DNA from: a virus
Length of the DNA: 64,000 nt
Virus record (IMG/VR): IMGVR_UViG_3300032893_000013
Location: 44,070 to 108,069 of that record
Strand: one strand, 5' to 3'
The notes beneath the pieces are model-generated. The model had not been told where the DNA came from. It made no database searches and worked only from the letters and a program-made list of their open reading frames with translations. The translations under genes and the position numbers were made by a program. Each line of letters starts with the position of its first letter. The stretch's first letter is position 1. Positions 1 to 64,000 of this stretch are shown in pieces.

Positions 1-1383
1 GTTATCGACGAGGATATTGAAGCGGGGCAATTTCACCATCAACGAGCAGAAGCGATAGAACGCTTTGGGAGTCGTGAGATCGGTTTGAGCGAGTTGTTGT
101 GATTTGAACGAACTCAGTTCAGCCATTTCAAGACCGCGCATGTCAAGGGCGAAACCCGTGACGAAGCCAGGGAGCCGGTTGTTCAGGTCAGTGAAGACCG
201 TAGTAGCGGCACCGCTGTTCACAACGCGACCAACATATTGGCGCACGCCGGAAGCATCGTTCGCATTCGAGCGATAGACGTTGAAGTAGCGAGCGGCAAT
301 ACCGCCAGCGGGAGTGATTGTAACGGCAATCTGGTTACCGTTTGCCGACATCGTAATGTTCGACACAGCCGAAGCCGGGCTTTCACCCACATCACCACAA
401 GCAGTTACGCTGTAGTAATAAACTTCACCGGAAAGGAACGAAGTCGATCCAGCCGATTGACCGAGCGAGATGCCAGGAGCGGCGGGAACACCAACACGCG
501 GACGTGCGGGCGAGGTTTTACCAGACAAGAAACGGCTAGATTCAATCGAGATCGCGCCGCCAGCTACCCACTGTTCATTCAACGAAGCGCCAGTGGCTTT
601 TTGAGGCGAACCGGCAAGAACGATACGTTCTTTGGAGTGGCTGATTTTGTTGTACGCGCCATGAGTAAGCGGATCAATGTACAACTTCTCGGGATTACCG
701 TGGCTCATTTGAGCGCGGCTGTAAATGTCCTCAATCGTGCTCTGTTGGAGAACGCCGTTCTGAGGAATCACAACGGAACCGTCAGCGCCATATTCTTGGA
801 ACATCAAGTCTTTGGTGCTGTTGTCGAAATCCGACTGACGAATTTGGGGATCAAGACCGTGCATACCGGGTTCCGACTGGCTCATCGCCAACGGGTTACC
901 GTCATACAATCCACCGTTCGAGTAAGCGGACTTACCACGGAAAAGGTGGAACTCGATGTCACCAGCGAGTTTGAGAGCGGCAGAGGCTTCAACGCGATCT
1001 TCGGCTTTAACACCGTCGAAGGTTTCAACCAACTGAGCTTGCAAAGTCACCCGACGAACGTGAACATAATATGCCATCGGAACAACGGCACGGTTCAACG
1101 TATCGGTTTCTTCTTGACCAACGGCGCCTTCCAGCACTGCCGATCCACCGAAGATACCATAATCCAGTTGTCTATTGAACTGGACAAGAGTGCCCTTGGC
1201 AGGAGTAACCTTGAAGATTTTTTGCAACTTGATTTTGCTGTCATCATAAGTTGCGATGTTCATTACATCACTGAGGTCTTCGCGTTGGAGCGAGGAACCT
1301 TGAGAGAGCGTGCCTGGGGCAGCGTTCATCCCACCGGCTTCTAAAGCCTTTTTCAACATTTCAAGTTTGGCGATGTCTAACAC
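1..1383 (-). CDS. Major capsid protein, C-terminus cut by window edge
   Basis: Starts at GTG 1383, preceded by AAAGGAG, and stays open for 461 codons to the window edge, so its last residues are missing. Residues about 1-285 read like an HK97-fold capsid subunit. Residues about 290-395 form a separate beta-rich module (GEVYYYSVTA, YFNVYRS, TVFTDL) typical of fibronectin-III/Ig-like inserts. Capsid-like sequence resumes at ALDMRGLEM. Its place after protease and putative scaffold is the usual head-gene order. The call rests on order and sequence character, not a search. The GTG start makes it easy to miss, and the long opposite-strand frame at 238-1344 is its shadow. Confidence 0.8.
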   Translation of the reverse strand, partial: MLDIAKLEMLKKALEAGGMNAAPGTLSQGSSLQREDLSDVMNIATYDDSKIKLQKIFKVTPAKGTLVQFNRQLDYGIFGGSAVLEGAVGQEETDTLNRAVVPMAYYVHVRRVTLQAQLVETFDGVKAEDRVEASAALKLAGDIEFHLFRGKSAYSNGGLYDGNPLAMSQSEPGMHGLDPQIRQSDFDNSTKDLMFQEYGADGSVVIPQNGVLQQSTIEDIYSRAQMSHGNPEKLYIDPLTHGAYNKISHSKERIVLAGSPQKATGASLNEQWVAGGAISIESSRFLSGKTSPARPRVGVPAAPGISLGQSAGSTSFLSGEVYYYSVTACGDVGESPASAVSNITMSANGNQIAVTITPAGGIAARYFNVYRSNANDASGVRQYVGRVVNSGAATTVFTDLNNRLPGFVTGFALDMRGLEMAELSSFKSQQLAQTDLTTPKAFYRFCSLMVKLPRFNILVDN

Positions 1384-1395
1384 GGTTTTCTCCTT

Positions 1396-2292
1396 TTATT
1401 TGGAAATCAGTTTCAAAACTTCAGATGACCGTTTTTTGGTCACGAAGTAGTTACTAAGAGCGTCGCGCTCATTCTTAGTAAGCGCACCGAGCGCGCTTCT
1501 ATCTCCGGCGATCTTTTTAGCCCGTTTATGGAACTCTTCGTCGGAAATATTTTCTTGCTCAGTCTTTTTCAGGTCTTTTTCGCCTTTATCGACATAATCG
1601 ACGCTGCGAATATCGGTAACCGCCTTAGTAACGGGACGGTTGACCATTTTTTCCATCAAATCTGTCAAAGTGCCAACGGCCTTTTCAAGATTCTTGGCAT
1701 TCTCTTCGGACTTTGAAAGTTTTTCTTTCATAGCGTCCATCTCTTTTTTATACATGGCCGAAGACTCTTCCGATTTCATAGCGGAAGAAGCAGCGGGAGA
1801 TGGCGAAGGAGAAGCGGCTGGCGCAGATTCCATCGGAGCAGGAGCGGCAGACTTGCTGCGGGCTTCCATTTCCATTTGAACACACTGCATCAACTCATGG
1901 AGCATTTCATCATCAAGACCATGAACCATCGACTCAAGCGAATCGCCTGCGTCAGCTTCAGGGCTGGCTTGTGCCGAAGGATCGGCAGGAGCCGGAGAAG
2001 ACGAAGCCGAGGCTTCCGGAGTCGGGCTTTCAAAACCCGAACCTTCATCCTTTTTCATGGATGATTCTTCTTTCTTCATGGAAGACTCTTCTTTTTTCAT
2101 CGAGGATTCTTCCTTTTTCATGGAACTTTCTTCTTTTTTCATTGAAGACTCTTCTTTTTTCATCGAAGACTCCTCATTCTTCTTGAGGCTATCAAGTCGA
2201 GCTTGCTCAGACTTAATAAGCTCGTCAACCTCACCGGCAACTTCTTTCAAAATTGCGTTCAGATCGACATTTTGTTCTTGAACCTGACTCAT
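1396..2292 (-). CDS. Repeat-bearing putative scaffold protein
   Basis: 298 residues, charged, predicted mostly helical or disordered. Residues 40-81 are six tandem copies of EESSMKK. Then comes a Pro/Ala/Ser-rich acidic stretch, a helical segment, a second Pro/Ser/Ala linker (~150-175) and a coiled-coil half (~180-225) ending in a basic tail. It lies between the prohead protease and the capsid gene, where scaffold genes usually sit, and the low-complexity charged composition fits a scaffold or capsid-assembly protein. AAAGGAAACC precedes the ATG. Function is inferred from position only. Confidence 0.6.
   Translation of the reverse strand: MSQVQEQNVDLNAILKEVAGEVDELIKSEQARLDSLKKNEESSMKKEESSMKKEESSMKKEESSMKKEESSMKKEESSMKKDEGSGFESPTPEASASSSPAPADPSAQASPEADAGDSLESMVHGLDDEMLHELMQCVQMEMEARSKSAAPAPMESAPAASPSPSPAASSAMKSEESSAMYKKEMDAMKEKLSKSEENAKNLEKAVGTLTDLMEKMVNRPVTKAVTDIRSVDYVDKGEKDLKKTEQENISDEEFHKRAKKIAGDRSALGALTKNERDALSNYFVTKKRSSEVLKLISK
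2050..2175 (-). repeat. Six 21-bp in-frame repeats (EESSMKK) in putative scaffold gene
   Basis: Six adjacent 21-base units encode EESSMKK with synonymous differences between copies. That favours selection on the protein repeat over very recent DNA duplication. The pattern is a regular seven-residue helix-forming unit with paired Glu and Lys. Confidence 0.9.
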
Positions 2293-2315
2293 GGCGGTTT
2301 CCTTTATGGTCTTTA

Positions 2316-2789
2316 TTATTGACCAGACAGAGGCCAGTAGAGATCCGGGGCAATGCTTTGGTTCAGAGTAGAGCCAGAAACAGATCCGTCAGTTTGAAAT
2401 TGCGAGAGAGCGGGAACGGTTCCGTTTGCGTTAAGATAACGCTCTTGCTTCACGCCAGGGCGAGCAAGTTCCATGTCAATTTTTACACGGTTCAAAAGAG
2501 TCAAGAGAGAAACGCCAGAGATGGTGGAGGCTTCTTCGATGACTTGGAATTTCATCGGGCTGTAGGTGCGTTGCGGATTTCCGATGACATCGCTGAATTG
2601 TTGATCTTGGCCGATGGCGCGGATCGCAATGTTTTGTTCACCAGCGACTGCGGGAGAATGCTGAGAAATCAAAAGCTGAGCGCCTTGACTATCTTGCGAA
2701 GTCGTGAAAAAATACGAAGAACCAAGTCTGAGAGTCAGATGGTCCTGAAGGACTCGCATCAGGTTTTGTGATTTAGCAATGATCGACAT
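2316..2789 (-). CDS. Unrecognised head-module protein
   Basis: 157 residues with AAAGGAGC ahead of the ATG at 2789. No recognised motif. The N-terminal half is helical and polar, the middle has beta-like stretches (EQNIAIRAIG), and the C-terminus is Ser/Gly/Gln-rich. Its place between protease and putative scaffold suggests a minor head or assembly component. A 101-base gap separates it from the protease gene; the gap holds two weak inverted repeats but no convincing terminator. Confidence 0.7.
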   Translation of the reverse strand: MSIIAKSQNLMRVLQDHLTLRLGSSYFFTTSQDSQGAQLLISQHSPAVAGEQNIAIRAIGQDQQFSDVIGNPQRTYSPMKFQVIEEASTISGVSLLTLLNRVKIDMELARPGVKQERYLNANGTVPALSQFQTDGSVSGSTLNQSIAPDLYWPLSGQ

Positions 2790-2890
2790 TTTAGCTCCTT
2801 TTATTGAAAACAGCTATTTTCAGCGGACAATACAGATTATTAGGCTTTTTTCCTAACCGTGCGAAAATAGGTAATATTTTCGTTTCAAAT

Positions 2891-3901
2891 TTAGTGTTTT
2901 GCCTTACCCGTCATCTCGTCGTAAAGACGCTTGGTTAGGTCTACGTTGCCTTCGTGCATCCGCTTTCTGATTGCCGATTCAATTTTTCCGGCATCTTCGT
3001 CGGTTACACCAGGAACGAGTGTTTTTATGAGATCCTTACTGGGAGATTTTTTCCCCATCAGCTTTATCAGCTTGTCGAGTTGCGGCATTTTGCCGGAACG
3101 CGCCATTGGTTTGCTGAAGGACTCTTTCTGGAGGGCACTTCCTCCCGACAACGCGCCAGGAGCAGCAGACGGTGAGCCTGCTTCCAGAGCTTTCCGCAAA
3201 TTTGACAGCGCATCGCGTAAGCCGAAATCATTGATAACATTCGGCATTACCGTATTTATGTGTTGCATAGACACGGATTTTCGTAGTGGTTCCAGCCCAC
3301 CGGCATAAGTCGCTTTGGACATCGACTTGGAGACTTGCGGTGCGGAAGTATCCGCTACAATATCCACAGTTGCTGCTTTATTCGCTGGCTTCATTGTCAA
3401 AGCCATTTTTCTGATTACTGTTTTTTTGAGGAAGTTTCCCTGTCTCTCAAGGGTAGCGCCTTCCACAGAAAGTCCGAGTTGCGGGCCTTCCTGAGATTTA
3501 CTGAACATGCGCGCAATCGAGGCGGCGGCGCGGGCATTGTCGTGGGCTTCGGGACCATCCCAGATTTCGACAGAACCGTAAATCATTGGTTTTCTGAATT
3601 CATTCCAAGCAGTTAGCTCACGGTCAGACTTGCAATCGTCGGGCGAAAAGATTTTTTTCGCGTTCACAACGCGGCCAACTACGGCATTGAAGCCCTTGAA
3701 ATCGTCTTTGGTTTGACCGTCGCGCTTGTGCATCTCTTCATCTTCAGCATCTTCGGGATTGATGTGCTCAGTGTTGAGCGTCGCTTTTCCCGACTGAAGA
3801 TCAGAAATGTCCGCACCCTCGACCGACAGGACTTCGCCCGACGTATCTGGGGTTTCAACAGAAAAGATTCCTTCAAGTATGAGATTTTTGCTCAGTTTCA
3901 T
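2891..3901 (-). CDS. Prohead maturation protease (S78/XkdF-like)
   Basis: 336 residues. Three conserved sites of HK97-type prohead serine proteases are seen: a catalytic-type His in LNTEHINPED (~residue 46), a catalytic-type Ser in GLSVEGATLE (~148), and the following ALTMKPANKAATVD segment, matching the family PAN-A motif. The C-terminal ~130 residues are basic and helical and could act as a targeting or scaffold tail. It would cleave scaffold and capsid N-termini during head maturation. No Shine-Dalgarno precedes ATG 3901; a TAATAT box lies seven bases upstream. Confidence 0.82.
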   Translation of the reverse strand: MKLSKNLILEGIFSVETPDTSGEVLSVEGADISDLQSGKATLNTEHINPEDAEDEEMHKRDGQTKDDFKGFNAVVGRVVNAKKIFSPDDCKSDRELTAWNEFRKPMIYGSVEIWDGPEAHDNARAAASIARMFSKSQEGPQLGLSVEGATLERQGNFLKKTVIRKMALTMKPANKAATVDIVADTSAPQVSKSMSKATYAGGLEPLRKSVSMQHINTVMPNVINDFGLRDALSNLRKALEAGSPSAAPGALSGGSALQKESFSKPMARSGKMPQLDKLIKLMGKKSPSKDLIKTLVPGVTDEDAGKIESAIRKRMHEGNVDLTKRLYDEMTGKAKH

Positions 3902-3908
3902 ATATTCA

Positions 3909-3914
3909 ATATTA
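3909..3914 (-). promoter_or_regulatory. Possible -10 box for protease gene
   Basis: On the minus strand TAATAT ends seven bases before ATG 3901, with no clear -35 and no ribosome site between. The gene needs its own promoter because the four genes upstream of it are on the other strand. A late, phage-sigma-dependent -10-only promoter is one reading. Confidence 0.35.
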
Positions 3915-3942
3915 GGATTTTTAGGTTAAGCCTGCGAATTCA

Positions 3943-3957
3943 TTGAAAAACTTTCAA
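3943..3957. promoter_or_regulatory. Perfect TTGAAA-N3-TTTCAA inverted repeat
   Basis: A six-base perfect inverted repeat in the divergent gap between the prohead protease and the rightward cassette. It may be an operator for the protease-side promoter. No binding protein is assigned. Confidence 0.35.
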
Positions 3958-4061
3958 ATCGTTATCATTTTTATACCGATCAGACTACTTTCTATAACAC
4001 TTCGGCGACAACTTATGGATTTTCCTTATTATTCTCATAATTAGAAGGCCGAAAAAATCTT

Positions 4062-4089
4062 TTGCAAACCCCGACAGCACTGTGATAAC
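4062..4089 (+). promoter_or_regulatory. Sigma70-like promoter, first cassette gene
   Basis: TTGCAA, 16 bases, GATAAC, with an extended TG just before the -10 box. It is followed within about 15 bases by a strong AAGGAGGGG ribosome site and GTG 4116. Confidence 0.55.
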
Positions 4090-4115
4090 TTGAAATTGTT
4101 ACAAGGAGGGGAAAG

Positions 4116-4496
4116 GTGACCGTTGATTATCGCCTAGTGGACATTTTCGTTCGAGTCTGGAACCGCAATCATCGTTCTTGGTTTGGTGGAGAAGGATTGG
4201 TCGCAGAAAATATCAACTGGGGATGGTGCTACCAATTCGCCCTTGTGATTCATGGAGTTTATGGCGGCGAACTCATCTCTTCGTGCGGTCACGCATGGGT
4301 ACGGATTGGAGAATGGGATTATGACAGCGAGCACCTGAGCGGCGGCGACATCTATTCGTATGGACGATCCGTTTATGACCGCGATCAATTCATCTCATAC
4401 TGGAACAACGGCGGCGGAAGCGGCCCGGTTTGTGAAACGACGATTGCAGAAACAATTCAGGAGTTTATGAAGCTGAAGCAGAATGAGGCGGCTTAA
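4116..4496 (+). CDS. Small transglutaminase-like fold protein
   Basis: 126 residues from GTG 4116 behind AAGGAGGGG. WGWCYQFA (Cys38), CGHAWVRI (His59) and an Asp in EWDYD (68-70) follow the Cys-His-Asp order and local context of transglutaminase/papain-fold enzymes (family: G-C...., HaWv, fD). It lacks a signal peptide. First gene of a four-gene rightward cassette lodged inside the leftward head operon. A catalytic role is inferred from three short motifs only; it could be an inactive relative. Confidence 0.6.
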   Translation: MTVDYRLVDIFVRVWNRNHRSWFGGEGLVAENINWGWCYQFALVIHGVYGGELISSCGHAWVRIGEWDYDSEHLSGGDIYSYGRSVYDRDQFISYWNNGGGSGPVCETTIAETIQEFMKLKQNEAA

Positions 4497-4505
4497 AGAA
4501 TTTTT

Positions 4506-4534
4506 TTGCAAATTCTACAATAGTGCGAGATACT
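4506..4534 (+). promoter_or_regulatory. Sigma70-like promoter, second cassette gene
   Basis: TTGCAA, 17 bases, GATACT. The -35 sits in a T-rich context (TTTTTTGCAAA) almost identical to the promoter before 4116, suggesting a repeated promoter type. The next gene's GGAGGT starts seven bases after the -10 box. Confidence 0.6.
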
Positions 4535-4550
4535 GGGTTTGGAGGTAATT

Positions 4551-4889
4551 ATGGGAATCAAACGAGTGCTCTATAAAGGTTTCGAGATTCTCGTTGGCGC
4601 CAGCTACACCAAGGTCATCCCTGACGAAGACAAAAAACTCGTCTACGAAGTCGCCAATCAAGTGGAAGCTGAGCAGTTCGTGGACCAATTTCGAGACGAA
4701 GCCGGAACCCATCCGATCAACTGCGAATTTTGCGGCGCCGTGCCGGAACGTTCCGAACTCAACACAACGCACTGGAAGGATGATAAGCCGATCACGTTCG
4801 TAATCCATGAATGCCAAAAAAAGGACTGCCGCAACGCCCGCGACTATTATTTCGATTTGGGCAAAGCGATGGCCAAGGGAGAAATATGA
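4551..4889 (+). CDS. Unrecognised, with CxxC pair (phage small protein)
   Basis: 112 residues; ATG 4551 is chosen because GGAGGT lies four bases before it. Residues ~60-100 hold CEFCG and a later Cys pair (CQKKDC), a likely zinc-binding set. The rest is mixed alpha/beta. Overlaps the next start by ATGA. Confidence 0.75.
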   Translation: MGIKRVLYKGFEILVGASYTKVIPDEDKKLVYEVANQVEAEQFVDQFRDEAGTHPINCEFCGAVPERSELNTTHWKDDKPITFVIHECQKKDCRNARDYYFDLGKAMAKGEI

Positions 4890-5311
4890 GAATCGCAACT
4901 AAAGCTCAAAAATTGAAGCTCAACATAATCATGTCCCGCGACTCTTCGGGAATGTGGAGTATGACCATCGAGGACAGCGTTGCTGGACTCATCATCGTTT
5001 CTGCGAAAATGAACGACGAACAATTCTCGGATTTCATGTCGCACCGATACGCCAAAATTGATGGCGAGCATTACGCCAATCCAAACATCGGGAAGAAAAT
5101 GGTGACAAAGTGGTACGACGTGAATCTGGAAAAGCTCAAGCCGATCTTTGAAAATTACGACGATGCCTCACGCGCCCGCGACATGAAACACATCTTCGAT
5201 CTGGCCGAACAGGAGAATCCTGGATTCAAAGCCGACCGCGAATCTTACAACAGCCATCGCAACAATCGCGGCTACTATCAAGTCACACTCAGGAAGTGGG
5301 AAGACGTATGA
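4886..5311 (+). CDS. Unrecognised protein of rightward cassette
   Basis: 141 residues; ATG 4886 overlaps the preceding stop by ATGA. Basic N-terminus, then alternating alpha/beta sequence, no Cys, no membrane segment. Translationally coupled to both neighbours. Confidence 0.75.
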   Translation: MRIATKAQKLKLNIIMSRDSSGMWSMTIEDSVAGLIIVSAKMNDEQFSDFMSHRYAKIDGEHYANPNIGKKMVTKWYDVNLEKLKPIFENYDDASRARDMKHIFDLAEQENPGFKADRESYNSHRNNRGYYQVTLRKWEDV

Positions 5312-5595
5312 GTTGTCAACTGATGCTCTTGAAAAATGGAATGTGGTCAGCGCGCTCGAAAAAAACACGTTATTTCAAGGGGCCGGACGGAAGTATTTCT
5401 TCAGCGCCGGATTTCGTGGAATTTTTTCAGAACCAAACATTAGACCGCTGTGCGGAATTTCTTGCCCAGCGCGGAGTCGATCCGGATGAAGTCGAGGAAG
5501 CCGTTGTGTGTATGCTGAAAAACGATCACAATATTGCAGAATTTGGGATTCAGGGAAGATTCGTATTCAGTAAATACGAAGGAGTGGTTCACTAA
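5308..5595 (+). CDS. Unrecognised small protein, end of cassette
   Basis: 95 residues; ATG 5308 overlaps the previous stop. Its stop overlaps by four bases the stop of the converging MuF-like gene, so no room remains for a terminator between the two transcription units. Confidence 0.72.
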   Translation: MSCQLMLLKNGMWSARSKKTRYFKGPDGSISSAPDFVEFFQNQTLDRCAEFLAQRGVDPDEVEEAVVCMLKNDHNIAEFGIQGRFVFSKYEGVVH

Positions 5596-6401
5596 GCGCG
5601 TTGCTTAGCGTACTCGTCGTGGCCGGGGCCGACATAGATGATTCGGCCTTGATCTGAAAATCCGAAGCCAGGCATCAAAACTGTTAGAATGTCGCGACAA
5701 TTGACATGCGTTGGAGAAACGGACGGTTCGGGATTTTTCCAATGGCCGGGCGATCCTGAAAGTTCGCTCAATTTATACAGGCGCGGAGTCACTTTGTCGG
5801 GCATGGTCCATAGGCGCCAGCAATAGGGACAGCGGTGATCGTCCAAAACTCCCAGCTTGAAAACCACAGGATCATCAATCCCAACAGCTTTCGAGACTCC
5901 GATGATGCCATCTAAGGCGCCGACATTCTGAGCATTGTGAAGTTCATGGTTAACTAAAGTGTCAACTGCCTTATCCATGCGCTCTTTTTGCTTGAACAAT
6001 TCGGATTCGATTTGATCCATGATAGTCGTTCCCGTTTGGGATCGAACTAAATCTTCAACGCTTTTGCCTTCGCGCTTTGCCTGAAGAAGCAAGTTGTCAT
6101 ATTTTTCGCCAATGATTCGAGTCACATCGGCAATCGACTTTTTTTCGAGTGAGTCGATGTAATATTCGGCGACTTTTTGCACCTTTTGAATGGTCGCCTG
6201 ATCGACGCTTTCAGAAGTCGGAGAATTCAGGGAGTTGGCCGCCAAATAATTGGAAGCCAAAGTAGTCTGAGGATCAAATGTCCTGTAAGAAAAGACGATG
6301 GATTTCGGGACAGATTGCGGACCTAAAAGATTGATTCGCAAAGCGCCGAATGCTTTGGTGACGTACTCTTCAATGATTTTGTGAATGGCTGGAGTAAGCA
6401 T
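5592..6401 (-). CDS. MuF-like minor head protein
   Basis: 269 residues directly after the portal gene (stop and start share one base). The C-terminal part has CPYCWRLW and PTHVNCRDILTV, matching the Cys/His-bearing end of phage Mu gpF/SPP1 gp7-type head morphogenesis proteins. The N-terminal 150 residues are helical. Such proteins enter the head with the portal. Family call from the C-terminal motif and gene order. Confidence 0.8.
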   Translation of the reverse strand: MLTPAIHKIIEEYVTKAFGALRINLLGPQSVPKSIVFSYRTFDPQTTLASNYLAANSLNSPTSESVDQATIQKVQKVAEYYIDSLEKKSIADVTRIIGEKYDNLLLQAKREGKSVEDLVRSQTGTTIMDQIESELFKQKERMDKAVDTLVNHELHNAQNVGALDGIIGVSKAVGIDDPVVFKLGVLDDHRCPYCWRLWTMPDKVTPRLYKLSELSGSPGHWKNPEPSVSPTHVNCRDILTVLMPGFGFSDQGRIIYVGPGHDEYAKQRA

Positions 6402-8371
6402 TAGTGTTCATGCTCATCTTTCTTGCCTTCCAAAGATGCCATGATTGAATTCATGAGATCCTTGGACTCTTTGGAGAAGGCATCCATGATTTTCTTGCGA
6501 GAAATTTTATGGCGCTTCAACAATTCTTTACGGGCCATCGGAAGAGCTTTTTCCGACTTGCCGAGAGCTTCGCCGAGTTGGGCCATTGCGCTGTCGAGAT
6601 CCTGACCGCCGCTCAATTCCTGAGCCGCCTGCGATTGTGCATTTTGCTGCTGACCGCCGCCGCCTTGACCTTGCTGGACGCCCATTTGCATTTGCTTGAA
6701 GCTGAACCAAGCCTGATCGCCCATGTAGTATGCCAAATCCGGATCTTTGTCCGCATTGGCGAATTCTTTTCCGCCAAAAGCCTTCAGGATCTGACCTTTG
6801 GTGAAATATTTCTCAATGACTTGCAAATATGCAGCATTCAATGGGAAGTCGCCGCCGAGAGGAACGTCTTTCTTTTCGACGCGCTCCATGATGTCGTTCA
6901 TTGTCAGGAACAACGCTGAGTCTTGTTGCAGGCGGGTAGCTTCTTTTTCAGGACTGTCGGCGTCCAAACCTTCAAGGTTGATCTGAACGAGTTTTGCCCA
7001 TTCCGGATTGATCTTGGGAAGTAGGCGAGTATTAAGGAAATCTTCAATGCTCAAAAGAAGTGGGCGCAAACCGATGTCTCGGGCGGCCATCAACTTCCAT
7101 TCATTGTTACTTTCAGACATGGACTGGCTATTCGTGCCGCGAGAAAGGTACGAAAGAGCAGCAACTTCGTCCGGCGACATTTGGTAGGCGGCGAAGATCA
7201 TCCGCTTGTTCAAATCTGCCAGGTATTGGAATTCCATGTCGCGCTGAGTTGGATCAAGCTGAACGACATCAACCGCATCGTCTTTGCCCATGCCGAAAAC
7301 CGGCATACGGAACGCGGCGTTTGCCGAATTGATGTGGGCCATCATCTGCGACTTAATAGCCGTGATGTCATCTTCTTCAAGATTTTCAGACTTGAACACC
7401 AACATATTGCGCGTTGCGCGACCGTTGATGAAATACATCTTGTTGTGAGTGGTCAAGTTCAAATGCGTGGTGATCGAACTCAACATCCGTTCGATTGGCG
7501 AAACGGGATAGCCTGAACGCAGAATGTCGGTCGAAGGAGTATTCGTCCAATAAAGAAGTTCATCGTCAGTGAAAATTTGGCGAGGAATTTCTTCGATTAC
7601 CTGAACGTATGTGTACTCATCGTCTTTGAATCTGGTGATGTCAACTTCAAGACCTTGGAGTTGTTCAAGAACTTTTTGAGCGGCGATGCGGATATTCTCG
7701 GCTTCTTGGCCTTGGCCGCGCTGTGGAGTCGTGAAGTAAATGGTCCCTGCATCAATTGCGCGGAAACTATGGAACTTGCCGAGTTGATTTTTACGAACCT
7801 CGACCGAGAACGCGCCGAAGGTCAGCAAGTCTTCAATGATTTCAACGAAAGTCTGACTGAAATTGCGTTTTTCTTTGTCAGTTACTCCCTCATTGGTGCC
7901 GCAATTCAAAAGAATGTTGCGCAACTGAGGAATGATTTCCTGCTTGATTTTCTCTTGCTCTGCCTCACTGTACTTTTCGATGATCTGAGGCAGAAGGTTG
8001 ACTGTGAATCCAACGTCGAAACGATTGGCGCGAGGACGCGCAAACAAAGATCCTTGCTTTGCACGGATCGGAATGATGACGCCGCCGATCAATTCTTCGG
8101 TATCACGAATCCGCTTGAGGATTACGGGAGGAACCTGATTGGTTCTTCGGCGATAGACGGATGAATAAACCTGATCGGTTTTGATTGGATCGACTTCAAA
8201 AGCCAACTTGACGGCTTTAGAGTTTTGATCCTTCTTGAACTTCGTGAGAATCTCAAAAAGTTCTTTGTTCTCGCTGCCTTCGTCGCCGCCAAGCTCAATG
8301 CCAAAGAAACGCTTGTCGTTCACTTTGACATTCTTGGGTGTGAGGGCAGCTTTTTGTTCGTTTTCGCTCAT
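6401..8371 (-). CDS. Portal protein
   Basis: 656 residues. Clip/wing/stem-type portal sequence: PRANRFDVGFTVN, DLLTFGAFSVEV, LLYWTNTPSTDILRSG, then a long middle with LSYLSRGTNS typical of large portals. Gln/Gly-rich segment at ~565-590, basic helical C-terminus. Forms the dodecameric DNA gate at one capsid vertex. Sits between an unknown structural gene and the MuF-like gene, the standard order after terminase. Confidence 0.9.
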   Translation of the reverse strand: MSENEQKAALTPKNVKVNDKRFFGIELGGDEGSENKELFEILTKFKKDQNSKAVKLAFEVDPIKTDQVYSSVYRRRTNQVPPVILKRIRDTEELIGGVIIPIRAKQGSLFARPRANRFDVGFTVNLLPQIIEKYSEAEQEKIKQEIIPQLRNILLNCGTNEGVTDKEKRNFSQTFVEIIEDLLTFGAFSVEVRKNQLGKFHSFRAIDAGTIYFTTPQRGQGQEAENIRIAAQKVLEQLQGLEVDITRFKDDEYTYVQVIEEIPRQIFTDDELLYWTNTPSTDILRSGYPVSPIERMLSSITTHLNLTTHNKMYFINGRATRNMLVFKSENLEEDDITAIKSQMMAHINSANAAFRMPVFGMGKDDAVDVVQLDPTQRDMEFQYLADLNKRMIFAAYQMSPDEVAALSYLSRGTNSQSMSESNNEWKLMAARDIGLRPLLLSIEDFLNTRLLPKINPEWAKLVQINLEGLDADSPEKEATRLQQDSALFLTMNDIMERVEKKDVPLGGDFPLNAAYLQVIEKYFTKGQILKAFGGKEFANADKDPDLAYYMGDQAWFSFKQMQMGVQQGQGGGGQQQNAQSQAAQELSGGQDLDSAMAQLGEALGKSEKALPMARKELLKRHKISRKKIMDAFSKESKDLMNSIMASLEGKKDEHEH

Positions 8372-8374
8372 AGA

Positions 8375-9349
8375 TTACTCTGCGCTCGAAACTGTGACCT
8401 GAAGAGGTTCCAGACTTAAATTGTTGATTGACAGAGAGTAAACGGTTCCTTGCTTCAAGAATACGCCTGGACGCTCCGGATTGTCGGCTTCGACCGGCTC
8501 AACGACGTTGTTGTCGCTTACGTCCGAATTGCATCGAATGCTGCACTTTTGCTGGGCCTGAACCATCACAAATCTTTTGGCCGCGCTGTAAAAAATCAAA
8601 CCGGAAGTTCCGGGCATGATTCCCGTCTCAAGCGGAAGTCCATTGGGAGCGGCGACTGCAATTTCAAAATATGTCGGAGTTACCTGAGTCACGTCATAAG
8701 TGCCCCAAGTGACCTGGCTGAATCCAGCGGCGATGATCGCTTTATCGCCAATCTGAATTTGATTGGAGTTTCCGCCGCCATTGCTGTACACGAAAAACTG
8801 CGTGAAATCGGCAACGGTTACGGTTTCTGCGGCGGCATTGAGATTCTGAACTGTCAAAGAATTTGAGGACTTGGCGATGATTGTGAACTGCCCACAGTTT
8901 GCCGGATTGAATCCGGAGCCGAGTCCAAGAAGAAGCTGATCGCCGACAACAACGTTGGTCGTGTCAAGTGCAGTTCCGCCAGTGTTGGTGATCGTCATGA
9001 GCGGGCCATTGACCGTGACAGAGAACTGAGAAGTGTTGTCAACTGCGGGAACACGGTCGGTCCTGAGAACCGGGGCCGTTCCGCCAGAATTCGTGAATCG
9101 GTAAACGTTTACGGAAGGATCTGGCTGGCTTACGTCAAAAGCGGTCGTACCGTCGATTGCCGTCGTGCGCGTGCCATTGAAAATATTACGCACTTCGCCG
9201 GGAGCAATCGTGTAATCATTGGACTTTGGAAGATTTACGGCATTTCCAAGGAGCTTGATTGTGTAGTCGAAAGCCCGCATCAACGGGTTATTGGACGGTT
9301 TGTTGTCCTTATATGCAATTGCGTTGATTTGAAGGTTCAAAGTACCCAC
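8375..9349 (-). CDS. Unrecognised structural protein
   Basis: 324 residues from GTG 9349 behind AGGAG. Rich in Thr, Val, Asn and Gly with a beta-strand rhythm and few charged residues, as in head decoration, fibre or connector proteins. Located between large terminase and portal. No motif recognised. A possible promoter (9391-9418) lies just upstream. Confidence 0.75.
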   Translation of the reverse strand: MGTLNLQINAIAYKDNKPSNNPLMRAFDYTIKLLGNAVNLPKSNDYTIAPGEVRNIFNGTRTTAIDGTTAFDVSQPDPSVNVYRFTNSGGTAPVLRTDRVPAVDNTSQFSVTVNGPLMTITNTGGTALDTTNVVVGDQLLLGLGSGFNPANCGQFTIIAKSSNSLTVQNLNAAAETVTVADFTQFFVYSNGGGNSNQIQIGDKAIIAAGFSQVTWGTYDVTQVTPTYFEIAVAAPNGLPLETGIMPGTSGLIFYSAAKRFVMVQAQQKCSIRCNSDVSDNNVVEPVEADNPERPGVFLKQGTVYSLSINNLSLEPLQVTVSSAE

Positions 9350-9390
9350 GGGATTCTCCTAAAAGTCTGATGCCTCAAAATTAAGATTTC

Positions 9391-9418
9391 AGCATATCTT
9401 ATTGTTATCATTAGTCAA
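9391..9418 (-). promoter_or_regulatory. Possible promoter for structural gene and portal
   Basis: On the minus strand TTGACT, 16 bases, TATGCT. It lies in the 61-base gap after the large terminase gene and overlaps an AT-rich inverted repeat (TAAGAT/ATCTTA). Confidence 0.4.
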
Positions 9419-11276
9419 TTTCCCAAAAAAACGTCTTCGATTTGGATGATTTCACGCCGCCCGACGCGCCCTGCACCTTCTGTTCCTGGTTGATTTGTTG
9501 CGTCAGCCAGTTGTCATATTGGGCTTGTACTTTTTTCTTATACTCATCAATCGGCTCTTTCTGTTTCTGGGGATCATTCAGCGGATCGACGCCGGTATTG
9601 GCAGTCACAATCGGTTTCGAGCGGTGCCATCGGTTCTGGGCCGGGTAAGAAAGAGCGTCGTGGGAATCGTCGAATTCCTTGACCGGCTTGTCGGTCAGCT
9701 TGCCGGAAGTGTCGTATGCGAAATGGTATTTTTCAAAGTTGTTGACCAACGAATCCACGCGGCCTTTCAGACCGTAGAGTTTCGTTCCGCCCGCACTTGG
9801 GCACATTTTATCGCGTATGAGCGCAATGCCTTCGGTTGGATTTTTGTTGAAGTCATCGCCAACATTGACAACTTTTGAAATCATCTTGTTCACGGCGGGC
9901 GATGCAGTATCTGGATAGAGATGCGTGAAGCGGTACTTTTCCTTCATTTCCTGAACAATCTGCACACACTCTGGCGGTTCCAGCCCAGATTCCTCATACG
10001 AGCACATGATGTAAACGTTGTTGGAAGAGTCCTCAAAGATCACCACAATCGCAAACGGGTGAGTGTATCCATGGTCAACTCCAGCGTAGCGTTTCACGCC
10101 AGCCTTTATCATTTCGCGGATCAAATCATCTTCTGTAATGTCGAAGCCAGGATCTTTGCCGGAGAAAACTGTGTACATTTCACGCGGAGTCTTCTCAAAC
10201 TCATTGCGCTTGAATTTTGGATAAACGAGATCCTCTGCGGACGGTTGGAGGCTCATGCGCTGAGAAAGAAACCAATCGAAGGGTGAACTTTTGAAGTCGC
10301 TGATCGTTGCTTTGACCGGCTTGAGCGTTTTGCACAGTGATGTTTGTTTTTTCAGATCGCCCGAACAGAGAGCCTTGAGAGGGCAAGTGTAGCATCCTTT
10401 TTTGGCCTCTACGCGCTCAAACTTTCCTTTTTCAAGATCATCGAGCTTCTCATATTCAGCTTCAAGAATGGCTTTGTTCTCAAAAGGATTGACGTACATC
10501 GTCAACGGCTCAGTTCCAGAAATCGAATCGGGGCATCGTTTGGTGTTTTCGAGTGCTGTCCAGAACTTGAAGACGGCGCCTGTTTTGTGACGCTCTTCAT
10601 ACTCAGTCTCGATGATGGTGTAGCGCCCTTTTCTAGAGGAAATGCCGAATTTCACCCACGGACGGCCAGTGTCTGGCGTGTAAATCGGGATACCCGCAAT
10701 AGACGGATATGCGGCCAACTTGTTCGGAGCCAGAGACGCCAACTCGTCAATTGAAACGACAGGTTGGTGAGGCCCTTGGACTGAGGCTTCGGTAATTGGC
10801 AAGATTTCCACATCTACTTCATTCCCGGCCACAATGAACGTGGTCTTGGAAATCTTCGGAACATCTTTGAGGTAATCAGAAATGTATGGCTTTCCTACAA
10901 ACTTTTTGAAATACGAATAGGCACGATTAGCTTGATCTTCCGTTCCTCCAAGGTGAACAATACCTCGCCCAAAATGTAAAGGAAGGAGGACGGCCAGAAC
11001 AGCAGACGAAAGTGTTTTTTGTGAGCCTCGACCGGCAATATAGAATGTTGAGAGCGGCTCATCGGTTTCCTCATTTGCGCAGAATTGGTAAATGTCCCAG
11101 ACCATATCCAAAGGAGTGCTCGTCGCGTAGCGCGAAACAATGCAATCTGCCAGATCGACTTGAAGATAGTGCATGAGCCAATACTTCAAGTCTTCCTTGC
11201 GATTGAATCTCTGGCGGACCAGAGCTTTGCTAAATTCGTGACGCTCTTGAGGCGTCAGTTCGTTTATGTCACTCAT
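9411..11276 (-). CDS. terL: Terminase large subunit
   Basis: 621 residues. ATPase: Walker A-like AGRGSQKTLSSA (~85), Walker B VVSIDELAS (~170). Nuclease: acidic residues in YAGVDHGYTHPFAIVV (~390), LYPDTASPA (~450) and DSHDALSYP (~565), the RNase H-like metal site. It packages DNA through the portal. Odd: a four-Cys cluster (CYTC, CSGD, LCKT; ~285-305) between ATPase and nuclease looks metal-binding. Overlaps the upstream putative small terminase by eight bases. Confidence 0.93.
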   Translation of the reverse strand: MSDINELTPQERHEFSKALVRQRFNRKEDLKYWLMHYLQVDLADCIVSRYATSTPLDMVWDIYQFCANEETDEPLSTFYIAGRGSQKTLSSAVLAVLLPLHFGRGIVHLGGTEDQANRAYSYFKKFVGKPYISDYLKDVPKISKTTFIVAGNEVDVEILPITEASVQGPHQPVVSIDELASLAPNKLAAYPSIAGIPIYTPDTGRPWVKFGISSRKGRYTIIETEYEERHKTGAVFKFWTALENTKRCPDSISGTEPLTMYVNPFENKAILEAEYEKLDDLEKGKFERVEAKKGCYTCPLKALCSGDLKKQTSLCKTLKPVKATISDFKSSPFDWFLSQRMSLQPSAEDLVYPKFKRNEFEKTPREMYTVFSGKDPGFDITEDDLIREMIKAGVKRYAGVDHGYTHPFAIVVIFEDSSNNVYIMCSYEESGLEPPECVQIVQEMKEKYRFTHLYPDTASPAVNKMISKVVNVGDDFNKNPTEGIALIRDKMCPSAGGTKLYGLKGRVDSLVNNFEKYHFAYDTSGKLTDKPVKEFDDSHDALSYPAQNRWHRSKPIVTANTGVDPLNDPQKQKEPIDEYKKKVQAQYDNWLTQQINQEQKVQGASGGVKSSKSKTFFWEID

Positions 11277-11955
11277 CGTCTTTCTTGTCTGTCTTCGCTT
11301 CGGATAATGCCAGCTTCTTCAGCATTTTGGACTGAAGTTCAGGATTTATAATCGTAACCGGCTGATTTGACTCAACCACAACTTTGGACTCAGAGCGGAT
11401 GTTGTGGTTGGACACTCGATCTTCTCCGGTGATCTTTTGAATGGTTTCAACCATAGCCTTGTACGCCGTTGGAGTGTTGAGCCAGTGATCGGGCTTGTCT
11501 TCTTCTTTGCCAGTCTGAATGTATCGCTTCGCCTTTTCGTTGAAATCTTTGTGGGCCACGGACATTTGGTTCATGGTGAATTCAAGCATTTCCAGCTTCA
11601 TCTTGGCCAATCGGGCGCCCATCTGAACCTGAAGATTGTAGACGTATTCGTCGCGGGCCTGATCCCACTTGTACTTTTTTCGCAAATAGAGAACATCGCC
11701 CTCTCGAACTTTCAGGTGAGAATTGACCTTGGCAATGTGCTCACATGAATAGCCTTCAAGGAAAAGTTGGTACATTTGCGCGGCCACACTAGGGGAAAGA
11801 GGAATGACGCCGGTCGTTTCGACTTTTTTCAGCGACTCCTGCTCTTTTGGAGTCAGAAGCGATGTGATGTCATCGGGTTTTGCTGCGGGAACCGGCTTAT
11901 TGTCACCAATTTCCGTTACATCCCTAGTTGGATTTTTGTTCGACGTGTCTTCCAT
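11269..11955 (-). CDS. Putative terminase small subunit
   Basis: 228 residues immediately before terL. Residues ~55-95 (LFLEGYSCEHIAKVN, then LYLRKKYKW) read as a helix-turn-helix of the type seen in small terminases. The middle is a long helix (oligomerisation), the C-terminus Lys/Glu-rich. It would recognise phage DNA for packaging. Assigned from HTH plus position. Confidence 0.7.
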   Translation of the reverse strand: MEDTSNKNPTRDVTEIGDNKPVPAAKPDDITSLLTPKEQESLKKVETTGVIPLSPSVAAQMYQLFLEGYSCEHIAKVNSHLKVREGDVLYLRKKYKWDQARDEYVYNLQVQMGARLAKMKLEMLEFTMNQMSVAHKDFNEKAKRYIQTGKEEDKPDHWLNTPTAYKAMVETIQKITGEDRVSNHNIRSESKVVVESNQPVTIINPELQSKMLKKLALSEAKTDKKDDE

Positions 11956-12343
11956 CTATCATCACCTTTATTTTTGTATCGTCGCCCCAAAGAAGCTCAC
12001 GAGTCCAGGTATTCAAATTGATCGTTGCCAACGCGACTTCATCGAGATACTTCTTCTTGGAAGTCAGCATGTTCAGCTTGATCGACCACTTATTGCGAGG
12101 CGACAACTTTTTCTCTTTATTGCGCTTCCAATAACCGCTGGTGTAAATCTGATACGAGACGCTCTTGTTGTCCGCATCAATCTCAACCGTTCCGTCAAGT
12201 GCTGTCTTGCAGCACGCGACCAAATAGCACTCAAGCTGTCGAATGTGAAACTCATGTAGGATGCCATAATTCCTGAGAAGCAACTTTGCTATCAGGAGTT
12301 GGCGTTTCCAAGATTTGGTATTAGAGTCTGAAGTTTGGTCCAT
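11924..12343 (-). CDS. Unrecognised basic protein
   Basis: 139 residues, overlapping genes on both sides by 32 and 52 bases. Rich in Lys, Arg, Leu and Trp with three Cys. No motif recognised. No clear ribosome site; coupling to the SbcD-like gene is likely. Confidence 0.6.
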   Translation of the reverse strand: MDQTSDSNTKSWKRQLLIAKLLLRNYGILHEFHIRQLECYLVACCKTALDGTVEIDADNKSVSYQIYTSGYWKRNKEKKLSPRNKWSIKLNMLTSKKKYLDEVALATINLNTWTRELLWGDDTKIKVMIDGRHVEQKSN

Positions 12344-13350
12344 ATCTTAGCTTTCGTTTGATCGTCTGCATCGTAAACCTTGTGGACGTACTGATGCAAT
12401 GATTTGTTGACGCTGCCGCCTTCTGCTTCGATGTCGATTTTCTTTCTGATGTCTTTCCGTATGTCCGGTATGAACTTCACACGTTCGGTGAGATGACCAT
12501 ACAGGGCCAAGGTTTCTCGGTAAAACTCTTCTGATCCGTGAACACAAATCCGCACATCATCTTTCGGATTCCATTTACTTTCATCAACCGGCAAATGCTC
12601 TTTGCCTTCTTCGATGTCATAACGTATGAACGACTTCACAAGGCCGTTGGTCGAATACTTCATCCACTGATCGTTTTGGTTATCGTAGACAAAAATCCCT
12701 TTGTTCTCGTTATATTCTGTTGGAAGGAGTGCTCTCGGAGTTCCTGGATAGTAAACATTACCAACACGCTGCTCCATATGGATGTGACCAGAAATAATTC
12801 TACGCTGGGGCAAACGACGTTGATCGACGCCTCCTGGAGCAAGGCTTTTATTTTCATAGTAAGCTCCCTCAACAGTTTGATGACAGACTAAAATTTTGTC
12901 TGCGTTTTGTTGGCAAGTTTGGACAAACTTCTCATTATCACCAATGAACGGAACCATGAAATAAGGACCGTCCACCATTCCCTTTTCAGTATCATCAACG
13001 ACATGAACGGAAGGGATGCCATCGAATACAAGGCGAACAGCATTCTTCTCGACAGAGTGTGGAGAAGAGCCGTCATGATTGCCTGCCATCAAAAATGGCT
13101 GTCGCGCAGTTCGCTGGAAAATCTCAAGCATTTTGTCACGCACAAAATATGCTGTCTCTTGGCGCACAACAGAGTGAGTATGGAAAATATCACCAAGGAA
13201 AATGATGCGATGGACAGAAGGATTTTCTTCTGCCGTCTTCGCAACTAAATCGAGTATCAGGCCCGTGTCTTCCATGTTAGACGGCATTGCGTGCAAGTCG
13301 CCGACAAAGAGAGTATAGCCATTGTTTGCAAAATCTAAATTATTGTCCAT
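12292..13350 (-). CDS. sbcD: SbcD/Mre11-like nuclease subunit (T4 gp47 type)
   Basis: 352 residues. All metallophosphoesterase motifs are present in order: GDLHAM (~17), FLGDIFHTH (~50), MAGNHDG (~93), VCHQTV (~155) and SGHIHME (~185). The C-terminal part would bind its ATPase partner, the SbcC-like protein at 19502-21907, which is in a different, rightward operon. Acts in DNA end processing and recombination-dependent replication. Confidence 0.9.
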   Translation of the reverse strand: MDNNLDFANNGYTLFVGDLHAMPSNMEDTGLILDLVAKTAEENPSVHRIIFLGDIFHTHSVVRQETAYFVRDKMLEIFQRTARQPFLMAGNHDGSSPHSVEKNAVRLVFDGIPSVHVVDDTEKGMVDGPYFMVPFIGDNEKFVQTCQQNADKILVCHQTVEGAYYENKSLAPGGVDQRRLPQRRIISGHIHMEQRVGNVYYPGTPRALLPTEYNENKGIFVYDNQNDQWMKYSTNGLVKSFIRYDIEEGKEHLPVDESKWNPKDDVRICVHGSEEFYRETLALYGHLTERVKFIPDIRKDIRKKIDIEAEGGSVNKSLHQYVHKVYDADDQTKAKIWTKLQTLIPNLGNANS

Positions 13351-13678
13351 TTGAACTCAACGGAAGTGCTTCAGGTCGGCCATCGGCTGTTTTGTTTTTT
13401 CTCGGGCGCTTGTGGAACACCGGAAGTTCTTCGTGCATCAAAATGAAGGTCACGTCACCAAGTTGCAACTTTTGAGTTGCCTGCGGCAAACGCATCACAT
13501 CCGCACGGAAATACAAAATATCGCCCTTCTTAAAGCGTTCGGAGTCGAACAAAACTTCTGTCTCGATCAATTTCGTGACCGTCACGTCAGTCAAGTCAAG
13601 ACCTTTCACGCGCTGACGTTCTTCGGTGTCTTTTTTGAACGGCGCAACGGCGACCTGCTTATTCATCGTTTCCATCAA
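13340..13678 (-). CDS. Candidate GroES-like co-chaperonin (gp31 type)
   Basis: 112 residues, the size of T4 gp31 (111). The pattern VAVAPF near the start, a mobile middle stretch, FKKGDILYF (~50-58) and FILMHEELPVF near the end matches the GroES layout (kPL..V, vGD.Vly, e.dILAv). The phage also encodes a GroEL (17667-19493). No GroES search was run and overall similarity is weak. Overlaps the sigma gene by 20 bases and the sbcD-like gene by 11. Confidence 0.5.
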   Translation of the reverse strand: MMETMNKQVAVAPFKKDTEERQRVKGLDLTDVTVTKLIETEVLFDSERFKKGDILYFRADVMRLPQATQKLQLGDVTFILMHEELPVFHKRPRKNKTADGRPEALPLSSNGQ

Positions 13679-14675
13679 TTTTGATCCCTTTCAATCGTAA
13701 AACTTTTCTTTCAATCAAGGATAATACACCAAAACTTTTCTGAAGTACATCCAAAGTGTCATCGTCCTCAACGGCCTGGTATCCGTCCATGCCATCAGTC
13801 GGGGCTACGAACGTATCTACCAGTCGGGTGTCGGAGTCTTCCGAAATGGTATCATCAAGCGATGAGTAGGAAGTGGCGGCGAGTAAATCATTCACTTCTT
13901 CTTCAGCGATGTCCAAAGCCTGAGCCACATCTCTGTTTTGCATATTCGGATTTTTTTGTAACATTTTCCGAATCTGATAGAGTTTTTTCTTGGCGTGTTC
14001 ACCAACCGTAGCAGATGAAATGGTCGATCCGTTGCTTATGAGATTGCTGATGATTCTTCCAATAGCCATAGCGTGGAAGCTGGAGGCTTCTTCGTCCATC
14101 ACATATTTGTCCACAGCCACAACAAGTGCTTCATTGGCAAGTTGGATCAAGTCCTCAAACTCAGACGCTCCAGCGGCCCAAGACTTCTTGAAAATTCCAG
14201 CTTTATGAAGCGAAAGGTACAAATGCTTGTTGATGATTTCTTCGCGCAATTCCTTGATCTCTGAGAAAAGTTTACTCAAAGTCTCGCGGAACGTCGGCTT
14301 CTTGTCTTTCTTCTCTTCCTTGCCCTCAAGACACTGGATGGCAAAAAGGCAGAATCGGTAATTTATCGGGACCGGATACATGAGCTTTGGCTGAACGTCT
14401 CGTATAGCCTTGTTCACCGTGTCGAGGTACGAATCCTGCCGAGCGCGGAAATATGACTTGGCAACTTTGATGCCGCCCTGCGACCGGGAAATTTTCTGAA
14501 TGAATTCCAGATATACCTTGCGGCCCGCCGCCGTAGATTGTAACTTTTTCGCAAAAAGCTGTTCGCGCTCATAGAGTCTTCCGAAAACTTCCAGGATGTC
14601 CTCATCCGAAAGATTCTTGAGGGCACCGTTGATGTCCTCCAGGTAGACTTTTACGAGATCCGCGAATTCGTTCAT
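13659..14675 (-). CDS. Sigma70-family factor with shortened region 4
   Basis: 338 residues. Residues ~150-225 look like sigma region 2 (NKHLYL, FEDLIQLANEALVVAVDKY, FHAMAIGRIISNLI) and ~230-290 like region 3. The protein ends soon after LSLIERKVLRLKGI, at the start of region 4, lacking the helix-turn-helix that reads -35 boxes. Likely directs host RNA polymerase to phage late promoters, as T4 gp55 does without region 4. Overlaps helicase gene by four bases. Confidence 0.78.
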   Translation of the reverse strand: MNEFADLVKVYLEDINGALKNLSDEDILEVFGRLYEREQLFAKKLQSTAAGRKVYLEFIQKISRSQGGIKVAKSYFRARQDSYLDTVNKAIRDVQPKLMYPVPINYRFCLFAIQCLEGKEEKKDKKPTFRETLSKLFSEIKELREEIINKHLYLSLHKAGIFKKSWAAGASEFEDLIQLANEALVVAVDKYVMDEEASSFHAMAIGRIISNLISNGSTISSATVGEHAKKKLYQIRKMLQKNPNMQNRDVAQALDIAEEEVNDLLAATSYSSLDDTISEDSDTRLVDTFVAPTDGMDGYQAVEDDDTLDVLQKSFGVLSLIERKVLRLKGIKIDGNDE

Positions 14676-16114
14676 GTTCTGTATTCCAAAATTTGGACCG
14701 GCCCAACTTCTTTGAGCAGCTTGATCCTGGCATTACCATGCCTCTTGAGCATAGGGACGTTGTTGACACGGAAATCAACCAGCTTACACTCAGTCTTTCC
14801 GGTTTCTTTGTCGATGCGAGTGCTCCTGCCTATGACGCCTTGCTTGAATTTCGTTTCTGCCTTGCCGCCCTGCCAATTTATGGTGAGACGAACGGGCTTG
14901 AAGTTCGTGCCAGTTGATACAGCCGAAGTTCCAACGACGCACATAATCTTGCCAGCGTTGAAGTCTTGACAAATCTGGTCCGTGTCGGCGCCGCCGCGTG
15001 CGTAGGCATAGACGGGACCGATTCGATTGCGGAGCGCCAGTTCTTGTTCGTGCTCATCAATCAGAATCAGCGTCGGAAGACCTTGAGCTAGAGCGTCGGG
15101 AACCATCTGAGCAATGATGTCAAGGATGAAGTTGTTGCGATAAAAGTGGCTTTGATTCATCTTCACGGTGTTGTTACTGTTGGTGTACGCCGAATATGAA
15201 GGAACGTCGAACACGAGGGTATTGAGCTTTGCCAGATAGCCCTTTTCTTGACCTTCTTGAATCGTCATCGAATAAACGTTCTTGCCAATAATTCCCTCAA
15301 GCAAAAGATCCTTGCCATCATTTCGTTCCTGAGTCGCAGAGAGAAACCAGCGGTACGGGCAGTGCCCGAGAACACTGTGGCAAAAATAGTTAAATTGATT
15401 TGCGGGAAGCGTGTGTGATTCATCGCTGATGAAAACTTGGTACTTCTTGAATTTGTCGAGCTTTTCTTCATCTTTCACGAGAGCCAAGCTCTTGCCGACA
15501 CAAACGAGTATGTCCTTGCCAATTTCTTTTTTGCTTCCGCCAAACATGCCGACTTTGCGCTTGCCGAAATACCGACACAAGTCGTTGTACATTGACTTTG
15601 CCAAGCCAATCGTAGGAGTAGAGATGATCGTCGGCAGTCCCGTTGCCTTCACCAGCAAAACAGCGATGTGACTTTTCCCAAGTCCAGTCGCAATTTCGAC
15701 GTGCGAATGCGGACTGTTCAGCATTCCCTCTACCGCTTTGTCTTGATAGTCATAGGGATCAAAGTCTGGAATACGATCCCACGGAATCAACTGAAAGTCC
15801 GGGTAGTAAACTTGATTTTCAAATTCGACCTGAAACTCTCGTTGCAATCGAGACAAAACTCCGGGCAGCGTGTAATAGCCCTCTTCATCTTCGTAGAGAA
15901 GAGACTTGTACAGTTCTTCCTCCAGATCGGCAAGCATCTCGTGGAAGCGTTCTTTGCCGTACTGCTTGATGTAAAATGGATTTTTCTTCAGGCGACGGAT
16001 TTTCTCATCTACCGTAGCGTCTCGGTACTTCAGAACATTCTGAAGAGTCATGACTTCAGCTTCAGAAGCGTTTTGGATTCTAAGTTTTACTGGCGTTTGA
16101 AGAATCAGTTTCAT
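14672..16114 (-). CDS. SF2 DNA helicase, UvsW-like
   Basis: 480 residues. Walker A ATGLGKSH (~142), Walker B/DExH ISDESHT (~230), motif III FLSATQERNDG (~258), and a C-terminal helicase half with GTSAVSTGTNF and QGVIGRSTR (motif VI). The N-terminal ~110 residues are a charged DNA-binding-like domain. T4 UvsW unwinds R-loops and branched DNA; a similar role is inferred. Confidence 0.87.
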   Translation of the reverse strand: MKLILQTPVKLRIQNASEAEVMTLQNVLKYRDATVDEKIRRLKKNPFYIKQYGKERFHEMLADLEEELYKSLLYEDEEGYYTLPGVLSRLQREFQVEFENQVYYPDFQLIPWDRIPDFDPYDYQDKAVEGMLNSPHSHVEIATGLGKSHIAVLLVKATGLPTIISTPTIGLAKSMYNDLCRYFGKRKVGMFGGSKKEIGKDILVCVGKSLALVKDEEKLDKFKKYQVFISDESHTLPANQFNYFCHSVLGHCPYRWFLSATQERNDGKDLLLEGIIGKNVYSMTIQEGQEKGYLAKLNTLVFDVPSYSAYTNSNNTVKMNQSHFYRNNFILDIIAQMVPDALAQGLPTLILIDEHEQELALRNRIGPVYAYARGGADTDQICQDFNAGKIMCVVGTSAVSTGTNFKPVRLTINWQGGKAETKFKQGVIGRSTRIDKETGKTECKLVDFRVNNVPMLKRHGNARIKLLKEVGPVQILEYRT

Positions 16115-16301
16115 TTTCAGGTTCCCAAAAGTGGTCGGAAAATTTTTGTCCGGCGACAGAATATTCCGCTCGTGGAGGAATCATGCCTGCCTCTTGAATT
16201 GCTTTCAGAATTTCATTAGGCCAATGGTCACTCAATAAAACGACATCATCCATCTGAAGCAAAACGTCTTTGATTTTTTTCAGCATTTCACTTCGCTTCA
16301 T
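16080..16301 (-). CDS. Unrecognised small protein
   Basis: 73 residues; ATG 16301 overlaps the preceding stop by ATGA, and its end overlaps the helicase start by 35 bases. Helical N-terminal half, acidic C-terminus. No motif recognised. Confidence 0.65.
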   Translation of the reverse strand: MKRSEMLKKIKDVLLQMDDVVLLSDHWPNEILKAIQEAGMIPPRAEYSVAGQKFSDHFWEPENETDSSNASKT

Positions 16302-16414
16302 CGAGACGTGACTCTCATCAAAAAAAGAAGGCCGAGGAGTATTGCAACTTCGGCGATTACTGGATTGGCTGATAGCAAAAAGTACGCCTGCCAGAGAAGA
16401 TGTCTAATTTTCAT
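16298..16414 (-). CDS. 38-residue membrane protein, first gene of leftward operon
   Basis: ATG 16414 is preceded by AGAGG at seven bases and by a near-consensus promoter. The product has one hydrophobic segment (~residues 17-33) and an Arg-containing C-terminus. Its stop overlaps the next start (ATGA). Too short for most gene finders; support is promoter, ribosome site and coupling. Confidence 0.65.
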   Translation of the reverse strand: MKIRHLLWQAYFLLSANPVIAEVAILLGLLFLMRVTSR

Positions 16415-16433
16415 GGGATAGCCTCTGTTGCCC

Positions 16434-16462
16434 ATACTAGCGTCTCAAAATGGGATTGTCAA
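16434..16462 (-). promoter_or_regulatory. Strong leftward sigma70 promoter
   Basis: On the minus strand TTGACA, 17 bases, TAGTAT; start expected near 16427, about 13 bases before ATG 16414. Drives the leftward operon that leads into the head genes. Its -35 lies 11 bases from the -35 of the rightward promoter. Confidence 0.8.
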
Positions 16463-16473
16463 GCGGAAATCAA

Positions 16474-16502
16474 TTGACCTGTGTACTTTTTTGGGACATA
16501 CT
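16474..16502 (+). promoter_or_regulatory. Rightward promoter of initiator gene, leaderless
   Basis: TTGACC, 17 bases, CATACT. Only six bases separate the -10 box from ATG 16509, so the transcript should start at or next to the start codon. No ribosome site is present. Confidence 0.65.
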
Positions 16503-16508
16503 CAGGCA

Positions 16509-17411
16509 ATGTCGGCAAAAAAGCAGTTTGAAAAACTTCCATACCACATCCTGTTGAACCCCGATCTTTCGCCAGAATCCAAGCTACTCTTCCTGATCCT
16601 TAAGAAATATAAAGGCTTTGGGAAGGCGTTTGCCAAGATTGACACACTCGCGGAGCGTCTCAACTGCTCCAGGAACTGCATTGGATCATACGTCGATGAG
16701 CTTGTAAAGGCAAAGCTCCTGACTTACAAAAAAGGCGGCTTCAAAAAGGCCAATGAATACGAGCCTGACATGAATCCGGCGACGCGCTATGCCATGGTTT
16801 CCGTTGATTTTCTTCAAAGTAAAAATTTTACATCAACTGAAAAAATTATACTGATCTACCTGAAGGAGCGGGCCGGTCTTGAATTCGGCTACAGGCAGAT
16901 GTCAAAGGACCTTGGACTTAGCCCCAAAACCTTCCAGCGGTTTTTCTCCGGCGACAAATGGCACCGATTCTTCGTGAGAAACGTCGGCCAGGGAAAGAAC
17001 AAAAGTACATACACACTCACGAAAGAGGGGCATTCAATCTCGGAAGGGGGTATGGACATTTTTGACGATGGTATGGACAAAACCGTGTCTCTACCTGTGG
17101 ACAAAACTGTGCAAGGGGTATGGACAAATCTGACAGGGGGTATGGACAAAACCATGTCACCAATCAGACTTAATAAAAACAGACTTAGGAAATCAGACTT
17201 AAACATTCAAGTCTTTTCTATTCAGACATGGAATTGCAGTTGTGGATGCAAGACAGAAGACGAACATAAAAAATTCCAAGAAAAAATTAAAGCCGACTTC
17301 GATAGAGAAATTTCTCGTCCTCCCAAAAAGACTATCCTCTCAGAACAACAAGAAGAAATGGCAAAAAAAATCAAAGAGTGGGAACAAACAGGCTTCTTTC
17401 CCAAAAAATAG
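16509..17411 (+). CDS. Winged-helix replication initiator candidate with internal origin
   Basis: 300 residues. ATG 16509 is chosen because family-like sequence (KLPYHILLN) begins there and the promoter abuts it; a TTG at 16428 is upstream of the promoter. Residues ~10-85 and ~95-165 form two winged-helix-like domains (DTLAERLNCSRNCIGSYV; YRQMSKDLGLSPKTFQRFF), as in initiator/RepA-type or phage O-like proteins. The gene body holds iteron-like and AT-rich repeats, as in lambda O. C-terminal ~70 residues have a CSCGC cluster and charged helices. Initiator role is inferred. Confidence 0.75.
   Translation: MSAKKQFEKLPYHILLNPDLSPESKLLFLILKKYKGFGKAFAKIDTLAERLNCSRNCIGSYVDELVKAKLLTYKKGGFKKANEYEPDMNPATRYAMVSVDFLQSKNFTSTEKIILIYLKERAGLEFGYRQMSKDLGLSPKTFQRFFSGDKWHRFFVRNVGQGKNKSTYTLTKEGHSISEGGMDIFDDGMDKTVSLPVDKTVQGVWTNLTGGMDKTMSPIRLNKNRLRKSDLNIQVFSIQTWNCSCGCKTEDEHKKFQEKIKADFDREISRPPKKTILSEQQEEMAKKIKEWEQTGFFPKK
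17046..17160 (+). repeat. Five iteron-like direct repeats (TATGGACAAA core)
   Basis: Five copies of T(A/G)TGGACA begin at 17051, 17072, 17096, 17119 and 17141, all in one orientation and 21-24 bases apart (about two helix turns). Three copies are preceded by a G run (GGGGTAT or GGGGGTAT). The copies fall in different reading frames of the host gene, so the DNA rather than the peptide is what repeats. Confidence 0.8.
17162..17214 (+). repeat. AT-rich direct repeats beside iterons, DUE-like
   Basis: CAGACTTA occurs at 17165, 17180 and 17194, 14-15 bases apart in A/T-rich sequence, and an inverted copy (AAGTCT) follows at 17209. It lies immediately downstream of the iterons, the position of the unwinding element in lambda-type origins. 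Confidence 0.6.
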
Positions 17412-17441
17412 TTGCTTCAAGGACCTTCAAATTGGGATATT
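17412..17441 (+). promoter_or_regulatory. Weak possible promoter before 17460
   Basis: TTGCTT, 18 bases, GATATT, in the short gap after the initiator gene. Confidence 0.3.
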
Positions 17442-17459
17442 AACCTTGTAGGAGCTACT

Positions 17460-17663
17460 ATGGATTTGTTTACCCTTACGGAATTGAAAACTATTCACTC
17501 AGCACTCTGCCTGAGAGAAGCAACTCTTCTTCAGATCGCCGACACTGAACACACTGAAGTTCCACCGGAACAGAGATTTTTTGTTCCGCAACTTCGACAG
17601 GTTCGTCTTTTGAAAGAAAAAGTTGCATCTGAAATTCGCGTTTCCCTGAGAACGGAAGGATAA
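17460..17663 (+). CDS. Unrecognised small protein before groEL
   Basis: 67 residues; ATG 17460 follows GTAGGAG. Helical, with a Leu-rich heptad-like C-terminal half. Separated from groEL by three bases. Confidence 0.7.
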   Translation: MDLFTLTELKTIHSALCLREATLLQIADTEHTEVPPEQRFFVPQLRQVRLLKEKVASEIRVSLRTEG

Positions 17664-17666
17664 AAA

Positions 17667-19493
17667 ATGTACAGAGAACTTGTCAAAGCAAAGACAGCCG
17701 CAAAGAAAATTACCTACGGTGGAGGCGGCGGCGGAAACTCCGACGATCTCAAAACTGTAGTTTTAGACACTGTAAGGAAAGCCAGCCAGTTGGTGGGCAG
17801 TACCCTTGGACCTAATGGGCGCGTGGTTTTAATCGAAAGGCAAGAGAGCCTTCCCCCTTTTACAACGAAGGATGGGATCACCGTTTTCAATTCCATGGCG
17901 TTTGCTAACCCAACTGCGCAGGCTGTTTTAGAAGCTGCGCGGGATAGTAGTAGCAAAACGAACGTAGAGGCGGGAGATGGGACCACTACGGCTACTATCC
18001 TTGCGGAAGCTCTTATCCGCTTAGGTTTTGAATACCTTGAAAAAAATCCAAAGTTGAGCGTTCAGAAGGTCATGCGCGAAATGGAAAGAACTTTCCGCGA
18101 CCTTGTGGTTCCCGCGATCAAAAGTTTGTCAGTAAAGATTACAGAGCAAAACAGCGACGATCTACTTCGTAAAGTGGCTATGGTAGCGACGAATAACGAT
18201 GAGGAGATGTCAGATGCAGTCATTAGAGCTTTTGGAACTGTTGGGCACGGTGGAAACATTACCATCGACGAAGGCCCAGGAGCATCGGGATACCAAGTCG
18301 AAAAGATTGAAGGTCTTCCTATCGCCCGTGGATTTGAAGATTCGTGCGGTCGCTTTTTTGAAGAGTTCATCAATGACAAAGCCAATTATCGTGTCATTCT
18401 CGAAAAACCGCATTTCATTCTCTACAACGGAAAGCTCAACGAACCTTCTGCCTTGATTCCGATTCTTCAGAAAGTGGCGACTGCGACCGGCTTGACCGGC
18501 GAAGAGATCCGCGCCTCAAAATTTTCCCCGAATATCATCGTTGTGGCGCACCATTTCTCAGAAGCCGTACTCGCGTTCATGATGAATAACTTCAAGAATG
18601 CCGAGGCTTTGAATCTTTTTCCTCTTAAGACTCCGCTTACACAACAAACGAACAGTCCATTTCATTTTTTACACGATCTATCGGCGTTTACCGGCGCGAT
18701 TGTTTTCGATCCGGTGAGCAGACCGCTCGAAAGTGCAGAACTTGAGGATCTAGGTGTAGATGAGATGCGTCTGTTCGAGTCTTATCGCTACAAATCCCTC
18801 CTTTTAGGAGAACCGCCAGAACCTATCCTGATTGCCCGAGTCGAAGAACTTGAGCAACAGGCTAAACAGCCGGAAAGTGAGCTTGATGGCGAAATTATTC
18901 GTGAGCGCATGTCCCTTTTGACGGGAGGCGTTGCCCGAGTGCGCGTTCTTGGCTCATCTGAGTCCGAACTGAAGGAAAAGAAACACCGCGTTGAAGATGC
19001 GGTCATGGCAATCAAAGGCGCGCTCAAAGAAGGAGTGTTGCCCGGATGTTGCAAAACTCTTCTCGTCCTTTCGTCAGCCATCGCTCAAAATCCGACAACA
19101 TCCGACGCCGTGAAACAAATCATGGCTCGCGCCTTGGCCGAACCGTTCAGTAGAATTTTCACAAATGGTGGAGCTACTACCGATGAAATCCAAGCGATCT
19201 ATGCAAAAATGATGGATGTAAAAAATCCTTTCTTTTACACATACGACGCTTTGAGCGGAAAAACCGGCGATGCCATCGAGTTGGGAATCGTTGACTCTGC
19301 ATCCGCCGTCCTGATGGCAATTAAAAACAGCCTGGCGGTCGCTAAGATGCTTATGGGACTGTCTGGCATTGTTGTGTTCCAACGCGATCTCGAAACGGAA
19401 ATTGACGCCTCTAGGACGTTCAAAGCGGAAAATCAGGCAATGGCCGAAGCGATCCGCGACTCTAACCAAGAACATTGGGAACCGCCAATTTGA
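17667..19493 (+). CDS. groEL: Phage GroEL-type chaperonin
   Basis: 608 residues against about 548 for host GroEL. TLGPNGR (~48), the ATP-site GDGTTTAT (~102) and HRVEDAVMAIKGA (with the catalytic-type Asp) are conserved, so ATPase activity is likely. A Gly run near residues 19-24 and extra residues in the apical and middle parts account for the length; the C-terminal GGM tail is absent. It would fold phage (e.g. capsid) proteins, possibly with the GroES-like candidate at 13340-13678. AAGGAT precedes the ATG. Confidence 0.93.
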   Translation: MYRELVKAKTAAKKITYGGGGGGNSDDLKTVVLDTVRKASQLVGSTLGPNGRVVLIERQESLPPFTTKDGITVFNSMAFANPTAQAVLEAARDSSSKTNVEAGDGTTTATILAEALIRLGFEYLEKNPKLSVQKVMREMERTFRDLVVPAIKSLSVKITEQNSDDLLRKVAMVATNNDEEMSDAVIRAFGTVGHGGNITIDEGPGASGYQVEKIEGLPIARGFEDSCGRFFEEFINDKANYRVILEKPHFILYNGKLNEPSALIPILQKVATATGLTGEEIRASKFSPNIIVVAHHFSEAVLAFMMNNFKNAEALNLFPLKTPLTQQTNSPFHFLHDLSAFTGAIVFDPVSRPLESAELEDLGVDEMRLFESYRYKSLLLGEPPEPILIARVEELEQQAKQPESELDGEIIRERMSLLTGGVARVRVLGSSESELKEKKHRVEDAVMAIKGALKEGVLPGCCKTLLVLSSAIAQNPTTSDAVKQIMARALAEPFSRIFTNGGATTDEIQAIYAKMMDVKNPFFYTYDALSGKTGDAIELGIVDSASAVLMAIKNSLAVAKMLMGLSGIVVFQRDLETEIDASRTFKAENQAMAEAIRDSNQEHWEPPI

Positions 19494-19501
19494 GGTAGAC
19501 C

Positions 19502-21907
19502 ATGATTGTGCTGTATAAATGTAATCTTTGCTCAAATTCGATCAAGAAATATTACTCGCAGGGGCAGAAACAAGCTCCGTTCATTCAGTGCGAGTGCAAA
19601 GGTGTCATGGAAAAACAATTACCCGAATTCAGCACGTCTAGCTTTGAAACCGTAGACAATGGTAACATGGTGAAGAAAGTGGAACTTCGTAAGGGCGCGG
19701 TCGAAAAGGCACGCGCAAAGGGCGATGACTTCATCCAAAAAATGGAAGATCGCAATAGGGTAATAAGAATGAGACTTGATCTTGCGTCACTAAACATCAG
19801 CGCGCTCAAGAATTTCGCCGCCAATCAGCATGTGGACTTACCTTCCTATGGCGTAACCGCAATTGTTGGGAAGAATGAAGATGATGGCGGAAGCAACGGA
19901 ACCGGCAAATCATCCTTCTCGATTGCCGCACTCGTCAATCTTTTTGGACCAAAATACGTCGGGGCCTCGATTAAGGATCTTGAAAACCGCTACCTGAAAG
20001 ATTCAGCCAGAGTCGTTGGCCGATACTATCTTGACGGTAAAGAGCTTCTGGTTGACAGAACGCTTGGCGGACGCCTGTGGTTCATGTTCGATGGTAAGCC
20101 GAACCGTGATGGCAAAGCCGAAGAAGTTCAAGTTCAGTTGAATCAAATCTTGGGCATCACTCCAGAACAATTGGATTTTTTGAGCAACAAATCTCAAGGG
20201 CAATTCGGCGGATTCCTTCTCATGAAGGACGCGGATAAAAAGGACTTCTTGAGTTCTTTCTTCGATGTGACGGACATCGAAAAAGCCAAAGATAAAGCCG
20301 ATCTCGAACTTTCCGTCAAAACCAAAGAATTGAATGCTGCAACTGGCAAACTTCAATATGTCGAGGGCGAAGTCAAGCGTCTGGCCGATCTCGTCAATTC
20401 CGCAAAAATTGAAGTTGAGCGCGTCAACACAAGCGACTTCCGCAAGACCATTGACGCAATGAAACTTCAGCTTTCTGACCTTGAAGCGAACAAATCTGCC
20501 CTAGAATCTCTCAAGAACAAAAGCGAATCTGAATTTGCAGAATATGCCATGGCCATAGCCGAAGTTAAATCGGCCTATGAGGCTTCCATGCTGAAGCGGG
20601 CCAACATTGAAGCCCAAATCGCCGAGCAAAATGCCAGAATGGAAGAGACGAAGCTCAAGATCGAAGAGCTTAACCTGAAAATTTACAATACGCCATCGAC
20701 GCCAAAAGAATTGCTGGATCAAAAGGCTCAGATAGAAGCCGTCATCGCTGAGTTGAATCGTCGCAAAAATAGCGTCGCTCAACAGCAATACGCTCATTCC
20801 TTGTCCTTGCAGCGCCTTGTGAATTTGCAGACTTCTCTGGAACAGGCCGAGAATGCGAAATGCTCCTACTGTGAATCTCCATTGAGTGACGAAAAGAAGG
20901 CGGCAACTAAGGCTAAAATTCAAGCTGACATAGACGCTACCAGAGCTTCGGACAGTCTGATCCTGGAAAAGATTGCTGCCGAAACTGTCAACGAAGATGA
21001 TGTCAAACAGGCACAGGTCTTCAAAGACACTATCCTTCAAAAAATTGCAGACTTTTCTGCGGCTAACAATCCGGAAACCTTCAAAAGAGAATCAGCATTA
21101 GTGCGCGAGACTCAAAAGGTCATCACGTCTACAATCCTTCAGCTTCGTATGGCTCTTGATATGGAATCTGGAGCCGTAAAGCAAGCTATTCAGAAAGTTC
21201 GTGACGGAATCAACAGCGCGCTAACCAAAATCAATTACGACATCTACAATGCGCAGCTTGGAATTCAGGCAAAAGAAGCTGAAATCGCTGACAAGCTCAA
21301 AGAATTGAGTCGCGCCGAAGCCGAACATAAACGAGTCTGTGAAGAATTCGCTCAAGTTTTTCGCTCGAAGGAAGCTCTTGATGAGGAAGTCACTACTCTA
21401 ACGCACGTCACCAAAGTCACGTCGAAGGCTGGATTCATCGGTTACATTTTTGACAGTATGCTTGAGAATTTCAACTCCGAAATCAATGAAAATCTCAAGA
21501 TGATTCCGAACGCCAGAAAGTTCAGCCTTCAATTCTCATCAGACAGGTTGGTAAAAACTACAGGTGCTGTCAACAAGGCAATCACGTACCAAATCTTCAG
21601 CGGAACGGAGAAAGTAGATTTTGAGACTTTATCTGGCGGTGAAAAACTCAGCGTGATCGCTGCGGTAGATGAATCTCTTGATACGGTCCTGAGTAAACGT
21701 CTTGGCGTATCTATTGGATGGAAATTCTTGGACGAACAATTCTACTGGATTGATGAAAACAGCAAGGAGTCCATCTTGAATTTCTACAAAGCCAAGTCAA
21801 GCAAGAGAGCCTATTTCATCGTAGATCACGCATCTGAATTCAATGCTGCGTTTGACAGTAAAATCACCATCGTTCGCTCAAACAATGTGGCGCGGTTTGC
21901 GTCATGA
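19502..21907 (+). CDS. sbcC: SbcC/Rad50-like ATPase (T4 gp46 type) with N-terminal zinc ribbon
   Basis: 801 residues. Walker A GSNGTGKSS (~130), coiled coils to both sides of a zinc-hook CSYC (~456), ABC signature LSGGEK (~710) and a Walker B/D-loop region (KFLDEQFYWID). Partner of the SbcD-like nuclease. Odd: residues 1-~90 are an FmdB-like zinc ribbon (CNLC, CEC) in the same frame; an internal ATG at 19770 with AGGG 12 bases upstream could start a standard-length SbcC. Either a fusion or two in-frame products. Confidence 0.9.
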   Translation: MIVLYKCNLCSNSIKKYYSQGQKQAPFIQCECKGVMEKQLPEFSTSSFETVDNGNMVKKVELRKGAVEKARAKGDDFIQKMEDRNRVIRMRLDLASLNISALKNFAANQHVDLPSYGVTAIVGKNEDDGGSNGTGKSSFSIAALVNLFGPKYVGASIKDLENRYLKDSARVVGRYYLDGKELLVDRTLGGRLWFMFDGKPNRDGKAEEVQVQLNQILGITPEQLDFLSNKSQGQFGGFLLMKDADKKDFLSSFFDVTDIEKAKDKADLELSVKTKELNAATGKLQYVEGEVKRLADLVNSAKIEVERVNTSDFRKTIDAMKLQLSDLEANKSALESLKNKSESEFAEYAMAIAEVKSAYEASMLKRANIEAQIAEQNARMEETKLKIEELNLKIYNTPSTPKELLDQKAQIEAVIAELNRRKNSVAQQQYAHSLSLQRLVNLQTSLEQAENAKCSYCESPLSDEKKAATKAKIQADIDATRASDSLILEKIAAETVNEDDVKQAQVFKDTILQKIADFSAANNPETFKRESALVRETQKVITSTILQLRMALDMESGAVKQAIQKVRDGINSALTKINYDIYNAQLGIQAKEAEIADKLKELSRAEAEHKRVCEEFAQVFRSKEALDEEVTTLTHVTKVTSKAGFIGYIFDSMLENFNSEINENLKMIPNARKFSLQFSSDRLVKTTGAVNKAITYQIFSGTEKVDFETLSGGEKLSVIAAVDESLDTVLSKRLGVSIGWKFLDEQFYWIDENSKESILNFYKAKSSKRAYFIVDHASEFNAAFDSKITIVRSNNVARFAS

Positions 21908-22281
21908 TAAAGGCCGATCTGGAATCAGCGTTGGCCCTATGGGACGCTCTTGAGGAAGAGGCGGAAATCTACGTCCCAGTCGTTCTCGACAGCACCAGCA
22001 ACGGGAAATTTTTCGTTGAGCGCGGAACACTACCGGCTAATAAAGATCGAATGCTGGTGAGAGTGTTCGTAAACAGAGACGAAGCCGATTCATATAAACT
22101 TTTCAAGAAGGGCAATCGCCTCACTCTTGCCACAACGACGGTAGGACACCTTCTCGCTTCACTCGAAAGAAACTTGACAACTATTGACGGTAAAATAGAA
22201 TGTGTGCTATCTACTTTGGATATGAATGGAAATTTCCACATCCTCGAAACTTTGTGGTCGAACACTAACCGAAACTCATAG
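21904..22281 (+). CDS. Unrecognised protein coupled to sbcC
   Basis: 125 residues, ATGA overlap with sbcC. Acidic N-terminus, mixed alpha/beta. No motif recognised. Confidence 0.75.
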   Translation: MIKADLESALALWDALEEEAEIYVPVVLDSTSNGKFFVERGTLPANKDRMLVRVFVNRDEADSYKLFKKGNRLTLATTTVGHLLASLERNLTTIDGKIECVLSTLDMNGNFHILETLWSNTNRNS

Positions 22282-22289
22282 GAGAAAAA

Positions 22290-22577
22290 ATGGACGCACG
22301 CGAACTTGATGAAAAGATTCAGGACTTGAAAGATAAGTTGGACGAAAATTTTGTTAAGGAAGTTAAGGCTTCTAGTCCAGAAGCTCTCAAAGAAAAAATC
22401 GTTCAATTGTCGAAAAGAGTTCAGGAAATTGATGACGAGAAGGCTAAAGACGGCAAACTGAAAACTCTTCGCACCCAAAAGTCTGACCTTGAGGGCGGAT
22501 ACCGGGATCGCAAGAAAGAAGTGGATCGTCAGCGTCAATACGTTATGCTCACTTTGATGGAGCGCGGTAATCTATAA
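22290..22577 (+). CDS. Small coiled-coil protein
   Basis: 95 residues behind AGGAG. Highly charged and helical with heptad-like spacing through most of the length. Shares one base with the next start (TAATG). Function unknown. Confidence 0.72.
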   Translation: MDARELDEKIQDLKDKLDENFVKEVKASSPEALKEKIVQLSKRVQEIDDEKAKDGKLKTLRTQKSDLEGGYRDRKKEVDRQRQYVMLTLMERGNL

Positions 22578-22921
22578 TGTCCGAACAGCCCGCAGAAAAG
22601 CCTAAGAAGAAACGTAAGCGCAAGCCGAAACCTTCTGGGCTGAGAAAATATTGGCCACATCTTACGCTCAAACAAGCCGAAGCGGAACGGCAAAAACTGT
22701 CAGATGCTCAAGGAGCCAAATGTGCCATATGCGGGAAGGACGAATCTTCGTTCGTTAACCGATTAGCGGTCGATCATAACCATGCGACCGGGAAAGTACG
22801 CGGACTTCTGTGTTATCGCTGCAACAAGTTCCTGGTTGGAAGAAACACTATTGAGTCGGCCACAAAAATCTTGAATTACTTACAGACCTATGATATACCA
22901 GCCGCTCAGGAGGAAACATGA
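22577..22921 (+). CDS. Recombination endonuclease VII-like HNH nuclease
   Basis: 114 residues. Lys/Arg-rich N-terminus, then CAICG (~46), AVDHNHATGKVRGLLCYRCN, the His-Asn-His-like core with four zinc cysteines of the T4 gp49/Endonuclease_7 family. Resolves branched recombination intermediates before packaging, or acts as a simple HNH nicking enzyme. Overlaps dut by ATGA. Confidence 0.85.
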   Translation: MSEQPAEKPKKKRKRKPKPSGLRKYWPHLTLKQAEAERQKLSDAQGAKCAICGKDESSFVNRLAVDHNHATGKVRGLLCYRCNKFLVGRNTIESATKILNYLQTYDIPAAQEET

Positions 22922-23430
22922 AAGTTAGAGTACAAAAATTGAATCCCGAAGCTGTGATTCCTAAATACGCCAAGCCTGGCGATGCCGGTCTTGATCTCGT
23001 GGCAGTCTCTGTTGAGGTTGACGCAAATCTTAGGCAGGTGACGTATGGAACTGGTCTTGCGGTAGAAATTCCGCAAGGGTTTGTTGGATTGATCTTCCCG
23101 CGCTCTTCGATCCGCAACAACACTCTGTCTCTCTCAAATGCGGTAGGAGTGATTGATAGCGGCTATCGCGGTGAAATCAAAGCCGTTTTCAACATAGTTG
23201 ACGGCAGAACTACAACGCAGAAAGAAACGCGCCCTTTCTGGGATGATTCTGGATCTTTTGAAGGCTACCGGGACAAGCATTTGAAGGTTCCGATAGAAAA
23301 AATTTATGGCGTCGGCGACAAAATCGCCCAACTTATGATCGTTCCATATCCTCAAATCGAATTGGTTCAGGCCGAGTCTCTTTCTGAGACAGAGCGCGGA
23401 GCCGGTGGATTTGGCAGTACCGGAAGATAG
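22918..23430 (+). CDS. dut: dUTPase
   Basis: 170 residues with the trimeric dUTPase motifs: DAGLDL (~23), PRSSIRN (~61), GVIDSGYRGEI (~78) and the C-terminal GGFGSTG. An insert of about 20 residues lies before the fourth motif. Hydrolyses dUTP to dUMP, keeping uracil out of phage DNA. Start behind CAGGAGG. Confidence 0.93.
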   Translation: MKVRVQKLNPEAVIPKYAKPGDAGLDLVAVSVEVDANLRQVTYGTGLAVEIPQGFVGLIFPRSSIRNNTLSLSNAVGVIDSGYRGEIKAVFNIVDGRTTTQKETRPFWDDSGSFEGYRDKHLKVPIEKIYGVGDKIAQLMIVPYPQIELVQAESLSETERGAGGFGSTGR

Positions 23431-23431
23431 G

Positions 23432-23466
23432 TTGATTTTCTCAAAAAGATACGGTAAGATCGTATC
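23432..23466 (+). promoter_or_regulatory. Promoter with palindrome around its -10 box
   Basis: TTGATT, 17 bases, TAAGAT (23455-23460). The -10 lies in the loop of a perfect inverted repeat GATACG-N7-CGTATC (23448-23466), which would suit repressor binding. The next gene's AGGAG follows about ten bases after the expected start. Confidence 0.5.
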
Positions 23467-23486
23467 AATTTGAGCTAGGAGTAAGT

Positions 23487-24389
23487 ATGTACGACTTTGA
23501 CGAAGAAGCTGGCGAGTACGATGGTAACGCCGAAGAGGTTCTCGAAAACCTCGAAGATGGACTTCCTGCTGATTTTCAGAATGGGGAAGAGTACGCCGCC
23601 GATGTCATGAACAGCGCCATGCAGCGTATTGAAGAGGCGAATCTGTTCAAGACTCTTGTCAATCAAGACATCTTCGCTCCGAACTCTGCACGTCCGGAAA
23701 TTCTAAACTCTGTCAACGCAAAGATCCGACAATTTGCGATTGAGCAGCTTGAGACTCTTCTCGGCATACGCTCACCCAAGTCACAAAGCGCCGACCTTCC
23801 GTTTGATGATGGAGAAGTCGCCCAACTGAAAATGCTTCTCGGCAACTTCTCTGAAGTAGAAGTTCGCGTTTTGAAAATGCTCATTGGGAAAGTCCTGAAG
23901 ACGGATTCAAACTTCGTCGCTCAAAGTACGCCAGAACGTAAACCGGAACTTCAGCAAATCCAAGCTCCGACTCCGGTCGTGAAGCAAATTGGAACCCCGG
24001 CTCAACCGCTTAAAAAGGCCCAACCCAAAAGACAGCCTGCGCGCCAAACTCAGCCGCATCCAACTCCGGCTCAGCCTGCACCTGGACAAAAGCGCAAACG
24101 TCAAAAGCCAGGAACTGCAACGCCCAATACCACTACCAAAGTGAAGCCAATGCCGAGCGCAGAGCAGCTTATCCCGGTATTGGGAGCAGCTAATCAGGGA
24201 GTCGTTGCCTCACGCGCAACGAAGGGATCTCAAGGCGTTTCTGAAGGTGAAATGAATAGAGGTATAATGTCAGTCGGCGATGTCGTTCAAAGATTGACTG
24301 GTGGAAATATCATTGCTACTGACAATTCAAATCCGGCAGATGCCGCAATGGCAGATGGTGGAGGGGTAGATGTCAACGGTAGATTCTAA
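23487..24389 (+). CDS. Unrecognised acidic/Pro-rich protein
   Basis: 300 residues behind AGGAG. N-terminal 30 residues are acidic; ~60-140 helical; ~150-220 a basic Pro/Gln/Lys linker with several QP repeats; a Gly/Asn/Ala-rich tail follows. Layout suggests two folded parts with a flexible DNA- or protein-binding linker. No family recognised. Confidence 0.72.
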   Translation: MYDFDEEAGEYDGNAEEVLENLEDGLPADFQNGEEYAADVMNSAMQRIEEANLFKTLVNQDIFAPNSARPEILNSVNAKIRQFAIEQLETLLGIRSPKSQSADLPFDDGEVAQLKMLLGNFSEVEVRVLKMLIGKVLKTDSNFVAQSTPERKPELQQIQAPTPVVKQIGTPAQPLKKAQPKRQPARQTQPHPTPAQPAPGQKRKRQKPGTATPNTTTKVKPMPSAEQLIPVLGAANQGVVASRATKGSQGVSEGEMNRGIMSVGDVVQRLTGGNIIATDNSNPADAAMADGGGVDVNGRF

Positions 24390-24402
24390 TAAGGAGAAAA
24401 AA

Positions 24403-25038
24403 GTGGAAACTAATACTCAACAACCGAAAACTCCGGCTCCCGCTCCGGCACCAAAAGCCCCTGCAAAGCCGCAAGAACCTCAAAAAGTGAAAAGCTACAC
24501 CGAACGCTTCGTGGACATGGAAAACATGATTGTTCGCATGAGCTACGCCATCAACTTTCAGGCCAAAACCATCGAAGAGTTGATGAAGCAAATTCAGGTC
24601 ATGAATGAAGAGCTTGATCGCTTGACTCTTGTTCGCAAGAGCGTCAATGCCATCATGAAAATTTCCGAAACCGAAGAAACCAGCACCCATATGTTCTCAC
24701 TGGAAAGAGTTGCTGAAAAAGTTGAGCAGCTTGAACTCCAGGCCGCTAAAGAACAACTTGCTAAAGACCTTCAAGATGGCGTTGTAAAACAAGCCGATAC
24801 CGTCGAAAATGACCTTACGGTTATTGAATTCGAGTCAATTCCCGAAGGCTCCTACGGCCTTATCAGCGTCGGAACCACAGTTCCCGAACTGAAAAAGGAA
24901 TTGATTGGAAAGAAAGTCGGAGATGTTGTGCAAAAGGTGAAGATTACCGGCATCTACGCATACGTCCTCGAAACACCCAAAACCGAAGGTACAGATGGCA
25001 AAACTCAAGAAAACCCCCAAAGTCCAGCAGCGCAGTAA
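24403..25038 (+). CDS. Coiled-coil protein with GreA-like C-terminal pattern
   Basis: 211 residues from GTG 24403, chosen because AAGGAG lies seven bases before it and the previous gene has just ended; an ATG at 24370 lies inside that gene. Pro/Ala-rich N-terminus, helical coiled coil (~30-130), then a beta domain with LIGKKVGDVVQKV reminiscent of the GreA/GreB C-terminal domain. A transcription-factor role is only a suggestion. Confidence 0.68.
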   Translation: METNTQQPKTPAPAPAPKAPAKPQEPQKVKSYTERFVDMENMIVRMSYAINFQAKTIEELMKQIQVMNEELDRLTLVRKSVNAIMKISETEETSTHMFSLERVAEKVEQLELQAAKEQLAKDLQDGVVKQADTVENDLTVIEFESIPEGSYGLISVGTTVPELKKELIGKKVGDVVQKVKITGIYAYVLETPKTEGTDGKTQENPQSPAAQ

Positions 25039-26647
25039 AGAAGAGGAACGAGAAGAGCGTCGGAAACAACTTGCAGAAACTTACGCAAACCTTGTAGATG
25101 ACGGGATCTTTTTCCCGTCTCGCGCCGATCTCCGAACTCAAGGCGTCACTGTTGATACTGTTCGACACCATTTTGGAACTCTGTCAAAGCTTCGACAAAC
25201 CGCGAAAACTCTGTTTCCAGAGTCTTTCACCGGCAGCATCAATCTTGAAGAATACCTGTCAGAAAAAAATCTGAAAAGAATTCACAAGAGCATTAAGTCT
25301 CACAAGAGATTCGTCATTACGACAGCCGTTGCAGGACAACCCCTTCATGATGGATTTTTGAACTCCATCCGTCGCTATTGCGACATGAACAAAGCCAAGT
25401 TGCTGATCCTTCCGTCGCACGATCCGGCTCACAATCTGGACAATGAGATTGATTGGCACTTCGATCCTCGAATCATTGAGGAAGACATCATCTTTGAAGA
25501 GACTCAGCTAAACTCAAATCTGTTCATCAGCGAGATTCGCGTTACCGCCAAACAGATCAACCCCGTCACCGGACTGTCTGAAATTTCTCAAAATAAAGGC
25601 AGTTTCATCTTCGCTTCTCCCAAACAAAGCCTTGAGTTTGACGCTGTGTCGGCTAACAAGCTCCCGCACGCTCGTATGAGCACCGGGGCCATTACGATGC
25701 CAAACTACAAAACGACACGAGGAAATAGCCTGCGCACGGGCTATTTGGCAACTTTTCAACACGTAATGGGCGCCTTAATCGTTGAAGTGAAGGACGAGAA
25801 CATCTATCATTTCCGTCAAATCCAGATGGGCAAAGACGGCTCATTTTGTGACCTTGGAAAAGAATACTCACCTACTGGTGTCCGGAAAGTGACTCCAAAA
25901 TTGGTCATGGGCGATTACCACGCTGGCGAGCATGACGATACAGCCGTAGGCGCTTGGATTGAGATGATTCGAGCCATGGAAATCGAAGAAGTCATGTTCC
26001 ACGATATGTTCAATGGCGTATCGGTGAACCCCCACGAAGAAGATGACATCATCCTCAAGACTGAGCGTGCGGCCCTTGGATTGAACAGTATCGAAACCGA
26101 AATGAAGATTACCTCATCTGAGTTTGATCGAATCTTAGGTCAGCCCAGCGTGAAGCGGGGAGTGGTCATTAAGTCGAATCACGATGACTTCATTGACCGC
26201 TGGCTCCGCAAAGGAAAATTTGCAAAAGATCCAATCAACTTCAAGTTCGGCTGTAGATTGGCCGTGGAAGTCGTTGGAACGAAAAAAGATTTCTTCAACG
26301 AAGGTCTGAAACTCGTCGGCGTGCCTAAGCATTACGGTAAGTTGAAATGGCTGAGCGTTGATGAAGATTATGTGATTGGCGGCATCAATTGTGGCGCCCA
26401 CGGAGATCGCGGAGCAAACGGTGCTCGTGGCGGTATCAGAGGATTGGCAAAAGCCTATCCGAAATGCGTCGTAGGCCATTCACATACGCCTGGAATCTAT
26501 CGTGGAGTCTTCCAGGTAGGAACGACCAGCAAGTTGCGTCTGGGATACAACAAAGGCCCGTCATCGTGGGTTCATTGTTCGTGTCTTGTGTATGACAATG
26601 GTCAGCGTCAGTTGATTAACTCAATCGGCGGACAGTGGCATCTGTAA
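24995..26647 (+). CDS. Calcineurin-like phosphoesterase, T5 A1-like
   Basis: 550 residues. The C-terminal half carries the metal-binding motifs MGDYHAGEHDD, IKSNHDDFIDRW, GAHGDRGANG and GHSHTPGI. The N-terminal ~90 residues are basic with an HTH-like stretch (RTQGVTVDTVRHHF). From memory, the arrangement and the GTTSKLRLGYNKGPSSW end resemble the A1 protein of T5-like phages, linked to host DNA breakdown. A nuclease role is inferred. Overlaps the previous gene by 44 bases. Confidence 0.75.
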   Translation: MAKLKKTPKVQQRSKEEEREERRKQLAETYANLVDDGIFFPSRADLRTQGVTVDTVRHHFGTLSKLRQTAKTLFPESFTGSINLEEYLSEKNLKRIHKSIKSHKRFVITTAVAGQPLHDGFLNSIRRYCDMNKAKLLILPSHDPAHNLDNEIDWHFDPRIIEEDIIFEETQLNSNLFISEIRVTAKQINPVTGLSEISQNKGSFIFASPKQSLEFDAVSANKLPHARMSTGAITMPNYKTTRGNSLRTGYLATFQHVMGALIVEVKDENIYHFRQIQMGKDGSFCDLGKEYSPTGVRKVTPKLVMGDYHAGEHDDTAVGAWIEMIRAMEIEEVMFHDMFNGVSVNPHEEDDIILKTERAALGLNSIETEMKITSSEFDRILGQPSVKRGVVIKSNHDDFIDRWLRKGKFAKDPINFKFGCRLAVEVVGTKKDFFNEGLKLVGVPKHYGKLKWLSVDEDYVIGGINCGAHGDRGANGARGGIRGLAKAYPKCVVGHSHTPGIYRGVFQVGTTSKLRLGYNKGPSSWVHCSCLVYDNGQRQLINSIGGQWHL

Positions 26648-26654
26648 ATCGTAG

Positions 26655-27005
26655 ATGAAGCGAATAAAAGGCCACGGTTGGGGCCATGCGATGAAAAAAC
26701 ACAATAGGCACCATCAAAGACGCAGCGGTGATGAGTCTGAGGAAAACCTACGGGGAAGACTCAGAGAAGCCGAAAAAGCACTTGAAAGGGAACGGCGCTA
26801 TAGTCGCTCCTTGGAAAAGAGACTCGCCCAAAAGCGAGATGTGAAAGAAAGAACTGAACATGAGCCGAAGCCCGAACCGATACTGGATTGTCCAAACTGC
26901 GGTAAGGGGCGCTTGATTGAGCAAAAAATTTACAGCCCTACGAAGGAAATCATCTGGGCTGTCTGTAACAATGAGGCGTGCAAACACCGTGAAAGAAGAA
27001 AATGA
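26655..27005 (+). CDS. Basic zinc-ribbon protein
   Basis: 116 residues. His/Lys/Arg-rich N-terminus, charged coiled-coil middle, and C-terminal ribbon CPNCG...CNNEAC. No clear ribosome site for ATG 26655; ATG 26691 is an alternative start. Probably nucleic-acid binding. Confidence 0.6.
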   Translation: MKRIKGHGWGHAMKKHNRHHQRRSGDESEENLRGRLREAEKALERERRYSRSLEKRLAQKRDVKERTEHEPKPEPILDCPNCGKGRLIEQKIYSPTKEIIWAVCNNEACKHRERRK

Positions 27006-27008
27006 CAA

Positions 27009-27410
27009 ATGTCTTGGCTACCAACCGACGTGGAATATCGCATCAAGGTCATCGAGAAAGAGATCGAGAGAGCTTATGCGCAGATCCCCGTCTTTGAACT
27101 TGGCATAAGAGAGGAACAGAAAGACCTGGACCTTCAATGGATTTATCGTCAGACTTTGATAGAAGCGATTGCCTTTCTCAAAGCTCAAGGCCCCACGGCA
27201 GTTTCTCTTTCCGAATACAAGAATATACTGGTAGACTTAGCCATAACCGACCAGACGATCACTCAAAAGCAAACGGCCATCACGAACATAACCAAGGCTT
27301 TAGGTGAGAAAAAACGAGAGATTGAGCACATGAAGAACAGCATAGTAAGACTTACAATGACCAACAGGCGAGGCGTACTGCTCGACTTTAGGAAGAAAAA
27401 TGAGCGTTGA
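27009..27410 (+). CDS. Helical/coiled-coil protein
   Basis: 133 residues, long charged helices throughout, basic C-terminus. No motif recognised. Overlaps the next gene by 11 bases. Confidence 0.65.
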   Translation: MSWLPTDVEYRIKVIEKEIERAYAQIPVFELGIREEQKDLDLQWIYRQTLIEAIAFLKAQGPTAVSLSEYKNILVDLAITDQTITQKQTAITNITKALGEKKREIEHMKNSIVRLTMTNRRGVLLDFRKKNER

Positions 27411-27621
27411 GAAAGAAGAAGTCAAATCTCGTGTCTTGAGTGAGCCGGACTTCATCAACTCCAAGAAGTACCGCTACAGCCTAGACCGATACCTCAAGAA
27501 CAATCCTACGTCGCCGGACAACATCATCGCACACCTTTTGTGCATGAGCGAAGAAGATGTGAAAAAAGTATTCGAGGGTGCCGTCGTAAAGATTAGACAG
27601 TTCATGAAGGTTGAGGTATAG
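27400..27621 (+). CDS. Unrecognised small protein upstream of dnaE
   Basis: 73 residues, charged, helical; the segment HLLCMSEEDVKKVFEGAVVKIR may be a small helix-turn-helix-like bundle. Its last codons double as the promoter of dnaE. Confidence 0.62.
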   Translation: MSVEKEEVKSRVLSEPDFINSKKYRYSLDRYLKNNPTSPDNIIAHLLCMSEEDVKKVFEGAVVKIRQFMKVEV

Positions 27622-27622
27622 T
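27594..27622 (+). promoter_or_regulatory. Promoter of dnaE, leaderless
   Basis: TAGACA, 17 bases, TATAGT. Seven bases separate the -10 box from ATG 27630 and there is no ribosome site, so a leaderless mRNA is expected. Confidence 0.6.
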
Positions 27623-27629
27623 CGAACGC

Positions 27630-30600
27630 ATGTGTACTGACAGACAAATAGTAGGCCCTCACAATCATCCGCTTTCTCTCGACTCTGGAAACTCAGTCAA
27701 ACAATTCATTCGTGCTGCCGCAAAAGACTTCGGTCGTAGTGCAATTGCCATCACAGATCACGGCACTCTCGGTGCCATCATCGAAGCGCACGACTACACC
27801 AAAGAACTCAAGAAAAAAGAAAATCTCGACATCAAGATCATTCCCGGCGTTGAACTCTATCTCCTGCCAGGATCTGACGATGATTCAGGCGAGTCGTATT
27901 ACCACGTCACGGTACACTTCAATGATTTCGATTCTTACCTCGATGCCTGCAAGCTGTCTAAACCCAGCTTTGAGCGTGCCATTTGGAAAGGTGCGGAATT
28001 CAAGCCGTTGACCACTTGGGAAGAACTTGAAACCTTATCTGGCAAAGTCACACTGTTCTCATCATGCCTTGTAGGTGCGGTACTCAGACCGTGGCTTAAA
28101 AATCGGAAAGACATAAGTGAAAGAAATTTCGTCCGCCTCATGCGAATCGCCGGAGCCGGTCGGTACTTTGGCGAAATCTTCCCCTATGAAGTGAGCAAAA
28201 ACTGGAATTCGCAAAAGAAAATTTTCGAGCAAATCGCACCAAGCGAATGCTCCGCGACTGGCCAGCTTCAGGTTGACGCAAACCGATGGATCATCCATTT
28301 ATGCCAGAAGTACAACATACCGATGGTTATATCGGAAGATGCCCATTATGCCCACGAGGAAGACAAGTTCATTCAGGACGCCCGCCTAAACAAAGACGGA
28401 AAATCGACCTGGAAAATGTCCGACGCAAACTGCCTGCACAATAGCGAATGGCTTTACAAGGAACTAAAGCGCATTCATCCAGAATTCATGAACGAAAAAG
28501 TCTTCAATGAAATGGTGGACAACTCGTACAGGTTCCTGGAGAATTTCAAAGGATTCGATCCAAAGTTCAAGCCAGCACTTCCAAAAGTGTTCGTTGAACG
28601 GCTTAATTCACAAGGGCAGATCGTAAAAGAAGAGCCGAAGAGCGACGATGAATTGACTCAATGGGTTCTAGGTCTTGTCGTTAAAAAAGGCCGCATCAAT
28701 CTGGCCGATCCCATCTATGCTGCGCGCTTAAACAAAGAAATTCATCAGTTGGCCTACAACGGCAAAGTGAACATCCTTCCTTACATGCTGACTTTGAATA
28801 CGATTGTCGATTTCTGCGAAGCCAACGATATTCTCATTGGTCCTGGTCGTGGATCTGCTGCCGGATGTCTCTTGGCATACGCTCTGGGCATTACTTCTGT
28901 CGATCCAATCAAAGAAGACCTTAGTTTTGAGCGTTTCTTCGATGTTACCCGCGTGGAAGAGGGTTTGGCCGACATAGACACGGATTTCAGCGACCGAGAA
29001 GCTGTCGTGGCGTTCATCAAGCAGCATTGGGGAGATAATTTTGCGTTTTTAGGAATCGGCACTACTTTCAAGACAAAATCTGCTCTCAAAGACATTGACC
29101 GCTTCATAAATGGTGAAGTTCGCAAAGAAACCGAAGACGTTTGCAAAACAATCGGCCTTACTCCTCAAGGAGTCGAGGAAGAGAAGTTTTTGAACGGATA
29201 CAACGACGCAGATGGCGTTTACCACGAGGGCGAACTCGAACGCAACGAAAAATTGCGCGCATTTCTCGAAGTCAATCCTCAGATCAAAGAAAATATGTTC
29301 AAAATGGTCGGAATCGTGCGTCAAATGGGCCGTCACGCTGCCGGAGTGCTGATTGCTGACCGTCCAGTCCATAGTTTCATCCCGATCATGAAAATTAGTG
29401 ACGAACCCACCACTCAATTGCTGCCCAAATGGGTAGAAAAATGCGGCGGCGTCAAATACGACATTCTCGGCGTGAGTACGCTCAACGACATTCGCCTTTG
29501 CCTCAAATTCATCAAGCAACGCACCGGAAAAGTCATTGATCCGTGGAAAATTGAAGATTCTCAAGACTTTTGGGAAGCCTGTGCCAATGAACCATCGACG
29601 GTTTTCCAACTTCATACGGATACCGTGCGCCCTGGCCTTCAAACTATGCGCCCTAAGAGCGTTCAGCAGGCCGCAATCTTGACTTCCGTTTACAGACCTG
29701 GCGCTATGGATGCCCCTTCGGACGAAGATCCGACAAAAATGATGTCAACGATCTTTTTGGAGCGTTGGACAGGCCAAAGGCCGGTAAATTACGTCCATCC
29801 AGAGCTTGAGCCGATTCTTAGCCCGACAAAAGGCATCATCGTCTATCAGGAACAGATCATGCGCATTGTTCATGAACTTGGCGGCCTCACGATGCCAGAA
29901 ACAAACAAGTTGCGGAAGGCAATTTCCAAAAAAGCCGGTGACGATCTACTCAACATGCTTGCCCGCGTGAAGGAAAACCTTACAAAACGTGGATGGACCG
30001 AAAAACAGGCCCAAACTACTGTCGATCAGATGAAGGCGTCCGGTCGATACTGCTTCAACAAGTCTCATGCCGTGTCTTACTGCTATATCGCACGCGCTTG
30101 CGCCTACCTGAAGTACCATTATCCTATGGAATGGTGGACAGCCGTCCTCAGTAATGCCAGCAAAGACGATCTACAGGCATATTGGCAACGTGTTTCCAAG
30201 TTGACGCTTCCTCCAGACATCAACAACTCAACGGAACTCTTCCAAATTGTCCAAAGAGACGGTTCAGAGCGAATTTTGTCGCCCTTGACGCTAATCGAAG
30301 GTGTCGGAGCCGCCGTAATGACTGAAATTTTACGCGCACGACCATTCAATTCACTCGAAGATATGATGACAAAGGTCAGTCGGCGCATCGTAAACAAGGG
30401 ACCGATGATAAAACTCATCATCAGCGGCACTTTGGACGCATTTTTCCCCGCCGAAGCCAAAGATTACGAGAAAATTCAGATATATCTGAACAAAAAAGCT
30501 GAACTAGAGGGCAAAGGATCGCCAGAATCAGTGCCGATGGAGTACATCGAAACCACTCCTTTGAAAAATTTCCTCCTCAAGAAGAGCGTTTTCAAGGTTT

Positions 30601-31109
30601 ACTCAGACAATGTGAAAAATTTAGCCATGCCCAAGCTGTCCGCTCAAGGAAAGGCGACACAAGTTGGCGCTTCAGGCGTGTTCATGTACAACTCGAATCC
30701 GCGCCGCTCCATCGTCTCTGTAAAAATGTTAGAAAAGTTGATCGACAGCACTGAAGTTTGCAAGATCGCCGTCATAGGATATGTTGTTGACACCGAAACC
30801 AAGTTGTTTCATAATAACACCAAGTCTCGCCTGATTGCCTCTATTGAAGTTGAGAACAAAGTTTTTGATTTCATCAAGTGGCCCGATTGGGGATCATCCC
30901 ATCACGGAGTAGATCAAGACATTACCGAAAGCGTTTGCGTGTTTTTATTGTCGCGCAGACGGCCAGGAGATGATCTTTTCATTGATGGAATAGACGTTTT
31001 AGAAAACCTCGACTTCTTAAAGGAGAAGACAGATGGAAGTACCGACACTGGCAAGCCTAAAGGCAGAGCTAAAGCAGCTAAAAGAACTTCTGGCGATAAA
31101 TCTACATAA
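27630..31109 (+). CDS. dnaE: DNA polymerase III alpha subunit (DnaE type)
   Basis: 1159 residues, full length for the family. PHP domain at the start (HNHPLSLDSG, AITDHGTLGA). Polymerase core GPGRGSAAGC (~403), catalytic DIDTDF (~449), FNKSHAVSYCYIA (~810). Helix-hairpin region (~890) and OB-like segment (~1045-1085) follow. DIDTDF keeps both catalytic Asp of the usual DIDIDF. A C-family polymerase makes phage synthesis independent of the host enzyme; no separate proofreading subunit is clear, though a DEDDh exonuclease lies at 56984. Confidence 0.95.
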   Translation: MCTDRQIVGPHNHPLSLDSGNSVKQFIRAAAKDFGRSAIAITDHGTLGAIIEAHDYTKELKKKENLDIKIIPGVELYLLPGSDDDSGESYYHVTVHFNDFDSYLDACKLSKPSFERAIWKGAEFKPLTTWEELETLSGKVTLFSSCLVGAVLRPWLKNRKDISERNFVRLMRIAGAGRYFGEIFPYEVSKNWNSQKKIFEQIAPSECSATGQLQVDANRWIIHLCQKYNIPMVISEDAHYAHEEDKFIQDARLNKDGKSTWKMSDANCLHNSEWLYKELKRIHPEFMNEKVFNEMVDNSYRFLENFKGFDPKFKPALPKVFVERLNSQGQIVKEEPKSDDELTQWVLGLVVKKGRINLADPIYAARLNKEIHQLAYNGKVNILPYMLTLNTIVDFCEANDILIGPGRGSAAGCLLAYALGITSVDPIKEDLSFERFFDVTRVEEGLADIDTDFSDREAVVAFIKQHWGDNFAFLGIGTTFKTKSALKDIDRFINGEVRKETEDVCKTIGLTPQGVEEEKFLNGYNDADGVYHEGELERNEKLRAFLEVNPQIKENMFKMVGIVRQMGRHAAGVLIADRPVHSFIPIMKISDEPTTQLLPKWVEKCGGVKYDILGVSTLNDIRLCLKFIKQRTGKVIDPWKIEDSQDFWEACANEPSTVFQLHTDTVRPGLQTMRPKSVQQAAILTSVYRPGAMDAPSDEDPTKMMSTIFLERWTGQRPVNYVHPELEPILSPTKGIIVYQEQIMRIVHELGGLTMPETNKLRKAISKKAGDDLLNMLARVKENLTKRGWTEKQAQTTVDQMKASGRYCFNKSHAVSYCYIARACAYLKYHYPMEWWTAVLSNASKDDLQAYWQRVSKLTLPPDINNSTELFQIVQRDGSERILSPLTLIEGVGAAVMTEILRARPFNSLEDMMTKVSRRIVNKGPMIKLIISGTLDAFFPAEAKDYEKIQIYLNKKAELEGKGSPESVPMEYIETTPLKNFLLKKSVFKVYSDNVKNLAMPKLSAQGKATQVGASGVFMYNSNPRRSIVSVKMLEKLIDSTEVCKIAVIGYVVDTETKLFHNNTKSRLIASIEVENKVFDFIKWPDWGSSHHGVDQDITESVCVFLLSRRRPGDDLFIDGIDVLENLDFLKEKTDGSTDTGKPKGRAKAAKRTSGDKST

Positions 31110-31953
31110 CTGGGACATTCGCACCAAGGCCGGAATGCAAGGCCGACAGAACGCTGCCAAGATTCGCGTTGAAGAAATCGAATCTTCTTTAGGCTATTAC
31201 ATCCTGAAAAATTCAGCCGTTGTTCTCTTGATGAGAGATTACGCCGAATCCGGAACTGTGATCGAAAGTGCCAAGAAGAATCCATCAGCCAACATCGTCC
31301 TCGATGCGCTCATGATCGAGAAAAAGATGTTCCAACAGGTTTTCGGCAATCAACGAACCCAAGTCTACACCTACAACTCTGATGTAGTGAACCGCATGAA
31401 CATTCTGATGTCTGAAATCGGAATGAAGATTGAAGCCCTGTCTCTGCCGATCATTATGGCCGAAGCAAAATACTTCGGAACGACCAAATCACGCGAGGAG
31501 ATGATCCTTCGCATGGAGCGCGTTTTGTACGAAACGTACCACGACGAATTGAAACTCCATTTCTTCCGCTCACTCATCATGGATGAAATTGCCACTCGTT
31601 TTGACCGAGATGCAGTGAACATCGTGATCGCCAACGTGAATCCGAACATGGTGCGCGCATTCAGTTCGTACTCTGACAACACGCAAATCATGTCCAACGA
31701 TGGAATTGTTTCAAAAGGGAAACGTTCACCCGCTCCTGCTCCTGTTGAAAAAACTACAGAGCCAGAAGCACCCGCTCAAACGGCACCACAAGTCACCGGA
31801 CCAGTATTGAATCGACTTTCCGTTGAAGGAAATACTTCTCCAGTCGTGAAGAAACCTTACACGGGTGCAAAGCGCGGAAGAAAGACGAACGAAGAGCGCG
31901 CTGCCCGAGCCGCTGCTGAAACAAAAAAAGATTCGGGATTGACAGAACAATAG
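31033..31953 (+). CDS. Unrecognised protein overlapping dnaE end
   Basis: 306 residues. ATG 31033 has AAAGGAG upstream although it overlaps dnaE by 77 bases. Helical residues 1-210, then a Pro/Ala-rich linker and a basic tail (KRGRKTNEERAAR). Position between polymerase and SSB suggests a replication-linked role. Confidence 0.72.
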   Translation: MEVPTLASLKAELKQLKELLAINLHNWDIRTKAGMQGRQNAAKIRVEEIESSLGYYILKNSAVVLLMRDYAESGTVIESAKKNPSANIVLDALMIEKKMFQQVFGNQRTQVYTYNSDVVNRMNILMSEIGMKIEALSLPIIMAEAKYFGTTKSREEMILRMERVLYETYHDELKLHFFRSLIMDEIATRFDRDAVNIVIANVNPNMVRAFSSYSDNTQIMSNDGIVSKGKRSPAPAPVEKTTEPEAPAQTAPQVTGPVLNRLSVEGNTSPVVKKPYTGAKRGRKTNEERAARAAAETKKDSGLTEQ

Positions 31954-31958
31954 TTCTG
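31943..31958. promoter_or_regulatory. Inverted repeat CAGAAC-N4-GTTCTG before SSB gene
   Basis: Six-base perfect inverted repeat spanning a stop codon and overlapping a TTGACA (31939-31944). TATTATTTT follows directly. Could be an operator in a promoter with a short spacer or a weak hairpin terminator; neither is certain. Confidence 0.35.
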
Positions 31959-32015
31959 TATTATTTTGAGATAGTCATTAACCACAGGCTTTTATGCCAC
32001 TGAAAGGAAGAACTT

Positions 32016-33104
32016 ATGTCAGGAACTGGAACATACAATCCGCGAGCACTTGATGGATTTCCAAAAAAGAATCGTTTCTACCTCAAAGACGGTAGCAACA
32101 TCTTTCGCGTTTTGCCGCCCTTCGGCTCTTTGAAAAACGACGGGATCGTTGCAAAATACTGGGCAGTCTATTGGCTTCCCACTACAAAAAAGAATCGCAA
32201 AGGTGAAGACATCTCCTTTCCGGTCCCTTCCATGCTTGAGATGACGAAAGACAAAAAGATCATCACTCCCGATCCTATCTACGACAAAGTTCAGAATCTC
32301 ACCAAGAGTCTGGAAGCTATGAAAGCCGGGAAGCAACATCCTGAAGCCGTCATCACCGCTCTCGAAGAGCGTTTGAAAAAGCTCCAACTCGACAAAGCGT
32401 ACTACCTCAATGTGATCTCGCCCGCAGGTGAGATTGGCTCTCTGAAACTTCGCTACACCGCTTTCCAAGCTCTCAAGGAAAAACTGCGCGATCTTGAGAA
32501 ACTCAGCATTGATCCGATCAACATTGGTGTCGGCGTCTACTTTGACTTCAAAAAAGGCAAAGATGACAAAGGCAAAACGGTGTACACCGTCGATATTCAC
32601 CAAAAAACCTCCCGTGATCCCCAAACTGGCGGCTTCAAAACTGAGATCGTTGAAGCTCGAATCGACAATTCGATCCTTGACCGCATGGAAAAGGAAGCGT
32701 TTGACCTTGCCACTCTCTACAAGCGTTTGACGGTAGAAGAGCAAGCAATGGCCGCAAGTCTCGATCCGGTTGTCATTGAGCGCCTCTTTGCGCGCCCGGA
32801 AGATAGCGAACAAGAGCAAGTCTATGTGGATGAAGAAGAGCAAGAGCTTAAAGCCAACGCTCCGGCAGCTACAACTGCCGCACCCGTTCAGACAGCCGCC
32901 GCAGTCCAACAAACTGCCACGACTCCTGCACCGGCTCCAGCCGCTACGACACAAGCTCCGGCAGCAACTCCTGCGCCTCAAGCTCAGGCTCCCGCTGCCC
33001 CTGTTGGCGGTCCCGCTCCGAACGCTGCCGTGAATGCCGGTAGCGCCGATTTCAACGACTACGTGAAGAAGTTCCTCCAAACTGGCGGCCAGCCACAAGG
33101 CTAA
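32016..33104 (+). CDS. gp32-like single-stranded DNA-binding protein
   Basis: 362 residues behind AAAGGAAG. N-terminal core FYLKDGSNIFRVLPPFG, KYWAVYWLP, ISFPVPSMLE reads as the OB-type core of gp32-like SSBs (lysine/aromatic-rich, IFRVLP). A long Ala/Pro/Thr/Gln linker (~285-335) precedes a short C-terminal tail. No zinc Cys as in T4 gp32. Next to UvsY-like and RecA genes, as in T4-like recombination sets. Confidence 0.75.
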   Translation: MSGTGTYNPRALDGFPKKNRFYLKDGSNIFRVLPPFGSLKNDGIVAKYWAVYWLPTTKKNRKGEDISFPVPSMLEMTKDKKIITPDPIYDKVQNLTKSLEAMKAGKQHPEAVITALEERLKKLQLDKAYYLNVISPAGEIGSLKLRYTAFQALKEKLRDLEKLSIDPINIGVGVYFDFKKGKDDKGKTVYTVDIHQKTSRDPQTGGFKTEIVEARIDNSILDRMEKEAFDLATLYKRLTVEEQAMAASLDPVVIERLFARPEDSEQEQVYVDEEEQELKANAPAATTAAPVQTAAAVQQTATTPAPAPAATTQAPAATPAPQAQAPAAPVGGPAPNAAVNAGSADFNDYVKKFLQTGGQPQG

Positions 33105-33107
33105 GAA

Positions 33108-33641
33108 GTGTCCGACATCATTCAAAATAATCTTGGATTGACAGAAAACAGCCTCATCATCCCTCGCGGGAAGGTGGGGCTTGATCCGATGAAAATTGAA
33201 TTGAAAGATATTCATGACATCGAAGCGCGCATTCCGGAAATCCAACGATCTACTCCCATTACGCTCCCCGATCTTGTGACTCAGTTCACCCTTGGCATCC
33301 TTAAAATGTCCAAAATTTTAGCCATGGTTGAGCTTGAAGTGAGAGATGCCAAAAGAACTCTTGAGCGTGCGAGAGCAGTGGCTCTTCTCGAACGTGCAGA
33401 ATTTACATTAGCCCAAAAGAAAGTGAAGTCCTCTACGGACACCCGAGAGGCCGCTTTGGCTCTCGATCCTGACGTTCAGACCGCCAATGACCGTCTTGAT
33501 TGTCTGATCGCAATTCAGACCTTTCTCAATGGCAAAAACAACGCTCTTGAGATGGCCTATCACGGCGCCAAGAAAATTTGCGATGTCTTCATTAAAACTC
33601 CATCTTCGCCTCTCTATGCTGGCGAAAAATTTCAGGAATAA
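33108..33641 (+). CDS. Possible recombination mediator (UvsY-like)
   Basis: 177 residues from GTG 33108 behind AAGG. Helical and charged, with the segment ERARAVALLERAEFT and later regular basic/acidic helices that resemble small phage recombination mediators. Assignment leans on position between SSB and RecA genes; sequence alone is weak. Confidence 0.55.
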   Translation: MSDIIQNNLGLTENSLIIPRGKVGLDPMKIELKDIHDIEARIPEIQRSTPITLPDLVTQFTLGILKMSKILAMVELEVRDAKRTLERARAVALLERAEFTLAQKKVKSSTDTREAALALDPDVQTANDRLDCLIAIQTFLNGKNNALEMAYHGAKKICDVFIKTPSSPLYAGEKFQE

Positions 33642-33644
33642 CCT

Positions 33645-34763
33645 ATGGCAAAAAAGGAAGAAAAAATGAACAATCTCGAACCATCCCCATTTTCAGGCGA
33701 AGGCAAGGCAAAACTTAAAGCTGAAGCTACAGTCGAAACTCCGAAAAAGAAAGACTGGCTGTCGATGCTCCAGAAGGATGCAGACAAGCTGGTGATTGGA
33801 AGCCGCGATCCTTGGACCGCTCACTTCCCAAGCCCCGGCCTGAACTATTTGTTCGGTAAGGAACAGGGAATGAGAGCCGGATATTCACTCCTCCTCTATG
33901 GCCCTCCCAAATCTGGCAAATCACTCCTGGCTTTTGCCGCTGCTGGTCAACTTCACAAAGAAGATCCGGAAGCCATCGTCCTGCACTTCGACACCGAATA
34001 CCGCGACAACGTGGACACTTGGGTAGAAGTTTTCGGAATCGACAAAAAGCGTTGGCGTTCATTCCAGACGAACAATCCGGTGGACATCTTCGATTACATC
34101 GCCACGACCGTAAAAGCGATGCTCCAAGAGGGTGCTCCGATCAAAATGATTATCATTGACTCTCTGGCGATGATTAACTATCCCAAAGAAGCCAACAAGA
34201 AACAGAGTACAAACTTCGTCATCGGCGACGCCGGAGCATATCTGAGCGGTGCGATGAAAATGATTATCCCCGTCATGCGATCTTTCAAAGTTGCCATGAT
34301 CTTTTGTCAACACGTCCGTCAAAACATGGACCCCGATACAAAAGACTGGCGCGAGTGGATCATCCCTGGAGGCATGGCGCTGAAGCACTCCATTGAATAT
34401 TGGATGATCGCTCAGAAGATTGAGTCTAAGAAAACCAAACAATTTGACAGCGACCGCAAAGACGGATCTGGAAACTTGATCCAAACCGGCCACGCCATCC
34501 GCGTCAAGATGGAAGAAAACTCACTTGGCCCTCAAAACCGTGCAGTCGAGATTGACCTGTCCTACACTAGAGGACTCATCAATCAGACTACCGAGATTGC
34601 GCAGCTTGCCGTCAACATGGGTATCGTTGAAATCAACGGATCTTGGGTGACCTTCAATGGTCAAAAATGGCAGGGAGTGGAAAACTTCGGACTCTTCCTT
34701 GAAGGCGATGAAGAGTTGCAGCGCACTTTGATGCGACGAATTAAGGAAAATGATCTGACATAG
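33645..34763 (+). CDS. uvsX: RecA/UvsX-like recombinase
   Basis: 372 residues. Walker A GPPKSGKS (~86), Walker B MIIIDSLAMI, an acidic catalytic-type Glu in HFDTEYRD, and IFCQHVRQN as the DNA-binding-loop/Gln region. Strand exchange protein for recombination-dependent replication. ATG 33645 has AGGAAT upstream; ATG 33666 with GGAAG is an alternative. Its TAG stop is the first base triplet of the switchable RNA. Confidence 0.88.
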   Translation: MAKKEEKMNNLEPSPFSGEGKAKLKAEATVETPKKKDWLSMLQKDADKLVIGSRDPWTAHFPSPGLNYLFGKEQGMRAGYSLLLYGPPKSGKSLLAFAAAGQLHKEDPEAIVLHFDTEYRDNVDTWVEVFGIDKKRWRSFQTNNPVDIFDYIATTVKAMLQEGAPIKMIIIDSLAMINYPKEANKKQSTNFVIGDAGAYLSGAMKMIIPVMRSFKVAMIFCQHVRQNMDPDTKDWREWIIPGGMALKHSIEYWMIAQKIESKKTKQFDSDRKDGSGNLIQTGHAIRVKMEENSLGPQNRAVEIDLSYTRGLINQTTEIAQLAVNMGIVEINGSWVTFNGQKWQGVENFGLFLEGDEELQRTLMRRIKENDLT

Positions 34764-34882
34764 GGGTGAGCGCCCTTCACGAACGGCTTTCCTGGTGCAA
34801 GCCCAGGTGTGTGGGAGTAGCTACCTGCTGAACCGTAAACGGCCTTCTATGTTCACGCCCTAGAGTTAGCTTCTCTAGGGCG
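34761..34882 (+). ncRNA. Structured RNA with two exclusive folds, before primase
   Basis: Bases 34761-34769 can pair with 34853-34862 (nine pairs, one bulged G), closing an ~85-base structured interior. Inside, CCTGG (34791) pairs CCAGG (34803), ACGG (34783) can pair CCGT (34833), and CAGGT (34804) can pair ACCTG (34823). The 3' half of the closing stem is also the 5' arm of a perfect ten-base hairpin at 34856-34882, so the two cannot coexist. This is the layout of a riboswitch or attenuator. I do not recognise a known class. Confidence 0.6.
34856..34882 (+). terminator. Ten-base-pair GC-rich hairpin, terminator-like
   Basis: CGCCCTAGAG and CTCTAGGGCG pair perfectly around a seven-base loop (TTAGCTT). 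Followed by TTGTTGTA, only moderately U-rich, so termination may be partial. It lies 18 bases before the primase ATG. Confidence 0.55.
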
Positions 34883-34894
34883 TTGTTGTATGGT
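34866..34894 (+). promoter_or_regulatory. Weak possible promoter before primase
   Basis: TTAGCT, 17 bases, TATGGT, with a TG near the -10 box; ATG 34900 is five bases further. No ribosome site. The -35 match is poor and overlaps the hairpin. Confidence 0.3.
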
Positions 34895-34899
34895 GACTG

Positions 34900-35895
34900 A
34901 TGGAAGAAAAAATAGCGGCGTTTCTGCGAAACCACAAGATAAATCCCAAGGCTCAAAACGCCCGTAGTTACATCTTTGACTGCCCAGCCTGTGGCGGCGA
35001 CAAAAAGCTCTACATTTCCAAGAAAGACGGCTTGTCAGTCTGCTTCAAGGGGAAGACCGACAAATGTCCGCGTCCCGGCAGTTCTGCCCAATACGCTCTT
35101 TCACTCATAAGCGGATTGCCGTTTGATGTAGTGAAACGTGAGATAGTCGATTTCGTTGAAAATCTTGCAGAACAGATTCGTGTAAAATTTGACAATGACG
35201 AAGTGAAGCAGGAAGAGGTGAAACTGCCCACTGTCATGTTGCCAATAGACATAGCTTTCATGGGCGAGCACGCGGCTGAAGAGGGGCAAAAATATCTCGA
35301 AGGTCGGGGATTGCCACTTGAAGTTCAGCAGAAGTACGGCGTTCTATATTCACCCTCCATGCGTCGCGTTATTTTCCCCGTCATCATGGACAAAAAACTC
35401 TACGGTTGGCAAGGTCGGGCAATCGACAATGTGCGCCATGAAGATCGCATGTACAATATTCCCGGTCCATGGAAAGCGCGCACTCTGATGTTCTATGAAA
35501 ACATCGTCGGAAAAGATTTCGTGATCGTCGCTGAAGGTCCAGTTTCAGCAATGAAGTTTTACAAAGTCGGCAATTTCGTAGCAACTATGGGTAAAGAAAT
35601 CAGCACCAGACAACTCGAACTCATGCGCAACGCTGGAGTGAAAAAAATCTATCTCGCAATAGATCCCGACGCCGTTGACAAGCTCAATAAGATCCGATAC
35701 ATTTTGGATAACGAACTTCTCGGTCGCATCGAGTGTTTTCACATCCCGGTTCCTGAAAATCGCGGTGACTTCGGAGATTGTACGTTTGAAGAATGCGAAG
35801 TCGCTTTTCAAAGAGCTTCTAAACTAGACGGAGATCAAATCTTCTCTCACATCGAATTCAAAATGAGCAAGTATGGCAGCAAAAAGAAAATATAA
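34900..35895 (+). CDS. dnaG: DnaG-type primase
   Basis: 331 residues, short for DnaG (~580). N-terminal zinc ribbon CPAC (~27) with later CF and CPRPG cysteines, and a TOPRIM core: VIVAEGPVSAMKFY (~209) and YLAIDPDA (~250). Makes RNA primers. No helicase-interaction domain is obvious at the C-terminus. No ribosome site precedes ATG 34900; expression may depend on the RNA structure just upstream. Confidence 0.88.
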   Translation: MEEKIAAFLRNHKINPKAQNARSYIFDCPACGGDKKLYISKKDGLSVCFKGKTDKCPRPGSSAQYALSLISGLPFDVVKREIVDFVENLAEQIRVKFDNDEVKQEEVKLPTVMLPIDIAFMGEHAAEEGQKYLEGRGLPLEVQQKYGVLYSPSMRRVIFPVIMDKKLYGWQGRAIDNVRHEDRMYNIPGPWKARTLMFYENIVGKDFVIVAEGPVSAMKFYKVGNFVATMGKEISTRQLELMRNAGVKKIYLAIDPDAVDKLNKIRYILDNELLGRIECFHIPVPENRGDFGDCTFEECEVAFQRASKLDGDQIFSHIEFKMSKYGSKKKI

Positions 35896-36562
35896 AAGCG
35901 ATCCTGTAGGCGTGCAACTGATGCACCTTTCATTCCCCGAAGCTGAAAATCAAACGGCAGTCAAGAAGATTCAGGAGAACAGATCGGCAATCAAAACATC
36001 GGCCAAAAATCTCTTCTACAAGTACAAGGTGACGTTCGATAAAGTGGGAATCAGAATTGAGGACGTTGAATCGTTCCTTTCGTCAAATGCGTATGTGGCC
36101 TTCTCGAAGCCAAAACCTCTCGAAGCCGACTTCTTGCCTGCCTTCCTAAAACAGCGTGGGCTGAAACTGGCCAATAGCTTCAAGAAAATTGCGGCGACTA
36201 TTGTCGAAGACGTGATCCCGCAGGAAGATGTGTACATAGACGATCTGATCGTTGACAATGCCAATCCGGAAGAGATTCTGATGGCCAAAGAAGAAGCCGC
36301 CTTCCGCTCTCGTGAAATTCAAGGCAAGCTGATAATTCGCAGTCGAGAATACGTTCAAAACTTCATAGACAAAAACAGCGTGGCGCTTGTGGCCGCTCGA
36401 ATTTCATCTGAAACTGTGTTTGAAATAGTCAACGGTGCTGCTGTTGAATTTGCAAGTTCTTTGTACAGACAGAATGGAGCGATTAGGTTCTCGGACTTCG
36501 GTCGATTCAAAAAGATTCTGTCAGTAAGAATGAGCCGCTTCGTAAAGGAACTTTCGGCGTAA
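35873..36562 (+). CDS. Unrecognised protein between primase and helicase
   Basis: 229 residues, overlapping primase by 23 bases and abutting the helicase (TAA-ATG). Basic N-terminus, mostly helical. Its place suggests a helicase loader or primosome factor, but no motif supports it. Confidence 0.7.
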   Translation: MAAKRKYKSDPVGVQLMHLSFPEAENQTAVKKIQENRSAIKTSAKNLFYKYKVTFDKVGIRIEDVESFLSSNAYVAFSKPKPLEADFLPAFLKQRGLKLANSFKKIAATIVEDVIPQEDVYIDDLIVDNANPEEILMAKEEAAFRSREIQGKLIIRSREYVQNFIDKNSVALVAARISSETVFEIVNGAAVEFASSLYRQNGAIRFSDFGRFKKILSVRMSRFVKELSA

Positions 36563-38104
36563 ATGTCAGACGATAAGGTACTTACATTCAGCGAACAGTT
36601 CCAAGAGGCAATTGTTGGACACTGTTTTGAGAACCCCAATTTCTTTGCGAAATGTTGCGCGAAATTGGAACCGCAGTGGTTTACCAAGAATATGATGATT
36701 GGAACTCTCTTCAGTCAACTGCGTCAGGCGTATAAGAGCGAAGGCGTAGCTCCAAAGTCTACTGAGGAATTCAAGAACTTCGAGTTTTTCCTTGAGCAAA
36801 AACCAGATGAGCGCCAGAAATATTACAACTTGATCGACAGATGCGTGCTTTCTGCAAAGAATTTCAGTCTCGAAAAGATAGCCCGCCAATTGACCGGCTT
36901 CCTGCGCGTGTCTATGTTCAAAGAATCCATTGAGGGCGCATCCCGTCGCTACAACGCTTCTGGCTTTGATGAATCTTATGATTGGACTCAGAAGAAGCTG
37001 GCGGAAATAAAAGACGCGACCTTCGAGGAAAATAAGTCAGTCCTATCGTTCGATCATCCTGAAAGTTGGATTCGCAAGCAAGAAGAGCGACGCGAAAGAT
37101 CCATTTCAACCGGCAGTAGACTGCTCGATTCTGCTTTGGGCGGCGGCCTTTTCAAGAAGGAAACGACCGCGATCATGGCGCCGTCAAACGTCGGCAAAAC
37201 GACCGCGTTCATCACAATAGCCCGCCACGCCATCAAGACGGGCAACAACGTGCTCTTCATGATCCACGAGGGCGATCCTGAAGAAATTCGTCTTCGCATC
37301 CTGTGCGCGTTCATGGGAATCTCCACTAAGACTATGTTCGAGTGGATGAAGGACAGAACCAAACGAATGGTTGTCCATGCGATGGCTAAGTATGTCAATG
37401 AAAAACTTACGTTCGTTCCATACATCAAAACTGGTGGAATGTACGTTGAGGACGTGATTGATCTAGTGAAAAGATTGCACGAGGAAAAGAAGGCCGAAAC
37501 TGGTCGCGGCTTCGATCTCATCATCAACGATTACCCCAAAAAGTTGCGATCCCGATACCGTGGAGCCTCGAAAGAGGGCTTATACCGCGTGGAAGCCGCT
37601 GAGATTTATGACAATTTCAACCATTTGGCAGTTGAACTTGACGTTGCTTGCCTTGTGGCAATCCAGACAAATAGGACTGGCCTCAAGCAAAACAACAACC
37701 GAATCGAAGCCGATCACCTGTTGGGAATGGAAGAAATCGACGAAGCATACGGAATTGCGCAAAATATGCCGAACATCATCACTCTCAACAGAAGCCCAAG
37801 CGACCGTCAGAAAAACATTCTTCGCATCAACGTCGCCAAGTCAAGAAACAGCATGACTGATATTGCAATCAATACACGAACCTGTTACAATTGCTACGTC
37901 GTGTTCGGTGATCGTGAATTATTCGACACGGCAGGATTGTGGACCAATGAAATTAGTGGCGGATTCCTGGCGTCTTTCCATCAAGAAGACAATAGGAAAT
38001 TCCCGACTGAGGCGATTGATGAGGGCCTCATGAAACACGAAAACTTTTCCGATCCTGATTCCCAAGTGGGCGTAGTCGTTCCTGGAAGTAAGATCGAAGC
38101 ATAG
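36563..38104 (+). CDS. dnaB: DnaB-like replicative helicase
   Basis: 513 residues. N-terminal helical domain, then RecA-fold core: TGSRLLDSALGGGLFKKE, Walker A APSNVGKTT (~207), Walker B DLIINDYP (~315), Gln motif CLVAIQTNR (~365) and NVAKSRNS near the end, typical of phage DnaB/gp41 helicases. Unwinds DNA at the fork with the primase. Confidence 0.9.
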   Translation: MSDDKVLTFSEQFQEAIVGHCFENPNFFAKCCAKLEPQWFTKNMMIGTLFSQLRQAYKSEGVAPKSTEEFKNFEFFLEQKPDERQKYYNLIDRCVLSAKNFSLEKIARQLTGFLRVSMFKESIEGASRRYNASGFDESYDWTQKKLAEIKDATFEENKSVLSFDHPESWIRKQEERRERSISTGSRLLDSALGGGLFKKETTAIMAPSNVGKTTAFITIARHAIKTGNNVLFMIHEGDPEEIRLRILCAFMGISTKTMFEWMKDRTKRMVVHAMAKYVNEKLTFVPYIKTGGMYVEDVIDLVKRLHEEKKAETGRGFDLIINDYPKKLRSRYRGASKEGLYRVEAAEIYDNFNHLAVELDVACLVAIQTNRTGLKQNNNRIEADHLLGMEEIDEAYGIAQNMPNIITLNRSPSDRQKNILRINVAKSRNSMTDIAINTRTCYNCYVVFGDRELFDTAGLWTNEISGGFLASFHQEDNRKFPTEAIDEGLMKHENFSDPDSQVGVVVPGSKIEA

Positions 38105-38112
38105 GAGAAAGT

Positions 38113-38556
38113 ATGAATAAGTATCTAGCAATGTTATTGGGCGCCATCTTGCTGGCAGGATTGGGTTACGCCTTCGGTCGATACGCTCAGCCCGCCAAAG
38201 TGGTTATCAAGACCGAGATTCAAACGGTTGAAGTCGAAAAAAAGCGCAACAATATTGTGACCGTCACTCACGAAGTTGAGCAAAAAGACGGAACGAAAAT
38301 TATCGACACAAGAACCGAAGACAAGAGCATTGAGATGAACACCATTGACCAAACCGTAAAACAGACGGAAACGATCACCAATGCAAAGCCGAACTGGAAG
38401 GTTCAAGGTCTGGCTGGAGCAAATTATCTTCACTTGACAAGCGATCCGCTGGTCTATACTGTCGATGTTGAGCATCGTTTCATTGGGCCTATTTTTCTGG
38501 GCGCCTATGGAAGATCCGACAAAGAGATTGGTCTGTCTATCAGCGTAGAGTTTTGA
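38113..38556 (+). CDS. Membrane-anchored phage protein
   Basis: 147 residues behind AGGAG. One transmembrane segment (~6-23) then a Val/Lys/Glu/Thr-rich extracytoplasmic domain (TEIQTVEVEKK, DTRTEDKS) and a beta-rich end. The layout matches a common but uncharacterised phage membrane protein type. Confidence 0.72.
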   Translation: MNKYLAMLLGAILLAGLGYAFGRYAQPAKVVIKTEIQTVEVEKKRNNIVTVTHEVEQKDGTKIIDTRTEDKSIEMNTIDQTVKQTETITNAKPNWKVQGLAGANYLHLTSDPLVYTVDVEHRFIGPIFLGAYGRSDKEIGLSISVEF

Positions 38557-38557
38557 G

Positions 38558-38770
38558 ATGGCAAAGAAGCCGTATGATGAATTTGTCCCTGAAATCCGTG
38601 AATTAGCGGACTCAATCAAGACGCAGAATCTTGTTCACATCCGCGATATTGCGCATAAAGAATGGTTGGCCGACTGTTCAAAGGACACCGACATGACGGC
38701 GCGTGCGTGGGTTAACGCAACTTTGATTGTTCTGGCAGCGAGCGGATATGAAATCAAAAAGAAGTCCTGA
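38558..38770 (+). CDS. Unrecognised 70-residue protein
   Basis: Helical protein with two Trp; its last base is shared with the next ATG (TGATG). No motif recognised. Confidence 0.65.
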   Translation: MAKKPYDEFVPEIRELADSIKTQNLVHIRDIAHKEWLADCSKDTDMTARAWVNATLIVLAASGYEIKKKS

Positions 38771-39009
38771 TGTTTCTCGCAACTGTAATTTTTTCTACAA
38801 AAATTGGCCCCTCTCGGGAGTCCTGTGTCGCCTCGAATACGCTTGAAGGCGTGCATGACAAAATAGAACGTCTCAAAAAGGTACTGCTGGCCAATCGGCT
38901 ACTCTTCATTGGCAGTATTGTTGAGGAAGTCCAAGGCGTTACGCCGGAAACGGACACTCTCCTGTCGCCACTTGATTTTACGACTCAAAATGGTAAAATG
39001 TTTCATTGA
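38770..39009 (+). CDS. Unrecognised 79-residue protein
   Basis: Coupled to the preceding gene by a one-base overlap. Mixed alpha/beta. A promoter for the following small gene lies inside its 3' end. Confidence 0.62.
   Translation: MFLATVIFSTKIGPSRESCVASNTLEGVHDKIERLKKVLLANRLLFIGSIVEEVQGVTPETDTLLSPLDFTTQNGKMFH
38972..38999 (+). promoter_or_regulatory. Promoter upstream of clpP pair
   Basis: TTGATT, 16 bases, TAAAAT. Transcription should start about nine bases before ATG 39015. Confidence 0.5.
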
Positions 39010-39014
39010 AAGCC

Positions 39015-39167
39015 ATGAAACGCAAGAAACGAAAGGCCCTTGCGCGAAAAATTCAGAAGATGTCCGGTTTCAGTGACAAGACATACGAGAAATTTTCCAA
39101 GGGTAAATACATAGAGCAGGAAGCTCCTCAAAAGGATACCGAGAAGTCGCATGAAAAAAGTGATTGA
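39015..39167 (+). CDS. Small basic protein before clpP
   Basis: 50 residues from ATG 39015, beginning MKRKKRKALARK and ending acidic/Lys-rich. The promoter just upstream and the 17-base overlap with clpP support it. Could bind nucleic acid. No ribosome site is clear. Confidence 0.55.
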   Translation: MKRKKRKALARKIQKMSGFSDKTYEKFSKGKYIEQEAPQKDTEKSHEKSD

Positions 39168-39777
39168 CAATATCGACAAGTTTCACGATTACGGTATCTA
39201 CATACCTGAGCGCACCATATACATCGGCTCTGTTGACGTAAGCGCCGAGCACGGGGAATCCGGAACCGATGCTGCCCTAGCCGAAGCCGCCATAAAAAAT
39301 CTTTTCATCCTCGAAGCGATGGGCAACGATCCAATCAAAATCATACAAAACAACGTGGGCGGCGATGAGCACCACGGAATGGCAGTTTATGACGCGATAC
39401 GCAACTGCAAAAGCGAAGTCACGATCATAGGAATGGGCAACATACATTCCATGGGAAGCGTCATATTCCAGTCTGGAGATGTGCGCATCATAGCGCCAAA
39501 CGCAAAGCAACTTATTCACTACGGCACTCCGCTTCATGCAGATCCGGACATGCACGCCAAGTCACAATGGTCTTGGACCGAAGAGTGCAAACGGTTCTCG
39601 CGCTGGATGGAAGAAATGTACCTCGAAAAGATCCGCGAGAAGCATCCTGACTTCAAGCTGAGAAAGTTGCAAGAGATGCTGAACTTTGATAAGGTCTTAG
39701 ATGCAAGAGAATCGGTCAATATGGGTTTGGCCGACAAAATTTTAGGAGAAGACGATGACGGAACAAAATCAGAATGA
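39151..39777 (+). CDS. clpP: ClpP-like serine protease
   Basis: 208 residues. Catalytic-type Ser in NIHSMGSVIFQSGD (~100), His in LIHYGTPLH (~122) and Asp in KVLDARESVNMGLADKI (~183) follow the Clp triad and the substrate-groove pattern. No phage Clp ATPase was seen, so it may pair with a host unfoldase or act in head processing. GAGAAG precedes the ATG. Confidence 0.87.
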   Translation: MKKVIDNIDKFHDYGIYIPERTIYIGSVDVSAEHGESGTDAALAEAAIKNLFILEAMGNDPIKIIQNNVGGDEHHGMAVYDAIRNCKSEVTIIGMGNIHSMGSVIFQSGDVRIIAPNAKQLIHYGTPLHADPDMHAKSQWSWTEECKRFSRWMEEMYLEKIREKHPDFKLRKLQEMLNFDKVLDARESVNMGLADKILGEDDDGTKSE

Positions 39778-40351
39778 GGATGTAACGACCAGCCAGGACA
39801 CGAGCAATGTTGAAGAGAAGAAAGACGAAACTCCTAAAGAGCCGACTCCGCAGGAAAAAGTCAAGGCCCTCCTCGAACAGCGCAAAGAGGAAGGTTTGTC
39901 GCTCTCTGAAGAACTTCAACTGAGCCGACTCCAAAAGAAGCTCAAAAAAGCAAAGCGCAATCAAAATGCTCAGCGCGAAATGTTTGAGAAACTGTTTCTC
40001 GGCGCCCAAAAGAAACGTGTCGCCAAGATGATGAAGCAAGTTCGCGTCGCCCGCGAATTGATTGGCCGCGAAGACTACAAAATGTTGCGCGACATCTTCA
40101 CGGTCAAGACCGAAGAGAAAAAGGACGAAAAAGGAAACGTGCTCTCACCAGCACGGACGGACGTGAACTATTACGGACTCCTATTGGAATCCAAAAACGT
40201 CATTGCAATGCAGCGTGAACAGAGAATCAAAGCCGGAAAACGCAAACGTTCCACCGGACGTAGCTCTGATCGTCGCGCTCACAAAAGCCTCCTGAATTTC
40301 TTGCTCAATCGGAACGCCGAAGAAGCCAAGAAAACCAATCCGGAAGCGTAA
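39755..40351 (+). CDS. Charged helical protein
   Basis: 198 residues, start inside clpP. Acidic, Thr/Gln-rich N-terminus; long Lys/Arg/Glu helices; basic C-terminal third. No motif recognised. Possibly nucleic-acid or scaffold associated. Confidence 0.7.
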   Translation: MTEQNQNEDVTTSQDTSNVEEKKDETPKEPTPQEKVKALLEQRKEEGLSLSEELQLSRLQKKLKKAKRNQNAQREMFEKLFLGAQKKRVAKMMKQVRVARELIGREDYKMLRDIFTVKTEEKKDEKGNVLSPARTDVNYYGLLLESKNVIAMQREQRIKAGKRKRSTGRSSDRRAHKSLLNFLLNRNAEEAKKTNPEA

Positions 40352-40575
40352 TGGCCGGATTAGGATTCTTTTTATCCATAGTATTTCTATTTTTAGCCCT
40401 GATCTCTCACGATCCGGGCTTTATTGTCATGTCGATAATTTTCATGACGCTGGAAATTCTGAGAGCTTTGACAGACAAAGCGAACGAAGTGAAGAAATGC
40501 CCGCCTCACGTCTGGCAAGTGACAGATTCCGGCAAACTGGTCTGTAAACTGTGCGGACAACGACCAAGCCAATGA
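40351..40575 (+). CDS. Two-helix membrane protein with CxxC ribbon
   Basis: 74 residues sharing one base with the previous stop. Two hydrophobic segments (~4-19, ~22-36), then a cytosolic-looking CPPHVW...CKLCG zinc-ribbon end. Confidence 0.68.
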   Translation: MAGLGFFLSIVFLFLALISHDPGFIVMSIIFMTLEILRALTDKANEVKKCPPHVWQVTDSGKLVCKLCGQRPSQ

Positions 40576-40582
40576 GGCCGCG

Positions 40583-40897
40583 ATGCACGATGATTTCTTC
40601 AGATCAATACTCGAAGATCGGATAAACAGTATCCGAAAGACGTTCAGCATTGATGAAGACTATCAGATGCGCGGGCAACGTTTCAAGAGCACCGGCTACG
40701 CAACGGAAGCCGTCGAAGGCTCCATAATCATGAGAAAAAATCGCAACATAAAAGGATCAATCATTCAAGAAGCGATGGGGCTTGACTTCGATCCCAACCA
40801 GATTCTCGATGGCAAGTTTGATCCCTTGATTCGTACCATTCTGAAACACCTTGCATCTATGGATTTTGAGGCCGAAAACAGGCTTGACCGGAATTAA
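40583..40897 (+). CDS. Unrecognised small protein
   Basis: 104 residues behind GAGG. Mixed charge, helical ends. Its last codons carry the promoter of the next gene. Confidence 0.65.
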   Translation: MHDDFFRSILEDRINSIRKTFSIDEDYQMRGQRFKSTGYATEAVEGSIIMRKNRNIKGSIIQEAMGLDFDPNQILDGKFDPLIRTILKHLASMDFEAENRLDRN

Positions 40898-40912
40898 TTA
40901 CACTGTTATCAT
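40884..40912 (+). promoter_or_regulatory. Strong promoter of subtilisin-like gene, leaderless
   Basis: TTGACC, 17 bases, TATCAT, with extended TG before the -10 box. Six bases separate it from ATG 40919, with no ribosome site, as at 16474-16509. Confidence 0.65.
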
Positions 40913-40918
40913 AATGAC

Positions 40919-41899
40919 ATGACGCGAAAAAAAGTAGCTCAGTCACTATCGAAAGCCCTTCTCAAAATAAATTACATCCTGGCGGCCATTGTCTTCTTCC
41001 TACTTCTCGCCATCCACTTCAGGGCGCACGCGGACGTTACCGTAATGGTGATCGACTCCGGCATCGGCCCCAACAAATACCTAAACAGCTACGTTCAGTA
41101 CGATGACAGCGAAGACTATCATGATGACTCACGTTCTGGCCACGGCACTCACGTCGCTGGAATCGTCGCTTTTGGCAACAAACATCCTGGACATCTCACA
41201 CTCCCCGCTCTTTTTGGTTACGATCCCCTTTGTCACAAAGTCAAAATCTACTCGTGCAAATATTACGATGATGATATGAGCGGGTATTGGGCAATTCTCT
41301 GGGGAAAATCCATTCCGGCTCCCATCCTTCACGAGAAGAAGGAGCTTGGGTGCATACAACGCGCAATCGACATGAAAATCAACATCATCAACTTTTCTGG
41401 CGGCGGGCTGAATCCCATCAGGGACGAATACAACGCTCTGAAAAAGTTTACAGATCAAGGTGGATGGGTAATCGCCTCTGCCGGAAACGAAAACAGTGAT
41501 TTGCGAGTCAAGCCGTTCTTCCCCGCATCGTACCACTGGGGATACACAGTCACCAAGCCTTTCAAGAGCGAAACGAAGCGTGGCCATCACACGTTGACGA
41601 TTACTGGCGAAACGATTGTCGAAAAGTACGAGCCAATATATCGTATCGTTCCAGTCGCCGCCACGGACAAAAACGGAAAATTTTACCAGATCATGGGGCA
41701 TGGCTCAAATTGGCGTCCTGACATCAAGCGGGAAATGGGCGTTGACATTTGGTCAACTTTGCCCAATAATTACTTTGGAATGATGACTGGAACAAGTCAG
41801 GCGACAGCGGCGTTCACCCACCGGCTGTTGCAACACATATGTACAAAAATGGAGGAATCCCATGGTGCTACCGATAATCTTAACAGTAATGGTCATTAG
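40919..41899 (+). CDS. Membrane-anchored subtilisin-like serine protease
   Basis: 326 residues. A hydrophobic segment (~18-36) is followed by the protease: Asp in MVIDSGIG (~45), His in GHGTHVAGI (~75), oxyanion Asn in ASAGNENS (~187) and Ser in MTGTSQATAA (~291), the complete subtilase triad. A Cys-rich pair (CHK, CKYY) in the middle. Likely acts outside the cytoplasm, on envelope proteins or in lysis. Overlaps the next gene by 38 bases. Confidence 0.88.
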   Translation: MTRKKVAQSLSKALLKINYILAAIVFFLLLAIHFRAHADVTVMVIDSGIGPNKYLNSYVQYDDSEDYHDDSRSGHGTHVAGIVAFGNKHPGHLTLPALFGYDPLCHKVKIYSCKYYDDDMSGYWAILWGKSIPAPILHEKKELGCIQRAIDMKINIINFSGGGLNPIRDEYNALKKFTDQGGWVIASAGNENSDLRVKPFFPASYHWGYTVTKPFKSETKRGHHTLTITGETIVEKYEPIYRIVPVAATDKNGKFYQIMGHGSNWRPDIKREMGVDIWSTLPNNYFGMMTGTSQATAAFTHRLLQHICTKMEESHGATDNLNSNGH

Positions 41900-42287
41900 C
41901 TTAGCTGCTGCGGCTTTTGCAGGATACTTGGCCTACGACGCGGGCAAAAAAGAAATGCTCTCTCGCGTCGGACAATTGAACAGTCACTTGCTGGCCCTTC
42001 AAGGTCGGTTGGCTGATGCAGAAAAGGCCATGAAAACTCACAAAGAAGAAATGGCGAAAGTCTCTCTCATGGTCGGGCAGGATCTCAAGAATTTTGAAGA
42101 TCGACTAGGTTCCGTTGAAAGTGATTTGTCCGACAAAGCGGACATTCAGGCCATCGACAACATGAATAACGAATTTTTCTCTCTCAAGAGCGCGACTGAA
42201 GCTCTTGGACAGAAATTCGGCAAAAAGCGCCGACCGATGAAGTCAATTGCCAAAGACATCAAAAAGAACCGTAACAGGAGGGCCTAA
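41862..42287 (+). CDS. Membrane-anchored coiled-coil protein
   Basis: 141 residues behind GGAGG. N-terminal membrane segment (~3-24), then a long heptad-like coiled coil (~35-115) and a basic tail. Start inside the protease gene indicates coupling. Could be a spanin-like or envelope protein. Confidence 0.7.
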   Translation: MVLPIILTVMVISLAAAAFAGYLAYDAGKKEMLSRVGQLNSHLLALQGRLADAEKAMKTHKEEMAKVSLMVGQDLKNFEDRLGSVESDLSDKADIQAIDNMNNEFFSLKSATEALGQKFGKKRRPMKSIAKDIKKNRNRRA

Positions 42288-42688
42288 TGCTCAACATTCA
42301 AAGCATGACCGAAGCCGAAATGGAAGCGACCGCAAAAACTATCCGCGAAAAAGCGGTTAGGGTGATCCAACTCAAGGCCATACTTGATGCCAATAAGCCA
42401 CTTTACGAAGAGCTTGATCGTCTGACTCTTGAATTGAATGAAACCATGGGCGTCGGCACTATCCCGGTGACCTTGAATGAAAAAGAAACGATGTACATGC
42501 ACAATGATGAAGTGAAATTTCTTTCGCCTAATCAAATGCTCACCATCGTTGACAACTTCGCAGAAAAGAACACCGTGTTCCGCCCTGCCGGAGTAAAACG
42601 CTTTGAGGCTTCAGTTGAAACTGCCGAAGCACGCCAGCTTCGTCAAGACAAGGAAGCGAAGAAAAAAGCGAAAGATGCTCAGAAGTGA
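42287..42688 (+). CDS. Unrecognised alpha/beta protein
   Basis: 133 residues behind GGAGGG, sharing a TAATG overlap. Helical N-terminal half, central beta segments, Lys-rich C-terminus. No motif recognised. Confidence 0.7.
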   Translation: MLNIQSMTEAEMEATAKTIREKAVRVIQLKAILDANKPLYEELDRLTLELNETMGVGTIPVTLNEKETMYMHNDEVKFLSPNQMLTIVDNFAEKNTVFRPAGVKRFEASVETAEARQLRQDKEAKKKAKDAQK

Positions 42689-43037
42689 AGTAGAGCACTT
42701 TATTGAACTTTGGGAGTCCGGCGATTGCAAGGTCTTTAGATACATCCGACCGCTCGTGCCAAACGAGTATGTGGTGATCCGAAAGGCCAGTCAAGGCAAC
42801 TGCGTCTACCTGTATGAGCCTGATGACCAGAAAAGCACCTACTGTCTTCCGCCAATGGAAGAGGATAAAATGGTGAAGGCAATGGCCAACGAAGAGTTGG
42901 TGTACGTCAAACCGTGGAACTGGCAAGTCAGTACGCGGGATATGAAAACTGGCGGATGCGTTTGCGGAGCTTGGGCAGTCAGAGAAAGTGAGCGGATACA
43001 TACGAGAGGCTGTCCGCTTGGAAGAGGGATGTTATAA
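42675..43037 (+). CDS. Small protein with C-terminal Cys cluster
   Basis: 120 residues from ATG 42675, inside the end of the previous gene. C-terminal CVCGAW...CPLGRG suggests metal binding. Shares one base with the next start. A longer start at 42603 would run deep into the previous gene. Confidence 0.65.
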   Translation: MLRSEVEHFIELWESGDCKVFRYIRPLVPNEYVVIRKASQGNCVYLYEPDDQKSTYCLPPMEEDKMVKAMANEELVYVKPWNWQVSTRDMKTGGCVCGAWAVRESERIHTRGCPLGRGML

Positions 43038-43399
43038 TGGTCATACTTGTCGGCGATAAGCCAAGTCCGAAGATGAAAGAGGGCGCCAAACCATTTGAAG
43101 GCGCCGCTTGCGAAAAACGCTTGAGAGCTTGGATTCAGGCTCTTGGTATCAAAGATCACATTCTTGTCAACAGTTACAGCGGCCACGACTGGGATTATGC
43201 CCTGGAAATCCTGGACGCATACGATCACGCACCAATCATTGCCCTTGGGAAAAATGCGTCGAAGAGGCTTGACTCTGAATGCTTGGATCATTTCAAAATG
43301 CCACATCCGTCCGGACGAAACCGGCTCCTGAACGACAAATCGTTCATTGCTGGCAAGTTAATTGAGTGCAAAAAGTGGCTTGACGAGTACGCGAAATAG
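43037..43399 (+). CDS. Uracil-DNA glycosylase superfamily fold
   Basis: 120 residues, short. VGDKPSP (residues ~5-11) and MPHPSGRNR (~88) are the two nucleotide-handling motifs of the UDG superfamily; IIALGKNAS is the usual strand between them. It could excise bases or be a binding-only relative. Family call is fair, activity unproven. Confidence 0.7.
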   Translation: MVILVGDKPSPKMKEGAKPFEGAACEKRLRAWIQALGIKDHILVNSYSGHDWDYALEILDAYDHAPIIALGKNASKRLDSECLDHFKMPHPSGRNRLLNDKSFIAGKLIECKKWLDEYAK

Positions 43400-43406
43400 C
43401 GATACT
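43380..43406 (+). promoter_or_regulatory. Weak promoter before exported small protein
   Basis: TTGACG and GATACT with a short 15-base spacer; the GATACT and its surroundings resemble the promoter at 4506-4534. Confidence 0.3.
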
Positions 43407-43417
43407 GTGGAGGAGTT

Positions 43418-43666
43418 ATGAAATATCTCTTGACAATGCTCATGTTGGCATCCCCGGTTGTAGGCGCACAGACGGTGACTTACAATCCCGACGATTATTA
43501 CATCGACTATCTGACGCCGACAGAAAAGGACAAATCCCTTCTGGTGTTCGAGAACACCAACACGGGATACACCGTCAAAATTCTCGTCCTGACAAAGACG
43601 TTGCAAGATCCCGAAGCACTTCGGGCAATCAAAATGAAAGTTGCCACTGAAAATGCTCGTCATTGA
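43418..43666 (+). CDS. Small exported protein
   Basis: 82 residues behind GGAGGAG. Sec signal peptide (KYLLTMLMLASPVVGA, cleavage likely after residue 17). Mature part ~65 residues, acidic. Function unknown; exported like several neighbours. Confidence 0.72.
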   Translation: MKYLLTMLMLASPVVGAQTVTYNPDDYYIDYLTPTEKDKSLLVFENTNTGYTVKILVLTKTLQDPEALRAIKMKVATENARH

Positions 43667-44030
43667 GAAAGACGTTACATTCCCATTCGACGTAGATCAT
43701 ACTCTGATCTTTTGGGTTCCACGCGGCAAAGAGCCGCCAGAAGGTGCTCTTGAGGCCGACTATTACGGCGAGCGCGTGTTCTTTGTTCCGCATTGGGCGC
43801 ACATTCAACTTCTGAAGGCGTCGATTGGAAGAAAGCGCGGAACCGTCGTTTGGTCAGGCAACGGCTACCAATGGGCAAAAAATGTACTGGCCGCTCTCGG
43901 ATTCAAAGAAGAAGATGACATCATAGTCATGGCAAAGCCAGCCGGATACGTTGATGATTTGCCGTGCAACGAGTGGATGGGCCAGAGAATTTACTTGCCG
44001 TCCAAAGACAAACTTCCTTGGGAGGACTAA
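43653..44030 (+). CDS. HAD-superfamily phosphatase-like protein
   Basis: 125 residues from ATG 43653. FPFDVDHTLIFW (~10-21) is the DxDxT nucleophile motif; WSGNGYQWAKNVLAALGF is motif II-like; AKPAGYVDDLP holds the late Lys/Asp residues. A small cytosolic phosphatase, substrate unknown. Shares a TAATG overlap with the next gene. Confidence 0.78.
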   Translation: MLVIEKDVTFPFDVDHTLIFWVPRGKEPPEGALEADYYGERVFFVPHWAHIQLLKASIGRKRGTVVWSGNGYQWAKNVLAALGFKEEDDIIVMAKPAGYVDDLPCNEWMGQRIYLPSKDKLPWED

Positions 44031-44368
44031 TGAAAGTTTTACTCATTGACGATGAAAGAGAAGCCCCGCACATCAAGTCTATGTACGGCGTTGACGTTAC
44101 GAAGATTGCCCGAAGCTACAGCGAAGGAATCGAAGATTTGAAACAGGGCGGATGGGACGTTCTCCTGCTCGACCACGATCTAAATTCGTACCCAGACGGA
44201 GTTGAGAAGACTGGAACTGACATCATGAAATTTCTTCAAGAAAACCCGCAGCTTTTGCCCCAATCCATCATTTTTGTTACCATGAATCCAGGAGGACGCC
44301 GTAGAATGGAAGGCATCCTCAGTGACATCAAAAAGCAGCTTTCTGCAAAAAAGGACGATCAAACATGA
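44030..44368 (+). CDS. Receiver-like domain, cyclic-phosphate-processing type
   Basis: 112 residues; ATG 44030 overlaps TAA. LLIDDEREAP (~5) and VLLLDHDLNSYPDG (~43) with a later TG-D-M segment match the atypical receiver (cREC) family recalled as linked to cyclic-phosphate and RNA-repair operons rather than two-component signalling. Assigned from two motifs. Confidence 0.6.
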   Translation: MKVLLIDDEREAPHIKSMYGVDVTKIARSYSEGIEDLKQGGWDVLLLDHDLNSYPDGVEKTGTDIMKFLQENPQLLPQSIIFVTMNPGGRRRMEGILSDIKKQLSAKKDDQT

Positions 44369-45603
44369 TTCTCAATGCTAGAATTATTCCGACAAGCGAC
44401 TTTACCTTTGGCGTTTCCGTTGAGCTTCCCAGTGGAAAGTATCGCCATTACAAAGTAACCAATCAATTACTCACACAACTCATCGCAAAAGAAGTTGGCC
44501 TCTCTCAGAGTGCCAATGACGTGGCTCTCGAAGCCGTGCGCGCCCGCGTGAAGCAAGATTTTGGATCGGAGTATGAGCTTGGGTTCGTCAACTTGATTGA
44601 AATGAACGATCTTTACAAGTTCCACGCAACGCGCAGAATGATTCCCCTTCCGGATGGAATTTTCAGTCCCGGCGTTATCGGTGCCTTGCGAGCGAACCAT
44701 TCCACCACTTATCAATTTAAGTACAAGAAAAACATCTCGCGTCTGCCAGATTTCTTGGCCACGTTTTTGGATCGCGTTGTGCAAAAGCTGGCGCCTCCAA
44801 CCAGTTTCGTGAATCGGCTGATTTCTTCTTTCAATCGCACGTTGCAAGTATTCTACGGCGTTGATAGCCTATGGGATGATGCGCAGCAGGCATTCGAGGA
44901 TCGTATGGCGTTCATCGGCCTCGAAGGTACGGACGAGATGACTGAAGAGGAAAAGAAATACAATGAAGCCGTCAAAGGCAAGTTCTTCGTACCTTATGTT
45001 CCGTTTTTTCAACCCAATCATGTGACCAGCTACAGCCCAACCGTCTATCTTGCCCGCATTAGTGGCGAAGAGGATCTTGATAAGGCCGTCGCTGACATCA
45101 GCGATGATCTTGACCGCATGAATGCACTTGGATTGATTTTCGGAAGCCTTTCCATGCCCCGCGTTATGGAGTTGGACAATACGGTTGGAAATGGCAAGAA
45201 AGTCTATGCCGTTTTCGCATTCCCGCTCCTGAATCTAAAGAATTTCTCAAAGGCCCTCAAGCTGGATCATGAATTAACGGCAACGCCGGTTCGCAATCCA
45301 GAAGAAGATTCAATCTATGTCCAAGGCTTACGCCAATTGAATATCGGAACAGCAGTCGGCGAAGGCGAAACGAGCGGAACATATCCGTATCTTGATTTGG
45401 TCGAAAGCGAAGTCATTATCAACAACGCACCGCTCCCCGAAACTGTATTTGTCAAAGCCGATGGAACTACCGAAATTGTTCACGATCCAGACCGCACATT
45501 CAGGCAGGCTGAGCTTGAGAAGGCTTTCTTGAGTCAGAGAGAAAAGGGACGAAAGATCATGGAAAAGAAAATTGAGGCCGCTAAAAACCTTACGAAGCAG
45601 TAA
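44365..45603 (+). CDS. Unrecognised 412-residue protein
   Basis: ATGA overlap with the receiver gene. Long, mixed alpha/beta, with beta-rich stretches and a charged helical C-terminus. No recognised domain. Size suggests a structural or enzyme role. Confidence 0.75.
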   Translation: MILNARIIPTSDFTFGVSVELPSGKYRHYKVTNQLLTQLIAKEVGLSQSANDVALEAVRARVKQDFGSEYELGFVNLIEMNDLYKFHATRRMIPLPDGIFSPGVIGALRANHSTTYQFKYKKNISRLPDFLATFLDRVVQKLAPPTSFVNRLISSFNRTLQVFYGVDSLWDDAQQAFEDRMAFIGLEGTDEMTEEEKKYNEAVKGKFFVPYVPFFQPNHVTSYSPTVYLARISGEEDLDKAVADISDDLDRMNALGLIFGSLSMPRVMELDNTVGNGKKVYAVFAFPLLNLKNFSKALKLDHELTATPVRNPEEDSIYVQGLRQLNIGTAVGEGETSGTYPYLDLVESEVIINNAPLPETVFVKADGTTEIVHDPDRTFRQAELEKAFLSQREKGRKIMEKKIEAAKNLTKQ

Positions 45604-45605
45604 AC

Positions 45606-46082
45606 ATGCACAAGCCGATTGTCACATACCCCAATGACGTTCTAAGGAAAATGGCTCTTCCTGTTTCTATGGTGGAGCTAAAAAGCGGTTCCATCTATGA
45701 ACTTGCTACTCGCATGATGGAAACGATGGTCGCAGAAAATGGCATTGGATTGGCGGCCAATCAGATCGGCATTCTCAAGCGCGTGATCCTCATTGGAGTT
45801 CCAGGCCCAGATGGATTCTTTGGCGCAATGGTAAATCCCTTCATCCTGAAGTCTTCTGGCATCAAATCTACGCTCGAAGAAGGATGCTTGTCTTTTCCTG
45901 GACAATTGGTTAATGTTGAGAGGCCGGAAGAGATCGAAGTTCAATACTGGGATGTGACGGGCAAAATGCACACAAACACTTTTTCAGGACTCGTAAGTAA
46001 GTGCATTCAACACGAAATCGACCATCTGAATGGCGTTTTGATGAATGATTATGGCACCCTCCACGAAAAGAGCAAAACATGA
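45606..46082 (+). CDS. def: Peptide deformylase
   Basis: 158 residues. Motif I GIGLAANQIG (~46), motif II EGCLSFPG (~91) with the metal Cys, motif III QHEIDHLNG (~134) with the two metal His and catalytic Glu. Removes the N-terminal formyl group from new proteins, including phage proteins. Usual size for a short type-I/II PDF. Confidence 0.92.
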   Translation: MHKPIVTYPNDVLRKMALPVSMVELKSGSIYELATRMMETMVAENGIGLAANQIGILKRVILIGVPGPDGFFGAMVNPFILKSSGIKSTLEEGCLSFPGQLVNVERPEEIEVQYWDVTGKMHTNTFSGLVSKCIQHEIDHLNGVLMNDYGTLHEKSKT

Positions 46083-46363
46083 ACGAAACGACTGGGTTAG
46101 TTTTGATAGTGTTCACAATTTCTCTGGCGACCGTGATCCACAAGTTGGTTGATCGTCTTTGGCCTGCACAGCCAATGGACATGAGCGAAGTCGAAGCTCT
46201 GGACAACGAGCTTGGACGCCTTCACAATGAAATCGGACATTACGACAGCGCACCTTCTTGGGCGTCAAATGAAATCGCACGAATCAACGAAAAATTGGCA
46301 GAAGCCAACAAAATTGTAGCCGAATCAGTGGCAAAGGAGATATTCGATGGACAGCAGGGGTAA
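46079..46363 (+). CDS. Small membrane protein
   Basis: 94 residues, ATGA overlap with def. One N-terminal membrane segment (~6-22) then a charged helical tail. No motif recognised. Confidence 0.7.
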   Translation: MNETTGLVLIVFTISLATVIHKLVDRLWPAQPMDMSEVEALDNELGRLHNEIGHYDSAPSWASNEIARINEKLAEANKIVAESVAKEIFDGQQG

Positions 46364-46886
46364 TCTGTACGAAGAAAGCAGCGGCATCTTGAAAGACATG
46401 GAAAAACAGGGCGTCATCAAAAACGTCTCTGAAGTTCCCGATCTAGTTCCTTTGACCGACAAAGAGGCCGGTGATGCCAAAAACATGAGCACGGAAGAGC
46501 GCCTGAAGCTCTATGAGCAAAAGTTGGCGGAACTGCAAGAAGAAACGCTTACGGAACCTTTGACTCGTGCAGAGCGCGAGATGATGAACGCCCTTTCCCT
46601 GCAAGCGTATGGGAAACGTCTTGAGTGGCAAAAGATGCTGCGCAAGGGCGAACTGCGGCCCGAAACCATTCAGACATCGAGCGGCGATGGCATCGCCGGT
46701 AAACGACTCCACTACTTCACCGTTGACCAAATTCGTCTGACGATGAAAAAAATCCTGGCCGACCGCGAAGAAGCCGCACGCAAGTCGGAAGCTGAACGTT
46801 TGGAACGCGAAAAAGCTCAACAAGCCAAAGAAAAGGAACTTGAAAATGAACAAAGCAAGACGGGAACTGGTACAGAAACTCCGTGA
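46347..46886 (+). CDS. Charged helical protein
   Basis: 179 residues behind AAAGGAG, overlapping its neighbours. Long Glu/Lys/Arg helices, Gly/Thr-rich tail. No recognised domain. Confidence 0.68.
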   Translation: MDSRGNLYEESSGILKDMEKQGVIKNVSEVPDLVPLTDKEAGDAKNMSTEERLKLYEQKLAELQEETLTEPLTRAEREMMNALSLQAYGKRLEWQKMLRKGELRPETIQTSSGDGIAGKRLHYFTVDQIRLTMKKILADREEAARKSEAERLEREKAQQAKEKELENEQSKTGTGTETP

Positions 46887-47112
46887 GAGCGATCCGGCTC
46901 TCTCGCCAAAAGACGCCTATTTCTTGACTCGTAAGGTCAAGTTCACCGGCCCTCTCAAAGACAAGTTGGCCGCAAAAGGTTTGGACGTGTCCAAACGACG
47001 CATGTTTACGCCAGAAGAGTTCGGAATTGTTCAACAAACAATCGAAGAAATGCTGGCCGAAGCCAAGGCTAAGGCGGCGGAAGAGGCTCAAAATGCAAAT
47101 CCCAATAGTTGA
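46846..47112 (+). CDS. Unrecognised small protein
   Basis: 88 residues; ATG 46846 is preferred for its AAGGA ribosome site. Helical, with SPKDAYFLTRK in the middle and an Ala/Glu-rich end. Overlaps both neighbours. Confidence 0.66.
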   Translation: MNKARRELVQKLRESDPALSPKDAYFLTRKVKFTGPLKDKLAAKGLDVSKRRMFTPEEFGIVQQTIEEMLAEAKAKAAEEAQNANPNS

Positions 47113-47929
47113 TTACCGATCCAACGATGCTGCGGCCCGATTCATCAAATCAATCAAGGAATCAGGCTTCGGGGTACTCAACAATACGTTCGTAGAGCGT
47201 GATCTGCTCAAAAACGTGTATAATGACTGGGAACACTTCTTCGCCCGCGACCTGGAATACAAAGAGAAGTTCAAATTCAACGTGGAACTTCAAGATGGCT
47301 ATTTCCCTATCAATTCGGAGAAGGCCAAGGGCGCTTCAGTCGCCGATCTGAAAGAATTCATTCATCACTTCCCCAATCGAGAAAAAAGTACAATCAAAGT
47401 GTCAGACAGCACCAAGGTCCTTTGCATGGCCCTTGAAGACTTGGCCGTTGAGATTCTTGAGTGGCTTGAGGACGCCGCTCCAAAGGGATTGCCACAAGAC
47501 TGGGGCAGCATGGTTGGAAACAGCCAACAAACGCTTTACCGCGTGATCCACTATCCGCCTTTGACCGGCCTGAAAGCTCAAGAAGGAGCCGTGCGCGCCG
47601 CCGCTCACGAGGACATCAATTTCATTACGCTTCTTCCGGCAGCTACCGAATCCGGCCTGGAAGTATTGAATCGAAAGGGTGAATGGCAAAAAATTCACAC
47701 TGATTCCAGCAGTATCGTCGTGAATGTCGGGGATATGTTAGATTTAATGACGGAAGGATTTTATCGCTCAACAACGCATAGAGTAGTAAATCCTTCTGGA
47801 GAAGCGGCATCAAAATCTCGATATTCAATGCCGCTGTTTCTTCATCCGCATCCGGAAACTCAGCTTTCCGCCAACAAAACCGCAGGCCAGTACCTGGACG
47901 AACGCCTCAAGGAATTAGGGCTGAAATGA
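47093..47929 (+). CDS. 2-oxoglutarate/Fe(II) dioxygenase (IPNS-like)
   Basis: 278 residues from ATG 47093. Iron ligands His and Asp in AAHEDINFITLL (~172), distal His in STTHRVVNP (~228) and the 2-oxoglutarate-binding Arg in SRYSMPLFLH (~241), the isopenicillin-N-synthase/clavaminate-type jelly-roll pattern. Substrate unknown; such enzymes hydroxylate or desaturate small molecules or modify bases and proteins. Unusual in phages. Confidence 0.82.
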   Translation: MQIPIVDYRSNDAAARFIKSIKESGFGVLNNTFVERDLLKNVYNDWEHFFARDLEYKEKFKFNVELQDGYFPINSEKAKGASVADLKEFIHHFPNREKSTIKVSDSTKVLCMALEDLAVEILEWLEDAAPKGLPQDWGSMVGNSQQTLYRVIHYPPLTGLKAQEGAVRAAAHEDINFITLLPAATESGLEVLNRKGEWQKIHTDSSSIVVNVGDMLDLMTEGFYRSTTHRVVNPSGEAASKSRYSMPLFLHPHPETQLSANKTAGQYLDERLKELGLK

Positions 47930-48249
47930 CCGCAACGACTGTCAAATACATCGCTCTCGCTGAGATGCGCCGGATCTGGAAATGCTCACTCAAAGCGCGT
48001 AATGAGATTTTTTACACCCACCAATACTCATTCCTGGCCAAAGCTCTGGGGATGTTTGCGATGATTCCCCTATTCGCGTCAATTGTCGTTTTTCTGGCGG
48101 CCATGCTGGGATTCTTTGCCCTGATGGTTGTTCCCGAAATTTGCTTGAAAACGACAGTGAAATATGTCAAGATTCTGTTGAAAAAGCGGCGATTGAAAAA
48201 TAACCGCGAATTTTATCGAAAATACTATAACCGTCAGGAGAACGTATGA
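47926..48249 (+). CDS. Membrane protein
   Basis: 107 residues, ATGA overlap. Two adjacent hydrophobic stretches (~38-75) between a basic N-terminus and a very basic C-terminus (KKRRLKNN). No motif recognised. Confidence 0.7.
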   Translation: MTATTVKYIALAEMRRIWKCSLKARNEIFYTHQYSFLAKALGMFAMIPLFASIVVFLAAMLGFFALMVVPEICLKTTVKYVKILLKKRRLKNNREFYRKYYNRQENV

Positions 48250-48644
48250 AATCTCTGTTCATGTCCGTCGTATTCGCCGCACTCACGGCTTTCACTTTTT
48301 CGCACGTTGCCCAAGCTGCAACTGAAGTGACTGACCAAAACTACAAGCAAACACTCGATGCGCCAATCTTGAAGGGCGAAAGTGTTGTTGTGGTGTTCTA
48401 CGCCAACTGGTGCCCTCATTGCAAAAACTTTGAGCCGATGGTCGCTGCTGCCGAGAAGAAGTTCAAAAACGTAAAATTCACCCGCATCGACGTTGACAAG
48501 AATCCGATGCTGAGCAGTCGAATTCGCGGCCTTCCGACAATGATGCTTGTGAAGGGCAAAAAGATCGTCGGGATTCTCGAAGGCGAAGCTCCTTCTCAAG
48601 AAGCCCTTGAACAAACTCTTCAAAAGGTTTTCGGTAACAAATGA
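48246..48644 (+). CDS. Exported thioredoxin-like protein
   Basis: 132 residues. Sec signal peptide (~1-24) then a thioredoxin fold with active site WCPHC (~54-58) and a cis-Pro in GLPTMMLV. Should act in the periplasm on disulfide bonds. Couples upstream and downstream by ATGA overlaps. Confidence 0.88.
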   Translation: MKSLFMSVVFAALTAFTFSHVAQAATEVTDQNYKQTLDAPILKGESVVVVFYANWCPHCKNFEPMVAAAEKKFKNVKFTRIDVDKNPMLSSRIRGLPTMMLVKGKKIVGILEGEAPSQEALEQTLQKVFGNK

Positions 48645-49273
48645 GATTTCTTCTCCCCTTACTCGCCACTTTAATTGTGGGATGCGCAAGTACCCCCGCG
48701 TACCAGGACGCTTACGCCACAAATCCTTCTGAATCAGAAGAGTTCGGCGTATATGTCCGCCTCTTTCAGCTTGAAGCAGAGAAGAGGGGGGTTCAACTTT
48801 CCATGCCCAATCTCGACCGGAGCCTAAGAATTTACAAGGTAGATAATTTCAACGAAGAATTGCAGAAGAAGTACGTCATAGGTCTTTGCATCAAGACTGC
48901 CACTGAAGTTGACATCTACATCGACAGAGACTCGTGGAATTCATACGACAGTCAGCAGCGTGAGCTTTTGCTGTTCCATGAATTGGGACATTGCGTGCTC
49001 GATCTCGAACACGATAAATCGACGGATAGTGAAGGATTGCCGGATGACATCATGTTCCCGGTGAATTTCGACTCCTACGAATATTACAAATATCGGACTT
49101 TCTTCTTAGATCGAATGTTCAAGAAGGTGTCGAAAAAGAAAGACAATCCTGCGCCTGTAGGAGAAACTGTCTACACATGCCGCTGGGGCCTCAAATACCG
49201 AAAGGGAAAAGTTTACCGTGATAAATCTGGAAAAGATCAACGATATTCTCCAATTTCTGGCCAAAAGTTCTGA
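48641..49273 (+). CDS. Lipoprotein metalloprotease-like protein
   Basis: 210 residues. Lipobox LIVGC (Cys15) implies a lipid-anchored outer-membrane or periplasmic protein. HELGHCVLDLEHD (~113) is a HExxHxxxxxxH-like zinc site and DIMFP (~136) could be the Met-turn, as in metzincin proteases. The C-terminus has a lone Cys and is basic. Likely envelope-acting. Confidence 0.72.
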   Translation: MRFLLPLLATLIVGCASTPAYQDAYATNPSESEEFGVYVRLFQLEAEKRGVQLSMPNLDRSLRIYKVDNFNEELQKKYVIGLCIKTATEVDIYIDRDSWNSYDSQQRELLLFHELGHCVLDLEHDKSTDSEGLPDDIMFPVNFDSYEYYKYRTFFLDRMFKKVSKKKDNPAPVGETVYTCRWGLKYRKGKVYRDKSGKDQRYSPISGQKF

Positions 49274-49598
49274 TGGCTTAAAAGAAGTCAAGGGTAAAGG
49301 CGGGATCATTCTCAGCCTGTTGCCTTGGATTTCTGTCATGCACCTTTATCACACTGCGTCTGAGGCCGAAAAGCGCGTCAAGGCTCTTGAGAAGAGGGCC
49401 GAGATTCATGAGCAGCGTTTTGAAGATGAAGCGGAAAAAGCTGAAGAGCACGCGGTCATCTATGCCGGATCTTCAATCAAGGTCGCCACTGAAGCTCAAG
49501 AGCAGGTGGACCAATTCATGTCCCAACAACAACTCTATAACCAGGGACTCGACACTCGAATAAAAACTCTCGAAAGACTTTGCCGGAAGAAAAAGTGA
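49218..49598 (+). CDS. Coiled-coil protein with hydrophobic segment
   Basis: 126 residues from GTG 49218, overlapping the previous gene. A hydrophobic patch (~29-45) then a Lys/Glu-rich coiled coil. Overlaps the next start by GTGA. The GTG is weakly supported by AAAGGG. Confidence 0.58.
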   Translation: MINLEKINDILQFLAKSSDGLKEVKGKGGIILSLLPWISVMHLYHTASEAEKRVKALEKRAEIHEQRFEDEAEKAEEHAVIYAGSSIKVATEAQEQVDQFMSQQQLYNQGLDTRIKTLERLCRKKK

Positions 49599-51661
49599 AA
49601 ACCTTCGGTAGAGTCTTTGAGCAAAACGAAAAAATCGTTTTGGATGCGGAGCCTCACGTCATGCAGCGGCTTCGTCCCATGTTCGCGCACGCGCAGAACC
49701 TGCACAGTTACGGCCAATACACCCACAATCCAATCGCAATGACTCTCACGCGGGCCGCCGCGAAGGATATTCTTTGGGTGAACACTCGATACAATCTGGA
49801 CATAAAACAGGACATGATGTCCAGATTGCAGGCTATGTCATTGGAATATGACAGGATTGTTCAGTCAGTTTCTGACAGCGCAAACGACAAAGAACTGAAG
49901 TTGAGCAAAGAAGCGTGGCCGTTCGCCATTCCGCTCCGTGAGCATCAAATCAAGTTCATGAACATGGCCAAGAAGTCCAAGCGGATTTTGCTTGCTGACA
50001 AAATAGGTCTTGGGAAGACATTTTCCGCACTCTCAATCTTGGCTGAACCGGAAGCCCGACCGGCCATCATCATTACCCCAACGCACCTTTGCAATCAGTG
50101 GGACCGCGAGATCAAGCGCCTTTATCCGATGGCGACTACGCACATCATCAAGGGTTTTAAGAATTACGAGCTTCCTGTCGTTGACATCTACATAACCTCT
50201 TATAATCGCTTGGCTCCTTGGCAAGATGTCCTTTTCAAAACTACTTGCAAAACGGTCATTTTGGAGGAAGCCCATGAGCTTCGCCATACGGGAACTGGCA
50301 AGCGCGAAGTATCGCAGATGCTGTCGAAAAAAGCGGAATATTGCATCGAACTAAGCGGCACTCCAATCTATAACTACGGAGCGGAGATTTGGTCAATCAT
50401 TGATGTGGCTTCAGAAAACGCTCTTGGAACTTACGAAGAATTTACATCTGAATGGTGTACTTGGGAGCGCGTGCGCGAGCCTAGCGTCCTAAACTCATAC
50501 CTCAAAAGCATGGGCTTGATGTTGCGCCGGGAACCTGAAGAAGTAGGTCTAAACTTCGGAACAACATCCAAGCACGTCTATACTCTTGATGCGGACATGG
50601 CAGAGCTTGAGAAGATCGAAGACATCGCAAAAATGCTGGCCCTATCGGTTCTGTCCGGTCGCGTGGGTGAAAGTGATGAATCTGCCCGAGAACTTGATTG
50701 GAAACTGCGGCACGCAACGGGAGTGGCAAAGGCCCGCCCGACTGCCGAGTTCGTCAAAATGATGTGCGAGCAAGGCGAAAAGGTTGTTCTGGCCGGTTGG
50801 CACCGCGACGTTTACGATGTCTGGATGAAAGAGCTTGAGATGTACAATCCGGTAATGTACACCGGCACAGAATCTCCCCACCAAAAAGATGCTGCGGTAA
50901 AAAAATTCATCGAAGGAGATGCGAAAGTTTTCATCATCAGTCTTCGCTCCGGAGCCGGTCTTGATGGTCTTCAAAGAGTATCCAACACGGTCGTTTTTGG
51001 AGAACTGGATTGGTCACCGCACGTTATGGACCAAGTGATTGGACGCCTGGCCCGCGATGGCCAAACCAAACACGTCCAAGCCTTTTATCTGACGATTGCG
51101 GACGGCGCAGATCCTTTCATGATGCAAGTTTTGAACGTGAAGCGAAGCCAGCATGAAGGTCTGGTCGAGGGTAAGACGGCAGACGTAGAAATCTTAAAAG
51201 ACACGAATCCTGGAACTGACCGCGTGCGCGAGATGGCAAAACAATATCTCACGTCGATTGGCGAAGAAGTTCCAGTGATTGTCGAGGAAGTTGGCCTGAT
51301 GGGCGATGTTGCGCGGGCATTACGAAAGATCCGCGTCTCGACAAACACAGAGCAAGAAATGCAAGAAGCCGTCAACAAAGTCCTTCCCGACATGCTACCA
51401 TCGTCTCAAATTGAGAGAGAATTCAAAATTTCTTCGCGCTCCAGATTGGACTTTCTTGTCTCAAAAGGAGACGAAAAGGTCGCAATCGAGTGCAAGATCG
51501 ACTCGACCAAGCGCGCCGAAGTGTATCGCCAAGTACGCAGATACGTTGAGGAAGCCAAGGTTACATCCGTCGTTCTCTATGCGCCGTGGTCCGGCGTCCC
51601 ATCTTTTGTCGTTGATGGAACACCCGTAATTGTTGTAGATCCCTCCTTGACGGCACTGTGA
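49595..51661 (+). CDS. SNF2-like helicase fused to PD-(D/E)XK nuclease
   Basis: 688 residues from GTG 49595, chosen for GGAAG eight bases upstream and its GTGA overlap. Helicase: Walker A IGLGKTFSAL (~137), EEAHEL (~224), SGTPIYNYG, and a second lobe ending VIGRLARDGQTKHV. C-terminal ~70 residues carry LDFLV (~617), IECKID (~631) and VRRYVEEAKVTSVVLY, the D...ExK layout of PD-(D/E)XK nucleases. Helicase-nuclease fusions of this kind occur in restriction and anti-phage systems; here possibly a phage DNA-repair or superinfection tool. Confidence 0.82.
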   Translation: MKTFGRVFEQNEKIVLDAEPHVMQRLRPMFAHAQNLHSYGQYTHNPIAMTLTRAAAKDILWVNTRYNLDIKQDMMSRLQAMSLEYDRIVQSVSDSANDKELKLSKEAWPFAIPLREHQIKFMNMAKKSKRILLADKIGLGKTFSALSILAEPEARPAIIITPTHLCNQWDREIKRLYPMATTHIIKGFKNYELPVVDIYITSYNRLAPWQDVLFKTTCKTVILEEAHELRHTGTGKREVSQMLSKKAEYCIELSGTPIYNYGAEIWSIIDVASENALGTYEEFTSEWCTWERVREPSVLNSYLKSMGLMLRREPEEVGLNFGTTSKHVYTLDADMAELEKIEDIAKMLALSVLSGRVGESDESARELDWKLRHATGVAKARPTAEFVKMMCEQGEKVVLAGWHRDVYDVWMKELEMYNPVMYTGTESPHQKDAAVKKFIEGDAKVFIISLRSGAGLDGLQRVSNTVVFGELDWSPHVMDQVIGRLARDGQTKHVQAFYLTIADGADPFMMQVLNVKRSQHEGLVEGKTADVEILKDTNPGTDRVREMAKQYLTSIGEEVPVIVEEVGLMGDVARALRKIRVSTNTEQEMQEAVNKVLPDMLPSSQIEREFKISSRSRLDFLVSKGDEKVAIECKIDSTKRAEVYRQVRRYVEEAKVTSVVLYAPWSGVPSFVVDGTPVIVVDPSLTAL

Positions 51662-51676
51662 AAATTTTGGTATTCT
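51647..51676 (+). promoter_or_regulatory. Promoter of PhaR-like gene
   Basis: TTGACG, 18 bases, TATTCT. The transcript should begin right at the TTGGAGG ribosome site, about a dozen bases before ATG 51696. Confidence 0.55.
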
Positions 51677-51695
51677 GTCCTTGGAGGATAGAGCC

Positions 51696-51953
51696 ATGAC
51701 CACAGTAATCAAGCGTTACGCCAATCGTAAACTTTACAACACCCGCACCAGCCAATACGTCACGCTGACCGATCTGTGCGATATGGTCCGCCATGGCGAA
51801 GAATTCGACGTGATCGACAACCGCACTGGCGAATTCATCACTGCCGCGACTCTCACGCAGGCCCTCCACGAAGAAAAGCTGAAATCTGGAAAATTTGGTC
51901 AAGTTGCCGACATCCGCCGCGAGATTATTGGCACGATAGGGCATGGTGGATAA
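51696..51953 (+). CDS. PhaR-type DNA-binding domain protein
   Basis: 85 residues. VIKRYANRKLYNTRTSQYVTLTDLCDMV closely follows the PHB/PHA accumulation regulator N-terminal domain. Only that domain is present; the granule-binding tail of host PhaR is missing. In hosts PhaR represses PHA genes; here it could regulate phage or host genes. The start at 51696 is fixed by GGAGG. Confidence 0.85.
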   Translation: MTTVIKRYANRKLYNTRTSQYVTLTDLCDMVRHGEEFDVIDNRTGEFITAATLTQALHEEKLKSGKFGQVADIRREIIGTIGHGG

Positions 51954-52357
51954 TGGACGTTCAGCGATCAATCAACGGATTCAACGCTGGGCAAAACCTC
52001 TACCTTGCCGTGATTCAACAGACATTGTTGGATGTTCAGTCCATCGTTGAGGCGACCAAAAGGGAAGTGTCCGAATTCAAGGTCGCAGACATCCGCCGCA
52101 AAAAAGACAAAGAAACGCTCCTCATGGAAATCAACCATGAGCATTTCAAGACCATCTGCGCAAATGCTGGCGTAAGTCACGAGCGCGTGATGGATGAGCT
52201 TCTGGATGCTTTTGACACTATCAAGTGGCACGGCATCAAGTTTGTGAATCTTCGCAAACACATTGATGCCAGCGGAATTCATCGAGTCGCCAAATATCAC
52301 CCAAAATCGCTCTATGACCGATTTCCTTGGGTTCACGAAAGAGAGGAAACCGTATGA
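51953..52357 (+). CDS. Unrecognised protein
   Basis: 134 residues; ATG 51953 overlaps TAA of the PhaR-like gene. Helical, with NHEHFKTICANAG and two His-rich patches. A longer frame upstream would run through the PhaR gene and is less likely. Confidence 0.66.
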   Translation: MDVQRSINGFNAGQNLYLAVIQQTLLDVQSIVEATKREVSEFKVADIRRKKDKETLLMEINHEHFKTICANAGVSHERVMDELLDAFDTIKWHGIKFVNLRKHIDASGIHRVAKYHPKSLYDRFPWVHEREETV

Positions 52358-52914
52358 AACGCCCGATGAGACTTTTGCTCCACGCGCACTCAGTCCTGAA
52401 CGTCCACGGCCCGCTTTTCTTCGAGGAACTTGTTGATAAGCTGGTCATCCGTGGCCTTCGCTTCTATCCGGTGGATCTGAGCAAGTTGCTCAATTCAGAA
52501 GCGGCAACGTACTTCATGATTCGCAAGGATCACGATGCCGGAGCCTACGAAGTCATTCCGGTCAAAAAAGTCGAATACAAAGTCGGCGTAGCTTCCAAAC
52601 TGAATGTGGAATACCCCAAAGGCCCGGTTCCATGGCCCAAAACGCCGATGGTCGCGGTCGTTATGACGCCTTCACCGCGCCAGATTGCCAAGGAAGAGAA
52701 GAAGCGCGAAGTGTTGCGCTTTTGCGAACTGATGGGCAGATGGCCAAGTCAACTCAAAAAAGAGGAAAAAACGCTCTACGGCTTCATCCAGAACAATCGC
52801 AAGGACGAAGTTTTCATGGCGCAGCTTAAGAAATTCAAAAAAGGCGGTCGCATTCTCAGCAATGAAGAAAAACTTGGCCTACAACTCGCTGATTCGGGCG
52901 GAACGGGGTTCTAA
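52354..52914 (+). CDS. Unrecognised protein
   Basis: 186 residues; ATG 52354 with GAGAGG. Basic, winged-helix-like N-terminal half (FEELVDKLVIRGLRFYPVDLSKLL), Lys-rich C-terminus. Shares one base with the next start. Confidence 0.64.
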   Translation: MKRPMRLLLHAHSVLNVHGPLFFEELVDKLVIRGLRFYPVDLSKLLNSEAATYFMIRKDHDAGAYEVIPVKKVEYKVGVASKLNVEYPKGPVPWPKTPMVAVVMTPSPRQIAKEEKKREVLRFCELMGRWPSQLKKEEKTLYGFIQNNRKDEVFMAQLKKFKKGGRILSNEEKLGLQLADSGGTGF

Positions 52915-53189
52915 TGAGCAAGAAAAAGGTCGGAATGACAGTTAGAGAGGCAGTTGAGGAGGCGCAAAAGACTTTCAGCGTCTCTATGGGCGAACAGGGC
53001 ACCTATTTTACGGCTATCGGCTGGGAAAGTCCCGAAACTGGACAAAAAACAGGCCCCTTTTTCGTTTGCATCGTTGATGGATTAGCAATCGAAGTAGATA
53101 AAGACGGAAAATTCCGAGATTTTTACTCAGCCAAAGCCGAGCATTACTTCCCATTCTTCTCGGCGGACATAAAAACGGAGCGGCCATGA
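52914..53189 (+). CDS. Unrecognised small protein
   Basis: 91 residues, mixed alpha/beta. No motif recognised; overlaps both neighbours. Confidence 0.62.
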   Translation: MSKKKVGMTVREAVEEAQKTFSVSMGEQGTYFTAIGWESPETGQKTGPFFVCIVDGLAIEVDKDGKFRDFYSAKAEHYFPFFSADIKTERP

Positions 53190-53452
53190 AGAAAATTGAC
53201 GGATTCCAATGCGAAAACTGCAAAGTGATCCATCCCACGGCTCAGGAAGCTGAGAAGTGCGAGAGACATCACCGAGAAAGGCTTGCTGGTATCAAAATCA
53301 TGGGAGGCCATTTCAAAAATCCTGAAGGAACGTGGGGTTTTGGCCGAGAACAACGAATCATGTACCCGCAAACCATCAACATCCGCTTCTCGGATGGATA
53401 TGGCGATTTCGCTGAGTACACTCTTTCACACGTTGGATATAGAGGTTTATGA
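53186..53452 (+). CDS. Zinc-finger-like small protein
   Basis: 88 residues. CENCK (~9), then CERHH (~27) form a C2HC/C2H2-like set, followed by a Gly/Phe-rich beta half. Confidence 0.66.
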   Translation: MKKIDGFQCENCKVIHPTAQEAEKCERHHRERLAGIKIMGGHFKNPEGTWGFGREQRIMYPQTINIRFSDGYGDFAEYTLSHVGYRGL

Positions 53453-53826
53453 TGGGCAATCTAGGACGAATCCTGACAATTCGAGTGAAGATCACCGATC
53501 CTGAAAAAGCCAAGTGGATCTGGGACGCGCACATTGGCCCGGCGCAACACGGCGTTGAAGTCGGAGCGATTGCAGACGGCGATCTGTTTGCCGAGCGTAA
53601 TCAGTTGCGAGAATTGGTGTTGGACGAGAATTCAATCGCCATCCCCAAGAAATACTACGTCAAGCAAGCCGACGAAACTGCCGAAGAGGCCATCGAAGCG
53701 CACTGCAACGGCGGATTTGACACGCTGGAGAACGCAAAAAACGACGCGCCACACTGCACAGATCCTGGCGTCAAGTGGGATGTGATCGACATTACTGGGA
53801 AAGTCTACGCTTCTGGAGGCGGATAA
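53449..53826 (+). CDS. Unrecognised protein
   Basis: 125 residues, ATGA overlap upstream (start at either ATG of ATGATG). Beta/alpha mix with His-Cys pairs (AHCNGG, APHCTD) near the C-terminus. Confidence 0.62.
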   Translation: MMGNLGRILTIRVKITDPEKAKWIWDAHIGPAQHGVEVGAIADGDLFAERNQLRELVLDENSIAIPKKYYVKQADETAEEAIEAHCNGGFDTLENAKNDAPHCTDPGVKWDVIDITGKVYASGGG

Positions 53827-54284
53827 TGCTTGAAGATGGACAAAAAGTCGAAATCTACAGGAACCTGAATCGCCGCAATGGAATTTGGTTTTCAGTGCGC
53901 GACCGCAAATCCGGACTTGTCGTTCGTCGCATGAACATCAAAGATTTTGAATGCCTTGTTCTCAAAAACGCCGAGTTCAAGGTGTCAAAAGCCGGTCGTG
54001 ATCGAGTGTTGCGAGAAAAGCGCAAGAATGTTCACGCCTTAATCAAGGCTGACGTTTTTCGTCATCCATCCGGAAAGACTCCCTTGACCTTTTACGATCA
54101 GGGGTATTATCCTGTGACCGTGAGTTACAATCCATACGCCAACGAAACCTTCATTGCCAACTTGATGAACGGAAAGGTTCACATCCAAGCTCCAATTGAG
54201 CGCGCCGACTTTGTAACGATTGACGATGCTGGCGTGCGTGCGTGGGTTCGCCGTGGCGATCTTTCTGGAGGGAAAACGGTATGA
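53826..54284 (+). CDS. Unrecognised basic protein
   Basis: 152 residues; ATG 53826 overlaps TAA. Basic N-terminus, beta-rich middle (GYYPVTVSYNPYAN). No motif recognised. Confidence 0.62.
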   Translation: MLEDGQKVEIYRNLNRRNGIWFSVRDRKSGLVVRRMNIKDFECLVLKNAEFKVSKAGRDRVLREKRKNVHALIKADVFRHPSGKTPLTFYDQGYYPVTVSYNPYANETFIANLMNGKVHIQAPIERADFVTIDDAGVRAWVRRGDLSGGKTV

Positions 54285-54853
54285 AACTGGAAGTCATGGG
54301 ATATGCTGAAGACAAAGCCGAGATGGTCCGCTTCCGCCTCAATCAAGGCTGGGATTACGTTTGGATCACTTACCACGACACCAAAGGCTTTCTCACCATC
54401 ACTTCCAGCTATGGTAACTGGTCCTTCATTTGGAGTTCAATGGGCGAAGGAACAACTTTGCGTGAGTTCATCATGCGCGCAGGCGACGATTATTTGGCCA
54501 ACAAGATGTGGGGCAAAGACCAAGAGTATTTCGATGAAGACGAAGCGGTCAACGACATCAAGCGTTCGATCATAGAGGATCGTCGTATGGGCTACATTGA
54601 TTCCGATAAGGCGCGGTTCCTGTGGCGAGAAGCCGAGGATCTCGGTGAGGATTACGAAGGCGCGAGCCGCGACCTATTCATGAGTGCATTTTCCGACAAT
54701 CGACATCTTTGCGAGTGGAAAACTGAATGGTGGGAAACAAACTGGGGAATGCGCCCGAAGCCAAATTTCATGACACTCAGGAATGAAATCATTCCCATGT
54801 TTCGCCGATACCTGAAGGGAGAATTGCTTGAAAAAGCTACTCCAACTCTTTAA
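54281..54853 (+). CDS. Unrecognised protein
   Basis: 190 residues, ATGA overlap. Trp-rich, acidic middle, basic end. No motif recognised. Confidence 0.63.
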   Translation: MKLEVMGYAEDKAEMVRFRLNQGWDYVWITYHDTKGFLTITSSYGNWSFIWSSMGEGTTLREFIMRAGDDYLANKMWGKDQEYFDEDEAVNDIKRSIIEDRRMGYIDSDKARFLWREAEDLGEDYEGASRDLFMSAFSDNRHLCEWKTEWWETNWGMRPKPNFMTLRNEIIPMFRRYLKGELLEKATPTL

Positions 54854-55184
54854 GCGATGGCTTGGCCTCAAGCCTAAGCCGGTTCTCGTCAAGTCAGCCT
54901 GGAGTGAACTGCTCACGCCGTTTCGCTATCAAGACGAACTGATGAAGAAGTTCCACGATGAAAACGAGAAAAACTTCCAGGAAATGCTGGCGAAGATCAC
55001 GTCCGATCAAAAGATTGTTGTAACGGGCATCGCCAAAATGCCAGGCCCTTACGTCAGCTATGAGACGTATTATTTGAGCGATGGCTCTGCGTATCCGTTC
55101 CGATTCCGCGCTTCCCTTCATTGGGTAGACACATTGACTCCGCAAGAGGTTTACGCTAACATTCAAACAAAAGGTGATGTATGA
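54828..55184 (+). CDS. Unrecognised protein with TTG start
   Basis: 118 residues from TTG 54828, supported by AAGGGAG eight bases upstream. Basic hydrophobic N-terminus (KKLLQLFKRWLGLK) could be amphipathic or membrane-associated. Overlaps both neighbours. Confidence 0.58.
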   Translation: MKKLLQLFKRWLGLKPKPVLVKSAWSELLTPFRYQDELMKKFHDENEKNFQEMLAKITSDQKIVVTGIAKMPGPYVSYETYYLSDGSAYPFRFRASLHWVDTLTPQEVYANIQTKGDV

Positions 55185-55360
55185 AACAAGAAACGCTTAT
55201 CAAAGCAATGCTGGTGTTGTTCATTTCGTTGATGGCTTTCAGTGTCGGCACGTTTGTTGGAAAAGAAGTCGCCGACTCCGATCATAAACGCGAACAGCTT
55301 ATCAAGGAATTGTACCCCAATGATGGCGCAAAGCCCGAAGGCACCGTTTATGGCCCGTGA
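55181..55360 (+). CDS. 59-residue membrane protein, SPOR-anchor-like
   Basis: ATG 55181 overlaps the preceding TGA by ATGA. One membrane segment (~8-25), then FVGKEVADSDHKREQL. I recall, unchecked, a similar GTFVGK/SD/HK stretch right after the membrane segment of SPOR-domain proteins in Bdellovibrio-like bacteria. Here no SPOR domain follows. Too short for many gene finders. Confidence 0.62.
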   Translation: MKQETLIKAMLVLFISLMAFSVGTFVGKEVADSDHKREQLIKELYPNDGAKPEGTVYGP

Positions 55361-55607
55361 ACTGAAGGATAATGCTGTGAAAATTCAATTCTATTGGAAC
55401 GAAAACTATCCCGAAACTCTTTACGTCATGAGCCGCGATCTTCTCAGTGGCCAAGACGTTCTGTACGTTTTACACGATAACTTTGAAGACGATCCTGGTG
55501 ACGGTAAGAGACGGGCGTCCGGCGATCTTCGCTGGCACCGCTGTTCGTGGGCTACAAGTCCACGCGCCATGAAGAGCAATGGATTTGAGCTTATCGGTGC
55601 GCTATGA
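55350..55607 (+). CDS. Unrecognised small protein
   Basis: 85 residues from ATG 55350 (GAAGG upstream) or 76 from GTG 55377 (AAGGAT upstream); both are plausible. Aromatic N-terminus, acidic middle. Ends four bases into the NADAR gene. Confidence 0.58.
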   Translation: MARELKDNAVKIQFYWNENYPETLYVMSRDLLSGQDVLYVLHDNFEDDPGDGKRRASGDLRWHRCSWATSPRAMKSNGFELIGAL

Positions 55608-56050
55608 ATCAGATTTTCTTTTGGGCGCAACGCGATCAGTACGGAGCCTTCTCGAACTTCTTCTATTCGCCGATCAAAATTGGCGACTGGACGTATCCTA
55701 CTGTTGAGCACTTCTACCAGGCCCAGAAGTTCGTTCACGATTACGACAAATGGCTTGCCGTAGCTTGCGCATCCACACCCATGCGCGCAAAGCATCTTTC
55801 GCACAAATTTGGCAAAGACCGCAGAACCGACTGGGAAGACGTGAAATTTGACATCATGGTGAGCGCCCTGATAGTCAAGTTCAATTCGCATCCGAAGCTG
55901 AAAGAGCTTCTTTTGGGCACTGGCGACGCGGAAATCTACGAAGACAGCCCGAAGGACAAAATCTGGGGAACCGGCGAAAAGGGCGGCGTTGGCACTGGCC
56001 AGAATCTTCTTGGTAAGGCGCTCATGCAGGTGCGGGAGATGTTGCGATGA
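55604..56050 (+). CDS. NADAR-family (YbiA-like) N-glycosidase
   Basis: 148 residues. FSNFFYSPI, VEHFYQAQKF and KIWGTG near the C-terminus match the NADAR/YbiA signature (F..WY..SP, EHYFQA.KF, WG.G). Members remove bases from riboflavin precursors or ADP-ribosylated targets, and act in NAD-linked phage-defence conflicts. Role here unknown. Confidence 0.86.
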   Translation: MNQIFFWAQRDQYGAFSNFFYSPIKIGDWTYPTVEHFYQAQKFVHDYDKWLAVACASTPMRAKHLSHKFGKDRRTDWEDVKFDIMVSALIVKFNSHPKLKELLLGTGDAEIYEDSPKDKIWGTGEKGGVGTGQNLLGKALMQVREMLR

Positions 56051-56661
56051 AACAGTTCTTTAGTCGTTTCAAAAAATCGAAGACTCCTCCACAACCCCAA
56101 ACGTTTTTCATCAAGGTTGATCGAGACTCAATAAAGCCCAACGCAAAGGCCGGGCAAACGTCCGACTATGAATATATTTCATCTACCGGCTACATCATCA
56201 TTAGCGCGAACTATCCATCCATCGAATTCATGGACGAACGGATCAAACTCGTAAGAACCACTACGTCACTTGAACGTCGAAGTTTGCGCACAGAGAGAGA
56301 GTATATCGTCGGCGGAATGAATATCGAGGAACTTCACATGCTGGCCGACACGCTGCGAGAAGTGTTCCCCAAGCAAGTGAATTTTAAGTTTGAAAATCAC
56401 TACCAAGAATATCGCTTTCTGACTCCAATTCCGTCACACAGTTACAAGTACGAACGGACGAAGGTGACTTGCTGCCACTGCGGAGCCGAGTTCTTCCACG
56501 ACGAAATCAAAGACGAATATTACGATGATAGCGACGAGTACAGTCCGATGTACGATTGCTGTCCCAAATGCAAAAAGGCCGATTGCGTCAAGCTGGAATT
56601 CGAGGACTTTGAAGGAATCATGCTGGAGCGCGCCGGACTGCCGAAGTTGGAGATGGGATGA
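56047..56661 (+). CDS. Zinc-ribbon protein
   Basis: 204 residues, ATGA overlap. Basic N-terminus; C-terminal CCHCGAEF (~139) and CCPKCKKADC (~175) form a ribbon. Acidic stretch between the two Cys pairs (DEYYDDSDEY). Function unknown. Confidence 0.68.
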   Translation: MKQFFSRFKKSKTPPQPQTFFIKVDRDSIKPNAKAGQTSDYEYISSTGYIIISANYPSIEFMDERIKLVRTTTSLERRSLRTEREYIVGGMNIEELHMLADTLREVFPKQVNFKFENHYQEYRFLTPIPSHSYKYERTKVTCCHCGAEFFHDEIKDEYYDDSDEYSPMYDCCPKCKKADCVKLEFEDFEGIMLERAGLPKLEMG

Positions 56662-56816
56662 AAATTCCAGGCATTGTAAAATTTAGTTTTTTCTTCTTGG
56701 TTCCTATGGCGGTTTGCCGCTACATGGAGTGGCACGGAGTTTCACTCGCGCTGTTCGCAATGTATCCGGTCGCCCTGCTTGGATACCTCAACTTGGGAGG
56801 AACGGTCGATGAGTAA
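56658..56816 (+). CDS. 52-residue membrane protein
   Basis: ATG 56658 overlaps the preceding TGA. Two hydrophobic segments (~5-20, ~27-45) with a short charged loop. Reading frame and coupling support it. Confidence 0.6.
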   Translation: MKIPGIVKFSFFFLVPMAVCRYMEWHGVSLALFAMYPVALLGYLNLGGTVDE

Positions 56817-56982
56817 GTACGACATCGTAATCATGCACCTGAAGATCAAGGGCTTTTTCCTTGGGGAATACATCGTCTACAACGACATAGATGGCTTTAA
56901 TATCCACAAGATGCGAAAACTCTGGAATGAACACATCAAAAGTGCTAAGGTAACCTACAGGTGCCCGGTAATAGGAGGATGA
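56809..56982 (+). CDS. 57-residue protein
   Basis: ATG 56809, behind GGAGG, overlaps the previous stop. Alpha/beta with a hydrophobic N-terminal half. No motif recognised. Confidence 0.64.
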   Translation: MSKYDIVIMHLKIKGFFLGEYIVYNDIDGFNIHKMRKLWNEHIKSAKVTYRCPVIGG

Positions 56983-56983
56983 C

Positions 56984-57580
56984 GTGAACTTGATGATTGA
57001 TCTTGAAACTCTCGACCAGAAAGTCACGACCGCGATCCTCTCTGTTGGCATCGTCGCCTTCGACAAAGAAGGAATCAAAGATGAGCTTTACGTCGTACCG
57101 AACCTCCAAGAGCAACTCGATGGCGGCCATACCGTCAGCGCCGCGACTCTTTGCTGGTGGGCCAGACAATCAGACCAAGCCCGCAAAGTCTTCGAGGAGC
57201 AAGAAACCAAATCCGTTCCGTTGGCGGCGGCATTCAAACAGATCCATATGTTCATTCGCAAGTACAAAGACGCCAACATCTACAGCTATGGCGCTGACTT
57301 CGACATCCCGATCCTCAAGTACATCTACGACAGCGCGAATACTCAGGTTCCTTGGTATTACGGTCGCGTCCGGTGCCTGCGAACTTGGTGCGATGACAAC
57401 AATCTTCCGTACAAGTCGGCCAAAGATCCGAACTACACGCACAATGCCTTGCAGGACGCCCGCGATCAGGCCCAGCACATGATTGACCACTGGAGTCCCA
57501 AACCGCCACTCGAAGACGGTAAACTCAAGATGACCGTCGAAGAATATGACGAAACAATTCCACGATCAGGAGCCGTATAA
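56984..57580 (+). CDS. DEDDh 3'-5' exonuclease (Rv2179c-like)
   Basis: 198 residues from GTG 56984 behind AGGAGGA. MIDLETL (~4), YGADFDIPIL (~103) and HNALQDARDQA (~152) are the ExoI, ExoII and ExoIII (His-Asp) motifs. Degrades RNA or DNA ends. Could supply proofreading or RNA turnover. Confidence 0.85.
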   Translation: MNLMIDLETLDQKVTTAILSVGIVAFDKEGIKDELYVVPNLQEQLDGGHTVSAATLCWWARQSDQARKVFEEQETKSVPLAAAFKQIHMFIRKYKDANIYSYGADFDIPILKYIYDSANTQVPWYYGRVRCLRTWCDDNNLPYKSAKDPNYTHNALQDARDQAQHMIDHWSPKPPLEDGKLKMTVEEYDETIPRSGAV

Positions 57581-57825
57581 TGAGCAAAGAAAAAACTTCC
57601 GTTGACAAAACCATTGACAAAATCTTTCCCGAAGGCCAGCGCAAGATGATTAAGAAGGCCATCGTTGACACCGTACAGGTCAGCCCGAACTTGACCGCAT
57701 CCGTGCTCAGAATTGGGAACGACACCAGCGTCCTTTTGACGGGCCGCGATGACAACAACAACTTGCACTACACCATGATGTCGAAGGACACCTTCAATCA
57801 ACTCAAAAAATCCGTGAAACTTTAG
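57580..57825 (+). CDS. Unrecognised small protein
   Basis: 81 residues sharing one base with the exonuclease stop. Helical N-terminus, beta C-terminal half. No motif recognised. Confidence 0.63.
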   Translation: MSKEKTSVDKTIDKIFPEGQRKMIKKAIVDTVQVSPNLTASVLRIGNDTSVLLTGRDDNNNLHYTMMSKDTFNQLKKSVKL

Positions 57826-57833
57826 GAGGAACC

Positions 57834-58391
57834 ATGGGAATGCGAAAAATTTTCAGAATGCAATATGAGCCGTGCAATGGTCAGTGTTACGCTTGGGATG
57901 ACGATGATGATGACACGTCAACTTCGTCTGGCGGTGGAGGCGGCGGCTCCGACGATGACGATGATCGTGACAGCGACATTCTCCCGCTCCGCGCACTCCG
58001 CAATGATCCTGTCCGTCTGAAGCGCGTCATGGACAAACTTGTCGCAATGCACCAAGAACTGTGTGGAAACAAGAACTTACGCTATGGCATTGATTTGGAT
58101 GAAGACAATCATATTTTCATCGGCAGCTTCTGGCATTACGGAAAGCTGGAACTTTTCACCGACAAGAATCACATTGCTTTGATTGAAAAGATGGCCGACT
58201 TCGTTCTGCCATTCTATCAGTCGGAAGCGTACCACGAAGAATCTAAGCACGACAAAGGCTTAGGCCATGAAGTGTGCGAGCACGGCGAAGATGACAACTT
58301 GCTCCGCTTCATCATCCGAAGCTCGAAGATCCCGACTCCGAACGGCGTCGATGCGTACCTGAATGAACTGGGTTTCCGAGTTGGCGCATGA
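57834..58391 (+). CDS. Protein with Asp- and Gly-runs
   Basis: 185 residues behind AGGAGG. Low-complexity run of Asp, Ser/Thr, six Gly, Asp again (~22-47) followed by a folded alpha/beta part. The acidic runs could bind Ca2+ or act as a DNA mimic; neither is shown. Confidence 0.66.
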   Translation: MGMRKIFRMQYEPCNGQCYAWDDDDDDTSTSSGGGGGGSDDDDDRDSDILPLRALRNDPVRLKRVMDKLVAMHQELCGNKNLRYGIDLDEDNHIFIGSFWHYGKLELFTDKNHIALIEKMADFVLPFYQSEAYHEESKHDKGLGHEVCEHGEDDNLLRFIIRSSKIPTPNGVDAYLNELGFRVGA

Positions 58392-58618
58392 GCGAACGCA
58401 AACGTGGCATAACCAGAGGCCAAATGGTGCAACTCATGGTCGATAAGGCCAACGAGAGGCACAAGGGCGAAAGTATCTTAGAGCCTGGATTCGCCCACAG
58501 ATTGGCTTCTACAATGCTCGAAGCGTGCGAGGAAGCCGGAATGCTCCCTCCACAGCGAGACGCAGAAAATAAGTCGAGCTACGGATACGCTCAGCTTTGG
58601 CGATGGGAGAAAGAATGA
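58388..58618 (+). CDS. Unrecognised small protein
   Basis: 76 residues, ATGA overlap; basic N-terminus, helical, acidic end. No motif recognised. Confidence 0.62.
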   Translation: MSERKRGITRGQMVQLMVDKANERHKGESILEPGFAHRLASTMLEACEEAGMLPPQRDAENKSSYGYAQLWRWEKE

Positions 58619-58812
58619 AATACGTTGCCAAGATTGAAATGGATGACGGCCAGGTGTTTGAAGGATGCCTGGTCCAGCACGAGGACAAAATTCCGATCAC
58701 GTCCTTGGAGCAAGCCACGAACATCTTCCAAAATCAGAAATGGACCACAGACGGCACCGGACGTTGGATAAGCCGAGAATACCGGCGCTACTTCTGGATT
58801 CATGAAAAGTGA
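58615..58812 (+). CDS. Unrecognised small protein
   Basis: 65 residues; ATG 58615 has GGGAGA upstream and overlaps the preceding stop. Beta-rich. Confidence 0.61.
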   Translation: MKYVAKIEMDDGQVFEGCLVQHEDKIPITSLEQATNIFQNQKWTTDGTGRWISREYRRYFWIHEK

Positions 58813-59029
58813 AGTCTATCACACGACAGACGGAACGGGCGACTGGATGTGTTGCTGGGTTTGGGAGTTCCAAAAGCACTATCAGCGCATGGGCTGGACC
58901 AACTGGCTCTATTTTGCGACTGAGGAGTTAGCCAATCGCTGGCTGGATGAATACGTCATTCCCGGTCGCCCTGGCGTTGAAGCGAAGGTCAAACTGCGCG
59001 TCGGGACTCAGGATATGTTTTCCAAATGA
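58802..59029 (+). CDS. Trp-rich small protein
   Basis: 75 residues with eight Trp (e.g. DWMCCWVWEF). Could be a nucleic-acid or membrane-surface binder. Overlaps both neighbours. Confidence 0.61.
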   Translation: MKSEVYHTTDGTGDWMCCWVWEFQKHYQRMGWTNWLYFATEELANRWLDEYVIPGRPGVEAKVKLRVGTQDMFSK

Positions 59030-59355
59030 TCTATACCAAAGAATACATCGAACAGGCCATCAAAGATTTCCAGAAGCGAATGGAAACCGAACTTGATTTC
59101 TGTCAGGAACTGTTCCGCGATGCTACTATCCGATTGATGGCCGCCAAATACGGCTATTACGTTTGCAGCGATCCCTGGATGGATGACATTGCTTATGATC
59201 TGTGCGAAAAAGGCTGGTATGTTATGGGCCGGGCGCTTGGCGTGCTGAAGGAAGATGAGACTAGCCCGTGCATTGACTTCGATCCAAAACATCCGTATGC
59301 TGAAGAAGGAATCAAGCTGGCAGAACGGTTCATGAAGAAGGGGAAGAAAAAATGA
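59026..59355 (+). CDS. Small protein, faint NAD-ligase-like segment
   Basis: 109 residues. AAKYGYYVCSDPWMDDIAYD loosely recalls the N-terminal Ia segment of NAD-dependent DNA ligases (YY...P..sD..YD). No ligase core follows. ATGA overlap upstream. Confidence 0.58.
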   Translation: MIYTKEYIEQAIKDFQKRMETELDFCQELFRDATIRLMAAKYGYYVCSDPWMDDIAYDLCEKGWYVMGRALGVLKEDETSPCIDFDPKHPYAEEGIKLAERFMKKGKKK

Positions 59356-59576
59356 CACAGAAGCCAATCGCCGGACGCATTCAAGTTTGGGCAGATTTCC
59401 ACGATCCAGGAAACACCGTCATTCGCATCGTACAGCCCGATGGACAAGTCTTTTTCCACTCCGAATTCTCCTGGCTGAAAAGCGCATATGCAAGGCTGAC
59501 TGGAGAATCAGACGTTCAGCGTAAAATAGGCAACGAACTTCGTCGTGATGGCCATACTTTTGTGGGGAATTTATGA
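59352..59576 (+). CDS. Unrecognised small protein
   Basis: 74 residues, ATGA-coupled; beta N-terminal half. No motif recognised. Confidence 0.61.
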   Translation: MTQKPIAGRIQVWADFHDPGNTVIRIVQPDGQVFFHSEFSWLKSAYARLTGESDVQRKIGNELRRDGHTFVGNL

Positions 59577-59785
59577 GGTTAATGAGAGTAGCGAGCGGAA
59601 AGTTTCTACACCCGGAAATGATTGAAAGCCTTGATGTTCAAGAAGCGGCAACGGAAGATGGCATCGAAAAGGTCGTTCTTCACCTAACCATGTTCAGCGG
59701 CGCCAAACACACCGTCAAGTGCCGACGAGAAGATGCCGCCAGTCTCATCGAAAAGTACACGGATGATTTGGAGCTTAGGCCATGA
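59573..59785 (+). CDS. Unrecognised small protein
   Basis: 70 residues, ATGA-coupled; mixed alpha/beta. No motif recognised. Confidence 0.6.
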   Translation: MRLMRVASGKFLHPEMIESLDVQEAATEDGIEKVVLHLTMFSGAKHTVKCRREDAASLIEKYTDDLELRP

Positions 59786-60228
59786 CTTGCCGCCATCCAC
59801 ACGGAGCATTGTTTCTTGAGCGCGAATCCGATTCCTGTCCTGACGGATATGGCGGAACCGACACTTGGAGTTGGACGAACCTGAAGTGCAACAAGTGCGG
59901 AAAGAAGCTCAAGGTCTACGACGAGAATCAACGTCACGGCGTAGACAAGCAACAATACACGGAACTGACAGGACGTGCTGTTGATCTGAAAGAATTGCAG
60001 AAGCTCTTCCAAACCAATAGGCCAGTCTATCTCCATCTTAATATCTCAGCCGAGATGAATGACGCCGTTCTGCGCACCGTTGGCAAGAGAACCGACGCGC
60101 TCGAAAAAGCCATCCAGCGCAAGAAAAAATCCATCCAAAAACAGATCAAGCAGCTTGAGAGTATGGTCGCCGACTATGACGGCCACAACATGAGAAGCTG
60201 GTCTATCGTCAATCTTCTGGGGTTATGA
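59782..60228 (+). CDS. Zinc-binding coiled-coil protein
   Basis: 148 residues. N-terminal CRHPHG and CNKCGKK give a Cys/His zinc site; C-terminal ~55 residues form a coiled coil. Coupled to both neighbours. Confidence 0.65.
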   Translation: MTCRHPHGALFLERESDSCPDGYGGTDTWSWTNLKCNKCGKKLKVYDENQRHGVDKQQYTELTGRAVDLKELQKLFQTNRPVYLHLNISAEMNDAVLRTVGKRTDALEKAIQRKKKSIQKQIKQLESMVADYDGHNMRSWSIVNLLGL

Positions 60229-60479
60229 TGCCGCGCACAGTAACAAACGTACACAAATTCATGACCGTAGGCGATCTTCGAGATTTTCTCAACAGCGAGG
60301 AAGTGAAGAAGCTCAACGAAAACGCCTTCATTTGGATTCCACAGGGCGACGCTTCGTGGAACATCGACTGCCTCACTGATGCTACGATTGAAAAAGTTTC
60401 CACACCTGAAGATAGCTTCCCTCAAGAAATGGGGATCTGCCTGTACTCCAAAAAAGTCGCAAACAAGGTGCAAGAATGA
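60225..60479 (+). CDS. Unrecognised small protein
   Basis: 84 residues, ATGA-coupled. TVGDLRDFLNSE then a beta half. No motif recognised. Confidence 0.62.
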   Translation: MMPRTVTNVHKFMTVGDLRDFLNSEEVKKLNENAFIWIPQGDASWNIDCLTDATIEKVSTPEDSFPQEMGICLYSKKVANKVQE

Positions 60480-60724
60480 ATGAAATGAAGCAAGACGAGC
60501 AATTCCAGACGTATGAACGCCAATGGGGAGTGAAGCTCTTCACGGGCGCGAAGGACGGTTCAGAACTTCAACAGCAAATCACCAACTTCCTGATTGAAAT
60601 GCGAACCAAACCTATGGGCAGACTTTTCAGGCCGCATTCGACAGCTATCGCTTTCAAGTGGACGGCTTCCATGGTCTATGAGCATTACGTTCCTGTGGAG
60701 GAGAAAAATGAAGGTCAGTCGTGA
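60476..60724 (+). CDS. Unrecognised small protein
   Basis: 82 residues, ATGA-coupled. Helical, no motif recognised. Ends inside the next gene. Confidence 0.6.
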   Translation: MNEMKQDEQFQTYERQWGVKLFTGAKDGSELQQQITNFLIEMRTKPMGRLFRPHSTAIAFKWTASMVYEHYVPVEEKNEGQS

Positions 60725-61337
60725 CGGCTCCCTCTTTCACGTTCAGTATCCGAGCCAGAAAGAGCTTGCGAAGGCTTTTTGCCGGTTCCAAGAGCATTAC
60801 GAAAACCCAAAGTTCCGTGGCGAAATCTTCACTCTCGGACAACTTCGAGAGTGGTACAGTCTTCATCGTGGTGCGTGGACGTACTATGATGATTGGAATG
60901 GCTTCAATTTTCCATCATACGTCCTAGATCCTTTCAAGGCGGGCATGTTTGATCCGCTCTCAAGAGCAGAAAAACGCCTCTTAAATGCTCTCAAGAGCAT
61001 TCCCGGCAAGTTCTATGTGATTGGCACGCATGAAAAAGATGAGTCAACTGAAGAGGTTCTGAAACACGAGAAGCTCCACGCTCTTTATTACACGAACCCG
61101 GCCTACAAAGCCGACATCGACGCTTATTTTGATTTGATCTTCCCGGCCAAGTTGTCGCCGCTCCGCAATCACTTACGCGAGCTTGGTTACCACGAGGCAG
61201 TGATTCAAGATGAGATGCAGGCTTACATGGGCGCGTCCACGTCGTATTTGAAGTCTGAAGGAATCGAGTATCCGCAAGTTGTCTCAGAACGGATCAAGGA
61301 GATCGCTCGACAACATTGGCCCGATTTGGTATTGTAG
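60708..61337 (+). CDS. Protein with HExxH-like site
   Basis: 209 residues from ATG 60708, supported by GGAGGAG. KHEKLHALYYTN (~118) is a single HExxH, hinting at a metalloprotease, but no second His is obvious. From memory a widespread phage/bacterial protein type often called ABC-transporter ATPase by mistake. Function unknown. Confidence 0.68.
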   Translation: MKVSRDGSLFHVQYPSQKELAKAFCRFQEHYENPKFRGEIFTLGQLREWYSLHRGAWTYYDDWNGFNFPSYVLDPFKAGMFDPLSRAEKRLLNALKSIPGKFYVIGTHEKDESTEEVLKHEKLHALYYTNPAYKADIDAYFDLIFPAKLSPLRNHLRELGYHEAVIQDEMQAYMGASTSYLKSEGIEYPQVVSERIKEIARQHWPDLVL

Positions 61338-61353
61338 TGTCTAGGAGAAGCGC

Positions 61354-61725
61354 ATGAATAGGTGGATCTTTTTAGTCGGATTGATTGCCGTTACTGCCCT
61401 TTACGTCGCAGTCAGATTCGCGGCGTGGTCCGATATGGTCGCCGTCCCTTATATGTCTGCACAGTACGAAACTGTTCGATGCAACAAATATATTGCCGCC
61501 CACAACACACAGCGACTTGCGATTGGAATGGGCGTGATGGACAAAATGGTGCAGAAAGATGCTGTCCCTGCCATTTGCACAATTGATGAAGCGGGATGCG
61601 ATAAAGCTGAAAAAATGTGGTCAGAGTATCAGGAATCACGAGAGCAGTATCTGCGTCACAATTGGATTCCGTTTTTTAAGCACTTGTTCAGAATCGAAAA
61701 ACACTGGGTAGATAAATACAAATGA
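61354..61725 (+). CDS. Membrane-anchored protein
   Basis: 123 residues behind AGGAG. Signal-anchor segment (~5-22) then ~100 residues outside the cytoplasm with Cys43, Cys75 and Cys81. No motif recognised. Confidence 0.68.
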   Translation: MNRWIFLVGLIAVTALYVAVRFAAWSDMVAVPYMSAQYETVRCNKYIAAHNTQRLAIGMGVMDKMVQKDAVPAICTIDEAGCDKAEKMWSEYQESREQYLRHNWIPFFKHLFRIEKHWVDKYK

Positions 61726-61988
61726 GTAAAGCTGTTCACATCAACGATCTTGAATGGAAATACATGGTTGGACGTAGCAACGTGCTGATTGAGCCGCCAC
61801 AAGGATCGGGAATCAAGAAATTTTACATCACGTTCGAGCAGCTTCTTGGGACTGCCAAATACCGGCGCATCATCAACGACGATGACTTCAATGGCCGAGT
61901 TGCCATTTGGCCATCAGATGTGAAGCGATATATCGAAGAAAACATTCGGATGGGATCATATGGGCCAAGTGTTTCACTCAAAAAGTAG
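61722..61988 (+). CDS. Unrecognised small protein
   Basis: 88 residues, ATGA-coupled, alpha/beta, Lys-rich end. Overlaps the next gene by 29 bases. Confidence 0.62.
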   Translation: MSKAVHINDLEWKYMVGRSNVLIEPPQGSGIKKFYITFEQLLGTAKYRRIINDDDFNGRVAIWPSDVKRYIEENIRMGSYGPSVSLKK

Positions 61989-62403
61989 CGTTTGGTCCCG
62001 GCTTCGTCAATGGCTGTCTGATTTATTCGGCGTGCTATTCGCGTTGCCTTCGTACATCAATCCAGAGCCTCTCAAGCCTGCTCCGCTCAGCGCCGAAGAA
62101 CGGGCTGAAGCTGAAAAACTGTTGGCCGAAGAAGATGGCGACTGGGTTCTGTCTTTTATGAAGAAAGCCGATGGACAATACGTCACCAAAGATTTCAAAG
62201 TCTACTGGCGCGACAACGACTCTGCCGTGTTCGACATCAAGCGGGCCGCGCACTTCGAGTCCAAAGCTGACGCTGAAGCTGCCAATGCCCGATATGAAGC
62301 ATTCATGCGCGAAGAAGTGAGAATTGGCCGAGCGACTAATAAGAGTTATTTGCGCTTCTCGCCTGAGCGCGTGGGAGATGAAATTGGTGCGGAAAAAGAG
62401 TAA
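61960..62403 (+). CDS. Unrecognised protein
   Basis: 147 residues; aromatic N-terminus could be a short membrane or amphipathic helix (~15-30), then acidic and helical. No motif recognised. Confidence 0.6.
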   Translation: MGQVFHSKSSVWSRLRQWLSDLFGVLFALPSYINPEPLKPAPLSAEERAEAEKLLAEEDGDWVLSFMKKADGQYVTKDFKVYWRDNDSAVFDIKRAAHFESKADAEAANARYEAFMREEVRIGRATNKSYLRFSPERVGDEIGAEKE

Positions 62404-62626
62404 GAAAAACAAAACCATCACGGGAGCCAAGGCAAATATTTACGTCAACGGCAGATTGATTGGCGAATGCACCGGAGCGTCTTTGGTTTATGGCGAAAGT
62501 CCAAAACAAATTCCCACACTTGGCAGATATACTGGTCCTAAGAAGGGTTCAGTCTCTTGCCGATTGCTGAAACTTGATCCAGAAGTGGCGCAAAGACTCT
62601 CAAAATCCAAAAAGGACGAAAAATGA
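62387..62626 (+). CDS. Small basic protein
   Basis: 79 residues from GTG 62387, chosen because GGGAG lies nine bases upstream; ATG 62378 in the same frame touches GGGAG. Lys-rich, beta core (ANIYVNGRLIGECTG). Overlaps the previous gene. Confidence 0.58.
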   Translation: MRKKSKKNKTITGAKANIYVNGRLIGECTGASLVYGESPKQIPTLGRYTGPKKGSVSCRLLKLDPEVAQRLSKSKKDEK

Positions 62627-62940
62627 TCCAGTTCCAGATCATGGAAACTCTAGGTTGGCTTGGTTCGTGGCTGTTGGCGCTTTGCGCGATCCCGGCAGCT
62701 TACAAATGTTGGTATGACGGGCACGCACGCGGGCTTTCATCAACATCTTTGATAATGTGGTTCGCGGGCGAAGTGATGACTCTTTTGTACGTTTTACCGA
62801 AGCAAGATTTTCCGCTCATGCTGAACTACGCCTCGAACATCGCATTGCTTTTGGTGATCTTTTATTACAAACTATGGCCGAGGGATAATGAACTACCACA
62901 AAGACCAGAACGGAACTTGGGCAAAGAAAACGCTGGATAG
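62623..62940 (+). CDS. PQ-loop/SemiSWEET-like membrane protein
   Basis: 105 residues with three hydrophobic helices. LGWLGSWLLALCAIPAAYKCW, then GHARGLSSTSLIMWFAGEV and LNYASNIALLLVIFYYKLW, the layout of SemiSWEET sugar transporters and PQ-loop proteins (here PA, not PQ). Would form dimers in the inner membrane. Transported substrate unknown. Confidence 0.72.
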   Translation: MIQFQIMETLGWLGSWLLALCAIPAAYKCWYDGHARGLSSTSLIMWFAGEVMTLLYVLPKQDFPLMLNYASNIALLLVIFYYKLWPRDNELPQRPERNLGKENAG

Positions 62941-63274
62941 CCAGATCATTTGCTTCGATCCTGAAATTGAAAAGGCGCTTGAGGAAGAAGAGTGGATCTT
63001 CAAGGTCGAGCCGTCGAATTCCGGTCTGCGCTATATTCTCACGATGGTTGGCGGGAAGAACTGCGAGTGGGGAGTCAGCCCAGATGACAAGGGTTGGTAC
63101 GTGAGAACTTTGAAAATGGATCTACAGGAGTCAATCAATGCTGCTAAGACCTTCATCGGCCCCTCAAGGCCGATCCTCGTTGATCGAGAAGCAATCGCCT
63201 TCAATAAAGAGCCAAGCCCAGAGTGGGAAGCCTTCGAGCGTTGGTTCAAACGGTTTGAATCGCGTAAGAATTGA
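62888..63274 (+). CDS. Unrecognised protein
   Basis: 128 residues starting inside the SemiSWEET-like gene. Alpha/beta with aromatic-rich C-terminal half. Last sizeable gene before the convergent boundary. Confidence 0.62.
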   Translation: MNYHKDQNGTWAKKTLDSQIICFDPEIEKALEEEEWIFKVEPSNSGLRYILTMVGGKNCEWGVSPDDKGWYVRTLKMDLQESINAAKTFIGPSRPILVDREAIAFNKEPSPEWEAFERWFKRFESRKN

Positions 63275-63328
63275 AGTCAAGAAAACGATCTTGAACCGCG
63301 CAATAGGCGGTACAATTTACGCTCTAGT

Positions 63329-63437
63329 CATGCTTGACGAGATTCGATTTTTTTACATCAATGAAAAGAAAGTCGCCGCCTATAGAAAAAGCGGCGAGAG
63401 AATTATGACTTTTGCAGGGCTTCGTTTAAGCCGGTAG
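63329..63437 (+). CDS. Possible 35-residue protein at convergent boundary
   Basis: ATG 63329 opens a 35-codon frame ending inside the converging endolysin gene. A TACAAT sits 12 bases upstream, but there is no ribosome site, and alternate upstream TTG starts exist. Low confidence. Confidence 0.28.
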
Positions 63438-63884
63438 GTCGTATTTGCTTCGATCATAATTCCCATCCCAAATGTCCGGAGCAGGAGCCGGAGCCGCCGA
63501 GGGAATGTAAATCCGATGTCCGGAACCCGGCTTAACACATTGGAAGTGAACCCAAGTTGGTGTGTATCTTTTATCTTCCATGTACAAACCGAGCTTTTGC
63601 ATAAGATCAAGATTGAACAAAACCCACTTCCAAAGACTGCCGTCAGGATCGGCGATGTCAGCGGCCAGGCCCCAAAGGTGATTCGAGCCTTTTGCGGCGT
63701 TCGACGTGGCTTCATTGATTGCAGGCGGGCGCCAACCGGAGTTGACAGTCATCGGTTTGCCATAGGCAGCGCGAACTTGGTTGAAGATTGACAGAAACTT
63801 GTCGATGTTGTCAGAAATCTGTTGCGTGTATTGGTCCGGATACTGGAGATCGCGGCCCTTGAGCATTTCATCTTTGGTAATCAT
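63426..63884 (-). CDS. Peptidase M15-like endolysin
   Basis: 152 residues from ATG 63884, chosen because AAAGGAAAG precedes it. TVNSGWRPPAINEAT, SNHLWGLAADIADPDG and WVHFQC carry the Ser/Arg, zinc-binding His/Asp and His of M15A L-Ala-D-Glu/D,D-peptidases. No signal peptide. Likely cleaves peptidoglycan at lysis. An ATGA overlap links it to an upstream leftward gene. Confidence 0.86.
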   Translation of the reverse strand: MITKDEMLKGRDLQYPDQYTQQISDNIDKFLSIFNQVRAAYGKPMTVNSGWRPPAINEATSNAAKGSNHLWGLAADIADPDGSLWKWVLFNLDLMQKLGLYMEDKRYTPTWVHFQCVKPGSGHRIYIPSAAPAPAPDIWDGNYDRSKYDLPA

Positions 63885-64000
63885 TGAACTTTCCTTTTCT
63901 TCGCGTGTTCGATTTTCTTGTTCTTGGGCTTGCGCTTGAATCGGCGCTCCATCCATTCACTCGTCAAAGCCAACACAATCATAGTAGCAGCACCGAACAT
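63881..64000 (-). CDS. End of leftward gene upstream of endolysin
   Basis: A 39-codon frame reaches the window edge, where an ATG happens to fall; it may begin there or further upstream. A hydrophobic start (MFGAATMIVLAL) then a very basic tail (RRFKRKPKNKK). A holin or accessory lysis protein is suggested by its coupling to the endolysin only. Confidence 0.55.
   Translation of the reverse strand: MFGAATMIVLALTSEWMERRFKRKPKNKKIEHAKKRKVQ

Follow-up and report, generated by a model that had tools for sequence, protein, structure and literature searches.

Several replicons are already known to carry their origin inside the gene of its own initiator. In the lambda O gene, iterons and an adjoining AT-rich tract lie mid-gene (PMC7466680), and oriL of phage SPP1 consists of direct repeats and an AT-rich DNA unwinding element inside gene 38, which are bound by gp38 (PMC6316719). 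On plasmid pSK41, the N-terminal domain of Rep binds four Rep boxes located centrally in rep, the ori encodes the linker, and the domains of Rep resemble DnaD (PMC5703833). We analysed a 64,000-nt stretch of viral DNA (here, the window; positions 44070-108069 of the 108-kb record IMGVR_UViG_3300032893_000013) in which the gene of a 300-residue protein, P0001, follows the same plan. We infer binding, melting, helicase recruitment and origin activity at 17046-17260, and we consider this region to be, probably, a replication origin inside the gene of its own initiator.

A sequence-only reading of this DNA had likened the gene to lambda O and to Rep genes, and in layout the likeness holds: the repeats lie between the winged-helix and C-terminal parts, with an AT-rich, repeat-bearing tract after them. 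Mid-gene iterons and an AT-rich tract are shared with lambda O and ori-lambda, although the iteron sequences differ and P0001 has no match to O-like PHROG families at E<0.01. Also unlike lambda O, P0001 is suggested to have two winged helices, and a DnaB-like helicase and Pol III alpha are encoded by the phage itself. With SPP1 the locus has in common the in-gene direct repeats, the AT-rich tract and a phage-encoded DnaB-type helicase, but SPP1 has a second origin, oriR, whereas a search of this 108-kb record revealed no further array of this kind; in a further difference from SPP1, no helicase loader gene was identified in this phage. DnaD likeness is found both in pSK41 Rep, a RepA_N protein, and, weakly, in P0001, which however has no RepA_N Pfam match at E<0.01 and belongs to a phage replicon rather than a plasmid. 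Rep_3 proteins have a second winged helix, which is only weakly indicated in P0001, and the Rep_3 Pfam domain likewise gave no match at E<0.01. The resemblance of P0001 to lambda O, SPP1 gp38 and pSK41 Rep thus appears to be one of anatomy, with homology to lambda O, RepA_N and Rep_3 not indicated by the families matched.

A winged-helix protein at a divergent site

The gene for P0001 is the first rightward gene at a point where transcription diverges (Table 1). To its left, on the minus strand, are a small ORF and genes for a DEAD helicase, a sigma-like factor, a phosphoesterase, the terminase and the portal; to its right are genes for groEL, an SbcC-like protein, dUTPase, Pol III alpha, a UvsX/RecA-like protein, primase and the DnaB-like helicase. 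The groEL-like chaperonin (window 17667-19493) heads the replication module, and, according to their records, viral contigs with a related Pol III alpha encode one too. The cumulative T-A skew of the record peaks at ~59-62 kb, at gene 16509, a position confounded by gene orientation: coding-strand bias alone could yield such a switch, which makes it ambiguous as a sign of an origin. The GC skew has no clean minimum at the gene and is not decisive.

The protein had been read as a winged-helix initiator, and the family searches bear this out. An HTH_36 (PF13730) match at 1.7e-14 (53.8 bits, against a gathering score of 25) identifies the N-terminal part as being of winged-helix DNA-binding type, and the same Pfam search gave a sub-threshold match to the DnaD N-terminal domain. 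Among PHROGs, P0001 matches replication initiation protein (3.1e-7; the replication initiation families matched are phrog_270, phrog_8102 and phrog_19658) and DnaD-like helicase loader (phrog_186; 1.3e-4). A further HTH_36 match (E=0.019 on a sub-fragment, E=0.002 in the scan of the record) suggests a tandem winged-helix protein, the second winged helix being only weakly indicated. The C-terminal part has no family match in the Pfam and PHROG searches, the single-sequence AlphaFold model of the protein was unusable (pLDDT 34), and comparison of its sequence with solved structures returned nothing useful.

Table 1. Features of the P0001 locus (window coordinates)
Feature	Position	Strand	Basis
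Divergent intergenic region between leftward structural and rightward replication genes	16302..16508	.	
Gene of winged-helix replication-initiator type, P0001, 300 aa	16509..17411	+	Pfam and PHROG matches
First winged-helix (HTH_36) domain, residues 20-71	16566..16721	+	Pfam match
Probable second winged-helix domain, residues ~108-144	16830..16940	+	Weak HTH_36 match
Iteron 1, TATGGACA, GMD frame	17051..17058	+	
Iteron 2, TATGGACA, GMD frame	17072..17079	+	
Iteron 3, TGTGGACA, PVD, same frame as the GMD copies	17096..17103	+	
Iteron 4, TATGGACA, shifted frame (VWT)	17119..17126	+	
Iteron 5, TATGGACA, GMD frame	17141..17148	+	
Candidate DNA unwinding element, AT-rich DNA immediately 3' of the iterons	17150..17299	+	
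Three AATCAGACTTA-type repeats in the AT-rich tract	17162..17205	+	
C-terminal-part region, predicted helices (low confidence) at residues 250-268 and 277-294	17241..17411	+	

Iterons and AT-rich repeats within the gene

Five same-strand T(A/G)TGGACA repeats at 21-24 nt had been described here, and all five are present as exact copies, spaced by 21, 24, 23 and 22 nt and contained entirely within the ORF. The array lies >540 nt into the gene, between the winged-helix part and the C-terminal part, and the only other TRTGGACA in the 64-kb window is a single copy on the minus strand at 14108. The array is real and non-random. In a test for the longest regular chain of an 8-mer (at most one mismatch, spacing 19-26), which was picked after the array had been seen, the gene gave 5, and the maximum was 3 both in 1000 codon-order shuffles and in 1000 dinucleotide shuffles of the gene. 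This test superseded a statistic that carried no spacing constraint, for which 5 copies were reached in 6/40 shuffles and which was not decisive. No strong hairpin was found within the array (z -1.2).

The 108-kb record was searched in pieces for arrays of four or more 8-mer copies at 18-27 nt. The iteron array alone is not spaced by multiples of three throughout; every other array recovered has a spacing divisible by three (21, 18 or 27 nt). One of these others, at ~2050-2170 of the window on the minus strand (record 46122), encodes a heptad peptide repeat, (MKKEESS)n, in frame at 21 nt, and is a peptide-level repeat, unlike the iterons.

The DNA that directly follows the array has a GC content of 28-38% in 50-nt windows (17150-17299), compared with ~43% for the gene. 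AT-richness by itself does not single out this tract, because the gene has another lower-GC stretch upstream of the array (~16796-16865). Within the tract, CAGACTTA occurs exactly three times, at 17165, 17180 and 17194, and its spacing of 15 and then 14 nt breaks the frame; three exact copies were seen in 0/500 shuffles. This repeat had not been reported in the sequence-only reading. As described for lambda and SPP1, an iteron origin with its DNA unwinding element is built in this order, iterons first and AT-rich DNA after them.

On the reading that we favor, the tandem winged-helix part of P0001 would bind the five TRTGGACA iterons, which should present themselves on one face of the DNA because they are about two helical turns apart. 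The resulting nucleoprotein complex would open the adjacent AT-rich repeat tract, and the C-terminal part of P0001 would recruit the DnaB-like helicase (36563-38104), either directly or through a loader. The recruited helicase would arrive together with the phage primase and Pol III alpha.

The divergent site in relatives

No homologue of the full P0001 was found in phages (by tblastn) or in viral or bacterial contigs (by peptide patterns), and alignments of the helicase and the terminase yielded no relatives. Relatives were recovered through groEL and Pol III alpha, all of them lacking the full gene, and there was no array near groEL in the more distant ones. The nearest annotated relative is Myxococcus phage Mx1 (OR576727; 36% identity in the helicase, 42% in groEL and 35% in Pol III alpha), on which no papers were found in the literature. 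Its gene order matches that of this phage, and at the corresponding divergent site there is a winged-helix ORF (WNM70306.1; L132:48904-49188, which is Mx1 168903-169187). This ORF is annotated as 95 aa and has ~122 codons when read from an upstream ATG; the annotated start falls within the winged helix, and the annotated protein looks truncated at that end. The ~122-codon ORF has an HTH_36-like match, and it resembles P0001 in one winged helix only.

The Mx1 ORF contains no in-gene array, and GGGACGTTAATCA-type repeats and AT-rich DNA lie upstream of it. The intergenic DNA there (L132:49188-49622; Mx1 169187-169621) combines several GGGAC(G/T)TTAATCA-type repeats with a very AT-rich tract, and is a candidate for the Mx1 origin. 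The cumulative GC skew of Mx1, computed with 8 kb of the genome left out, has its minimum at ~0-3 kb and its maximum at ~92 kb. A second relative, contig L298/G308 (groEL 45% identity), has no winged-helix gene at the site but ~300 nt with palindromes. This stretch, upstream of groEL (L321:7591-7910), contains a perfect TGTATATATACA palindrome and an GGGTGAATTAC inverted repeat.

Because Mx1 and L298/G308 keep the replication module without the full gene, gene 16509 is not universal in the lineage, and initiator and array together look like a cassette at a conserved site rather than a lineage core gene. It is mainly for this reason, the absence of the apparent cassette from the nearest relatives, that our claim goes no further. 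The same observation lends itself to another explanation, in which gene and array are an acquired plasmid or prophage replicon, now accessory or a relic, and the main replication starts otherwise, as in Mx1-like relatives. Both relatives do have the groEL, SbcC and Pol III module without the gene, and this phage has UvsX/RecA-like and SbcC genes, which are of types that serve recombination-dependent replication. However, neither the reading frame nor the two repeat families show damage, the gene occupies a conserved divergent site, and the Mx1 site also holds AT-rich DNA, repeats and a winged-helix gene, which suggests replacement in place. We therefore regard an accessory or relic replicon as unlikely, even if it is the strongest of the competitors to an active origin at 17046-17260.

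Reading frame, spacing and other initiator genes

A different explanation puts the constraint on the protein: the linker would depend on a recurring (G/P)(M/V)DKTV-like peptide, of which the DNA repeats would be a by-product. The earlier claim that the repeats lie in different frames (GMD, PVD, VWT) stands for copy 4 but not for the GMD and PVD copies, which share one frame; relative to the gene the frames are 2, 2, 2, 1 and 2, the shift in copy 4 coming from the spacings of 23 and then 22 nt. Since only copy 4 is shifted, the argument from the window alone for DNA over peptide hangs on that copy. It keeps 12 repeat bases yet reads VWT: GGGGTATGGACA, common to copies 1 and 5, is kept in it across the change of frame, which is hard to explain by a peptide constraint. 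True peptide repeats also look different. A scan of bacterial genomes for TGGACAAAA triplets gave four loci, and the two read through (L134 and L137) encode in-frame 21-nt coiled-coil heptads (GMDKRLD). These show that such DNA can serve a peptide, as might be supposed from the four of five iterons that share a frame here, but their repeats are spaced in multiples of three, 21 nt each, in contrast to the 21, 24, 23 and 22 nt of the array, and the downstream CAGACTTA copies break the frame as well.

An independent sample points the same way. HTH_36 genes were collected through their domain in 299 genomes belonging to a single bacterial phylum, and 8 of the 37 that were testable have in-gene chains of at least four copies (four to six) at 19-26 nt, a rough rate given that some of the 37 are near-duplicates or not replication genes. 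The same chain test gave 0/75 for other ORFs of the sampled loci (Fisher p=8e-5). In seven of the eight array-bearing genes the copies fall in two or three frames, so most arrays in the sample are out of frame, and we consider a peptide-level origin of the P0001 repeats very improbable. The iteron sequences in the sample are lineage-specific, with a spacing of about 22 nt, and include GGGTGTTC (22x5), GGGTGGTC (22x4), ACAGTCAC (22x4), TAGTTGCT (23/21/22/23) and others; AATGTCCA was found in L168 only.

A DNA-only scan of viral contigs looked for three TGGACA copies exactly 22 nt apart, a distance at which peptide repeats could not stay in frame. This gave 75 stretches, redundancy kept. Among 30 longer ORFs with such arrays, hand-chosen for length and non-redundancy, the commonest families were replication initiation, O-like and DnaD-like loader, with 11/30 matching phrog_270. 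The reversed control hexamer, ACAGGT, gave 45 stretches (redundancy kept), and 7/13 of its longer ORFs match phrog_270. Since ACAGGT also recovers initiators, the signature is a 22-nt in-gene array in winged-helix initiator genes and not the TGGACA word; TGGACA as a universal iteron core was rejected on this ground and because other sequences are used in the HTH_36 sample. Many other 22-nt stretches sit in short ORFs or non-coding DNA. Small ORFs at L064:971-1029, L090:3771-3829 and L103:2328-2386 hold interleaved arrays on both strands, in which triplets of TGGACA and of TGTCCA have a 22-nt spacing.

The AT-rich flank recurs too. In 35 genes with an array, AT content averages 64% over the 50 nt that follow it, versus 52% for the genes, and the next 100 nt after the array exceed the gene-average AT in 29/35 (Wilcoxon p=9e-6), irrespective of the strand of the hexamer, although N and K residues of a disordered linker also raise AT content. 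Three winged-helix-type genes carry their repeats on the antisense strand (L071:9228-10079, L096:1546-2379 and L229:6921-7745), and in these the repeats are followed by NNINNT- or KNDKND-type codon runs, which are AT-rich short DNA repeats. The layout of the P0001 gene is found in many unrelated HTH_36/DnaD-like initiator genes; these (among them L145, L161, L151, L139, L037 and L122) have the array after the winged helix, a spacing of ~22 nt and AT-rich DNA 3' of it, but mostly different iteron sequences. P0001 has no significant overall sequence similarity to the viral array loci with which it was compared.

Least probable, by a small step, is that P0001 regulates transcription of the early and late genes that diverge here, with the in-gene repeats as operator or roadblock: the gene does lie at a divergent promoter region, and Mx1 has a short winged-helix gene at the site with repeats upstream, but there is no copy of TRTGGACA in the intergenic/promoter region 16302-16508, the array is located >540 nt into the ORF, with an AT-rich repeat tract coupled to it, and the family matches are to replication initiators.

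An origin at 17046-17260 is thus favored by the non-random array, the AT-rich repeats, the initiator families, the replication-gene context and the recurrence of the arrangement in unrelated initiator genes, as well as by the position of the gene, where transcription direction and cumulative AT skew both switch, and by a promoter region free of iterons. Against it count the shared frame of four of the five iterons, the lack of any homologue of full-length P0001 in the searches, the absence of the full gene from the nearest relatives, the confounding of the skew switch by gene orientation and the GC skew without a clean minimum.

That absence from the nearest relatives also suggests that initiator and origin are exchanged as a unit. 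More broadly, and tentatively, since we give it somewhat less than an even chance, HTH_36/DnaD-like phage initiators may form one large, sequence-diverse class of self-contained origins, many of their genes carrying private iterons spaced ~22 bp apart, whatever the frame or strand, and an AT-rich, often repeat-bearing tract 3' of them, as cassettes that are swapped in place among phages sharing the rest of their replication module. If this is true, origins would often be readable from raw phage DNA by the 22-nt rule alone. For this large phage, which has no close cultured relative, the origin is predicted to within ~200 bp. Beyond this phage, the wider observation is that 22-nt arrays are a frequent mark of winged-helix initiator genes; the lambda O plan is indicated as common among unrelated initiators of this kind, and their origins could be predicted from repeat spacing.
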